Source of the DNA: Singulisphaera sp.
Lineage (GTDB): Bacteria > Planctomycetota > Planctomycetia > Isosphaerales > Isosphaeraceae
Direction of reading: 5' to 3'
Length of the DNA: 44,828 nt
NCBI GenBank assembly: GCA_027451445.1
Contig: DAIDJG010000188.1
Span: forward strand, 1-44,828
Shown here: in pieces, positions 1 to 44,828 of the stretch
Position numbering within the stretch: the stretch's first letter is position 1
Layout of the letters: each line of letters opens with the position of its first letter
The notes under the pieces: generated by a model
The model's database searches: none
Told to the model about the DNA's origin: nothing
What the model saw: only the letters and a program-made list of their open reading frames with translations
Program-made: the position numbers and the translations under genes

Positions 1-510
1 AAATCCGTCGTAAAAGCCCATGCGGCCGTCCACGGTCTGAGCATCCCAACCAAAGACAGTATCGTCGAGGCACGCATTCGCTTCGATGGCGCATCGATGA
101 TCGACGTTGAATTCGACGATCGGCAGTACACCGGAGCCCACTACGGACACATCTGCCGCGCCCAGGTGCGACTCAATGGGGTTACGCTCATCGATGAACG
201 CGACGGTGGCATGCGCAACGATATCTATGAGATGAAGAAAGACGCGACGAAGAAATCCGAAGTCGCCAAGCTTCTCGTCGGTCGTAGTGTCACGTATCCG
301 ATGAAGTTGGAACGCGGCAAGTGGTATACGCTCGGCGTCGAAACGGTCGGCGATGAGATGCGAGTTACCCTCGACGGCAAACCGGCAGGTTACCTCAAGT
401 CAAGCGGTATTGGTCATGCGACCAAGTCGAAGATCGAGCTCGGTGTGGCGGGCAAAGGTGGATATTTCGACGATGTCAAGGTGTGGAATGCTGAGCCGAG
501 CAAGCGCTGA
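1..510 (+). CDS. 3' end of a secreted lectin-like / DUF1080-like protein (partial)
   Basis: The reading frame is open from the first base to a TGA at 508-510, so the gene starts outside the window; about 169 residues are visible. The visible part alternates beta-strand-like segments with a late 'RGKWYTLGVE' and 'MRVTLDGK' pattern and ends in 'GGYFDDVKVW'. This is the usual C-terminal pattern of concanavalin-A-like jelly-roll domains of the DUF1080/LamG type, which bind or cleave glycans outside the cytoplasm. No catalytic residues can be assigned from the fragment. A full-length DUF1080 protein sits at 14765 and a DUF1080-ThuA fusion at 22070, so the family is common here. The fold is fairly sure; the exact family is not. 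Confidence 0.6.
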   Translation, partial: KSVVKAHAAVHGLSIPTKDSIVEARIRFDGASMIDVEFDDRQYTGAHYGHICRAQVRLNGVTLIDERDGGMRNDIYEMKKDATKKSEVAKLLVGRSVTYPMKLERGKWYTLGVETVGDEMRVTLDGKPAGYLKSSGIGHATKSKIELGVAGKGGYFDDVKVWNAEPSKR

Positions 511-560
511 TGTCGGTCCCGGATCGCGCGCGAATTCTTGAGTGGCCTGCGTTCTCGGAG

Positions 561-647
561 TCCGCAGGCTTTGGAACGCAGGAGCGTTTCGATCCAGTAG
601 GGCTCATCGAAAGCGTGAGCAAGCTCCACGCGCTCCAAAGCCTTCGG
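561..647. repeat. Imperfect inverted repeat (long hairpin)
   Basis: The left arm 561-593 pairs with the right arm 606-647. Reading outward to inward, the arms share TCCG, AGGCTTTGGA, CGC, GGAGC and TTTCGAT, with a few mismatches and one 8-base insertion in the right arm. The loop is about 12 bases. It lies just downstream of the first gene, where it could act in RNA 3'-end formation, but it has no T-run. It overlaps the start of a short open frame that continues into a WD40 relic. Confidence 0.6.
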
Positions 648-662
648 ACTGGAACAACCACC

Positions 663-830
663 CGTGTCCGAGATGAAACGGCCCTGAACGCGGTGGCGTT
701 CCATCTTGACGGCGCCACGATCGCGGATTGCTCCGACGACCAGACCACTCGGCTTTGGCAGATTCAATCCGGTTAGCCTGCAAGTGCGACTCCGGCGCAT
801 GACGGCCAGGTTTTGGCGGTGCAGTTCATC
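663..830 (+). pseudogene. Decayed WD40-repeat fragment
   Basis: Translation from about 663 gives one recognisable WD40 blade: 'ALNAVAFHLDGATIADCSDD' followed by 'QTTRLWQIQSG'. This matches the usual pattern AVAFSPDG-x-SDD-x-RLW. A TAG at 774-776 interrupts it. In the same frame after the stop comes 'HDGQVLAVQF', the opening of the next blade (typical form HDGPVLAVAFSPDG). No start codon with a ribosome site, and no further blades, are present. I infer the remains of a larger WD40 protein of the kind planctomycetes fuse to protein kinases or sigma factors. The 150 bases upstream of it hold only the inverted repeat. Confidence 0.6.
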
Positions 831-839
831 GGTTCTTCG

Positions 840-1685
840 TCAATCCGCCGAAAGCATGGCGTCAAGCTCACGAAGCGCATCCAGCGCACCCATCGGCAAC
901 CCAATGTGCCCAGAGGGCACCTGCGGTTCCCGGACGTTGATGCGGATGAGTAGTCCTCCCGAAGCGCGGACCGTCTGTTCGCAAAACCGGCGGATCGACG
1001 GGACACCGAGACCGGCCCCGCATTCCACCACCACGAGCCGGGAGACGTCGATTGAGCCGAGCCAGGCAATGAGTCGGTCGTGTTGCGTGTCCGAGCGTGC
1101 CCCCAGCCAATCCATATCGCCGAACATGAGCACGTTGGGACGTGCGAGGCCTCCGCAGCCGGGGCAATCGGGGAGCGGCTCCGAGGCTCGAAACGTCTCT
1201 TCATCGACGGTCACCGAACACGAGTCCGCCGGAAAGATGCGGGCTCCACAACTGCGAAGGCATTGCAGCCAGTGAATTGACCCGTGGATCTCGGCGACGC
1301 GGTCGGGATCAAAACCCGCGCGCTGGAACTGGCCGTCGATGTTCGACGTGACCACGAAGCCGCCGCCATTCTTGGAGTCGCCCCACCTTCTGAGGATGGC
1401 GAACCCTTCGTGCGGCACGGCTGCGCGGTAGAGGTTCATTCGATGCCCGTAGAATCCCCACGCGAACGGAGGATCGGAGTGGAACCAACTCGGGTTGGCC
1501 ATCGACGCGAAGTCGAGACCAAGTTTCGCATACGGTGGGTACGCACGCCAGAATCCCTGAGTGCCTCGAAAGTCCGGCAGGCCGCTATCGACACCCATCC
1601 CGGCCCCGGCACCGATGAGGAGCGCGTCCGCTCGTCGAAGCGCCTCCGCGGCGCGGCTGAGCTCGGGCTGGAAAGAGCGCGACAT
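840..1685 (-). CDS. Sir2-family NAD-dependent protein deacylase (sirtuin)
   Basis: A 281-residue cytoplasmic protein. Sirtuins remove acyl groups from lysines using NAD+. Visible motifs are the NAD-binding GAGAGMGVDSG at 25-35 followed by PDFRG, the TSNID motif (N115, D117), the catalytic histidine in EIHGS (H134), and a zinc site formed by C142, C146, C174 and C177. The start at 1685 is chosen because AAAGGA lies 6 bases upstream; the open frame runs on to 1826, but that extension is lysine/arginine-rich and runs into a palindromic repeat. There is no signal peptide. The length fits a stand-alone bacterial sirtuin. The substrate acyl group cannot be told from sequence. It has no operon partners: an aldo/keto reductase lies upstream in the same direction, separated by a repeat. 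Confidence 0.9.
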   Translation of the reverse strand: MSRSFQPELSRAAEALRRADALLIGAGAGMGVDSGLPDFRGTQGFWRAYPPYAKLGLDFASMANPSWFHSDPPFAWGFYGHRMNLYRAAVPHEGFAILRRWGDSKNGGGFVVTSNIDGQFQRAGFDPDRVAEIHGSIHWLQCLRSCGARIFPADSCSVTVDEETFRASEPLPDCPGCGGLARPNVLMFGDMDWLGARSDTQHDRLIAWLGSIDVSRLVVVECGAGLGVPSIRRFCEQTVRASGGLLIRINVREPQVPSGHIGLPMGALDALRELDAMLSAD

Positions 1686-1782
1686 GCAATATCCTTTCAT
1701 GATGAGCGATTTAAAGCTTGCGCAGACATAACCTTTGCGATTCGGCAAGGCCGCAGATTCAAAAATGCCTTGCCATGATTTC

Positions 1783-1867
1783 CTTCGTTCCCTTCGTTTC
1801 CTTCTGTTCAACGTTTTTTGTGTCAAGCAGGAAAAATCCTGAACAGAAGGAAACGAAGGGAATGAAG
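1783..1867. repeat. Palindromic intergenic element with 28-bp arms
   Basis: The arm at 1783-1810 and the arm at 1840-1867 are reverse complements with one mismatch over 28 bases (purine-rich on one strand, built on GAAGGAAACGAAGGGAA). The spacer is 29 bases. Weaker matching (TGCCT, ATG) extends outward on both sides. The gap between the sirtuin start and the aldo/keto reductase stop (1686-2002) holds nothing else I can recognise. The transcript in either direction would form a very stable hairpin. A MITE- or REP-like mobile repeat or a bidirectional terminator are both possible. Confidence 0.75.
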
Positions 1868-2002
1868 AGCATTCTGAGGCAATTATAGAAATAGTTAGGT
1901 GTCAAATTGTGGATGTAGTTTCTGCGCAAGTCCCAAGTTCGTTGCGTCTGGTCCATTGTAACGAATCGTTCGCCCTCCGTGTCGCGCTCTCTTGTCTAGT
2001 TT

Positions 2003-2989
2003 TTAGGCGAATCCGAGCACGGGATGCGGTACGTACGGCTCCTCGATTCGCGCGACTTCTTCCGGTATCAACCGGAGTGAGAGCGCAGCGATTCCATCCT
2101 CCAGATGCTGCGCTTTCGTCGCACCGAGAATGGGCGCGGTCACGGTCGGCTGTTGAAGGAGCCACGCGAGTGCGACCTGGGCGCGGGTGACGCCTCGCGC
2201 ATTGGCGATCTCGCCAACGCGATCGACGACGACGTGGTCGGCCTCCTCGGTTTTGGCGTAGAGCGTTTTGCCGAACTCGTCCGTACCCGCTCGCTCAGTG
2301 CTCGAACGCTCGTTCCAGGGGCGAGCCAGCCTGCCTCGCGCGAGCGGGCTCCAGGGCAGAACGCCGATTCCTTCGGCGGCGCAAAGACCGAGCATCTCAC
2401 GCTCTTCTTCACGGTAGAGTAAGTTGTAATGGTTCTGCATCGCGACAAAACGCGACCAACCGTGGCGATCGGCGATGTACAGCGCTTTGCAAAACTGCCA
2501 CGCGTGCATCGACGAGGCTCCGAGATAACGCGCCTTTCCCGCCTTGACGACGTCGTTCAGCGCCTCGAGGGTTTCCTCGATCGGCGTCGTATTGTCCCAG
2601 CGATGGATCTGATACAGGTCGACGTAATCGGTGCCGAGCCGCTGAAGGCTCGCGTCGATCTCCCCCAGAATTGCTTTGCGAGAGAGGCCGCGGCCGTTCG
2701 GTCCGGGGCGCGTGGGGTAGTAGACTTTGGTGGCGATCACCACTTCCTCCCGCCGGGCCAGATCGCGGAGCGCACGGCCCAGGATCTCCTCGCTGGTACC
2801 GTCGGAGTACGAATTGGACGTGTCGAAGAAGTTGATGCCATGTTCCAAAGCACGCGTGAAGAACGGCCGGCTCTGGTCTTCATCCAGTGTCCAGGGGTGA
2901 GCGCCGCGCGCCGGTACCCCGTAGCTCATGCAGCCGAGACACAGCCGCGAAACCTTCAGACCGGTTCTACCGAGACTGACGTATTCCAT
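2003..2989 (-). CDS. Aldo/keto reductase
   Basis: A 328-residue (alpha/beta)8-barrel NADPH-dependent reductase acting on aldehydes or ketones in the cytoplasm. It opens with MEYVSLGRTGLKVSRLCLG, the standard start of the AKR family. The catalytic tetrad is visible: D56 and Y61 in FFDTSNSYSDG, K88 in ATKVYYP, and H129 in LYQIHRWD. The C-terminal region carries LAWLLQQP and APILGATK, typical of cofactor binding. The chosen ATG at 2989 aligns with the family start; the open frame upstream to 3178 has no family character. The ribosome site is weak. The physiological substrate is unknown. The divergent HD-domain gene starts 160 bases away. Confidence 0.92.
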   Translation of the reverse strand: MEYVSLGRTGLKVSRLCLGCMSYGVPARGAHPWTLDEDQSRPFFTRALEHGINFFDTSNSYSDGTSEEILGRALRDLARREEVVIATKVYYPTRPGPNGRGLSRKAILGEIDASLQRLGTDYVDLYQIHRWDNTTPIEETLEALNDVVKAGKARYLGASSMHAWQFCKALYIADRHGWSRFVAMQNHYNLLYREEEREMLGLCAAEGIGVLPWSPLARGRLARPWNERSSTERAGTDEFGKTLYAKTEEADHVVVDRVGEIANARGVTRAQVALAWLLQQPTVTAPILGATKAQHLEDGIAALSLRLIPEEVARIEEPYVPHPVLGFA

Positions 2990-3148
2990 GTTAGGCTTTC
3001 TCTGGAGTCCAGGGCGATCGTCATCGGACATTTTGCTCTGCCCAAACGGTCCTGTCGATGCGTGACTCGGTCTCATGCTCCGTTCGTCGGCCGAAGCGAG
3101 ACATTGGCATCTCGACGGGATTGATGGCCCCATCGCGGAGACTTGTTG

Positions 3149-3733
3149 ATGAATCTGACGGTCGAAGACGCGGAGCAACTCTTACACGAATGGACAGCGA
3201 GCCCCTCGTTGCTCGGCCACGCCCGTGCGGTTCAGGCGGCGATGCGACACGCGGCACACCGTTATGGCCGAGGGGAGCCGGACGAGCCGTCGTGGGCGCT
3301 CGCCGGGTTGCTCCATGATGCCGACTACGAACGCTGGCCTGACGAGCACCCCGCGCGGATCGTCGCCTGGTTGCGCGACCGCGGCGAGGAGGAAATCGCC
3401 CACGCGATCGCGGCCCACGTCTCGCGGACGGGGGTCGCGTGCGAGTCGCCGCTCGACAAGGCTCTGATGGCCTGTGACGAACTTGCGGGCTTCGTCGTCG
3501 CCTGCGCACGCGTTCGTCCGGACGGTCTGAATTCGCTTACGCCGTCGAGTGTCCGCAAGAAGCTCAAGGACCGCTCCTTCGCGGCCAAGGTCGATCGCGA
3601 CGAGATTCAGCATGCCGTGGAACGCCTCGGCGTCAATCCCGATGAGCACATCCAGCTCATCATTGCCGCTCTCCGGCCGCTCGCCGGGGAACTCGGGCTG
3701 CCCGTCGGTACAAGTGACTCCGTCGGAGGTTGA
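3149..3733 (+). CDS. HD-domain metal-dependent phosphohydrolase-like protein
   Basis: A 194-residue cytoplasmic protein. It has the HD signature: an early histidine in LLGHARAV (H24), then LAGLLHDADY with the metal-binding HD pair at 56-57, then further histidines in EIAHAIAAH. The pattern matches small stand-alone HD hydrolases, which act on nucleotides or other phosphate esters. The start at 3149 (ATG) has GGAG 8 bases upstream. Two TTG codons just before it could serve as alternatives. The ABC exporter gene follows 30 bases downstream in the same direction, so co-transcription is possible. The substrate is unknown. Confidence 0.8.
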   Translation: MNLTVEDAEQLLHEWTASPSLLGHARAVQAAMRHAAHRYGRGEPDEPSWALAGLLHDADYERWPDEHPARIVAWLRDRGEEEIAHAIAAHVSRTGVACESPLDKALMACDELAGFVVACARVRPDGLNSLTPSSVRKKLKDRSFAAKVDRDEIQHAVERLGVNPDEHIQLIIAALRPLAGELGLPVGTSDSVGG

Positions 3734-3763
3734 TGGTTTGAGGTGTGACGGCACAAAGTTCCT

Positions 3764-5797
3764 ATGCCTCCGGCTCTAGCCCGTATCGGTAGAATGGTGA
3801 TGGGCGTTCCGGGACCGGCGGCCGGTCCTTCTTGGCCTCAGGCTGCCTTCGACAACGGACCAGGACGATTGCCTTTGTCAACGAATGGTCGGGTGGGCAG
3901 TCGACTCCGATTCGCCCGCTATCGCGAGGAGCGCCGGCGTGATCCCTCCGCACAGGACGATCCCAGGATCGTCGCAGGCCGAGCTGCGCCCACTCAGCGC
4001 TCGCTGCTGACGCTTTACCGCGAGCTCAATTCGGTCCTCGCAGGTAACCGGCTGATGATCGCCGGCGCCCTGGCGATCCTGTCGGTGGTGACCTTCCTCA
4101 GGCTCATTCCGCCAGCGGCGACGAAGTTCGTGGTCGACAATGTGCTCCTGGGACGCCCTTTGCCCGCCGGTTTGCCACGCTGGTTGCCGGTGCCGCAACA
4201 ACCCGAGGCCCGTTTGGTCTGCATCGTCGCGATCGTGTTTGCACTGTCTGCAGCCGGCGCATTGATTGGGCTTTGGGGCCGCTGGTTGGCGACGTTGGCA
4301 AGCAAGCGTGTGCAAGTCGCGATGCGTCGCCGTGTTTTCGAGCACGCATCGCGGCTGCCCCTTCACCGCGTCTACCAGTTGAAGGCCGGGGGCGCTGCGA
4401 GCTTGTTGCGCGAGGATGCGGGCGGCATCGGCGAGCTGGTGTTCAGCATGCTCTACAACCCCGCGCGGGCCGTTGCTCAGTTCGCGGGTGGACTGATCGT
4501 GCTCGCATGGGTCGATTGGCGTTTGCTGCTGGGCTCGCTGCTCCTCGTGCCCGCGGTGTACGGCTCGGACCGGCTCTGGAACCGGAGGCTGCGGCCCCTT
4601 TATCGCGACGTTCGCAAGCAACGGCAGGAAATCGACGCCAAGACGACCGAAGCGTTCGGAGGCATGCGTGTGGTGCGTGCCTTCGGACGACAGCGGCGCG
4701 AGTCGGCTCGGTTCGTGGGCGCCAGCCATTTCATGGCGCGGCAAGAGCTCTTCGCCTGGTGGTGGAGCCGGATCGTCGAAGTGCTCTGGGACCTCCTGCT
4801 CCCCGCGTCGACCGGCGTGCTTCTGCTGTACGGTGGTCTCGAAGTGCTTCGGGGCCGGCTCTCGCCGGGCGACCTCATGATGTTCCTGGTCTACCTCGCA
4901 ATGCTCATCGAGCCCGTCGCTGTCATCGCCACCAGCCTGACCCAGTTCCAAAGTAACCTGGCGGGATTCGAGCGGGTTCTCGACCTGCTGGCCGAGCCTC
5001 GGGAAATGGCGGCCCATCCTGGGACGATCTTCATCCGAAGTTCGACCGTGGCCGGTCGGATTACGCTTGAAGACGTGTCGTTCCGGTATCCCAAGAGCGA
5101 CGCTCTGGTGTTGCGCGACCTCCAGCTTGACGTCGAGCCCGGTCAAATGATCGCCCTGGTCGGGCGTAGCGGCTCGGGGAAGACGACGCTTTGTAACCTC
5201 ATCGCACGCTTCTATGACCCAACGGAGGGGACGATCCGGCTCGACGGAATGGACCTGCGCGACATCGATGTCGAGAGTTACCGGCGCCTTCTGGGTATTG
5301 TCGAACAAGACGTGTTCCTCTTCGACGGTACGATCGCTGAGAACATTGGCTACGCTCAGAACGGTGCACGGCGCGTCGATATCGAACGCGCTGCGATGGC
5401 CGCCAACGCGGCAGAGTTCATTGATGCACTTCCAGAAGGCTACGATACACTGATCGGCGAACGCGGCGTGCGGCTGAGTGGAGGCCAGCGGCAACGCCTC
5501 GCGATCGCTCGTGCGGTGCTGGCCGACCCGCGAATCATGATTCTGGACGAGGCGACGAGCAATCTCGACAGCGAAAGCGAGCAGCTCATCCAGCGCAGTC
5601 TCTCCACCCTCTTGCAGAACCGCACGTCCTTTATCATCGCCCACCGTCTCAGTACGATTAGCCGGGCCGATCGCATCCTTGTGATGGAAGGAGGCGCGAT
5701 CGTCGAGTCTGGTACGCACGCTGAGCTCTTGAGCCTGCATGGGCGCTACCACGAGATGGTCGAGCTCCAGCGCGTCCCTTGGTTGTCGGAAGTGTGA
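3764..5797 (+). CDS. ABC transporter: fused permease and ATPase (MsbA-like exporter)
   Basis: A 677-residue half-transporter that works as a dimer to export lipids, peptides or drugs across the inner membrane. Residues about 95-400 form the six-helix membrane domain. The ATPase domain follows with Walker A GRSGSGKTT near 467, signature LSGGQRQRLAIARA near 571, Walker B IMILDEAT near 592 and the H-loop AHRLST near 625. The first 80 residues are charged and proline-rich before the first membrane helix, so the true start could be a later codon (M12 or M14). The convergent propeller gene ends 86 bases downstream. The substrate cannot be told. Confidence 0.93.
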   Translation: MPPALARIGRMVMGVPGPAAGPSWPQAAFDNGPGRLPLSTNGRVGSRLRFARYREERRRDPSAQDDPRIVAGRAAPTQRSLLTLYRELNSVLAGNRLMIAGALAILSVVTFLRLIPPAATKFVVDNVLLGRPLPAGLPRWLPVPQQPEARLVCIVAIVFALSAAGALIGLWGRWLATLASKRVQVAMRRRVFEHASRLPLHRVYQLKAGGAASLLREDAGGIGELVFSMLYNPARAVAQFAGGLIVLAWVDWRLLLGSLLLVPAVYGSDRLWNRRLRPLYRDVRKQRQEIDAKTTEAFGGMRVVRAFGRQRRESARFVGASHFMARQELFAWWWSRIVEVLWDLLLPASTGVLLLYGGLEVLRGRLSPGDLMMFLVYLAMLIEPVAVIATSLTQFQSNLAGFERVLDLLAEPREMAAHPGTIFIRSSTVAGRITLEDVSFRYPKSDALVLRDLQLDVEPGQMIALVGRSGSGKTTLCNLIARFYDPTEGTIRLDGMDLRDIDVESYRRLLGIVEQDVFLFDGTIAENIGYAQNGARRVDIERAAMAANAAEFIDALPEGYDTLIGERGVRLSGGQRQRLAIARAVLADPRIMILDEATSNLDSESEQLIQRSLSTLLQNRTSFIIAHRLSTISRADRILVMEGGAIVESGTHAELLSLHGRYHEMVELQRVPWLSEV

Positions 5798-5882
5798 CGC
5801 GCCTGGTTGGGGCGTATCTTGCCAACGCAGGGGTCGCGGGAGATTGACATCGTCCTTCAACCTCAACTCGAACGCCGCACAC

Positions 5883-7043
5883 TCACTTCGTTGCTTTCCG
5901 TGCTGCGCCTGGCCTCTTCGCGATGAAGACAACAAGCTTGCCATCGGCCGAGGGACACGGTGAAGAGGGACGTTCGAATTCGGGCATGTACGGGTCAGAT
6001 GTCCAATGATTTCGGACCGTGAACTGAACCATGCCGATACGGTCCGGTCCAGCGAGCCCGTTTGCGAAAAGCGATTTGCCGTCAGGCGACCAGTTCGCCC
6101 GGAACCAACCGGTTCCCACGACGGCCTCAGCGTGCTCTTCGATGTCCATGACGCGAATCTCAGGACGTTCACCGGGCAGGCGGACGCAGTACGCGAGTTT
6201 CTTCCCGTCGGGCGACCAACTCGGGCAATCACCGATCGCGATCTCGCGCAAGTCGGATCCATCGGTATTCGCCGTGCAAATCGTGGCTCCCGTGCGCAAC
6301 CCGCCTCCCGGCCGGCCCCCAAGTGAAAACGCGATCATCTTGCCATCGGGCGACCAGTCCGGCCAGCGGCCGTCGCGAATGCGCGTTTCGTGCGTGCCAT
6401 CGCGGTCAATTCGGAAGATGCCCCCTTTCCGCGTGGGGTCGTTCGCCTCATCGCGCATGAATAGCAGTGTCTTCCCATCGGGCGACCACCGAGGCGTTGC
6501 CCCAACCGCGAGCTTTCGCAGCCCGAGGCCGTCGCGTTGGGCGACCCAGCACTCCGAGGGACTATTGTTGTAACCTTCGCGGTACGCATCGAACGCAACC
6601 CACTGGCCGTCAGGCGAGAAGGTCGGCGAGCCAAGCTCGCTGAAACCCGGCAAGACGATCCACGATCCCTCCCGTTTCGGGTCGAGCGGTTCCACACGGA
6701 TTGTGTGCGGAGTGATGACCAGCTCAGGTTCGTCCTCCGCTCCTTTTTGAACCTGGGCTATTTCACGGTTCGGCGGCTCGGTAGGTCCGGATGTCGATAG
6801 CGGCGCGACGCCGTCTCTGCGTCGGGTGAGGTCCGTCGACAGGTCGAGCTGGGGCTTGGCGCTTTTCGCCGGTTCGAGAAGCAAACGGGGCTGCTCGTCG
6901 ACTGTCGCGACTTCGGTTCGGAGCCGCCGTGTCGCGCGATGCGGACTGTCCCTGGCAACGTCCGCGCTACGGGTTTCAGCCGCAGCAAGAAGGAGTACCG
7001 TGCCCAGGCTGACGTGAACGATCCAACGACGCAGAATGCTCAT
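5883..7043 (-). CDS. Exported TolB/WD40-like beta-propeller protein
   Basis: A 386-residue protein. An N-terminal signal peptide (MSILRRWIVHVSLGTVLLLAAAETRSA, with arginines then a hydrophobic core) sends it out of the cytoplasm. A low-complexity linker follows to about residue 110. Then come about six blades of the PD40/TolB type, seen as FSPDGQWVAFD, WSPDGKTLLF, WSPDGKMIAFS, WSPDGKKLAYC, WSPDGKSLFA and SADGKLVVFI. Such propellers bind proteins or surface components; no enzyme residues are visible. The start at 7043 has GGGAGG 8 bases upstream, a strong ribosome site; the open frame upstream to 7541 is not supported. It is divergent from the ABC-2 permease across 451 bases. Confidence 0.85.
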   Translation of the reverse strand: MSILRRWIVHVSLGTVLLLAAAETRSADVARDSPHRATRRLRTEVATVDEQPRLLLEPAKSAKPQLDLSTDLTRRRDGVAPLSTSGPTEPPNREIAQVQKGAEDEPELVITPHTIRVEPLDPKREGSWIVLPGFSELGSPTFSPDGQWVAFDAYREGYNNSPSECWVAQRDGLGLRKLAVGATPRWSPDGKTLLFMRDEANDPTRKGGIFRIDRDGTHETRIRDGRWPDWSPDGKMIAFSLGGRPGGGLRTGATICTANTDGSDLREIAIGDCPSWSPDGKKLAYCVRLPGERPEIRVMDIEEHAEAVVGTGWFRANWSPDGKSLFANGLAGPDRIGMVQFTVRNHWTSDPYMPEFERPSSPCPSADGKLVVFIAKRPGAARKATK

Positions 7044-7494
7044 GAGTCTAACCTCCCTCATAACGCCGGGCTGGCGGCGGGCGAGACTCAAACGACCCAT
7101 CGAACACGAAACACGGATCTCAAGAATTCGACCCGTCATCTCTTGTTTACCGAATCGGAGCTTCCGCGTTAGTTTACGGGACGCGCGTCGTGTGGCAATG
7201 ACTTTTTCGAAGAATCCAGCGCGCGTTGCGTTCAGAAAGACGGTCCGTTTCGACTTACTGAGACGTTTTGCAATTTCTACGGTCGCCTGCCGCCAGACGC
7301 CTCGTCGATGTTCGTCCGCGCTCTCGTAGCGGACAGCGTGCGGGTTCTCGGACACTTGTAAGGCTATGTGTTCCGCGATAGAATTCGGAGACCACCTCGG
7401 GGATCGAAGGTGCTCTATATCCTTGTGCCGGTCTAGGAGCCGATGGGGCGAGACTGGACACGAAGACATTGCCAGTAGGTGTCGGGAGGCGTTG
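7044..7494. other. Divergent intergenic region, promoter region by position
   Basis: These 451 bases separate the propeller gene (minus) from the ABC-2 permease (plus). They should hold both promoters and the two ribosome sites (GGGAGG next to each start). I see no convincing -35/-10 pair, operator palindrome, RNA gene or small ORF. Confidence 0.4.
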
Positions 7495-9315
7495 ATGCGA
7501 CTGGGCTGGAGTCTGGGTCCCGTTTTCATCTTCGAGTGCATTGCCGTTGCACGCAGGCGCCAGTTTTACCTGCTGCGCGCTCTGCTCGTCCTTGCGCTGC
7601 TGGCTGTGCTGGCGTTGATCTGGGCGCCTGCCGAGCGCGTCTTCCGAAGCCAAGGTGATATGGCACAAATTGCGCGCGGGTTTCTGAGGGGGGTTGTCGC
7701 AGTTCAGTTGACCGGGATGTTGCTGGCGGCTCCGGCCGCCACGGCCGGCGCGCTGTGTATCGACAAGAGCCGAGGCACACTTTTTCACATCTTCGCAACA
7801 GATCTGAACGGTCGAGAGATCGTGCTGGGCAAGCTGGGCGCCCGTCTCGCACCGGTCCTAGCGCTGATGTTATGCGGGATCCCGGTCCTTGCGCTGAGCG
7901 GGCTGCTCGGCGGCATCGACTTCAAGACGATGTTCGGTGCATACGTCGTGATCGCCGGCGTCGCGCTCGTGGGATCTTCGTTAGCGCTCATGCTGTCGGT
8001 ATGGGCTAAGAAAACGCATCAAGCATTGCTGCCCTCCTATACGCTTCTGGGTCTCTGGGCGGTGGCCTTCCCGCGGCTGATCCACCCATTCCGCCCCGCG
8101 GCGGGCTGGTCGCCCTTATCTTATTGGATTGGCGTCGTCACGAACCCTTTTATGATCGCACTTGAGCCGTACGACTCGCCTGATGAATTCGGGCTGGCGG
8201 ATCAAGTGTGCTTCTTCGCGATGACGATTCTGGTCTCAATGTGTTTCGTTGCCATCGCTGCACATCGAATTCGCCCGGTTGTGCTGGGACAGGCCAGCCG
8301 GCCAGCCAAGAAGCACCGGCCGGGCCTCGCGGCGCGGATTGTTGCCCTGGTGCCGGGCCCGTCGCTGGACGAGAATCCCGTGCTTTGGCGCGAGTGGCAC
8401 CGTAAGCGTCCCGCGCACTGGACCGGGCGATTTTGGACCGGCTATGCGTTCGTTACCGGACTGGCCAGCCTGGTGCTCGTCGTGACGTACTTTTTGGACC
8501 CATTGCATGGCATCCACCTGATCGCCGCCCAAATCAACGCCTGGGAGATCGCGGTGGGATTGCTGCTTCTGAGCGTTTCGGCGGCCAGTGCGCTGTCGGA
8601 GGAACGCGACCGAGGCAGTCTCGACATCATCATGGCGACTCCATTGCCGACGCGCTCGATCGTCGTAGCCAAGTGGTGGGGAACATTCGCCTTGGTTCCG
8701 CGACTGATGATATTCCCCGTGTGGGTTATCTGCGCGATGGGTCTGATGAGCGGAAACTGGATGGGTGCGATCTGGATGATACTGCTGATCTTGGCGTACG
8801 CATCGGCGATTGTCAGCCTCGGGCTTGCGCTCGGGACGTGGGTCCAGCATCCCGGGCGTGCCGTGGTGGTCGGTGTGTTTGCGTACGCCGTGATTACCGT
8901 GGGGTGGCCTCTTCTCATCACCACCGCGGTGAATCTGTTTGGGGTCGTGGGCTGGTTGAGCGATCGTGACCACCGCCTGCTTCTCGGCAGTCCGTTCTAT
9001 GGCGTGTGGGAGACGACGGAGCACACCGGACGATTTAGCGAAAGCTCTTACGGCTACTATTCTGGGGGCTGGAGGTACACCTGGCTTCAAACTGATCCCA
9101 GTTGGCCACTCGCCTGGATCGTTCTGTATCTGGCGGCTGCCGCGTTGCTCTTCGCGATGATCCTGCTGACATTCGACCGTTGCCTGGGACGAGCAACGCG
9201 CATACGCCGAGGGCCTTCGGATCCGTCGGAGAACGGCACCGCTCGCGATGGGTCGGCGTGGGAGAACGCAAAACCGTTGGCTTCTCTTGAGGTCGCGCAT
9301 GAAAGACCTCGATGA
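7495..9315 (+). CDS. ABC-2 type permease with two duplicated halves, no ATPase partner
   Basis: A 606-residue inner-membrane protein with about twelve hydrophobic segments. Two halves repeat the ABC-2 cytoplasmic loop: 'KSRGTLFHIFATDLNGREIV' in the first half and 'RDRGSLDIIMATPLPTRSIV' in the second, each preceded by an aromatic-poor helix and followed by GK or AK and another helix. This motif (E/D-R-G-T/S-L-x-x-x-x-x-T) is typical of one ABC-2 subunit, so here a heterodimer is fused or duplicated in one chain. No ABC ATPase is adjacent. The start at 7495 has GGGAGG 5 bases upstream. Its 3' end overlaps the next gene by 17 bases. The substrate is unknown. Confidence 0.85.
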   Translation: MRLGWSLGPVFIFECIAVARRRQFYLLRALLVLALLAVLALIWAPAERVFRSQGDMAQIARGFLRGVVAVQLTGMLLAAPAATAGALCIDKSRGTLFHIFATDLNGREIVLGKLGARLAPVLALMLCGIPVLALSGLLGGIDFKTMFGAYVVIAGVALVGSSLALMLSVWAKKTHQALLPSYTLLGLWAVAFPRLIHPFRPAAGWSPLSYWIGVVTNPFMIALEPYDSPDEFGLADQVCFFAMTILVSMCFVAIAAHRIRPVVLGQASRPAKKHRPGLAARIVALVPGPSLDENPVLWREWHRKRPAHWTGRFWTGYAFVTGLASLVLVVTYFLDPLHGIHLIAAQINAWEIAVGLLLLSVSAASALSEERDRGSLDIIMATPLPTRSIVVAKWWGTFALVPRLMIFPVWVICAMGLMSGNWMGAIWMILLILAYASAIVSLGLALGTWVQHPGRAVVVGVFAYAVITVGWPLLITTAVNLFGVVGWLSDRDHRLLLGSPFYGVWETTEHTGRFSESSYGYYSGGWRYTWLQTDPSWPLAWIVLYLAAAALLFAMILLTFDRCLGRATRIRRGPSDPSENGTARDGSAWENAKPLASLEVAHERPR

Positions 9316-9655
9316 CGTCTTCGAGCGGCTCCGCTCTTCGGCGTTCCGTCAAAGATTCCGATTGCAGCGCAGGGAGCGCGAGTATCTGGACCGGAAGGGG
9401 CTCGAAATCATTCTCGGGCACGGCCGAGACTTCATCGACCAGCGCCTCGCCCCGGCCGATCCCGCGAATGACGGCAAGCAAACGCCGATGCGGAATCACC
9501 CGGTCTTCGTCGCGCAGCACGCGACCGCAACGTGCTGCCGGGGTTGCCTTGAGAAGTGGCACGCCATTCCGAAAGGACGCGAGCTCACGGATCGGGAACG
9601 CGAGTATGTCCTCGAAGCGATTCAGCGTTGGCTCATGTCGCAGATCGGCCGCTGA
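9299..9655 (+). CDS. DUF4186 family protein
   Basis: A 118-residue protein matching the DUF4186 family by its start MKDLDDVFERLRSSAFRQRF and by the conserved block NDGKQTPMRNHPVFVAQHAT followed by CCRGCLEKWH. The CC-x-x-C-x-x-x-x-H arrangement suggests metal binding. No function has been shown for the family. The start overlaps the end of the permease gene by 17 bases and has GAGG 6 bases upstream, so it is probably translated from the same mRNA. The convergent SDR gene ends 34 bases downstream, with a short GC hairpin (9671-9687) between them that lacks a T-run. Confidence 0.88.
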   Translation: MKDLDDVFERLRSSAFRQRFRLQRREREYLDRKGLEIILGHGRDFIDQRLAPADPANDGKQTPMRNHPVFVAQHATATCCRGCLEKWHAIPKGRELTDREREYVLEAIQRWLMSQIGR

Positions 9656-9689
9656 TTGACGCAAATCCGACCGCCTTGGCACGGCGGCA

Positions 9690-10439
9690 TCAGTGCCTGC
9701 CTCCGCACGCCGAGATCGTTTGCCCGGTGATAAAGCTCGATTCCTCGGAGAGGAGAAAGCGCACGACGGACGCGATCTCCTCAGGTTGCGCCATTCGTCC
9801 CATCGGCGTAACCGCGACGATCTGGTCGATCAATCCGGGATTGGCGGACCTCGATAGTTCCGTCTCCGTCAGGCCGGGAGCCACACAATTGACGCGGACG
9901 TTGTGTGGCGCGAATGCCTCGGCGCAGTGGCGCGTGAACGCGATGACTGCGGCTTTGGCCGTCGCGTAGGGAATCATGTCTTTCTTTTTGACCAGTCCTG
10001 CGAGCGACGAGACGTTCACGATCCGTCCAAAACGGCGGGCGATCATCTCGTCCTTCACGGCCCAGGTCGTCAGGAACGTGCCGTCGAGATTGACGTCGAG
10101 CATTCGCTTCCAGCGCGCGAAGGTGACCTCTCCATGCGGGACGGTCTCCGCGATTCCCGCGTTGTTGACCAGGAAATCAATCGGTCCCCACCGGGCACGC
10201 ACGTCGGCCATCATCCGATCCACGTCGTCGGGCGAGGCGACGTTCGCCTGGACGATCAAGCCTTCACCCCCGGCCCCTTCGATCAAACCCAATGTCTCGC
10301 GTGCAGCGGCCTCGTTGCGCTCGTAATTGACGGCCACCCTTGCCCCGTGACGCGCGAGGAGCAATGCGATCGCTTTGCCAATGCCTCGCGCACCGCCGGT
10401 GACGACGGCCGTACGACCTGCGAAGAGTGGTTCGTTCAT
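9690..10439 (-). CDS. Short-chain dehydrogenase/reductase (FabG-like)
   Basis: A 249-residue cytoplasmic NAD(P)-dependent oxidoreductase of the classical SDR type. The cofactor motif TGGARGIG lies at 14-21, NNAG at 92-95, the catalytic serine in NVSSLAG (S144/S145), and the YxxxK pair at Y158 and K162. The C-terminal FLLSEESSFITGQTISACGG is typical of FabG-like members. The ATG overlaps the stop of the ceramidase-like gene upstream (ATGA), so it is translationally coupled to it. It probably oxidises or reduces an alcohol or keto group of a compound handled by this operon. The substrate is unknown. Confidence 0.92.
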   Translation of the reverse strand: MNEPLFAGRTAVVTGGARGIGKAIALLLARHGARVAVNYERNEAAARETLGLIEGAGGEGLIVQANVASPDDVDRMMADVRARWGPIDFLVNNAGIAETVPHGEVTFARWKRMLDVNLDGTFLTTWAVKDEMIARRFGRIVNVSSLAGLVKKKDMIPYATAKAAVIAFTRHCAEAFAPHNVRVNCVAPGLTETELSRSANPGLIDQIVAVTPMGRMAQPEEIASVVRFLLSEESSFITGQTISACGGRH

Positions 10440-11923
10440 GAGTGTGCCAGTTCTTCCAGCAATTGGAGCGACGTTTCCACGATGGTCGGGCCCCATTCGG
10501 GAGTGAAACTCGATGGCAACACATAGTTACGTACCGACTCGACCACTTCCATTCCCCCTTCGGCGAACGCTTCCGGCGTCGGGAAATACCCAAGGCAACC
10601 GTTGGAGTACCCCAGAAACAGCGTGTGAGCCAGAGGCGACCGGCGCTTGACCTCGAGGCTTAGCTCGGCGAACGGTTCGCCGTTTACCGCGACGATGCCG
10701 ATATCGTTCAGCCGAAACGCCCAAACTTCGAGCTCGCGGGTGACGGGGCTTCCTGACGCCTGCGTACGAGCTACCAGGTCCGCCCAGTCGTAGAGCCGCT
10801 GCGCCACGTTCCGCGCACCAAGCGAGTCGCCCCGTGCCTCGGCGTCATCGCGTGCCTGTCGTCGTTCCTGCAACTGTCGCTCAACCGTCTGCCGGTCGGG
10901 CAAGGGTGCGAGCGGAAGAGTCAACGCGCGTGTGGCGACACCGAAGAACTCCACGCACTCCTCGGGCTGCGGCTCGTAGTTCCAGACGGAGAGTGCTGCG
11001 ACTGACTGCACGATCCTCCTCGGACCGGGACGATTGTGGGTGCGGATCCCGGCCCAGGTCTTCAACGTCTCGCCCGCAAGCATCGCACCGATCCGGAGCG
11101 AGTCGTCAAACTGATCGAGCCCACCGCCGCCGATGCCGCATGCGGGGTTGATGTTGGCCGCGGCGCCCTGGAAGAAGAGGCTCGGCGCCCCTGTCGCCGA
11201 CTCGATGATTTGCCGCGCGGGTCCGATGAAATCCGGCGACAATGCGTGCGTCTTCGGCCCAAGCACCACCGTGTGGCACCCCGCGGCATAAACCGTCGCG
11301 ATCGTCCGCCCGGACAAATCGTCGATACGGAGCACGCTCACTTCGCGGTCCACCGCGCCGGCGGGGTTCTCGCCAATGATCACCCGGCCGTCGGGCAAAC
11401 GCTCCCGGCGGTTCACGCCGATAGCAACCGTGCCTCGTCCTGCGCCGATTCTTGCGGGCCGTAGGTCGCGATCGGCCATGCTGGCGAGACCCGCCAGCGA
11501 CGTTTCGAGCCAGTCGACATACCCCTCCTGAATTTGCTTTTGCTCACCCTCCTCGCGGTTCCATCCGGGCAGCATCGGTCCCAGGTGGGTATGACTCGCG
11601 TTGATCAGAACGTGTGACGCCGGGATTCCGAGCCGAGCGGCGATCCGCTCGCGCATTCGGCCCGCGTGCGGGCTCTGAATGAAGAGGATATCGCAAGCGA
11701 CGAGCACAACTTTTGAGCGGCCGTCGGAGAGGACCAGCGCCGTTGCGGTTAACTCGCGTTCGACGGACTCCGAACAGCTCTCCTGCACCGTGTACCCGAC
11801 CATGCGGATTCCGATCGGTGGCGTGATCCCGATCCGTGCCACTCCCGCTGACAGTCCGCGCCGGTCGCTCGGAATCGTCATCATGTGGTCTCGTTTCCGT
11901 ATCGAGGGTCGTTCCAGGATCAT
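10436..11923 (-). CDS. Neutral/alkaline ceramidase-fold hydrolase homologue, no signal peptide
   Basis: A 495-residue protein of the neutral/alkaline non-lysosomal ceramidase N-terminal family. Zinc-ligand positions are kept: H111 and H113 in NASHTHLGP, H217 in AAGCHTVV, a glutamate in VNGEPF and a tyrosine in GYSNGCLGYFP. The GDxSPN motif that carries the nucleophile serine in true ceramidases is replaced by QGAAANINP (252-260), so ceramide hydrolysis is doubtful. There is no signal peptide, unlike secreted ceramidases. The start at 11923 overlaps the stop of the transporter gene (ATGA). An alternative start at 11884 lies closer to the domain. It is the middle gene of a three-gene operon. 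Confidence 0.85.
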   Translation of the reverse strand: MILERPSIRKRDHMMTIPSDRRGLSAGVARIGITPPIGIRMVGYTVQESCSESVERELTATALVLSDGRSKVVLVACDILFIQSPHAGRMRERIAARLGIPASHVLINASHTHLGPMLPGWNREEGEQKQIQEGYVDWLETSLAGLASMADRDLRPARIGAGRGTVAIGVNRRERLPDGRVIIGENPAGAVDREVSVLRIDDLSGRTIATVYAAGCHTVVLGPKTHALSPDFIGPARQIIESATGAPSLFFQGAAANINPACGIGGGGLDQFDDSLRIGAMLAGETLKTWAGIRTHNRPGPRRIVQSVAALSVWNYEPQPEECVEFFGVATRALTLPLAPLPDRQTVERQLQERRQARDDAEARGDSLGARNVAQRLYDWADLVARTQASGSPVTRELEVWAFRLNDIGIVAVNGEPFAELSLEVKRRSPLAHTLFLGYSNGCLGYFPTPEAFAEGGMEVVESVRNYVLPSSFTPEWGPTIVETSLQLLEELAHS

Positions 11924-13245
11924 GCCGGCTCAATGGCATCATCGCCATTCGCCGATTCTCGAGTATGGCGTGCAAGCAGGGCCATGGCACCTCCGGCGAG
12001 CAACGTCAACGCCATCAACACCATTCCACCGGAAAAACTGTGCGTCGCGGCCTTCACCTGGCTGATCATGTTAGGAGCCACGAAACCGCCCAGGTTTCCC
12101 ACGGCGTTGATCAGTGCAATGCCGCCCGCCGCGGCCGCTCCGGTCAGGAATGAATTCGGCAGGGTCCAGAATGCACCGAACGTGCTGAACATTCCCACGG
12201 CCGCGAGTGAAAACGCCAGCATCACCAACCAGGCGGAATCCCAGTAGCCGCTCAGTCCCCAACCGACCGCAGAGAGGAACGCCGGGATTGCCACGTGCCA
12301 ACGCCGTTCGCCGGTGCGGTCGGAGTGGATGCTGGTCAGCACCATGCAGACGATCGCTAACACGTACGGAATCGCTGACAGCAAGCCGATATGCAGCTTG
12401 CTGCTTTGTGGAAAGCGATCGCGGACCAGTTCGGGGAGATAGAGGACGAATCCGTTGGCGCTCATCGCCAGGGTGAAATAAAGCATGCACAGCAACCAGA
12501 CGCGCGGATTGGCGAGCGTTTGGAGCAAGCTGGCTCCGTGCTGCTTTTGCCGTTGCGCTTCCTCGGCGGCCATCCGCGCCGAGAGCCACGCGCGTTCCTC
12601 TGTGGTCAGCCAGCGCGCGGCGTTGGGTCGATCGGTCAACAAAAAAACGACGGCCACGCCCATCAGCACGGTCGGTAGTCCCTCCAGCAGAAACATCCAC
12701 TGCCAGCCGGGCAATCCCGCGACGCGATCAAGGTACTGCATCAACGCTCCGGAGGCCGGTCCGCCGAGCATGCCCGCGACAGGGGACGCGGTCATGAAAC
12801 AGGCGGTCGCCTTGGCCCGTTCTCGCGCGGGGAACCAGTACGTGAGGTAGAGGATCATGCCCGGGAAAAAGCCCGCCTCGGCGACGCCCAGCAGGAATCG
12901 GAGGATATAGAAACTCCATTCGCCCCGGATGAACATCATCGCTGCGGAAACGGTTCCCCACGCGATCACGATGCGCGCGATCCACAGGCGTGCGCCGGTG
13001 CGGTTCAGGATCAGGTTGCTCGGCAACTGGAAGATAAAGTAGCCGATGAAGAAGATGCTTCCACCGACGCCAAAGACCTGCTCGCTCAACTTCAATTCGT
13101 CTAACATCTGCAGTCGGGCAAATCCGACGTTCACGCGATTGAGAACATTCAAAACGAAGAGGACGAAAAGCAAGGGGATCAGACGCAATGTCACCTTGCG
13201 CATGACCGTGGCTTCGATCCGTTCGTCGATCACGGGTAGGGTCAT
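11920..13245 (-). CDS. MFS transporter, anion:cation symporter (ACS) type
   Basis: A 441-residue inner-membrane protein with about twelve hydrophobic segments. The block NRVNVGFARLQM in helix 1, IGYFIFQLPSNLILNRTGAR in helix 2 and the RFLLGVAEAGFFPGM stretch are hallmarks of the ACS family, which imports organic anions such as tartrate, phthalate, glucarate or sugar acids with protons. The start at 13245 is the first ATG; a TTG at 13287 is in frame and neither has a strong ribosome site. Its stop overlaps the next start (ATGA), so import, hydrolysis and oxidation are probably coupled in one pathway. The substrate cannot be named from sequence. Confidence 0.9.
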   Translation of the reverse strand: MTLPVIDERIEATVMRKVTLRLIPLLFVLFVLNVLNRVNVGFARLQMLDELKLSEQVFGVGGSIFFIGYFIFQLPSNLILNRTGARLWIARIVIAWGTVSAAMMFIRGEWSFYILRFLLGVAEAGFFPGMILYLTYWFPARERAKATACFMTASPVAGMLGGPASGALMQYLDRVAGLPGWQWMFLLEGLPTVLMGVAVVFLLTDRPNAARWLTTEERAWLSARMAAEEAQRQKQHGASLLQTLANPRVWLLCMLYFTLAMSANGFVLYLPELVRDRFPQSSKLHIGLLSAIPYVLAIVCMVLTSIHSDRTGERRWHVAIPAFLSAVGWGLSGYWDSAWLVMLAFSLAAVGMFSTFGAFWTLPNSFLTGAAAAGGIALINAVGNLGGFVAPNMISQVKAATHSFSGGMVLMALTLLAGGAMALLARHTRESANGDDAIEPA

Positions 13246-13830
13246 GGAAGTGGCGGCGTCCTTCCGGAGGTCGGAGCGAGTGGACAACGCGTCGTCAGAC
13301 TTTAACCGTCATGGGAGTTGCGGTCCACTCAGCACGTCGCCGAGATCCGTGGCCTGCGACAATGCGTACATCCGGGAATTTCCGCTCTCCCTATCTATAT
13401 GCTCCTGGTAGTTCGCTAGTTTTTTCCGTCCGTGATCGTGATTCTACGCTGCGTTTTCCGGGGTTTTGAAACATTCGTGGGTCGGAAGTTTTTCGTCTAT
13501 GATGACGGTTGTCGCCGATTCCGTTTCCGGCCGGTTCCTCGGCGCGTTGATCACGTTCCCCATCCGTTCGAGTGTACGCGAGTTGTTTCACGCGAAGAGA
13601 TTGCCAGCGTTTGCTTCCCGACCGTACGCTTTCCTCTGCCCCGAAGAAGTCCCCCTCGCGATCGATTCCGTCTCAAAGTATCCTGGCGACGTGTTGAGGG
13701 CCGAGCTCTGGGACCGGAGCCAAGCGAACCCGCAGCACGTGACCATTTCGGTCCCAATGCCGAGCTCTGAACACTCAGCGCCGAATCGGACTTGCCGCCG
13801 ATGCCCCCCGCGAATGAAGGAATTGCCCTC
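13246..13830. other. Divergent intergenic region of 585 bases
   Basis: This lies between the MFS gene (minus) and the PIG-L gene (plus) and should contain both promoters. Open frames here (for example from 13466, plus) have no family character and no good ribosome site, and I do not call them. I see no strong palindrome, RNA gene or insertion sequence. Confidence 0.4.
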
Positions 13831-14721
13831 ATGGCCGACCAACCGCTCCGAATCCTCGTCATCGGCGCCCACCCCGATGACGCCGACATCAAGGCCGGCG
13901 GGACGTCGGCGCAGTGGTGTGCCGGCGGGCACGTGGTCCGCCTGGTGAGTTTGACGGATGGCCGCGCGGGGCACCAGACGATGCATGGTCCCGACCTGGC
14001 GCGACGACGCCGCGCCGAAGCGCACGCCGCGGCCGCCGTCATTGGAGCGACCTATGACGTGTTGGATCATGCCGACGGCCAGCTCGACGACCGCCTGGAG
14101 TACCGTGAAGAATTGATCCGGATGATCCGCACGTTCCGGCCCGACCTGATCATCACACACCGGTCGACCGACTATCACCCGGATCATCGCTTCACGGGAT
14201 TGCTGGTTCAAGACGCGTCCTACCTCCTCACCGTGCCCGCAGTCGTCCCGAAGGTACCCTACCTGGCGGCTTGTCCGGTCATCCTCTACTTCTCCGACGC
14301 GTTTACGAAGCCTTGCCGGTTTGAGCCGCACGTCGTCGTCGCGATTGACGAGGCGTTCGACAAGGTCGTCGCGATGCTGGATTGCCACGAATCCCAGTTC
14401 TACGAATGGCTCCCCTACAACGCCGGCTACCTGGATCGGGTTCCGCAAGACCCGGCCGCCCGGCGTGCCTGGCTTGGCGAACGGCTTCGTCAACGGATTG
14501 AGCCGCTGGCGGACGTCTATCGGGAAATGGTTGTGCGGACGTACGGCGAGGAGCGAGGCGGGCGGATCCGCTCGATCGAAGCCTTCGAAGTCTCGGAATA
14601 TGGCGCTCCGCTCGATGCGGCGGCGCAGGCAAGGCTCTTTCCGTTCCTGCCGACCGCGTCCGAAGTGACGTCTCCGTTTACGAAGAAGGAGTGGGTCGAT
14701 CTGCCGACGGGCGGGCGGTAG
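13831..14721 (+). CDS. PIG-L/LmbE family deacetylase
   Basis: A 296-residue zinc-dependent N-deacetylase of the LmbE fold, which usually removes acetyl from N-acetylglucosamine-type sugars. The metal motif AHPDD is at 13-17 and the second motif HPDH at 116-119, both intact. ITHRSTDYHPDHR is typical of the family. The start at 13831 is chosen because AAGGA lies 9 bases upstream and the domain begins right after it. There is no signal peptide, so it acts in the cytoplasm. The secreted DUF1080 gene follows 43 bases downstream on the same strand. Confidence 0.93.
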   Translation: MADQPLRILVIGAHPDDADIKAGGTSAQWCAGGHVVRLVSLTDGRAGHQTMHGPDLARRRRAEAHAAAAVIGATYDVLDHADGQLDDRLEYREELIRMIRTFRPDLIITHRSTDYHPDHRFTGLLVQDASYLLTVPAVVPKVPYLAACPVILYFSDAFTKPCRFEPHVVVAIDEAFDKVVAMLDCHESQFYEWLPYNAGYLDRVPQDPAARRAWLGERLRQRIEPLADVYREMVVRTYGEERGGRIRSIEAFEVSEYGAPLDAAAQARLFPFLPTASEVTSPFTKKEWVDLPTGGR

Positions 14722-14764
14722 ACCGTTGTGAGGTCGCCGGCCAGTACAGGGGATCGGAGGAATC

Positions 14765-15616
14765 ATGAACCACTCGGCGCTGCGGGATACGCGTGCGGTG
14801 TGCAATCGCATCGTGTTGTGTGCTCTCGTCACTCTCGGCTGCGTCCAGCCGGTGTGCGCTCTCAACGAACCTGCAACGGACGCCGTTCAGCCGCGTGAGG
14901 TCATCCCATTGTTCAATGGTCACGATCTCGCTGGCCTGACCACGTGGCTCAAGGACACGAAGCGTGAAGACCCCCGGCACGTGTTCGAGGTCACGGAAGG
15001 CATGCTCCATATCTCGGGCGATGGGAACGGTTACATTGGCACCGAGAAGGCCTACCGCGACTATCGACTGATCGTCGAGTACAAATGGGGCAAGCGAACG
15101 GACGGGCGGAAATACGTCCGGAATTCAGGGATCCTGCTGCACGCGACCGGCCCCGACGGCGGCGCTGGCGGTGTGTGGATGTCGTCGATCGAATGCCAGC
15201 TCGCGCAGGGTTGCGTGGGCGACATGATCGTGATCCGTGGCAAAGACGAGGGTGGCGCGACCATCCCCGTGCGCTTGACCACCCCTGTGATCCTCGGCCC
15301 GGACAAGCGACCGCGCTGGAACGAGGCCGGTAAGCCGAGGGAGTTTACCGGTGACCGCCAGCTTTGGTGGTCGCGTCACGATCCCGATTTCCAGGAGCTC
15401 CTCGACACGCGCGGCAAGGACGACGTCGAGAGCCCGACCGGCGAGTGGACCCGGGTGGAGTGTGTGTGCGACCGCGACCGGATCTCCATTCGAGTTAACG
15501 GACACGAGGTCAACGCGGCCCGGGCGGTGCATCCGGCGGGCGGCAAGCTTCTGCTGCAATCCGAGGGCTTCGAGTTGTTCGTCCGTCGTTTTGAGCTGCA
15601 TCCCTTGAAACCATGA
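14765..15616 (+). CDS. DUF1080 protein (3-keto-disaccharide hydrolase family), secreted
   Basis: A 283-residue protein. A signal peptide covers about residues 1-33 (hydrophobic core IVLCALVTLGCVQPVCA). The DUF1080 domain begins at IPLFNGHDLAGLTTWL and ends with FELFVRRFELHPL. The block RNSGILLHATGPDG is the family's core strand. DUF1080 proteins are concanavalin-A-like; characterised members cleave 3-keto-glycosides. The start has GGAGG 5 bases upstream. It is followed 13 bases later by a Tat-exported Gfo/Idh/MocA oxidoreductase, a family that can make 3-keto sugars, so an oxidise-then-cleave pair is likely (inference). The enzyme's exact substrate is not known. Confidence 0.9.
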   Translation: MNHSALRDTRAVCNRIVLCALVTLGCVQPVCALNEPATDAVQPREVIPLFNGHDLAGLTTWLKDTKREDPRHVFEVTEGMLHISGDGNGYIGTEKAYRDYRLIVEYKWGKRTDGRKYVRNSGILLHATGPDGGAGGVWMSSIECQLAQGCVGDMIVIRGKDEGGATIPVRLTTPVILGPDKRPRWNEAGKPREFTGDRQLWWSRHDPDFQELLDTRGKDDVESPTGEWTRVECVCDRDRISIRVNGHEVNAARAVHPAGGKLLLQSEGFELFVRRFELHPLKP

Positions 15617-15629
15617 GCGAGGCCTTACC

Positions 15630-16910
15630 ATGCGACCTGCATCTGCATCGCGTCGTGATTTCCTCAAAACGACCGCCACGGTCGCAACCCTGGCCGCCGT
15701 GTCGAACGCTCATGCGGCAGGCAGCGATCTGTTGAAGGTGGGATTGATCGGCTGCGGCGGTCGCGGCACTGGGGCGGCCTCGCAGGCGCTCGCGGCGGAC
15801 TCGAACGTGCAGCTCGTGGCGATGGCGGACGCGTTCGAGGATCGCCTGACCGAAAGCCTGGAAACCTTGCAGAAATCGGAAACGGTCGGCGCGAAAGTCC
15901 AGGTTCCGCCCGACCACCGGTTCGTCGGCTTTGACGCCTACCGGCAACTGCTCGACAGCGGCGTTGACGTGGTGCTGCTCTGCACGCCACCGCATTTCCG
16001 CCCGATCCATCTCCGTGCCGCGGTCGAGGCGGGGAAACATGTTTTCGCCGAGAAGCCTGTGGCCGTCGATACACCTGGCGTGCACTCGGTGCTCAAGAGC
16101 TGCGCTGTGGCAGCGTCCAGGAAGCTCTCGGTCGTCTCCGGCCTTTGTCTCCGGTCGGATAGCGGCTATCGGGAGACTCTCCGCCGCATTCACGACGGTG
16201 CGATCGGCGACATCGTCACGCTCTTTGCGAACGACTACCGCAGCGGCCGCTGGGCCAAGCCTCGACAACCGGACTGGTCCGAGATGCTGTACCAGATGCG
16301 CAACTGGTACAACTTCACGTGGCTCTCGGGTGACTTCAATGTCGAGCAGCACGTGCACCACCTCGATGTGTGTTCCTGGGTGATGAAGGAGAAGTACCCC
16401 GTCAAGGCGATGGGATTGGGGGGCCGGCAAGTGCTCACAGGACCGGAATACGGCCAGATCTACGACCATTTCTCGGTCGTCTACGAATATGCCGACGGTG
16501 CGAAGCTCGTGAGCAACTGCCGTCAGCAGCCGCATACCAAGGGTGACATGAGCGTCGCCGTGTCGGGCAGCCAGGGTCGTGCGGAACTGACCGAGCGCCG
16601 AAGAGGCCTGCGCATCCGGTCGGCCGCTGGCGAGTGGATCTACGACGGTCCGGCCAACAACATGTACCAGACGGAGCACGATGACCTGTTCGCCAGCATC
16701 CGCAACGGAAAACCGATCAACAACGGCGAGTACATGGCACGAAGCACATTGCTCGCGATCATGGGACGCATGGCCGCATACACGGGCCAGGAGATCACCT
16801 GGGAGATGGCCCTGAATTCTCGGGAAGATCTCAGCCCGAGCCGTTACGATTGGGATGGGCAGCCGCCGTCCGCCGAGATCGCGATCCCGGGGCAGGCGAG
16901 GTTCGCGTGA
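15630..16910 (+). CDS. Tat-exported Gfo/Idh/MocA family oxidoreductase
   Basis: A 426-residue NAD(P)-dependent sugar oxidoreductase. The leader has RRDFLKTTATVATLAAV with twin arginines at 8-9, a Tat export signal for a protein folded with its cofactor. The Rossmann motif GCGGRG is at 41-46 and the conserved EKP at 141-143. The C-terminal half carries the usual mixed-sheet domain with DFNVEQHVHHLDVCSWVM, containing the family's HxxD-like helix. Gfo/Idh/MocA enzymes oxidise sugar hydroxyls or hydrolyse glycosides by transient oxidation. Ribosome site GAGG is 7 bases upstream. It is probably co-transcribed with the DUF1080 gene before it. Confidence 0.93.
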   Translation: MRPASASRRDFLKTTATVATLAAVSNAHAAGSDLLKVGLIGCGGRGTGAASQALAADSNVQLVAMADAFEDRLTESLETLQKSETVGAKVQVPPDHRFVGFDAYRQLLDSGVDVVLLCTPPHFRPIHLRAAVEAGKHVFAEKPVAVDTPGVHSVLKSCAVAASRKLSVVSGLCLRSDSGYRETLRRIHDGAIGDIVTLFANDYRSGRWAKPRQPDWSEMLYQMRNWYNFTWLSGDFNVEQHVHHLDVCSWVMKEKYPVKAMGLGGRQVLTGPEYGQIYDHFSVVYEYADGAKLVSNCRQQPHTKGDMSVAVSGSQGRAELTERRRGLRIRSAAGEWIYDGPANNMYQTEHDDLFASIRNGKPINNGEYMARSTLLAIMGRMAAYTGQEITWEMALNSREDLSPSRYDWDGQPPSAEIAIPGQARFA

Positions 16911-17000
16911 AGGGATTCGCGATCGGCGCCGACCGGGAACTCATCGCGAACTGGAAATCTATCAAGTCAACCGCGTTCGATTCTTTTGAAAGGGCTGTTC

Positions 17001-18068
17001 ATGACCCCACGCCCATTTCGGACCAACCTTGTCGCCGGAATTCTTGCTGGCGGGATCCTCGCCTTGGCGATGGGCGGCAGTTCGATAGCGAAAGACGAGT
17101 TGCAGCCAGATCGCCTGAACTTTGGGGTCGTGCACCTGGGTGCCCGGGTCCAGGGAAGTGTTCGTGCCTTCGTGGATCCGAAGGAGATTGCGGCATCCAA
17201 GGTCAAGGTCGTCGCTCCTGACTTCGTAACCGTCGATTCCGTGAACCAGGGCGTCCAGGAATACGGCGGTGCGCGCAATGCGAGGGGGTACTGCGACATC
17301 GCCATCACGGTCGACACGCGCAACGTTGGCAAGTTTTCAATGCCGATGGTGATGTCGCTGGGCGAGCACCGTATCGAGGTGCCGGTGAGTGCCGAGGTTC
17401 GACCGCGCAACAAGGCACAGGCTCGCGTCTTGGTCGTCGACACTCCGTTTCAACGTTTCTCGACGAATGATGCGTCGCTCTTCGATCCCTGGCTGAAACT
17501 CGTCGAGCGCGGCGGTTTCGATGTCGAGTATCGCGAAATTCGGTTGGCGGATTCCGCGCTGAAAGGGATCGATCTTGCGCAGTTCGACAGTATTCTGCTC
17601 GGTGAGTTGGGGATCATCCGGTTGGACAGCGACGATATCGCCGCGCTTCGTCGATACGCGGAAAACGGAGGGCGCGTCATCCTGACCGCAAATCATTTCT
17701 TCATGGGCACGGTGCCTAAGGCCAACAAAGTTCTTCTGCAATACGGTCTGGAAATCCAAGATACCGAGAATCCCGTTCAGGGCGCAATTGAGGTCCGCGC
17801 GCCTCACATCATTCCTTGTCCCCTGACCGATGGGGTCACGTTGTTGAGTTTTCATCGTCCGTCACCGGCCGTGGTGATCGACCAGGACCGGACAATGGTT
17901 CTGGTCGGTTCTCCGAACAAGGCCGACGAGCACTATGTCGCCATTGCCCTCGCGGGGAAGGGACAAATCGTGTCACTCGGCGTATCCCTTTGGTGGTCGT
18001 GGGTCGGCAAGGCCGACAACGCGATTCTGTTGGAGAACCTCCTTCGGCGCAAACCGCGGGCGGATTGA
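17001..18068 (+). CDS. Secreted protein: DUF1573-like domain plus amidotransferase-like domain
   Basis: A 355-residue protein with a signal peptide at about 1-30 (hydrophobic stretch LVAGILAGGILALAMGGS). Residues about 38-130 start with DRLNFGVVHLGARVQGSV, the pattern of DUF1573/Ig-like domains. Residues about 140-345 look like a class I glutamine-amidotransferase-like (DUF4350-like) fold: ARVLVVDTPFQ, FDSILLGELG, LRRYAENGGRVILTANHFF. No catalytic cysteine is visible after the 'LRRYAENGG' strand, so enzyme activity is unlikely. The start at 17001 has AAGGG 7 bases upstream. It lies 90 bases after the oxidoreductase gene. The role is unknown. Confidence 0.65.
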   Translation: MTPRPFRTNLVAGILAGGILALAMGGSSIAKDELQPDRLNFGVVHLGARVQGSVRAFVDPKEIAASKVKVVAPDFVTVDSVNQGVQEYGGARNARGYCDIAITVDTRNVGKFSMPMVMSLGEHRIEVPVSAEVRPRNKAQARVLVVDTPFQRFSTNDASLFDPWLKLVERGGFDVEYREIRLADSALKGIDLAQFDSILLGELGIIRLDSDDIAALRRYAENGGRVILTANHFFMGTVPKANKVLLQYGLEIQDTENPVQGAIEVRAPHIIPCPLTDGVTLLSFHRPSPAVVIDQDRTMVLVGSPNKADEHYVAIALAGKGQIVSLGVSLWWSWVGKADNAILLENLLRRKPRAD

Positions 18069-18175
18069 GCGGCGGCTCGCCGGAGCGGGTAAAGACTCTC
18101 TGAGCTACGGCATGTTGGCTCAATCCGCCTACGAAAAGAGCCGGCCCAACGTCGGTTGACGATGGCCGGCCCAAC
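18059..18175. repeat. Inverted and direct repeats after the amidotransferase-like gene
   Basis: GGCGGATTGAGC at 18059-18070 is the exact reverse complement of 18118-18129 (12 bp, 47-base loop); the left arm spans the gene's TGA stop. GCCGGCCCAAC occurs as a direct repeat at 18140-18150 and 18165-18175. The 12-bp stem could help end the transcript. Confidence 0.6.
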
Positions 18176-18200
18176 ATTCGCGAACACGATAAAAACCCCT

Positions 18201-18377
18201 TGGCGCCTAACACTTCGTGTGTCCCAACGAGCGGGATGGGTGGCCGGGGCAAAGGAGAGCGCAGCTCCACGTGCCCCGGTGGGCCGCGAGACGCTTCCGG
18301 GGCACGTCGGCCTTCCGGCCTCCTCTGCCCCGGCCACCCCAGGGATCCCACATTCACACACAATCTGTTGGGCGCCA
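18201..18377. repeat. Long imperfect palindrome with nested hairpins (MITE-like)
   Basis: The ends are TGGCGCC at 18201-18207 and its complement GGCGCCA at 18371-18377. The outer arms, about 56-58 bases, pair imperfectly; the inner part GGTGGCCGGGGCA-AGGAG is nearly perfect. Inside are two more hairpins: ACGTGCCCCGG (18269-18279) pairs with 18297-18307, and GGCC-TTCC-GGCC at 18309-18320. The folded form would be a cloverleaf. It lies between two convergent genes and could terminate both. No ORF is present, so if it is mobile it is non-autonomous. Confidence 0.7.
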
Positions 18378-18429
18378 GGAAAAAACCTCGACCAGGGTCG
18401 CATGCTTGCCCTACGGCCTGCGACCGCGG

Positions 18430-21400
18430 TTACCTCTTCTTCAGCGTCTGCACATACTCGACGACGTCAATCAACTCTTCCGCCGTCATCGTTTTTTGCA
18501 GGTCCGCCGGCATCAGCGAGATCGGCTGCTTCTTGATCTCGTCGATCTCCGATTTCTTCAGCGTCCGGGAAATAGCGTCGCTTCCTCGGAGAACGAGCTC
18601 GGTCGGAGTCTCAGACACTTTAATCCCGCTGATCACATTGCCGTCTGTGGTGGACGCGACCCAGGTCTCAAAGTTGTGGCTGATGCCGGCCGAGGGGAAG
18701 AGGATCGACTCGAAGAAGGCTTCACGGCTCAGCTTGGAGCCGATTTCAGAAAGGTCGGGACCCACCTGCTTGCCTTCGCCGTTGACGGTGTGGCACGTGT
18801 TGCACTTGGCGAGTCCAGTGAAGACCGCTTTCCCCTTGGTCGCGTTCCCCTTGGACTTGAGCAGCACGGCCAGGGGCGGCAGCGGTTTCTCGTTGCGCGC
18901 GGGCGGCGGCGGGAACAGCGTCTCGATTTCGCGGTTGAGACGCTCGTCGCGGAACGGCGTGCTCTGCAATGCGAACGCGGCGGCCTGCGTGAGTTCCGGC
19001 GCCAGGGCTTTATCCCGGACCCGCCGCAGCAGCTCGCGTGCGCCTTGGGGTGTCTTTCCAAGTGCCTTGGCGGCTTCCTGGGCGACACCTGTCGGTACGC
19101 TCTTCTCGTCGATCAGCGCTGTCAGGAGCGTCGTGGACCGTTGATCGGACGCGTTCCCGAGTGCTCGGGCGAGTCCCGTCGCGGATTCGACGTCCGAACC
19201 CTGAAGAACGCCCTTCAACAGCTTTTGCAGACCCCGGTCGAGGAGGACCTTCGCGGCACCGACGCCCGTTTCACTCTCCGGCTGGGTCGCCGCCAGTGCC
19301 ACGAGCCCCGGATACCGAGACTGGATCTGGAACCGATTGACAAGCGCAACGTAGGTTGGCGTGCCCTTGGTGCGATCGAGGACCTTCTCAAGCGCGGCGA
19401 GCTTCTCAGGCTGCTGGGAGACGTTGCCCCCCTCGAGCCGGTTCACCGCCTCCGAGATGATCAGGGCCTGCCGCGCGTCATCGCCGCTCGTGGTGTGAAA
19501 GGCGAGTTGCTCCATAACGCCTTGCTTCTTGGCGCCGGTCAGGAAGTCGAAGGCGCGGAAATAGCGAGGGAGTTTCTCGGCAGGGGTTGCGGGATTGCCG
19601 ATGATCTCCGCGAGCAGCTCGGGCGTTTGCAAGGCGCGCGACCGCCAGATGATGTCTCGGCCCGCTTTGGTCGAGACCGCGTTCGGCACGGCTTTCAGAT
19701 ACGCCGCGAGGCATTCATCCCAGTGCTTGGCCGCACCGATGCCCAGTGCTTCGAGATACCAACGGTCGTCGCCTCGGTACTGCTGCGCGAGCGCGGTCCA
19801 CGCGGTGGCGGGCGTGGCGTCTTCGTGCAACGCGATCGCCAACTCCCGGCGCACCTTGGCAGACTCCGCGGCGACGTCTCGAGGAGCCCACCGCCAAAGG
19901 GGAGTCAATTCGCGGCCCGCGCGGATCGCGACAACCTTGAGGTCGTCCTGATTGCCTCGCACCGCCGCGTCGAGGTACTCGCTGCTCCTTCCGGGCAGCT
20001 TGCTCAGGAGCCATAACGCGCGGGCGCGGAACCTCGGGTTCGGATCTTCGCGGAACATCTTCGCGAGGGCGGGTTCGGCCTTCGTCCCAAAGTCATGAAG
20101 GGCAGTCCAGGCGAGGTAGCGCGTCTCCTGATTTGGACTCTTGAGCCCCGCGATCGCGCCCTCGACCGTCGTGACGTCGAGCTTTGGCACGGCGTACTTG
20201 GCGCCGGGCGGTGCAACGCGGAAGATGCGGCCCTTGTCGATGTCGCCCATGGCGTGCCCGCCGACGCCCGGATCGTACCAGTCGGCCACGATCAACGAGC
20301 CGTCGGGGGCGACGCAAACATCGCTGGGACGGAACCACTTGTCGCGGGTCCCTTCAAGGATATTCTCAATCTCTGCCGAGTAGCCAGCGCCTGTCTCTTT
20401 CACGGGGTAGGCCCGGCAGACATTCGGCCCCGCATCGCAGTGAATCACCTGGTTGCGGAAGACCTGGGGCAGCAGCGTCCCTTCGTAGACACAGATACCC
20501 GTCGGCGATCCCCCGCCCGTCTGCAGCAAGTTGGGCACGACGCCCGGATCGTTTTGATGCCAGTGCCGTAGCGGGATCTCGGTCTCAATGTTCGTGCGAG
20601 GGGATTGCCAGCCCGCACCTGTGAGCTCGTCGACGTATCCGTAGTTGCCAAACTCCATCACGTAGTTGATTCGAACGCCTCGGTTGCCATCGTCGTCGTT
20701 GTCCGACTGCCACATGGTTCCGAACGAGTCGACGGCCACCTCGTAGATATTGCGGAAGTTATGGGCGAGGGTTTCGAACCCAGTGCCGTCGAGGTTGCAG
20801 CGGAAGACCATCCCCTGGCGATAGGGCTTGCCGCCGTCATTGACCGTGTTGCCCGTGCGGTCGACGATCGGCTTGCCGTCCTTATCGTGAACGGCCTTGC
20901 CGGAGTTGCCGACGTTCCAGTAGAGCTTGCCGTCAGGTCCAAAAACGAATGCGTGGGTCGAGTGGTCGTGCTGCGGTTGCCCCACCTTGCTGAAGAGAAC
21001 GTCTTTCTTGTCTGCCTTGCCGTCGCCGTTTTCGTCGGTGAAGATAAAAACGTTCGGGGCGACCGAGACGATGACCTTGTTGCCGAGCACGCAAATGCCG
21101 AGCGCGCTATCGATATCGCGCCCCTGGTAGAAGACGGTTTGCTTGTCCGCGACCCCGTCCTGATTGGTGTCTTCGAGGATCAGGATTCGATCGCCTTCGG
21201 GTCGTTGCCCGTTGCGACCGCGATAGTTCACGACTTCGCAGACCCAGACGCGGCCCTTGTGGTCGACGTCGATATCGGCCGGGCTCAGGACCATCGGCTC
21301 ACCGGCGAACAGGGTCGCCTCGAGTCCGGTGGCGACATCCAGGCCCGCGACCGCGTTGTCGAGCTCGTGCGATGCGCTCGTTGGGGCCGCCGCATTCGCA

Positions 21401-21924
21401 AAACGCGCGGGTGGCTTGTGATCAAACGCGAGGAACTGAACCGTGCTGCCACACCCCTGGTCCGTGCCTCCGTCGTCAAGGCCGGCCCTTGCGATGAATC
21501 GGGTATAGCCGGCGGGAAGGTCATAGGCGATAACCGAGGGCGAGTGCGTCCCGATGCCGTAGCTTACTGGCTTGCCATCAATTCGTAAAACGCCACCGGA
21601 TGCATTGGCATCGACATGAACTTTGCCGTGGCCGGCTGAGGCGGTCTTCCACTTCAGCTCGGTCAGCTTCTTCTCACCCGACGGGCCAACGAGTCGCGGC
21701 TCGGCCCAGTCTGCCCAGTCGCAACCGATTCCGTCGCCCGCATCCGTCACGACGAGCCACAGTTCTTTGGCTCCTGTGATATCGACATCAACGTTGACAG
21801 CATGACCCGGGGTGCTGGGAGAGACTAACCGGCTGTCGAACAGCGGTTTGGGATCGGCCGCCCTGGCCTCGATGGCTCCCAACGTCAGCGACAGCAACGA
21901 GACGACAAATAGCCTACGCAGCAT
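18430..21924 (-). CDS. PVC-type membrane-bound dehydrogenase / HEAT / cytochrome c protein with NPCBM domain
   Basis: A 1164-residue exported protein. A signal peptide covers about 1-22. Residues about 25-170 form an NPCBM-like carbohydrate-binding domain (ELWLVVTDAGDGIGCDWADW, ending STVQFLAFD). Residues about 205-590 are the PVC-type 'membrane-bound dehydrogenase' propeller with calcium-loop-like DTNQDGVAD and DENGDGKAD. HEAT-like helical repeats follow. A haem c site CNTCH lies near 1040, with a later methionine in SLMPADL as possible axial ligand. It is likely to pass electrons from sugar oxidation to the respiratory chain; this is inference from the domain order. The start at 21924 has GGGAG 8-9 bases upstream. 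Confidence 0.9.
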   Translation of the reverse strand: MLRRLFVVSLLSLTLGAIEARAADPKPLFDSRLVSPSTPGHAVNVDVDITGAKELWLVVTDAGDGIGCDWADWAEPRLVGPSGEKKLTELKWKTASAGHGKVHVDANASGGVLRIDGKPVSYGIGTHSPSVIAYDLPAGYTRFIARAGLDDGGTDQGCGSTVQFLAFDHKPPARFANAAAPTSASHELDNAVAGLDVATGLEATLFAGEPMVLSPADIDVDHKGRVWVCEVVNYRGRNGQRPEGDRILILEDTNQDGVADKQTVFYQGRDIDSALGICVLGNKVIVSVAPNVFIFTDENGDGKADKKDVLFSKVGQPQHDHSTHAFVFGPDGKLYWNVGNSGKAVHDKDGKPIVDRTGNTVNDGGKPYRQGMVFRCNLDGTGFETLAHNFRNIYEVAVDSFGTMWQSDNDDDGNRGVRINYVMEFGNYGYVDELTGAGWQSPRTNIETEIPLRHWHQNDPGVVPNLLQTGGGSPTGICVYEGTLLPQVFRNQVIHCDAGPNVCRAYPVKETGAGYSAEIENILEGTRDKWFRPSDVCVAPDGSLIVADWYDPGVGGHAMGDIDKGRIFRVAPPGAKYAVPKLDVTTVEGAIAGLKSPNQETRYLAWTALHDFGTKAEPALAKMFREDPNPRFRARALWLLSKLPGRSSEYLDAAVRGNQDDLKVVAIRAGRELTPLWRWAPRDVAAESAKVRRELAIALHEDATPATAWTALAQQYRGDDRWYLEALGIGAAKHWDECLAAYLKAVPNAVSTKAGRDIIWRSRALQTPELLAEIIGNPATPAEKLPRYFRAFDFLTGAKKQGVMEQLAFHTTSGDDARQALIISEAVNRLEGGNVSQQPEKLAALEKVLDRTKGTPTYVALVNRFQIQSRYPGLVALAATQPESETGVGAAKVLLDRGLQKLLKGVLQGSDVESATGLARALGNASDQRSTTLLTALIDEKSVPTGVAQEAAKALGKTPQGARELLRRVRDKALAPELTQAAAFALQSTPFRDERLNREIETLFPPPPARNEKPLPPLAVLLKSKGNATKGKAVFTGLAKCNTCHTVNGEGKQVGPDLSEIGSKLSREAFFESILFPSAGISHNFETWVASTTDGNVISGIKVSETPTELVLRGSDAISRTLKKSEIDEIKKQPISLMPADLQKTMTAEELIDVVEYVQTLKKR

Positions 21925-22003
21925 CAGCGATCTCTCCCGCACCTATGGTTCCGAGTCGGCAATCGGTTCTTCGATGATAACACCCATGCAGCATGAAATG
22001 ACA

Positions 22004-22041
22004 TCCCGACGCCCGGAGAAAGTTGGCTCCGCGCGTCGGGA
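22004..22041 (-). terminator. Possible terminator hairpin downstream of the DUF1080-ThuA gene
   Basis: TCCCGACGC at 22004-22012 pairs with 22033-22041 (9 bp), with an inner CGGA/TCCG pair. It lies 29 bases past the stop of the 22070 gene, read on the minus strand. Only a weak T-rich stretch follows, so intrinsic termination is uncertain. Confidence 0.45.
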
Positions 22042-22069
22042 CCTTGACGATTGGCCTTGACGCCAAAGA

Positions 22070-23665
22070 TCACTTCGTCTTGCTGTTCGACTGGTCGATT
22101 TGCGCCTGTTGCTTCGCCTTGTCGAAGTTGGCGGGAATCGGCTCGTCGTGGTTCTGGAGCAAGTCGTCAATTGTGACGACGCCAACCTTCACGCCGTCGG
22201 ACGGCACGTCGAGCCCAGCGGTCCAGACGATGGCGTTAAGGAACAGCTTACGGAACTGGTCCTGGCCCCAGTTCCAGTGCACGTGGCCGCCGGTGCAGCC
22301 GAAACCGCGGCCTCCGCCGGGCCGCTCGGTGGCCCACGCCATATGCTGGGGCTCACCCTTGGCGATCGCTTCGCGCACCGCAGGGTTGCCGCTGTGCGTG
22401 CCATCCGGGCGGTTGAGGGTCTCCTTCGGCGGTAGGTCCGTGAGGATGGGCGTCACGCCTTCCATGTTGTCACGGAAGCGCATGTGATAGTACCACTCGT
22501 CGTTGATCTTGAATGGCTTCACTCCGTGGGTCACAGGGTGGTCGGGGAGCTTCGTGAAGTTGGCCGTCCAGTGCGGGTTGACGGACCAGTTGGGCTCGAA
22601 GTATCCGCCGGTCCATTTCAGGAATGCGTCGCCCGACGGTCCCTTCGGCACCTCGACGCCGTAGTGGATGCAGACCACGCCCACCCCTTTATCGAAGAGC
22701 GAGTCGAGCTCGCTCAGATGCGCGTTGAACGGGTGTCCGCCGCCGCCGTCGGAATAGATGACGATCGTGCTGGCGCTCGCGAGCTTCTCAGCCGAAGGCC
22801 AGCCCTGCTTCTGAAGCGAATGAACCTCAGCCTCCACCGGCAGGCCCGACTCGTTCAGTAGCTTCGCGAGCAGCGAGCAGCCTGCGAGGTGGTCGTGACC
22901 ACCGAATCCGTGGCTCGCGTTCCCCGCCAGCAGCAAGACCTTCTTCTTGGACGTCTGGGCGCTCTTGGAATCAAGCGCTTTCAGCCGGATGTTGCGGAAC
23001 TGGACCTTCATGGGCGGACCGGCATGCAGTTGGAGCGCGAGGATCCCCTTGGCACGCTTCTCTGGCCGCTCATCGGTGCAGATCGCGGTGGTCACGCCAT
23101 TGATCTTGTGCTCGAAGGTGAAACCCTTGGCACTGATTTCGTAGGTGTTCCAGTCTTCCTTCTTGATCTTCGACTGGATTTCCTTGGAGTCGCCGACCGA
23201 ACCGACGACTTCGATCGTTTGTTTGCCGCTCGCGTCCTTCTTGACGACCGTTTTCTGCCCACGATTGGCCAGCACGCCGCCGAACCCTTCGCCGTAGAGA
23301 ATACCCGAGTAGGTGTCGCCCCCCTCGATGTCGGCCTGGTAGCCGTTGACGCTCCACTTGGTCGGGTTCTCGGCGCTGCGGTACTGGATCCCCGAGTTGT
23401 GGTTGTAGATCTTGTACTCGAGCACGAGCTCAAAGTCGCCAACCTGACCCCCACGCCAGATGCAGAAGGTGTTGCCCTTTGTCGGGTTCTCGGCCGTGGT
23501 CGATCCGGTCAGGCAACCGTCCTCAACCTTCCAGAAATCCGGATTCCCGTCCCACCCTTCCAACGTTTTGCCGTCGAAAATCGAGACAAACCCGTCCTGT
23601 GCGGCCCCGGTGATGGGGACGGCCAGCAGGCCGACCAGAGCCCAGGCCAATGTTCGAATGCGCAT
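22070..23665 (-). CDS. Secreted DUF1080-ThuA fusion
   Basis: A 531-residue protein. The signal peptide spans about 1-22 (LAWALVGLLAVPITGAAQ). Residues 24-230 form a DUF1080 domain (FVSIFDGKTLEGWDG; NSGIQYRSA; GILALQLHAGPPMKVQFRNI). Residues about 250-500 form a ThuA domain, a GATase-like fold (KKVLLLAGNASHGFGGHDH; GVGVVCIHYGVE; GHVHWNWG). DUF1080 members cleave 3-keto-glycosides. ThuA works with ThuB in rhizobial trehalose catabolism through 3-keto intermediates. The next gene upstream (23829) is a Gfo/Idh/MocA protein, the family of ThuB. The start at 23665 has GGGAG 8 bases upstream. Single-chain coupling of the two activities is inference. Confidence 0.92.
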   Translation of the reverse strand: MRIRTLAWALVGLLAVPITGAAQDGFVSIFDGKTLEGWDGNPDFWKVEDGCLTGSTTAENPTKGNTFCIWRGGQVGDFELVLEYKIYNHNSGIQYRSAENPTKWSVNGYQADIEGGDTYSGILYGEGFGGVLANRGQKTVVKKDASGKQTIEVVGSVGDSKEIQSKIKKEDWNTYEISAKGFTFEHKINGVTTAICTDERPEKRAKGILALQLHAGPPMKVQFRNIRLKALDSKSAQTSKKKVLLLAGNASHGFGGHDHLAGCSLLAKLLNESGLPVEAEVHSLQKQGWPSAEKLASASTIVIYSDGGGGHPFNAHLSELDSLFDKGVGVVCIHYGVEVPKGPSGDAFLKWTGGYFEPNWSVNPHWTANFTKLPDHPVTHGVKPFKINDEWYYHMRFRDNMEGVTPILTDLPPKETLNRPDGTHSGNPAVREAIAKGEPQHMAWATERPGGGRGFGCTGGHVHWNWGQDQFRKLFLNAIVWTAGLDVPSDGVKVGVVTIDDLLQNHDEPIPANFDKAKQQAQIDQSNSKTK

Positions 23666-23828
23666 GCGTCGCTCCCGGATTTCAAGCTTCAATTCGCAGA
23701 TGACCGATACCAACCGGTTTGGTCCCGTTCCTCGCCACCTTGAAGCGAGATTCGAGCAGGCGGGAGCGGCCCGGTCAAGTCTCCAGGGAGATCCAGGGGA
23801 GGTCCAAGGTTTTTGCGACCTACCCGAA

Positions 23829-24911
23829 TCAGGTCAAACGGATGGTACGACCTGTCTCGGCTGACTTGCGCGCGGCGTCGAGAATCTCGACCACGATGAG
23901 GTTATTGCGTAACGATGAGAGCCCGGCGGGTTTGATCTCACCGCGCACGACAGCGGCGAAGTAGCGCAGGAAGTCGTCCTGGGGCGCCTGGAGCGCCGGC
24001 GCCTGGCGAACCTCTTCCGGTTTGCCCGCAAGTTGGACCCGCAGGCCGGTTTGCTCGACGGTCAGAACCTGACCCGTGCGGCCGTAGATCTCCATGTCCT
24101 TGCGATTGAAGGGCCAGTTCCAGGAAGCCTGGATAATCGCCTGCGCTCCCGGGTACTCCAAAATGACCGTGGCCTCATCGTCGACCTTCGCGTAGATCTC
24201 GGGCTTGAAGCGCTGGGTCACCGCCGTGACCGAGGTCGGACGCGCGTCGTCCATGAGCCAGGTCATCAGGTTGGCCCCATAGCAGCCGAAGTCGAAGAGT
24301 GCCCCCGCGCCGTTTTTCTCCGGGTCGGTGAGCCAGGCGAGGAACTCGGGCTGCACGCCGATCTCCCTGGGCCCACGATGGCCGTCGTGGACGACGACTT
24401 TGCGGATCTCGCCCAGTGCGTTTTCTTGCTTCGCCAGGGCATACGCCGCGTGATTGGACGGATACCACGTGGTCTCGTAATTCACCAGCACGGGGATGCC
24501 GGACTCGACCGACGCACGCTCGATCTCCCGGGCCTGCTCGACGCTGACGGCCAGCGGTTTCTCCATCATCACCGGAATCTTCCGGCGGGCGCACGCTTTC
24601 ACGACGTCGAGATGGCCCACGGTGCTCGTAAACGCGACCACGGCCTGCGGCTTCGCCTCGTCGAGCATGGCCTCAAGCGTCGGATGAATCTTCGACCAAT
24701 TGAGGCCAGAGCGTTTGACGTAGCGCCCCGCGACGTCGCGGTTGGGCTCGGAAATGCCGACCAGCTCAATCTCTTTCGAGTCGCGGTAACGGGCCAGGAA
24801 CCCTGCCGCGTGGCCGTGTTCGAGGCCCGCCATGCCCAGCCGCAATGGGGGCGACGCTGCGCCGCACAGGGTCGCGGCGGCCAGTGTTCCGAGGAATGTT
24901 CGTCTCTGCAT
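23829..24911 (-). CDS. Exported Gfo/Idh/MocA family oxidoreductase (ThuB-like context)
   Basis: A 360-residue NAD(P)-binding protein. The leader MQRRTFLGTLAAATLCGAAS carries paired arginines and looks like a short Tat signal. The glycine motif is unusual (GMAGLEHGHAAG, 26-37), while EKP at 117-119 and DFGCYGANLMTWLM, the C-terminal domain's conserved helix, are present. The family oxidises sugars or cyclitols. The start has GGAG 8 bases upstream. The DUF1080-ThuA fusion lies 163 bases downstream in the same direction. An esterase gene lies 47 bases upstream. Whether it makes a 3-keto sugar is inference. Confidence 0.9.
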   Translation of the reverse strand: MQRRTFLGTLAAATLCGAASPPLRLGMAGLEHGHAAGFLARYRDSKEIELVGISEPNRDVAGRYVKRSGLNWSKIHPTLEAMLDEAKPQAVVAFTSTVGHLDVVKACARRKIPVMMEKPLAVSVEQAREIERASVESGIPVLVNYETTWYPSNHAAYALAKQENALGEIRKVVVHDGHRGPREIGVQPEFLAWLTDPEKNGAGALFDFGCYGANLMTWLMDDARPTSVTAVTQRFKPEIYAKVDDEATVILEYPGAQAIIQASWNWPFNRKDMEIYGRTGQVLTVEQTGLRVQLAGKPEEVRQAPALQAPQDDFLRYFAAVVRGEIKPAGLSSLRNNLIVVEILDAARKSAETGRTIRLT

Positions 24912-24958
24912 GAAAGGCTCTCCTCAACTCGCGGCGGTGGCGATCACAATCGTCAGGC

Positions 24959-26134
24959 TCACTGAAACAACTTCGGCGCGAACGCGTTGAGATAGTGCCG
25001 CCAGTTGATCCACGTGTGGCCGCCACCACTGATGTGGACGTCGTGCTTGATTCCTCGTTTCTCCAGCACCTGGGCGAGCGCCTTGGAGCCCGCGACGAGC
25101 GAATCCTGATCGCCCACGCAGATCTCCAGCCGCCGGACCGTCCGATTGACCTGGTCGGCCGCTGCGAGGAACGTCTCGTTGCGCTTTTCCCAGTCAGCCG
25201 AACTCCCGCGGCCGAGCCCTGCGCTCCAGATCCCGATGTAGCCGAACTGATCGGGATGCGCCGTCAACACTCTGAGCGTCTGGCCCCCACCCATCGACAG
25301 CCCTGCGAGGGCGCGATCGGCCGCGGTCGTCTTGACCCGGAAGGTTTTCTCGATCGTGGGTATGACTTCTTTCAATAGCTCGTCCGTGAACCGACTCTGG
25401 AGAGCTTCCCTGGCCGCACGGACTTCGGGAGTCGGCTCCGTGCCGGGGGGCGACTGCGGATAGTTCGCGGGGCGCGGCAGGCTGCCGTTGGGCATGACCA
25501 TGAGCATCGGCACGGCACGTTTTGCGGCGATCAGATTATCGAGAATGAAGCCGGCACGACCGATTGTGCTCCAACCCGAGTCCTCATCGCCGCCGCCGTG
25601 CAGCAGGTAGAAGACGGGATAGCGTTCGGTATTCCCTTCGTAGCCTGGCGGCGTGTAGACGTGCATGCGCCGCGCCATCTCGAGCGTACCCGATCGATAC
25701 CACACGGTGCGAATTTCGCCGTGCGGCACGTCCCCGGTCATCTCAAAATCCGCCTCGCTGCCGGGCACGAGAAACATGCTTTCGTTGCTGTTCAGGCCGG
25801 GCTTGATCATCGCGTTCTTAGGGTCGAGAGTACGCACATCGTCTACGATGAATGCGTAGCTGTAGAAGTCCGGAGTGAGTGGCCCGACGGTCCTGGACCA
25901 AACGCCTTGCTCATCTTTTGCCATCTTGCCGCGCTCGCCGAAGTCGCCGGTAACCGACACATCGCTTGCCTTGGGGGCGTAGATACGGAACGTGGCCTTG
26001 TGATCGTCCGCAACCTCGACCGATTTGAGCGTGTCGTTGGGCGTCGATCGGCGCTGGGCGGAGACCGGGGTGGGAAACAAAATGGCGACGGCGAGCAGCG
26101 CCGCACCGAAACCGAACGCCCGTTGAAAGATCAT
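24959..26134 (-). CDS. Secreted esterase, enterochelin-esterase/esterase-D type
   Basis: A 391-residue exported alpha/beta hydrolase. A signal peptide covers 1-26. Residues about 38-125 form an Ig-like E-set domain ([18 protein letters not shown]) of the kind found before feruloyl and xylan esterases. The catalytic domain carries the oxyanion-region HGGGDED at about 179-185, the nucleophile S280 in AGLSMGGGQ, a likely aspartate in CVGDQDSL and histidine in SGGGHTW. This domain order is typical of carbohydrate acetyl- or feruloyl-esterases. The start at 26134 is preceded by AAAAGGG about 10 bases away. Confidence 0.9.
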
Positions 26135-26247
26135 GGCGAAAACCCTTTTCGAGGAGCCGGCCGAGCGCAGGCCAAGTTTCGACCGCGAGGCGCATTTCAC
26201 AGGAGATTCGAGGCGGACACAAGGGTTTGGGCGGCGCGAATCGCGCG

Positions 26248-27369
26248 TCATTTTGGCGCAGGCGGCGCTGTGAGCAGGTAGACGGCAAAAGACGCCAGCC
26301 AGTGTTCCCCCGCGTAATCCCCGCTCGCCACGTGGCCCAGGGCCGCGGCTGCGTGCTCGGCCGCGGCTTTGGACAGCGTGACACGGGTCGGGTCATCGTC
26401 AGACAGAGCCTTGGCGATGCTTTGAAGACACCAGGCGCGGCTCAGGTTCAATCCGTCAAGGTGCACCAGTTGCGGGTCCGAGCGGTCCGTCACAGTGGCC
26501 GGTTCGAAGAGCGACTTCGGCTCCCCGCTCGCTGCGCCTGGCAGGAACCGTGCAAACCAGGTATGGAATTCCGCGCGCGGCAACACGCGCCGCATGAGAT
26601 CGGCCTCAATGAGACAGGGGGAAAAGAAGTCCGCCCCCGACGGTTCCCAACGCGCCGGGGCGTCGGTGTCAGAGCCGAAATAAGAACGCGCTCGCTCCTC
26701 GACGAGCGCGCGGAGTTGCGCGTCGCCGACGGTGATGGCGTAATCGTGCGCGAACGCGAGCCCAAAGGCCGTGTTGGGATGCACGCCGGTTCGGATCGCG
26801 TACGTCTGCTTTGGAAAGAATTCGAGGTAGCGAGTGGCGACAACGTCGGAGAGCGGCCGCAGCGCACTCGACCAACGCTTCGCGTCGGGATCATCCCAGC
26901 CGTGAAGCTCTTCGGCCAACTTCAGGAGCCAGGCCCAGCCGTAGGGCCGCTCGAACGGTGTGCTCTCTTTGCGGGCAAAGTATTCGGCCTCGGCCTTGAG
27001 GTTCTCAACGGTGAGGTGGGCGTTGAGCGCGGTGCGAATCTCTTCGGCCTCGGGAAGAGCGGGGAAAACGTGGAGAAGTCTTGCGAGCATCCAGTGGCCG
27101 TGAACGGAGGAGTGCCAGTCGTACGAGCCGTAAAACGCCGGGTGGAGTGCCTTCGGACCCTTGATGTCGCCAGCGCCGCTCATCACGTGATCGAGCTTGT
27201 TTGGGTATTCCTTGCTGAGGCCCTTGAGCGCAAGTCGAGCGAAGCCGGAGGCCTGCTCTCGGCCCAGAGCGGGTACGGATTCGTCTGCGAAAAGAGTCTG
27301 AGTGTTCATGACGAGCACGAGGACGAACAGCGGATGCGTCGCGATTTGGGTCGGGCTAAGTCGGGTCAT
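26248..27369 (-). CDS. DUF2891 family protein, exported
   Basis: A 373-residue protein. It matches DUF2891 by [19 protein letters not shown], then [20 protein letters not shown], then [12 protein letters not shown] and [13 protein letters not shown]. The family has an all-helical toroid-like fold and conserved histidines; no activity is established. A hydrophobic N-terminal stretch ([17 protein letters not shown]) looks like a signal peptide. The start at 27369 has no clear ribosome site. A TTG at 27423 lies 2 bases after the stop of the oxygenase upstream and would allow coupled translation. Confidence 0.87.
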
Positions 27370-27425
27370 TGAGCGTGACGTCACAGTTCTGGTCTCCGGC
27401 TTGCACCATGAGTAAGCCACCAAGG

Positions 27426-28427
27426 TTACATGACGGTCGCCCTCAGCTCGGGAAAGACCTTCCCGACTTTTTTGAGCAGGTAGTCGCCGTAGGTACCCTC
27501 AAAGGCATGAATATTCGCGTGATCCCAGCGCTCTTCGCGATCGTCCGCGGGAGCCGCTCGACCAGCCAGGGGAATGGGCTGGACAGGTGCGAAGAAGTTC
27601 GGATCGAAGAAGAACGGGAACGAGAGGCGGTCGCGAGGCGCCGGATTGCGGACGCGGTGCGGCGTGGAGCGGTAAAGTCCGCCGGTCATACGGTCGAGCA
27701 TGTCGCCGATGTTGCACACGAACGAGCCCGGAACGGGCGGCGCGGGGACCCAACGCGAGCGCGACTTGACCTCCAGCCCGCCAGCGTCATCTTGTAACAC
27801 AATCGTAAGTAGGCCGTAGTCGGTATGTTCACCAACGCCCCAAAGGTCCGCGTTCGTAGGCGGCGGGTAGTTGAAGATCCGAAAGAGCGTGAGCGGCTCA
27901 CCCATGCCGTGGTCGGCGAAGTACGACTCGTTCAGCCCCAGACTGAGCGCGAGGCCAGCCATCAGCCGGCGGCCGAGTGCCGTCAGGGCGGCCATGTACT
28001 CGAGCACGGCTTCCCGGAGGCCCCCGGGTTTGAGCGGGAACAGGTTCGGACCATGCAGGGGCGTGCCGGCGAGGACCCGCGGATCGTCTCCAGGCAGCTC
28101 GGCTCCAAAGTAGAGGCCCTCCTTCTGGTCCGGTTTGCCGGAGGTCAGCTCATCGCCGACGCGGAAGTATCCCCGCCACGCGCGACCGCCGAGCGCCATG
28201 CGGATCTTGAGCTTCGCATCCAGGTCCTGGGCGAAGAACTCGCGGCTGAGAGAGCGCAAGCGAGTTTGGAGCGATTCATCAACACCGTGCCCGACCACGT
28301 AGAAGAACCCGCACTCGCGGCAGGCCGCACCGAGGCGATCGGCGACGGCACGTTGGCCGGGTTGACCTGCCACCAGGCTGCTGACATCGATGATCGGGAT
28401 GTGCGAGAAATCATTCGGAAGACCCAT
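27426..28427 (-). CDS. 2-oxoglutarate/Fe(II)-dependent oxygenase, isopenicillin-N-synthase type
   Basis: A 333-residue cytoplasmic oxygenase that hydroxylates or desaturates small molecules using Fe(II) and usually 2-oxoglutarate. The iron triad is intact: H201 and D203 in EHTDYG, and H257 in STPHRV. R267 and S269 in DRLSFPFF bind the co-substrate carboxylate. The N-terminal DIOX_N block reads IPIIDVSSLVAG, then CGFFYVVGHGV. The start has AAGAGG 8 bases upstream. It is the first gene of a possible unit with the DUF2891 gene 56 bases downstream. The substrate is unknown. Confidence 0.92.
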   Translation of the reverse strand: MGLPNDFSHIPIIDVSSLVAGQPGQRAVADRLGAACRECGFFYVVGHGVDESLQTRLRSLSREFFAQDLDAKLKIRMALGGRAWRGYFRVGDELTSGKPDQKEGLYFGAELPGDDPRVLAGTPLHGPNLFPLKPGGLREAVLEYMAALTALGRRLMAGLALSLGLNESYFADHGMGEPLTLFRIFNYPPPTNADLWGVGEHTDYGLLTIVLQDDAGGLEVKSRSRWVPAPPVPGSFVCNIGDMLDRMTGGLYRSTPHRVRNPAPRDRLSFPFFFDPNFFAPVQPIPLAGRAAPADDREERWDHANIHAFEGTYGDYLLKKVGKVFPELRATVM

Positions 28428-28830
28428 AAAAGTGTCCTCTTCGCTGTGCGGCCGACCCGACCCGGTTTATGGGCGTGCTGGGGTTTCGGGCTTGCTCTCG
28501 CGCACCTGCTTGATCAAATCATGCGCAGAACCGACGACTCGCGATTTCACGTCCTCCACGGATCTCGTGGCGCTTTGCATTTCCGCCCTTCGGAGTGCTT
28601 GTAAGTTCACCTCTCCGCAATCGACTTGCACCGCCGCCCTCAGCGCCCGATCGTAACCAGTGTTCCGTTCAATGCAACCAACTGTCAGGCGGTCAGCCGA
28701 TGGGATGGGAAGTGCCGCCCTTGTGAAGCGCGCCACACCCGGATAACGTCACTACTGGTACGGTCTGCAATACCGCGGTGTTCGAGGCGAAGTTTCGTCT
28801 TCCCCTCCGGGACCGGCGATGGAGAACGTG
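28428..28830. other. Divergent intergenic region of 403 bases
   Basis: It lies between the oxygenase (minus) and the GH-A glycosidase (plus), so it should hold both promoters. I see no strong operator. One possible small minus-strand ORF at 28467-28580 is listed separately. Confidence 0.4.
28467..28580 (-). CDS. Candidate small protein of 37 residues
   Basis: Translation gives MQSATRSVEDVKSRVVGSAH then DLIKQVRESKPETPARP, a charged, helix-prone peptide. Its ATG is preceded by GAAGGG at good spacing. It ends 40 bases before the oxygenase start on the same strand. The frame extends upstream to a GTG at 28736. No family is recognised, and it may be chance. Confidence 0.25.
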   Translation of the reverse strand: MQSATRSVEDVKSRVVGSAHDLIKQVRESKPETPARP

Positions 28831-31161
28831 ATGAAGGTATGTCATCAAGCGTTCGCGAGCTCCGGACGGGCGCTTGCCGTAACTTCGGTCGAGCCCAATC
28901 GACCGGCAATTCCGTACGCGCGAAGGCTCGGTAGCCGTTTCTTGTTATTTGGGCTCGCCTGCTACGCGCTGGTTGTCGCCTCCGTCCGAGGTGCTGAGAC
29001 CGGGCTCCCCACGCCGACGATTCCGTCGGGCTTCGGTGTCAACATTCATTTCACCGATCCCGCCAAGGGAGAAATGGATCGCTTCGCCCAGGCCGGTTAC
29101 CGCTGGGTTCGCATGGATCTCGCGTGGGGACACGTTGAGCGAACAAAGGGGCAATATGACTTCTCGGCGTATGACCGTCTCCTCGCACATCTCAAGAAAG
29201 CGAACGCCCGCGCTCTACTGATCCTGGACTACGCCAATCCCCACTACGACGACGGCGTTGCCCCACACACCGACACCGGACGCGCGGCGTTCTCGCGGTT
29301 TGCTTCAGCGGCTGCGGCTCATTTTCGGGGTCAGGGCGTACTCTGGGAGATCTGGAACGAGCCCAACCTGGCGCAGTTCTGGAAGCCCGCTCCCTCTGCC
29401 GAAGCCTACGCCAAGCTCGCGGTGGCGACGGCCCGGGCAATCCGCGCGGCGGATCCGGACGCCGTGATCCTCGCACCGGGCTCGTCGCAGTTTCCGTGGG
29501 ATTTCTTCGAGAACACGTTCCGCGCCGGCCTCCTTGAGCACATCGACGCTGTATCGGTCCACCCGTACCGCGAGACCGCACCGGAAACGGCGGCTGACGA
29601 CTTCGGCAAGCTCCACGTCCTGATCGCTCGCTACGCCCCATCCGCAAAGCGGTCGCTGCCCGTCGTGTCGTCGGAGTGGGGCTACTCGACGGCCAAGGGC
29701 GCTGTGTCCGAAGCGCGACAGGCCCAGTACCTCGTGCGGATGTGGCTGGCGAACCTGGTCGCCGGAGTACCCCTCTCGATCTTCTACGACTGGCGCGACG
29801 ACGGGGACAATCCCGACGACCGCGAGCACCGCTTCGGCACGGTTCGACGCAACTTCGAGCCGAAACCTTCCTTCGAGGCGGCGCGTTCCCTGATCAGCTC
29901 GCTCGACGGCTACTCGCTGCGGCACCGCCTCCAGGGAAAGCATCCTGACGATTGGCGGCTCCTCTTCCAGAAGGGCGACTCCGACGCACTCGCTCTCGTC
30001 GTCTGGAACGCAGCACCCTCGGCCGCAGACGCCGAGCAGACGCCGCGCGTGCAACCTGTCGCGCCGAGCGCCGCGGAGTTTGCGGACCTGCGACGACTCT
30101 CTTCCGTTCGGCTCGAGCCCAGGACGCTCGTTGAGGACCGTGGACATCCGGCCGCGCTCGGTATTTACACGGCGAACTTCGAGGCGCATCCCGTCCGAGT
30201 CGCGATCGTCCCGGATGGTAAGGAGCCCGTGGTGGTCCACGAGACTGACGCGGGTGGGCACAGCAGCAGCCATATCGAACTGCCCGTGGCGCCGATTCGC
30301 GCCGAGCGAAGGTCGGTCGATCTGCGGATTCGCTGGAATGACCGATCGCTGCCCGGCGTCGCTCCGCTCGTGTTCTGGCGGACCGACCCGTTGACCGCGA
30401 CCGCTGCGCCTCACCGCGGTCAGTTGGAGGTCACGATCGAGAACCCCGCGGGAACTCCGTTTGACGGGCGAGTCTCTACTGGCTCCAAGGATCAGGCCGG
30501 CTCCTCAGTAGCGATCTCGATCGCAAAAGGTGCGAAGTCGGCCGTTGTCACGCTGCCACTTCCCGCGACCGTCCACCAACTCATGGTGTCAGCGAACGAC
30601 GGGGCCGTCGTTGCCCAACTTGACCCGAGGCGCTACGTGCCGATGGAGGGATTCCCGACAAGGTCCGGGTCACCGTCGGGTTACCACGCCGTTCTCGCCG
30701 TCGATAACAAACCCCAACCGCCCTCGCCCCTGGCGGCGGTTGAAACAAAACCCGAGAGCCCCGCTCCGGTCGCATTGGCCGTCGGTTATCACTTCGACCA
30801 CGGTTGGCGCTACGAGCAGGCCGTCCCTGACCGCCCGGCAATCATGCCATCCAGTGCTCGGGCTCTGACCCTCTGGGTCCGCTCCGGACCGGACGACGAT
30901 TACCTGCGCAGCCGTTTCCGCGATCAGACCGGCCAGACGTTCCAGGCGGACCTCGGTCGTCTCGGCTGGAAGGGCTGGCGTTCCCTCACGATTCCTCTCG
31001 ACGGCTCGGGCTCCGGAGCTCACTGGGGAGGCGCGAACGACGGTGTGCCCCATCCGCCGCTTTCGTGGGACGGTCTGATCCTCATCGACTCCGCCCGTCG
31101 CGACCATCCGCATGAGGGCGAGGTCCTGGTTGCGGCGCCGTTTTACATCATGAGCGAGTAA
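28831..31161 (+). CDS. Secreted clan GH-A glycoside hydrolase (GH5/GH39-like)
   Basis: A 776-residue exported enzyme. After a long N-terminus comes a hydrophobic segment (FLLFGLACYALVVASVRGA), a signal or anchor. The (beta/alpha)8 barrel begins at GFGVNIHFTDPAKGEMDRF. The acid/base glutamate is E177 in EIWNEPN and the nucleophile glutamate is E282 in SSEWGYST, both in the right order and spacing. The C-terminal 350 residues contain beta-sandwich-like domains. It cleaves beta-glycosides; the sugar cannot be named. The start at 28831 is preferred over 28819 because GGAG lies 6 bases upstream. It heads a four-gene plus-strand run with gaps of 29-71 bases. Confidence 0.85.
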   Translation: MKVCHQAFASSGRALAVTSVEPNRPAIPYARRLGSRFLLFGLACYALVVASVRGAETGLPTPTIPSGFGVNIHFTDPAKGEMDRFAQAGYRWVRMDLAWGHVERTKGQYDFSAYDRLLAHLKKANARALLILDYANPHYDDGVAPHTDTGRAAFSRFASAAAAHFRGQGVLWEIWNEPNLAQFWKPAPSAEAYAKLAVATARAIRAADPDAVILAPGSSQFPWDFFENTFRAGLLEHIDAVSVHPYRETAPETAADDFGKLHVLIARYAPSAKRSLPVVSSEWGYSTAKGAVSEARQAQYLVRMWLANLVAGVPLSIFYDWRDDGDNPDDREHRFGTVRRNFEPKPSFEAARSLISSLDGYSLRHRLQGKHPDDWRLLFQKGDSDALALVVWNAAPSAADAEQTPRVQPVAPSAAEFADLRRLSSVRLEPRTLVEDRGHPAALGIYTANFEAHPVRVAIVPDGKEPVVVHETDAGGHSSSHIELPVAPIRAERRSVDLRIRWNDRSLPGVAPLVFWRTDPLTATAAPHRGQLEVTIENPAGTPFDGRVSTGSKDQAGSSVAISIAKGAKSAVVTLPLPATVHQLMVSANDGAVVAQLDPRRYVPMEGFPTRSGSPSGYHAVLAVDNKPQPPSPLAAVETKPESPAPVALAVGYHFDHGWRYEQAVPDRPAIMPSSARALTLWVRSGPDDDYLRSRFRDQTGQTFQADLGRLGWKGWRSLTIPLDGSGSGAHWGGANDGVPHPPLSWDGLILIDSARRDHPHEGEVLVAAPFYIMSE

Positions 31162-31205
31162 CTCACCTCGGCCTCCAGATCGCCGGTTCCCCGGAGACGA
31201 TGTTC

Positions 31206-33083
31206 ATGACACTGTTCACTGGCATTCGGCAGAGCTCGGTTTTCATAGCGATCGTTCTCACGTTATCCCCAGGTCGCGCATTCCCGCAGAAGGCCGAGAC
31301 CCCCGATGATCGATTCGACGTCCGCGAGGCCATGATCCCCATGCGGGACGGCATCCATCTCCACACCCGCATCTTCGTGCCCAAGGTCCAGACGAGCCCG
31401 CTGCCGTTCATCCTCGTCCGAACGCCATACGGGACCAAGAACGCCGCCGACAACTTCGTCAGCTACCTGAAAGCGATGGCCAACGACGGCTACATCTTCG
31501 CGTTCCAGGATCTCCGCGGCAAATTCGAGTCCGAGGGCGTCTTCGTCATGCAGCGCCCGGCGCGACCCCTGGCGGACAGGTCGACAGTGGACGAAGGGAC
31601 GGACACGTACGACACCATCGACTGGCTGCTCAAGAACGTTGCCAACAACAACGGCCGTGTCGGGATGCTCGGCGTTTCCTACCTGGGCTGGACGACGATC
31701 ATGGGGGCGCTCGAGCCCCACCCAGCGCTCCGGGCGATCTCGCCGCAGGCGTCGCCGGCCGACATGTGGCTCGGCGACGACTTCCATCACAACGGGGCGT
31801 TCCGCCTCAGTTACGGCTTTGAATACGCCTACGAACTGGAGAGCGGCAAAGATTTGAAGCACTTCGATTTCGACCGCCACGACACCTACGACTGGTACCT
31901 CTCGCTCGGACCACTTGCGAACGTCAACGCACGCTATTTTCACGCCAAGATCCCGACCTGGAACGATTTCGTCGCCCATCCGGACTATGACATGTTCTGG
32001 AAGCGGCAGACGATGATTCCTCATATCCGCGACGTGAAGGTCCCGACCTTGAACGTCGCGGGCTGGTGGGACCAGGAGGATTTTTACGGGCCGGTCCGCA
32101 TCTACGACGCGCTCGAAAAGCACGACAGCAAGCACCAGAACTTCCTCGTCGTGGGCCCGTGGAACCACGGCGGCTGGAGCCGGCAGCCGGGTGATCGGCT
32201 CGGCGCGATCGCGTTCGACAGCGCATCGGCGAAGTACTTTCGTGACGATGTGCAGGCCCCCTGGTTCGCGTACTACCTCAAGGACAAGGGAAAGCTCGAT
32301 CAGCCCGAGGCCCTGACCTTCGAAGCCGGCACAAACCGCTGGCGGCGCTGGGATGCCTGGCCGCCCAGGGCGAACGTCGAGGACCGTCCGCTCTACTGCG
32401 GTCCGGACGAAACCCTCTCATTCCAACGCCCCGCGACCGACTCGAACGATGCGTTCGACGCTTTCGTCTCGGACCCGGCCCACCCCGTTCCCTACCGGCA
32501 CCGGCCCATCCAGCCGACGTATTTCCCCGGCGGCTCGAAGTGGTATGAGTGGCTCGTCGAAGACCAGCGGTTTGTCGATGATCGCAACGACGTCTTGAGC
32601 TGGGAGACCGGCCCGCTCGACAAGGATCTATCCATCGCGGGCGAGGTCGTCGCCCACCTCTTCGCGTCGACGACGGGGAGCGATGCCGACTGGGTCGTCA
32701 AGTTGATCGACGTCTACCCCGAACACTATCCCGAAAACTGGGACCTGGCAGGCTATCAGCTCATGGTGTCGAACGAGGTCTTTCGCGGTCGGTACCGCGC
32801 CGGTTTCGAGAAGCCCGCGGCGATCGAACCGGGGGCCGTCCTCGACTACAGGTTCAGCCTGCACACACAGAACTACACGTTCCTGAAAGGCCATCGCATC
32901 ATGATCCAGATTCAGAGCACCTGGTTCCCGATCATCGACCGCAATCCGCAGACGTTCGTGCCCAACATCTTCGAGGCGAAAGCCAGCGATTTCCGAACGG
33001 CGACCCATCGGATCCATCGCACGGCGAGCCACGCCTCACACGTGACACTGCCCGTCGTCGTGAAGCCGTCGGAGGCTCGCTAG
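31206..33083 (+). CDS. Secreted CocE/NonD family hydrolase (X-Pro dipeptidyl-peptidase S15-like)
   Basis: A 625-residue exported alpha/beta hydrolase. The signal peptide ends near AFPQKA (about residue 28). VREAMIPMRDGIHLHTRIF opens the S15 domain. The nucleophile is S158 in GVSYLGWT. LNVAGWWDQEDFYGP and VVGPWNHGGW give the acid and histidine regions. The C-terminal jelly-roll follows (residues about 430-620). Members cleave esters or proline peptides. The start at 31206 gives GGAG 9 bases upstream; an ATG at 31200 is also in frame. It lies 44 bases after the glycosidase and is probably in the same transcript. Confidence 0.92.
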   Translation: MTLFTGIRQSSVFIAIVLTLSPGRAFPQKAETPDDRFDVREAMIPMRDGIHLHTRIFVPKVQTSPLPFILVRTPYGTKNAADNFVSYLKAMANDGYIFAFQDLRGKFESEGVFVMQRPARPLADRSTVDEGTDTYDTIDWLLKNVANNNGRVGMLGVSYLGWTTIMGALEPHPALRAISPQASPADMWLGDDFHHNGAFRLSYGFEYAYELESGKDLKHFDFDRHDTYDWYLSLGPLANVNARYFHAKIPTWNDFVAHPDYDMFWKRQTMIPHIRDVKVPTLNVAGWWDQEDFYGPVRIYDALEKHDSKHQNFLVVGPWNHGGWSRQPGDRLGAIAFDSASAKYFRDDVQAPWFAYYLKDKGKLDQPEALTFEAGTNRWRRWDAWPPRANVEDRPLYCGPDETLSFQRPATDSNDAFDAFVSDPAHPVPYRHRPIQPTYFPGGSKWYEWLVEDQRFVDDRNDVLSWETGPLDKDLSIAGEVVAHLFASTTGSDADWVVKLIDVYPEHYPENWDLAGYQLMVSNEVFRGRYRAGFEKPAAIEPGAVLDYRFSLHTQNYTFLKGHRIMIQIQSTWFPIIDRNPQTFVPNIFEAKASDFRTATHRIHRTASHASHVTLPVVVKPSEAR

Positions 33084-33154
33084 CGAGCGTTAGTACTGGC
33101 CACTCGACGCGAATGATCTTGAGTCAGCACGCAAGACCGAGGCAAGGCGCACCG

Positions 33155-34846
33155 ATGAAGAAACTCACTTGCCGGCATATCGCCATTCTGCTCATCGTAT
33201 TGACAGGCCATGTCGCGGTCGCCCGAGGCGCAGAGGGCACCGCGTTGGTTCCCACGTCGGGAGGCGATGGGGCGTTCGAGACGGTGCGCGAGGATGGCGC
33301 GACGGCCTGGCGCACGGTTCGGAACGATCGGGGTGGCTACTGGCCCTTCCTTTACTTCCGCGTACCGGAAACGGTGAAGCCGGCTGGTGGACCCGTTTAT
33401 GTCGAGGTCCGTTACAAGGACATGGGAAAAGGCCGGCTCTCGCTGCAATACAACGGGACCAGGGCTGATGATAATTACCGGCAGGCGGAACGTGGGACTG
33501 GCCGCATGCTGGCGGGCACGGGCGCGACCCGCACGGCCGTCTTTGAACTGGCCGAGCCCGGATTCCGCCATGCCCAGAACATGAATGCCGATCTGCGCCT
33601 CGCCGCAACCAATGGCGATTCGCCGCTGGTCGTTCAGGCTGTGACCCTGCACACGCAACTGCCGGCGGCGTTCCGCGAGCGATTCGCTCGTCCCTGGCTT
33701 CAGCCCTACAAGGGGCCGACACGCAAGGACGTCGACGCGACCTCGCTGCGCGGGAAGGTCCTCTGCGGGTACCAGGGCTGGTTCCGCTGTCCGGGTGACG
33801 ACACGGACCAGGGCTGGGTCCATTGGAGCCGTGACTCGTCGCGGATCGCGCCGGAGACGCTCACCGTCGAGATGTGGCCCGACATGACGGAGTTCACCGA
33901 CAGCGAGAAGTTCCCCGCGACCGGCTTCCATACGCCCGACGGCGGTCAAGCGTACCTGTTCAGCTCGGCCCATCCGCGCACCGTCGACCGTCACTTTGAA
34001 TGGATGCGGGAATACGGCATCGACGGCGTCCTCGTGCAGCGGTTCACGACCGGCCTGCGCGACCGGGGCGAGGCGTCGCGCGTGCTCGGCTACGCGCGAG
34101 ACGCCGCCAACCGGACGGGCCGCGTGTTCGCCGTTGAGTACGACCTCTCCGGGATGCGAGCGGAAGGGATGCCGGAGCGCGTGGCCGAAGACTGGCGCTG
34201 GCTCGTCGACGAGATGAAGATCACGTCGGACCCGCGCTACCTGCACCAGGACGGCAAGCCGGTGCTCGCCATCTTCGGTTTCTTCAGCGATCGCTTCGCC
34301 GCCAGCGTGGCACACAAGATGATCGACTTCTTCAAGGACGACCCCAAGTACCACGTGTTCCTGGTCGGTGGTCTTCCCTGGCAGTGGCGGACCGACAAGC
34401 ACGCGGATTGGGCCCGAGCGTATCGCCGGTTCGACGCGATCAAGCCGTGGAACGTAGGCAACACGATGAAGGAGGACGGTGTCGTGCGCGCCTCGACTCG
34501 CACGTGGGCCGATGACCTCGCCGAAACGAAGCGTGTGGGAGCCATGTGGATGCCCGTTATCTACCCCGGCTTCTCGTGGGACAATCTTCAGCGCCGATCA
34601 CCCGGTAGCACCCTCATTTCGCGGCGACGGGGCGAGTTCTTCCGCGAGCAGTTCGTGACCGCCGCGGGCCTCGGTGTTGAGACGGCATTCGTCGCGATGT
34701 TCGACGAGGTTGATGAAGGTACGGCCATCTTCAAGGTCACCCGTACGCCGCCAAAACCAGGGCATTTCGTCACGTTTGAGGGCCTGCCCAGCGATACCTA
34801 CTTGCGACTGACGGGCGAAGGGACGAAGCTCTTGCGGAAGCGATAG
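33155..34846 (+). CDS. Secreted GH71/GH99-like glycoside hydrolase
   Basis: A 563-residue exported protein. The signal peptide is MKKLTCRHIAILLIVLTGHVAVARG. Residues about 28-170 form a beta-sandwich domain. From about 190 (GKVLCGYQGWFRCPGD) a (beta/alpha)8 barrel follows. The motif FDEVDEGTAIF places glutamates at 518 and 521, the i/i+3 spacing of the catalytic pair in GH99 (EWHEGT-type), so hydrolysis of alpha-mannosidic or alpha-glucosidic bonds is possible. The family assignment is by motif only. AAGG lies 8 bases before the start. It follows the CocE gene by 71 bases. Confidence 0.85.
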   Translation: MKKLTCRHIAILLIVLTGHVAVARGAEGTALVPTSGGDGAFETVREDGATAWRTVRNDRGGYWPFLYFRVPETVKPAGGPVYVEVRYKDMGKGRLSLQYNGTRADDNYRQAERGTGRMLAGTGATRTAVFELAEPGFRHAQNMNADLRLAATNGDSPLVVQAVTLHTQLPAAFRERFARPWLQPYKGPTRKDVDATSLRGKVLCGYQGWFRCPGDDTDQGWVHWSRDSSRIAPETLTVEMWPDMTEFTDSEKFPATGFHTPDGGQAYLFSSAHPRTVDRHFEWMREYGIDGVLVQRFTTGLRDRGEASRVLGYARDAANRTGRVFAVEYDLSGMRAEGMPERVAEDWRWLVDEMKITSDPRYLHQDGKPVLAIFGFFSDRFAASVAHKMIDFFKDDPKYHVFLVGGLPWQWRTDKHADWARAYRRFDAIKPWNVGNTMKEDGVVRASTRTWADDLAETKRVGAMWMPVIYPGFSWDNLQRRSPGSTLISRRRGEFFREQFVTAAGLGVETAFVAMFDEVDEGTAIFKVTRTPPKPGHFVTFEGLPSDTYLRLTGEGTKLLRKR

Positions 34847-34875
34847 CCCCATTCCCACGGAGCGGTCTCAGGATC

Positions 34876-35997
34876 ATGCTGACTTCACAAAGCCGATTCC
34901 GTCGCGTCGTTGTAACCGCCGTTTGCGCTGTGGCGTTCGTCAACACGTGCTGCCTGCACGTACTGGCGGACCGTCCGCCTGAGGATCTGGCTCGCTTCTT
35001 CTCGCCGCCACAGAGCCTCTCGAACGATCACAACTCATACAAGTCTCTGCTGGTGTTTGATGACAGACGCCCCGTGCGCACGCCGGACGAATGGCGGGGA
35101 CGTCGCGCCGAGATCCTCAAGACGTGGCACGAGGAGATGGGGCCCTGGCCCAAGCCGATCGAAGGACCGGAATTTGAGATGGTCGAATCGGTCTCCAGGG
35201 AAGGCTTCGCACAACGCAAAGTCCGCCTGCGCGTTGCCCCTGATCGAGTCACCGAAGGTTATTTGCTTGTCCCCAACGAGTCAAATCATCGGCCCGCTGT
35301 GCTGGTCGTCTACTACGAGCCGGAAACAGCTATTGGTCGCGGCAAGGAAGAGCGTGACTTCGCCCTGCAACTCACGAAGCGGGGGTTTGTCACGCTGTCG
35401 ATCGGGTTTGATCCCCGTGTGATCGATCCCGCGAAGAGTGGGCTGGCGCTTCAGCCACTGTCGTACCTGGCGTACGCCGCCTCCAGCGCCTACTCGGCGC
35501 TCGCAACGCTCCCGGAAGTCGACGCCAAGCGCGTTGGTGTCATGGGCCATTCGTACGGCGGCAAGTGGGCGCTGTTTGCGGCCTGCCTCGACGAACGGTT
35601 CGCGTGCGGTGTCTGGTCGGACCCGGGGATCGTGTTCGACGAGTCGCGTCCGAACGTCAACTACTGGGAGCCGTGGTATCTCGGCTGGGATCCGGAGAGG
35701 ACCCGTAAACCCGGTATACCGACGCCGGACAACCCGCGCACAGGGGCCTACAAACGGCTTTACGATGCGGGACATGACCTCCACGAGGTGCTGGCGCTCA
35801 TGGCGCCCCGACCGTTTCTCGTCTCGGGAGGATCGGAAGATCCGCCGGAGCGGTGGCGAGCGCTGAATCAGGTGGTCGCGGTCAACTCTCTTCTGGGTGT
35901 CAAGGACCGCGTGGCCATGACCAATCGGGCTGGCCACACCCCCACCCCGGAGTCTAACGAGCAGGTTTATCGGTTCCTCGCCTACGTACTGAAGTAG
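34876..35997 (+). CDS. Secreted alpha/beta hydrolase (dienelactone-hydrolase-like / acetyl xylan esterase-like)
   Basis: A 373-residue exported hydrolase. Signal peptide about 1-31 (VVVTAVCAVAFVNTCCLHVLA). The nucleophile S226 lies in VMGHSYGGKW, and a histidine in NRAGHTP at about 354 completes the triad with an aspartate, perhaps in SGGSEDPP. The N-terminal cap region (DEWRGRRAEILKTWHEEMGPWPKP) resembles planctomycete acetylesterases next to glycosidases. It starts 29 bases after the GH99-like gene, so it closes a four-gene unit. It may remove acyl groups from the polymer (inference). Confidence 0.87.
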   Translation: MLTSQSRFRRVVVTAVCAVAFVNTCCLHVLADRPPEDLARFFSPPQSLSNDHNSYKSLLVFDDRRPVRTPDEWRGRRAEILKTWHEEMGPWPKPIEGPEFEMVESVSREGFAQRKVRLRVAPDRVTEGYLLVPNESNHRPAVLVVYYEPETAIGRGKEERDFALQLTKRGFVTLSIGFDPRVIDPAKSGLALQPLSYLAYAASSAYSALATLPEVDAKRVGVMGHSYGGKWALFAACLDERFACGVWSDPGIVFDESRPNVNYWEPWYLGWDPERTRKPGIPTPDNPRTGAYKRLYDAGHDLHEVLALMAPRPFLVSGGSEDPPERWRALNQVVAVNSLLGVKDRVAMTNRAGHTPTPESNEQVYRFLAYVLK

Positions 35998-36073
35998 GCG
36001 CTGAGCGTTGGAGGGCCGAAACGCACGCGGCTCCTTTGGTCGGTTCGAGGCCGAAGGATCGCTGACGACCCGC

Positions 36074-36541
36074 TTAGTTCCCGGCACTCGCGCTTTCGAT
36101 CAGACGAATGGTTTTGGGATCGGGCCCACTGGGATAATACTTGTCGAGCAGCCGGTGAAACACGGAACCCGGCTGCGACACGTGTGCGAACAAGGTTGCC
36201 GACGACCTCAGCTTCATGTCGTCAGGCGATCCGAAGATCTCCAGGGCCGACCGCCCCTCAACGCTCAGGGCGGCGTATGTGCACTCGAACAGTCGAGGCC
36301 CGAGGATTGGGTGCGCAAGATACGCAACGGCCTCGTCGACGGACTTGATCGCATACCGTTGGGACATCGAACTGAAGCCGAGCCCTTCGAATTGCGGGAA
36401 GATGTACCACATCCAGTGCGATCGCTTCTCGCCGCGCTTGATCTCGTCGAGGGCACGTTGGTAGTCACGCGCCTGCGCTTCGACGAAGCGATCCAGGTTA
36501 AACGCGTCGGTCCCGTGAGCGGGTCCCTTCGAACTGGCCAT
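36074..36541 (-). CDS. DUF1810 family protein
   Basis: A 155-residue cytoplasmic protein. It matches DUF1810 by FNLDRFVEAQARDYQRALDE, RGEKRSHWMWYIFPQFEGLG and YAIKSVDEAVAYLAHP. The family is small, all-helical and of unestablished function. The ribosome site GGAGGG lies 5-8 bases before the start. It is convergent with the esterase gene and divergent from the toroid gene, so it is not part of the plus-strand hydrolase unit. Confidence 0.92.
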   Translation of the reverse strand: MASSKGPAHGTDAFNLDRFVEAQARDYQRALDEIKRGEKRSHWMWYIFPQFEGLGFSSMSQRYAIKSVDEAVAYLAHPILGPRLFECTYAALSVEGRSALEIFGSPDDMKLRSSATLFAHVSQPGSVFHRLLDKYYPSGPDPKTIRLIESASAGN

Positions 36542-36880
36542 GGCTTCCCTCCGACCGAGCGATCAACAAAGGCGGGAGCACAACCGTGCGTTTCGGCCCT
36601 CGCGCGCTGCGGGTCCATCGCGCGCTCCCTCATCTCCCTTATCGTCGATCGGGTGGACATTCCGGTCAATCCCCGGGGGCCAGGAACGGCGTCAATCCCC
36701 GAGGATCGGCGGAACGAAACGGTCCCACTCCGTTGTCCCTCAACGGCGCTGCTGGCAACGCGGTGCAAAGTGTGGAATGATTTCGGGTCTGGCGGGTCGA
36801 GTGGCTCGCGACGAGTCACACGCGGCAACAGCGTTGACGGACGCACCAAACCTGCGAGCACGATCGCGACGAGACACCTC
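36542..36880. other. Divergent intergenic region with a direct repeat
   Basis: These 339 bases separate DUF1810 (minus) from the toroid gene (plus). GTCAATCCCCG occurs at 36665-36675 and again at 36691-36701, a spacing of 26 bases, which could be a regulator site. The toroid reading frame stays open through here but has no family character. Confidence 0.4.
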
Positions 36881-39214
36881 ATGGCACTCTGGCTCACCAT
36901 CAGTACGCTGTTCGCGGCGAACGCCTTCGCGGCGACGCCGGCACCCAGCGATGGGCGGCTCACATTTTCGGTGAAGCCTGCGGCTTTGGGTGAGCAACTC
37001 GTCAGGGTGTCGCTTCCGCTGCCCGCCGGTGCGTTGTTCGAAGGGCAGGGACTTCGCATCTCCGATGGACGGATCGAGCGCCCGGCTGGTGTCCGCGTGC
37101 TGACCTGGCACGGGAACACTGAACGGGAAAAACGCTCGGCCCGACGCGCTCTTGTGACGTTTCCCTATACGTTCTCGGAACAGCCGGTTTCGTTCGTCAC
37201 CAGCGCGACGCCTGCCGTCGCGCAAGAGGGAAAATTCCCCGCGGAGTTCAAGGTCGACGCAACGAGCGTCACGATTCGCTCTCCGAAGGGCCGCACCCTG
37301 ACAGCGCGTCTCGTCGCCCCCGAAAGAACATCGAAGGATGAGCCTACGATCGAGACGGTCGAATCCAACGCCTATTATCTATGGCGACGTATCCGGGTCC
37401 CTGATGCTCAATGGCCGCGGATCATTGAAGTTCGTGCCGACGCGTTGGGCGGTCTGGTGCTCGTGGCCCACCTTCAGCGCAATCTCGTCGGGGATGGCTA
37501 CGCGCCCGATCTGGGATGGAAGATCGAGAGCGACGCTACCCCGAGCCGATTTGCTGCGACCCCTCGAGATGCTGCCCCCGCGGAACCTCCCTACCATCAT
37601 CGCTTCAGCACCGGATCCTCCGTGGCCTTCTCCTTCGACGAGGATCGCTATCGCATCGATCATCCCGCTGCTCCGTTCCGACGGCGGGGCGGCATCGATG
37701 TTGAAAGGACTCCCGCGGGTGGTTTCGTTTATCAGTACCTCCGCTGCACAGCCGCTGAGAAGGTTCCCATGCAGGAATCGGCCTGGCAACGTGCGGAAGT
37801 CGTCATTGCACCGGCAGCGCTTGCACCTCTAACCGCAACGCTCGAATCCCCCCACGAGGAACAGGTCGACTGGCATCTCTGGGACGAACTCTATCAGACC
37901 GGTCCGCCGCTCGACCTGACCCAGCAGCCTGATCTCGCCGCGCTCTTACAGTACCACCGTGATGCGATTGTGCGCTCGGCAGCGCGAGGGGACGACTGGG
38001 GCAACGTGACGGCCTACAACGACTCACAGGACGCAGGCTACGCCTTCGGCATGAATCGCCTGAACCACTGTCCGGCCATCTTCGAGGACGCCTGGCGGTC
38101 CGGCGACCGCCGCCTGCGCGATGTGGCCATTCAGTGGTGCGACAACTTCCATGACCTGTCGATCTGGTGGGGACCGAAGCACACTGGCGGTACTCGCTAC
38201 AACAACATCCGGGCCATGAACGCCACGCCGCCCGACAACGATGAGCACTTCATGTGGCGCTCGAATCAGTCGGTTGACTTTTGCACGAAGGGTTACGCTT
38301 CCTTCTGGCTCGCCTACGAGCAGACGGGAGATCCGCGTATGAAGGAGGCGCTCGACGCACAGATTAACTACGCCGCTGAGCACCTTTACGCCGATCGTGG
38401 CGAGGCCCGCAATATCGGCGACGCCGACGACTTCATGCGGCTCTTCAAGGATACGGGCGAACGACGCTACCTGGATCAAGCCCTGCGGCTGTTCCGCGAG
38501 CTTCGCTCCAAGCTCTCCGCCGGCGATCTGTTCAGCCAGGGCGGCCAGCCGATCGAGCCGAACCCACCGTTCATCAACGACGATGAAGCGGGGTACCGGC
38601 ATCCTTTCGCCAAACCGTATATCATCGGGTACGCACTCCTTGGCCTACCTCAACTCGCGAACCACGAACCGGGCGAGCCGAAGCTGCGAGATGTGGTCCA
38701 CGCCGTCGCTGACTTCATGGCCGAGAGCCAGGATCCCGCCGGAGGCTGGCGTTACCCCCACCCGCGCTCTTCGAACCTGCTCCTTTCGCAGGCCATCGAA
38801 CACGCCTGGCAACTCGTTCAGGCCGACACGCTACTGGGTCCGCAGGAGAAGCACCTCGACGCGATCGAGCGGGTTCTCCGGCAGCGTTATCATGGTTGGA
38901 AGTTGACGGGCCAGATCCCGTCCGGTGTGACCGCCTGGGAGTTCGTCACAGGCAAGGCCCGCGGTTCCTCTAACCTCAACGCGTTGTACAAACACCCGGA
39001 AGACCGCGACGCCTCGCGCGACTATACCGAGGGGCGGATGTCGTTCGGCTCCTCGCCTCCAGAGGGGCTCGTCTACTTCCCAGGCGTCCTGGCCTTCTAC
39101 CTGAAGCATCGATCCGCTTCACGGTTACTCGCCCCTCCCCGCGACGACGACCCGCTGGGCCAACTGCTCGCCCGGGCGAACGCAGTCCGAAAGCGTCGTG
39201 ATCGGGCTCAATGA
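36881..39214 (+). CDS. Large secreted alpha/alpha-toroid protein, possibly polysaccharide lyase (PL26-like)
   Basis: A 777-residue exported protein. MALWLTISTLFAANAFAA is a signal peptide, and this decides the start although the frame is open from 36008. Residues about 20-300 are beta-rich. From about 320 the sequence is helical with conserved aromatics: DWGNVTAYNDSQDAGYAFGM, FHDLSIWWGPKHTGGTRYNN, YASFWLAYEQTGDPRM, GGWRYPHPRSSNLLLSQAIE. This is the layout of (alpha/alpha)6-toroid lyases or glycosidases. The order beta-domains then toroid suggests exo-rhamnogalacturonan-lyase-like (PL26/YetA-type) proteins, but I cannot confirm that. It may act with the hydrolases upstream. Confidence 0.7.
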   Translation: MALWLTISTLFAANAFAATPAPSDGRLTFSVKPAALGEQLVRVSLPLPAGALFEGQGLRISDGRIERPAGVRVLTWHGNTEREKRSARRALVTFPYTFSEQPVSFVTSATPAVAQEGKFPAEFKVDATSVTIRSPKGRTLTARLVAPERTSKDEPTIETVESNAYYLWRRIRVPDAQWPRIIEVRADALGGLVLVAHLQRNLVGDGYAPDLGWKIESDATPSRFAATPRDAAPAEPPYHHRFSTGSSVAFSFDEDRYRIDHPAAPFRRRGGIDVERTPAGGFVYQYLRCTAAEKVPMQESAWQRAEVVIAPAALAPLTATLESPHEEQVDWHLWDELYQTGPPLDLTQQPDLAALLQYHRDAIVRSAARGDDWGNVTAYNDSQDAGYAFGMNRLNHCPAIFEDAWRSGDRRLRDVAIQWCDNFHDLSIWWGPKHTGGTRYNNIRAMNATPPDNDEHFMWRSNQSVDFCTKGYASFWLAYEQTGDPRMKEALDAQINYAAEHLYADRGEARNIGDADDFMRLFKDTGERRYLDQALRLFRELRSKLSAGDLFSQGGQPIEPNPPFINDDEAGYRHPFAKPYIIGYALLGLPQLANHEPGEPKLRDVVHAVADFMAESQDPAGGWRYPHPRSSNLLLSQAIEHAWQLVQADTLLGPQEKHLDAIERVLRQRYHGWKLTGQIPSGVTAWEFVTGKARGSSNLNALYKHPEDRDASRDYTEGRMSFGSSPPEGLVYFPGVLAFYLKHRSASRLLAPPRDDDPLGQLLARANAVRKRRDRAQ

Positions 39215-39304
39215 ATTCCGGAGTGGATTCTGGGAAAAGTTGTATCAATCCGGCCTCTTCGCGCCTTATCACAGTGAAGCAAACAGGAAACGCCACCTGG
39301 AGCC

Positions 39305-39726
39305 GTGCTGATCGCCACAGACCGGTTCGGTGCTGTCTTGAAGGATGTTCATGCGCTCTTTGATGCACGTGCGCTCGGAGGATTACCGGACGCCCGACTG
39401 GTCGCGCGAATCACCGACGGGGCGAGGTGCCGGTTGGGGGGCTTGCCGGCGCCCTTGTCGCGATGTCGGAGGCGTCGTCGAGCGTGCCGCGGGCGTGGTC
39501 AGAAGCCGTGGTCGCTGGAGCGGTTTCGGTGTCAGTCGCTTCCTTGGCAGAGAGGGTACTCTTGGCGATGAGATATTCCATGATTCGGCGCGTGGCGTGC
39601 ACGGTGACCGGTCTGGGGCTGGCGCTCGCGTTTGCGATTGCACTCGCGGAGGATCTCGAACACGTCATCGCGGATGCGCGGATAAGGCTGGTCGGCCTGG
39701 AATTCCCCTTGCGAGCGAGCCGGTAG
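39305..39726 (+). pseudogene. Relic of a planctomycete ECF sigma factor
   Basis: From a GTG at 39305 the frame reads DRFGAVLKDVHALFDARALG then GLPDARLVARI, which matches the N-terminus of planctomycete ECF sigma factors with a C-terminal membrane segment. From about 39422, in another frame, comes VPVGGLAGALVAMSEASS, then VPRAWSEAVV, then LAERVLLAMRYSMIRRVACT and a hydrophobic helix, matching the C-terminal region of the same family, to a TAG at 39724-39726. The whole DNA-binding and core-binding part (about 300 residues) is missing, and there is a frame change. So it is a deletion remnant. The flanks (39215-39304 and 39727-39991) hold no gene I can see. Confidence 0.6.
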
Positions 39727-39991
39727 GAGCACGCTCGCGTTCGACCAAGTGGATTTCTGTACGTGTGCATCCCTCTGATACGGCATCGGGCCGAGTCTTG
39801 CCGGGAGAGAGTCTCTTCTTACAATATGTCAAAGGAATGATGTCAGGGCTGTCCTCCACAACGACCGTGTGCTCGGCCGCAAGCCGATTGAGCGAAAGAC
39901 CGCGGCATTCCCCCGGCGATCAGCGGTTTCCGGAGCCAGCCGCGGTGTCGTCGACAGCCCTGCTCCAGGGTGTCTCGGAGACAGACAAGCC

Positions 39992-40549
39992 ATGCGAACG
40001 GAACGCGAGAAGATGCTGGCCGGCGAACTCTACGACCCGCTCGACCCCGACTTGATGCGTGCCAGGGATCGGGCCAGGGACTTGTGCCAGGAGTTGAACG
40101 CGACTCGTGAGAGGGACCAGGAAGTCCGCCGCAGGATCCTGAAGGAGCTCTTCGGGCGCGGTGGGGAATCGGTCTGGATGCAGCCCCCATTCTTTTGTGA
40201 TTACGGCTCGAACATCCTGTTGGGTGAGCGGGTCTTCTTCAACTTCAACTGTGTCATCCTCGACGTCTGCCAGGTCGTGATCGGAGACTTCACGCTATTC
40301 GGCCCGGCGGTCCAGCTTTACACCGCCACCCACCCCATGAATGCCGCGCTGCGGAGATCGCAGGAGTTCGGGAAGCCGATCGAGATCGGATCCGACGTCT
40401 GGGTTGGCGGCGGGGTGATGGTATGCCCGGGCGTGACGATCGGATCGCGATCCGTCATCGGTGCTGGGAGCGTCGTCACACGCAACATCCCGGACGGCGT
40501 GTTTGCTGCGGGGAACCCGTGCCGCATCATTCGCGAGATCACGGAGTAG
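39992..40549 (+). CDS. maa: Sugar O-acetyltransferase (maltose/galactoside acetyltransferase type)
   Basis: A 185-residue cytoplasmic trimeric left-handed beta-helix enzyme that acetylates sugars from acetyl-CoA. The N-terminal Mac domain reads MRTEREKMLAGELYDPLDPD. The hexapeptide repeats appear as ILLGERVFFNFNCVILD, then IGSDVWVGGGVMVCPGVTIG and SVIGAGSVVTRNIPDGV. The catalytic histidine is H114 in TATHPMN. The start at 39992 fits the family; GGAG is 11 bases upstream, a little far. It is convergent with a sulfatase 36 bases away. The symbol is by family only. Confidence 0.92.
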   Translation: MRTEREKMLAGELYDPLDPDLMRARDRARDLCQELNATRERDQEVRRRILKELFGRGGESVWMQPPFFCDYGSNILLGERVFFNFNCVILDVCQVVIGDFTLFGPAVQLYTATHPMNAALRRSQEFGKPIEIGSDVWVGGGVMVCPGVTIGSRSVIGAGSVVTRNIPDGVFAAGNPCRIIREITE

Positions 40550-40585
40550 GCCTTGAGCTTGGTGTAATATGGATTCACACCGCCC

Positions 40586-42223
40586 CTACTGTCCCTTCTT
40601 TTTCGCCTGCGGCGCCCGGGTGTTGCTGGCCGGCCCGGCCATGGGCGGGGTCTCAAAGAACTTGCCGTCGTCGATGAGCCGGGGGTCGCCGGTGCGTCGC
40701 AGCTCGTCGAGCAGCCGGGCTTCCAGCTCCGCGCGGACCTTGGCATACTGCGGCTCTGCGGCAACGTTCATCATCTCGAAGGGGTCCGTCTTCAGGTCAT
40801 ACAGCTCCTCGCGGGGCCGCTTTCCATATGCGCGCTCGAAGTATGGCTTCCAGCGCGGGTCGTTCCGATGGCCGACCAGCCATGCCTTGGACGGGCCGGC
40901 GTCCTCGTCCGGCAGCGTCACGCGCGTGTTCTCGGTCACTTCCTCGTCCGTCGGCAGATTGTCGCCGTCGAGCCGGTACGGATCGCCGAGCGGCGTGCGG
41001 TCGGGTTTGAAATTGATTATGTACATGTAGTCGTACGTTCGAATCGCCCGTTGCGGGTAGGGAAGATAGTCCGCGCGTGCGTTGTCGACGTGCCGTTCGC
41101 GGCCGATGAACACGGCGGTGCGCTCAGGGTCGACCCGGCCCGATTTGTTGCTTTTGAGCAGGCTGACCAGGCTGCGGGCAGTCATCGTCGAGGGTACGGC
41201 GACGCCCCCCAGTTCCAGAAACGTCGGGGCCAGGTCGGGCAGGCTGACCAGGTCGTCGACCACCCGCCCGCCGGGGATGCCTCCGCGCCAGCGAATGGCC
41301 AGTGAGACGCTCGAGCCGAAGTCATACAGGTTGCACTTGCCGTGAGGGAAGCCGGGCGGGCCGTGGTCGCCGCTGACGACAATCACCGTGTTGTCCAGTT
41401 CGCCAATGGCTTCCAATCGCCGGATCAGCACGCCGAGCGCACCGTCGTAGGCCTGGATTTCTCCGCAGTAGTCGGCCATGTCCTCTCGCACTTCCGGCAC
41501 ATCGGCGAGGAAGGGAGGAAGCTTGCCTTTCAGGGCATCGGGCTCGATGCCCCAGAGCGCCTTGCCCGAGCCCTTGATCCACTTGCGATGGACGTTCGTG
41601 GGTCCGAACCAGTAGCAAAATGGCTGGTCGCCCTTGCGGTCGGCGAGAAAGGCGTTGAAGTTCTTCAGCACCTCGTCGTAGAGGACCTGCTTGGCCGCGT
41701 CGAGGCCTGTGCCGTCTGCCACCATCCGGGTCACGTGCTCGGAAAAGTCGTTGAAGCGGCCCCCTGCCCGCTCGTAGGCGTACTTGCCCGCGCCGAAGGG
41801 GGCGTCGTTGGGCGTACCGGGACTCCACACCTTGAACGTCTCGCCGATATGATAGCCCGAATCGCGGAGCAGGCCGGGAAACGTAGGGATCGCATTATCC
41901 CACACCGCCCCCAGCAAGATGGACCCGCGACCGGTGCGCCAGAAGTGCTGTCCCGATAGCAGCGAACTGCGGCAGGGCGTGCACGATGGAGCCGACACGA
42001 AGGCCCTGCGGAACAAAACGCCCTCGCCGGCCACCCGATCGAAGTTCGGTGTGTGAAGCACGTCGCTGATCGTGCCGGGCCCGTCGATCCGGGCATAGGC
42101 GCTCGCATAGCGGCCCCAGTCGTCGGCGAACGCAAACACAATATTCGGGCGTTTCTCCGCTGCGGGAAGCGCTGTCGGGAGCATCGCAAGCACGAGAGAC
42201 GCAAGGTAAGCCAGGCGTGGCAT
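40586..42223 (-). CDS. Secreted sulfatase (type I, formylglycine-dependent)
   Basis: A 545-residue exported arylsulfatase-family enzyme that hydrolyses sulfate esters with calcium. Signal peptide about 1-22. NIVFAFADDWGRYASAYA carries the metal aspartates 34-35. The formylglycine motif is C81-T-P-C-R85, which fits CxPxR although cysteine replaces the usual serine or alanine. VVSGDHGPPGFPHGK is the second metal region. It needs a maturase elsewhere in the genome. Ribosome site is weak. It follows another sulfatase by 33 bases and is probably in the same operon. Confidence 0.93.
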   Translation of the reverse strand: MPRLAYLASLVLAMLPTALPAAEKRPNIVFAFADDWGRYASAYARIDGPGTISDVLHTPNFDRVAGEGVLFRRAFVSAPSCTPCRSSLLSGQHFWRTGRGSILLGAVWDNAIPTFPGLLRDSGYHIGETFKVWSPGTPNDAPFGAGKYAYERAGGRFNDFSEHVTRMVADGTGLDAAKQVLYDEVLKNFNAFLADRKGDQPFCYWFGPTNVHRKWIKGSGKALWGIEPDALKGKLPPFLADVPEVREDMADYCGEIQAYDGALGVLIRRLEAIGELDNTVIVVSGDHGPPGFPHGKCNLYDFGSSVSLAIRWRGGIPGGRVVDDLVSLPDLAPTFLELGGVAVPSTMTARSLVSLLKSNKSGRVDPERTAVFIGRERHVDNARADYLPYPQRAIRTYDYMYIINFKPDRTPLGDPYRLDGDNLPTDEEVTENTRVTLPDEDAGPSKAWLVGHRNDPRWKPYFERAYGKRPREELYDLKTDPFEMMNVAAEPQYAKVRAELEARLLDELRRTGDPRLIDDGKFFETPPMAGPASNTRAPQAKKKGQ

Positions 42224-42256
42224 GGTGTCACCGTGGTGTCGGGTCTGCAGGGGCAC

Positions 42257-43675
42257 TCATCGATTCACAGCGGGTCGTTTCGCCGGCCAGTCCGGCGACT
42301 CGCTACGGGCGGATTTCAAGTAGGCGTCGATCTTCGCGATGATCTCCGGATGCTCGGCGGCGACATCGGTCTTCTCCGCGCTATCATGATCGAGGTCATA
42401 GAGCACGAGCGGCGCCATGCTGCGTTCGCGGATCCCCTTCCAGCGGCCCTGGTAGAGGGCGGCCTGGCTGAAGCCGCGTTCGTGGAACTCCCAGTAGAGG
42501 AACTCATGCTGCTTCTGATCAGCGATACGGCCCAGCAGCGTGGGCACGAAGCTGATCGAGTCGCAGCCCGGTGGCACAGGGGCGCCGGCGAGCTCCGCGG
42601 CGGTGGCCATCCAGTCGCCGAAGTAGGCCACGTGATCACTTTTCGTACCCGGTTCGATGTGGCCCGGCCACCACGCGATGGCCGGCACGCGGATCCCCCC
42701 GTCGGTCAGGCTGCGCTTGATGCCGCTGAATGGGCCGCTCGGCTGGAACCGTTTCAGGTCGTGGTTGCTCTCGTTATGAGGGCCGTTGTCGCTCGAAAAG
42801 ACGACCAGCGTGTTCTCCGCGAGGCCCAACTGCCGGAGCTGTGCGAGCAAGCGCCCGACGTAGCTGTCCAGCCGCGTGATCATGGCCGCCTGGCCCTTGT
42901 CCTGCGGCGGCCAGTCCTCCTTCGCATACGGCCCGAAGTCCGGCACGTGCGCTCCGTTCTTCAGTACGCGGGTGCGCTCGTTGTTCGCGTGGGGAATGAC
43001 CATGCACCAGTACAGGAAAAAGGGACGGTCCTGGTGGTTCGCAACAAACTTCAGTGCCTCGTCGGCAAACAGGTCGTCGGCGTACACCCGCGCCTCGGTC
43101 GCATAGCCGCCCCCAGCGTCCCCGACGTGCGTGACCTGGTTCGGCAGTGCCACCCGCGTTTCGTCGCGCCAGAGGAAGTCGGGGAAGTGGTTGTGCGCGT
43201 GTGTCTGGTTCAGGTAGCCGAAGAAATGATCGAAGCCCTGTCTGCGCGGCAGCCCCGTCTCCGCGGGGCCGACGTCGCCAAGCCCCCACTTGCCGACGAG
43301 CGACGTGGTGTATCCAGCGTCGTGCAGGACCTTCGCGACGGTCACATCCTCAGGGCGGAGCGCCTGGGCCATCGGGTTCTTCGCACCGGCATTGCCGCGA
43401 ACGCGCGTATGGCCATGATGTTGGCCGGTCAACAGCACGCTGCGCGACGGTGCGCAGACGGTCGCGCCGGCATAGAACCGCGTGAACGGCATGCCCTCGG
43501 CCGCCATCCGGTCAAGGTGCGGTGTCTTGATCACTTTTTGACCATAGCAACCGAGGTCGCCATAACCCAGGTCGTCGGCCATGACCCAGATCAGGTTAGG
43601 GCGTCCGCCGGCCACGGCCTGGCTGCTTGTGAGTGCGAGCGCCGTGGCCAGGATCACGAGAATCGATTTCCACAT
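42257..43675 (-). CDS. Secreted sulfatase (type I, formylglycine-dependent)
   Basis: A 472-residue exported sulfatase. Signal peptide about 1-22 (ILVILATALALTSSQAVAG). NLIWVMADDLGYGDLGCYG gives the metal aspartates and C74-A-P-S-R78 is the canonical formylglycine motif. GKWGLGD carries a conserved lysine and VVFSSDNGPHNESNHD the second metal site. The start at 43675 has AAGGGA 7 bases upstream. It is the middle of three minus-strand sulfatases. The likely targets are sulfated polysaccharides; this is by family and neighbourhood. Confidence 0.95.
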   Translation of the reverse strand: MWKSILVILATALALTSSQAVAGGRPNLIWVMADDLGYGDLGCYGQKVIKTPHLDRMAAEGMPFTRFYAGATVCAPSRSVLLTGQHHGHTRVRGNAGAKNPMAQALRPEDVTVAKVLHDAGYTTSLVGKWGLGDVGPAETGLPRRQGFDHFFGYLNQTHAHNHFPDFLWRDETRVALPNQVTHVGDAGGGYATEARVYADDLFADEALKFVANHQDRPFFLYWCMVIPHANNERTRVLKNGAHVPDFGPYAKEDWPPQDKGQAAMITRLDSYVGRLLAQLRQLGLAENTLVVFSSDNGPHNESNHDLKRFQPSGPFSGIKRSLTDGGIRVPAIAWWPGHIEPGTKSDHVAYFGDWMATAAELAGAPVPPGCDSISFVPTLLGRIADQKQHEFLYWEFHERGFSQAALYQGRWKGIRERSMAPLVLYDLDHDSAEKTDVAAEHPEIIAKIDAYLKSARSESPDWPAKRPAVNR

Positions 43676-43780
43676 GGGAGTTTCCCTTGATGTCGCGGTC
43701 CCCTGCGACGACGTTTGTCCATCCGCGCTTATTGTAGCCCTCACGCGGAGCGTGCGGTCTACGATCTTTGGCCGCTCGCA

Positions 43781-44828
43781 TTATCGGCCCGTCGCCAGCG
43801 GGGCGTGGATCTTTACGGCGACGGCGTTGGCCTGCGCCGGGCCGGGGGTGCTGCGGCCCTCGGCCACGTACCGCTCGAGAAGGCGCGTGAGCCGCTGGAC
43901 GATCTCCGGGTGCTGGTCTTGGACGTTGTGCTGCTCGCCGATGTCGGCGGCCAGGTCGAACAGTTGCACGGGGGGCAGCTTATCGGAGCCATCCCGCCCG
44001 GGACGCGGCGCGCTCCAGCCGCCCGAGCCCGGGCAGAGCGCGAGCTTCCAGCGCCCCTGACGGATCGCAAACGACCCGTTGATCGAGTGATGAACCACCG
44101 CCTCGTGCAGCGGCTTGTCCGACCCGGCCCCACCCCGGAGCACTGGCAACAGGCTCACACTGTCCACCCCCGCGCTGTCCGGCAACCGTGCGCCGACAAC
44201 TTCCGCACAGGTGGCCAAAACGTCATTCAGGCAAATTACCTGTTCCGAAACGCTTCCCGGTTTCACCTGCCCCGGCCACCGCACGATGAACGGGACGCGG
44301 TGGCCTCCCTCGTAGATGTCGGCCTTGTGGCCGCGGAAAATGGAGCTGGGATTGTGTCCCTTGGCCAGCAGCGCAGGGAAATCGGCCTGCGGCGAGCAGC
44401 CGTTGTCGCTCGTCAGGAACACGAGCGTGTTCTCCGCCAGTCCCAGACGTTCGAGAGTCTGAAGGAGCTCTCCCACGGCGTGGTCGGTCTGCATCACGAA
44501 GTCGGCGTAGTAATTCAGACCGCTTTTTTCCCGCCATTCGGGCAAAGGCGCAATCGGCGTGTGCGGCGAGGCGAGCGCCCAGTAGAGGAAGAAGGGCCGC
44601 CCCTGCTTCGCGTCGGCCGCCTGGCGTCCTACATAGTCGACCACCTCCTTGGTCAACCTGGGCAAGACATCCCCGACCTCGAACCCAGGCGCCGCGGGCC
44701 CCTTGCGGCAACGTCCGTTGGGCCGCCCGAGCATGAGCGGGAAGTCGCGGTCCTCGGTCGGCAGCACCGCCACTCGGTCGTTGCGGATAAACGTGTAAGG
44801 CACCATGTCGAGCGACGCCGAAATGCCG
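43781..44828 (-). CDS. Sulfatase, C-terminal part (cut by window edge)
   Basis: About 349 residues are visible; the frame is open to the last base, so the N-terminus with the formylglycine motif lies outside. Visible are the GRPFFLYWALASPHTP block, VFLTSDNGCSPQADF (second metal-binding site), KADIYEGGHRVPFIVRWPG and the C-terminal LFDLAADIGEQHNV. These are all typical of arylsulfatase A-like enzymes. It ends 105 bases before the next sulfatase in the same direction. Confidence 0.93.
   Translation of the reverse strand, partial: GISASLDMVPYTFIRNDRVAVLPTEDRDFPLMLGRPNGRCRKGPAAPGFEVGDVLPRLTKEVVDYVGRQAADAKQGRPFFLYWALASPHTPIAPLPEWREKSGLNYYADFVMQTDHAVGELLQTLERLGLAENTLVFLTSDNGCSPQADFPALLAKGHNPSSIFRGHKADIYEGGHRVPFIVRWPGQVKPGSVSEQVICLNDVLATCAEVVGARLPDSAGVDSVSLLPVLRGGAGSDKPLHEAVVHHSINGSFAIRQGRWKLALCPGSGGWSAPRPGRDGSDKLPPVQLFDLAADIGEQHNVQDQHPEIVQRLTRLLERYVAEGRSTPGPAQANAVAVKIHAPLATGR

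Follow-up and report, generated by a model that had tools for sequence, protein, structure and literature searches.

A REP-type inverted doublet as the putative core of a multi-copy MITE in a Singulisphaera genome

Introduction

A REP carries its GT[AG]G foot next to a hairpin, and REPs with a "double foot", GT[AG]G...C[TC]AC, are also on record (PMC6006769, 2018; this and the other papers named here are cited from excerpts). Hairpin and clover folds have been proposed for REPINs (REPs paired in inverted orientation), whose dissemination is called unresolved in the excerpted text (Bertels and Rainey, 2011; PMC3116915). In Pseudomonas the genes of RAYTs, the tyrosine transposases associated with REPs, are surrounded by REP units linked to unrelated stem-loops (PMC3733652, 2013). 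The excerpts of a paper on Isosphaeraceae genomes mention no such repeat (PMC5352709).

Here we describe a palindromic element from a window of 44,828 nucleotides (the whole stretch of DNA analysed) of a draft genome of Singulisphaera sp., in which two non-autonomous mobile elements are probably combined, a REP doublet lying inside a MITE. It resembles the REPs and REPINs of RAYTs, as excerpted, in its two inverted hairpins with GTGG at the 5' side and CCAC at the 3' side and in its hairpin and clover folds (PMC3116915; PMC6006769), so that the word cloverleaf chosen in the earlier note on this DNA was apt, and in the presence of a RAYT-like gene flanked by REPs in the same genome. It differs from them in that the doublet lies in the middle of an element with inverted-repeat ends and 8-bp target duplications, together with which it spreads, and in that the RAYT-like gene of this genome is interrupted by an in-frame stop. 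With the bacterial MITEs RUP, NEMIS, ERIC and Nezha, as far as the excerpts describe them (PMC3733652), it shares a short, geneless sequence, inverted ends, target duplications and many copies, but here the core appears as a recognisable second mobile element. The nearest precedent that we met is that of the Pseudomonas joints, where according to the same excerpts REPs are linked to unrelated palindromes and hundreds of such structures occur in the genomes; the units there are, however, degenerate GTAG-1 units flanking RAYT genes, whereas here a GTGG doublet lies inside MITEs with several unlike ends. No description of REP doublets inside MITEs was found in searches of an open-access library, most subscription journals lying outside it. 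A phylum in which the MITEs carrying REP doublets have ten or more inverted ends unlike one another would offer a natural test of hitchhiking, of the choice of landing sites by RAYTs and of the birth of MITEs and, if the reading is true, a second route of spread would let REPINs multiply past the decay of their own RAYT.

Results

Anatomy and borders of the window copy

The earlier note had described some 177 bases between convergent genes, with ends that match, arms that are long but imperfect, and hairpins nested inside them, and all of these features are present. The palindrome at 18201-18377 is real and far beyond chance: its predicted fold has an energy of -111.9 kcal/mol (z -8.02), and none of 200 shuffles was equally stable. 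The inverted repeat 18238-18257 / 18320-18339, which is 95% complementary, was the sole long one reported by the repeat finder. While the palindrome itself stands, its borders do not; they are set by the target duplications and lie 2 bases further outward on each side, giving an element of 181 bp at 18199-18379 (CTTGGCGCC...GGCGCCAGG). The 8-mers bordering it, AAAAACCC (18191-18198) and AAAAAACC (18380-18387), are identical at seven of eight bases. The 7-base end TGGCGCC is not unusual by itself, with 11 occurrences in the window against 13.7 expected. Convergent open frames lie on either side (16986-18068, plus strand; 18430-21942, minus strand). The first encodes a protein of 360 residues whose DUF4350 match is below threshold, and the second a DUF7133/NPCBM/cytochrome c protein of 1170 residues; open frames overlapping the repeat are no evidence of genes. 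The features of the window copy are as follows.

18191..18198, no strand: left target-site duplication AAAAACCC, 7 of 8 bases as in the right copy
18199..18379, plus strand: whole MITE copy of family A, 181 bp (alignment of 39 copies, target duplications)
18199..18221, plus strand: left terminal inverted repeat, 18 of 23 bases matching the right one in the window copy
18238..18339, no strand: core, an inverted doublet of two GTGG-footed hairpins, putative REPIN-like module (core-pattern scans)
18238..18279, plus strand: REP 1, foot GGGTGG and hairpin CCGGGGCA..TGCCCCGG with a small hairpin nested in it (GGTGG-hairpin scan)
18280..18296, no strand: spacer (loop) of 17 nt between the REPs (sequence)
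18297..18339, minus strand: REP 2, foot GGGTGG and hairpin with a nested GGCC-loop-GGCC (GGTGG-hairpin scan)
18357..18379, minus strand: right terminal inverted repeat (terminal-pattern counts, comparison of ends)
18380..18387, no strand: right target-site duplication AAAAAACC, 7 of 8 bases as in the left copy

A multi-copy mobile repeat

When a 201-bp query was compared with its own 10.9-Mb draft genome at least 78 matches were obtained, of which 40, the window included, were near full length at 90-100% identity and the remaining 38 were reverse-strand echoes of the palindrome; these counts are lower bounds, 40 of 104 first-look candidates having been scored. The terminal inverted repeat pattern occurs at 115 sites in this genome (57 + 58), against three (1 + 2) for the reversed control. 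An exact 8-bp target duplication was found in 24 of the 41 repeats with both flanks, compared with 0.5% (0.0046) for swapped flanks, and exact duplications of every other length from 4 to 11 were found in none of the 41. Per-position matches across the 8 bp ran from 34 to 37 of 41, and the central bases of the duplication are rich in A and T (0.83-0.88 A/T at positions 3-6). The 41 repeats comprise 39 with a window-type core, which align with a mean column identity of 95%, and two kept outside that alignment, L051 (where the inner end was taken) and L084 (which has another core). The family-A terminal repeat is combined with a different core in L082 as well as in L084, and shortened copies exist in L053, L062 and L068. 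Being short (181 bp), non-coding and multi-copy, with terminal inverted repeats and 8-bp target duplications, family A is a non-autonomous mobile repeat, as the earlier note had suggested.

In 98 relatives the 177-bp element gave partial matches only, in three genomes, and among the 44 remaining genomes of the bacterial family the terminal pattern was found at 38 sites compared with 88 for the control (sums over the genomes), some of the 38 being a related end (CTGGCGCTCGCCAGTTGGTGCG and its kin). G010 and G106 (the genome of the Singulisphaera sp. GP187 locus L215) yield identical Y1 matches at identical coordinates, so that this bacterial family is very probably the Isosphaeraceae. The exact 24-base end had no match among the named genomes, a set that may lack the records of this genome or of very close ones. 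From these comparisons family A looks confined to its own species among those searched, and looks recent. Contigs of the genome end inside a family-A copy in L056, L058, L059, L061, L063, L067, L069 and L070, and also in L073, L076-L079, L083, L087 and L088; the repeat therefore breaks the assembly, and its copy number is probably underestimated.

The autonomous-partner search covered two transposase families, PF01609 (10 loci) and PF12762 (2 loci), in the genome itself, and no family-A end was seen there at up to 6 mismatches, nor was an autonomous element with such ends found among those of the 115 end sites that were listed; two single family-A end sites were present at these 12 loci at 7 mismatches.

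The core as a REP doublet

A scan of the whole window for GGTGG hairpins gave four matches, all with 9-bp stems. Two of these are the halves of the core, and in these alone GGGTGG adjoins the stem directly. In both halves the foot lies within the distance of 0-2 nt from the hairpin that characterises the GT[AG]G feet of REPs, the 9-bp stems have one mismatch, and the loops of 18-19 bases hold nested hairpins, the whole forming an inverted REP pair (18238-18279, plus strand; 18297-18339, minus strand) with a 17-nt spacer. Judged by this anatomy, which is that of a REPIN, the core at 18238-18339 is a second, apparently separate element of REP/REPIN type at the centre of the repeat, and it had been missed by the earlier note.

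The core pattern GGGTGGCYGGGG..CCCCRGCCACCC, with fixed 12-base arms in which GGGTGGCYGGGG is the outer arm of the core and has its complement on the far side, was found in 12 of 45 genomes of the bacterial family (this one included), the reversed control giving none. In named genomes at least 114 stretches carry it, and 76 of the 80 titles listed are Planctomycetota by name. The remaining four titles belong to Streptomyces, Phycicoccus, a member of the Frankiaceae and a Nealsonbacteria bin. By eye the Streptomyces and Phycicoccus matches (Actinomycetota; L186, L239) look like chance, and the match in the Frankiaceae bin (L194) retains paired arms. The bin titled Candidatus Nealsonbacteria (L244) has by eye a planctomycete-type core, perhaps through contamination or transfer. 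The core stems vary widely, with 170 distinct stem segments in 282 parsed arms. Stems differ between families, and the fraction of bases paired, 0.52 against 0.41 in shuffled sequences, is a moderate excess that is not relied upon.

RAYT-like genes and the core

Using a profile built from eight RAYT-like proteins, a match at E <= 1e-15 was found in 17 of 45 genomes of the bacterial family; two relatives (from L309 and L347), whose genes have GGGTGG hairpins at their flanks, exceed the NCBIfam REP_Tyr_transpos cut-off of 80, with 116 and 106 bits. The core and the RAYT match occur together in 10 of the 45 genomes, the core alone in two, RAYT alone in seven and neither in 26 (Fisher p 2.7e-4, kinship ignored). 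The genome of the window has a single such match, at G000:C564:25236-25751, with one in-frame TAG. For the part following this stop the RAYT model gives 64.5 bits, over its positions 51-146 (of 146), which is below the whole-protein cut-off (80) but far above its IS200 score (12.6). The gene is bordered on both sides, in inverted orientation, by REPs matching REP 2 of the window at 46 and 45 of the 48 bases compared (18292-18339); the close match is limited to REP 2, REP 1 agreeing with the RAYT-flanking REP at only 30 of 48. No family-A end was found within 6 mismatches in this 3.5-kb RAYT locus, so the REPs found there do not belong to MITE copies. The unit made up of the RAYT-like gene and its REPs (L384:1051-2350) lies in turn between inverted arms, giving nested palindromes around the gene, and these arms recur around another core family of the same genome (L151, L158, L162, L164).

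Around 72 de-duplicated Y1 loci GGGTGG was the commonest hexamer beside perfect 8-bp hairpins (8 loci), and the runner-up (7 loci) is the GGGTGG site shifted by one. A GTGG hairpin is lacking near the majority of Y1 genes, and those that have one are mainly RAYT-like; at loci of other transposases weak 6-bp matches were seen in 2 of 12. The hairpin CTGGGGTCTCGTCTTCGAGACCCCGG occurs in the core of another genome, G011, and also flanks a RAYT-like gene there (L399).

Cores inside unlike inverted repeats

Within the genome of the window a similar core is found with other outer sequences in three groups (L154/L156; L151/L158/L162/L164; L152/L159/L160). Across 153 distinct cores (all having 40 bp of flank or more, 8 duplicates of 161 having been dropped), 30 had inverted-repeat flanks at a score of at least 24. 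Among 1530 control positions at the same loci, drawn from coding and intergenic DNA alike, the figure was 1.2%; about four fifths of the cores have no such flanks at score 24. Measured against swapped flanks, 29 of the 153 cores lay above the 99th percentile. For the 29 cores at a score of at least 25 the distances from core to end on the two sides are correlated (rho 0.63, median difference 6), and by eye at least ten of these 29 inverted repeats are mutually unlike, examples being AGAGCCTATCCGA, GAGGCTGTTTCAAA, CTAGTGCTTTGTCA, CTAAGCAGGTCCGCAGAA, CTACAGCGGTTTAC and CTTAGTGGTCCATTTCA. Several of the flanking repeats start with C-TA and finish with TA-G, which suggests TA-duplicating transposases. 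In L152, L159 and L160 a separate repeat has CTAAGCAGGTCCGCAGAA ends around a GTGG core, and its ends are compatible with a TA duplication.

Proposed origin and alternative explanations

The outer element would be a MITE of 181 bp with inverted ends of about 23 bp (CCTGGCGCCCAACAGWTYGTGCG) and no gene, whose copies, ends and duplications are described above; it would be copied by a DDE-type transposase which prefers AT-rich targets and leaves 8-bp duplications. The inner REP doublet, with its inverted hairpins and GTGG feet, belongs to the type of sequence which RAYT tyrosine (HUH) transposases presumably nick in single-stranded form and spread, and an enzyme of the RAYT type may once have made or moved the core. 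The likely history would start with the spread of GTGG REPs and doublets among planctomycetes by RAYTs. One such doublet would then have entered the middle of a palindromic MITE or been captured there, and the MITE transposase would have multiplied the composite dozens of times. Other MITEs of the phylum seemingly took the same course, and an alternative order, in which MITE ends grew around the core, may be envisaged. No host function is needed to explain the element. It is possible, though we propose it only tentatively, that in Planctomycetota REPINs ride as the standard core of MITEs of many transposases, which would be a second route of spread enabling multiplication after RAYT decay, and that the hairpin tip of a palindromic MITE is a preferred landing place of RAYTs.

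The earlier note had also considered a structured RNA or a bidirectional terminator, and it is conceivable that the element, spread by transposition, is kept by the host as a bidirectional terminator or mRNA-stabilising hairpin selected for its RNA fold. We consider this improbable. The fold is very strong, the window copy lies between convergent genes and none of the 39 copies is inside a called gene; on the other hand, no terminator-like site (a GC stem followed by a T run) was detected in 17900-18700 by a scan admitting loops of 3-8 only, and some copies are shortened (L053, L062, L068). The gaps holding the 39 copies, as judged with a home-made codon-usage gene caller, are tandem in 13 cases, convergent in 7, divergent in 7 and without an assigned orientation in 12, so that 20 of the 27 assigned gaps are tandem or divergent; convergent gaps, 7 of 27, compare with none in a comparison set of 10 gaps (9 tandem, 1 divergent), numbers which are too few to tell (Fisher p 0.16). 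Among the 39 copies only one of 43 predicted pairs shows a double change, with a covariation term of +0.16, a test of low power since the copies are about 95% alike, and no Rfam family reached its gathering score in the window. A terminator or a conserved RNA is thus not supported, the tests being weak ones. The earlier note had set against its own readings the case of an element unique in the genome and relatives and lacking compensatory changes in its stems: uniqueness does not hold, there being dozens of copies, and compensatory changes are indeed nearly absent, within the low power just mentioned.

We give very little credence to either of two further explanations. If the whole were a single element, namely a long palindromic REPIN moved by RAYT alone with the outer repeats as extended hairpin arms, the RAYT-like gene flanked by matching REPs would be accounted for, as would the fact that outer arms and core make one long palindrome. 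The exact 8-bp duplications at the outer ends of 24 of 41 repeats largely refute this. IS200-like Y1 enzymes are not known to make 8-bp target duplications. The occurrence of the same terminal repeat with a different core (L082, L084), and of similar cores with unrelated outer repeats, likewise argues against a single element. Nor does it seem at all probable that the core is merely a GC-rich palindrome arising repeatedly, its presence in many MITEs being due to convergence instead of descent from RAYT repeats. The wide variation of the stems (170 distinct segments in 282 arms) would fit such convergence, as would the two chance-like Actinomycetota matches (L186, L239), the Frankiaceae-bin match L194 keeping its paired arms; the fixed 12-base outer arms with no hit of the reversed pattern in 45 genomes, the strong phylum bias among the matches listed and the hairpins flanking RAYT genes all speak against it. 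The reading as a REP doublet inside a MITE is preferred.

Empty sites and related repeats

In a same-genus genome the neighbouring gene is present at 68% identity, and its 4-kb locus has no core arm within one mismatch; since there is no alignment past the gene, this locus provides no true empty site. The joined flanks of the 39 copies, when compared with all DNA collected, gave seven spanning matches, five of which were the copies' own or overlapping loci. The other two were a weak 52-base match (L004/L025) and a match of L086 to L002 with 74% identity over 133 columns. The latter is suggestive of an unoccupied copy of a repeat, although the target duplication of L086 is poor (4 of 8). This further repeat, TCACTTAGTATACGTTAG ... 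TTCGAAAGAAAAA, is found at L002:2472-2602 and in L086 around position 2065, at 74% identity, and one of the two places holds a family-A copy. A MITE of the AGTGCTTTGTCA type lacking the core is present at one place across 8 genomes; it was considered as an empty precursor, and by eye it reads like an asymmetric deletion instead.

A longer relative of about 795 bp is present in two copies (L051:2075-2869 and L060:2071-2865) with three end sites and family-A ends; it has two core-like palindromes, one near each end, and no gene visible by eye. The related end CTGGCGCTCGCCAGTTGGTGCG and its kin have an inverted counterpart at a distance of 70-135 bp in L095, L100, L116 and L119, which belong to other genera of the bacterial family.
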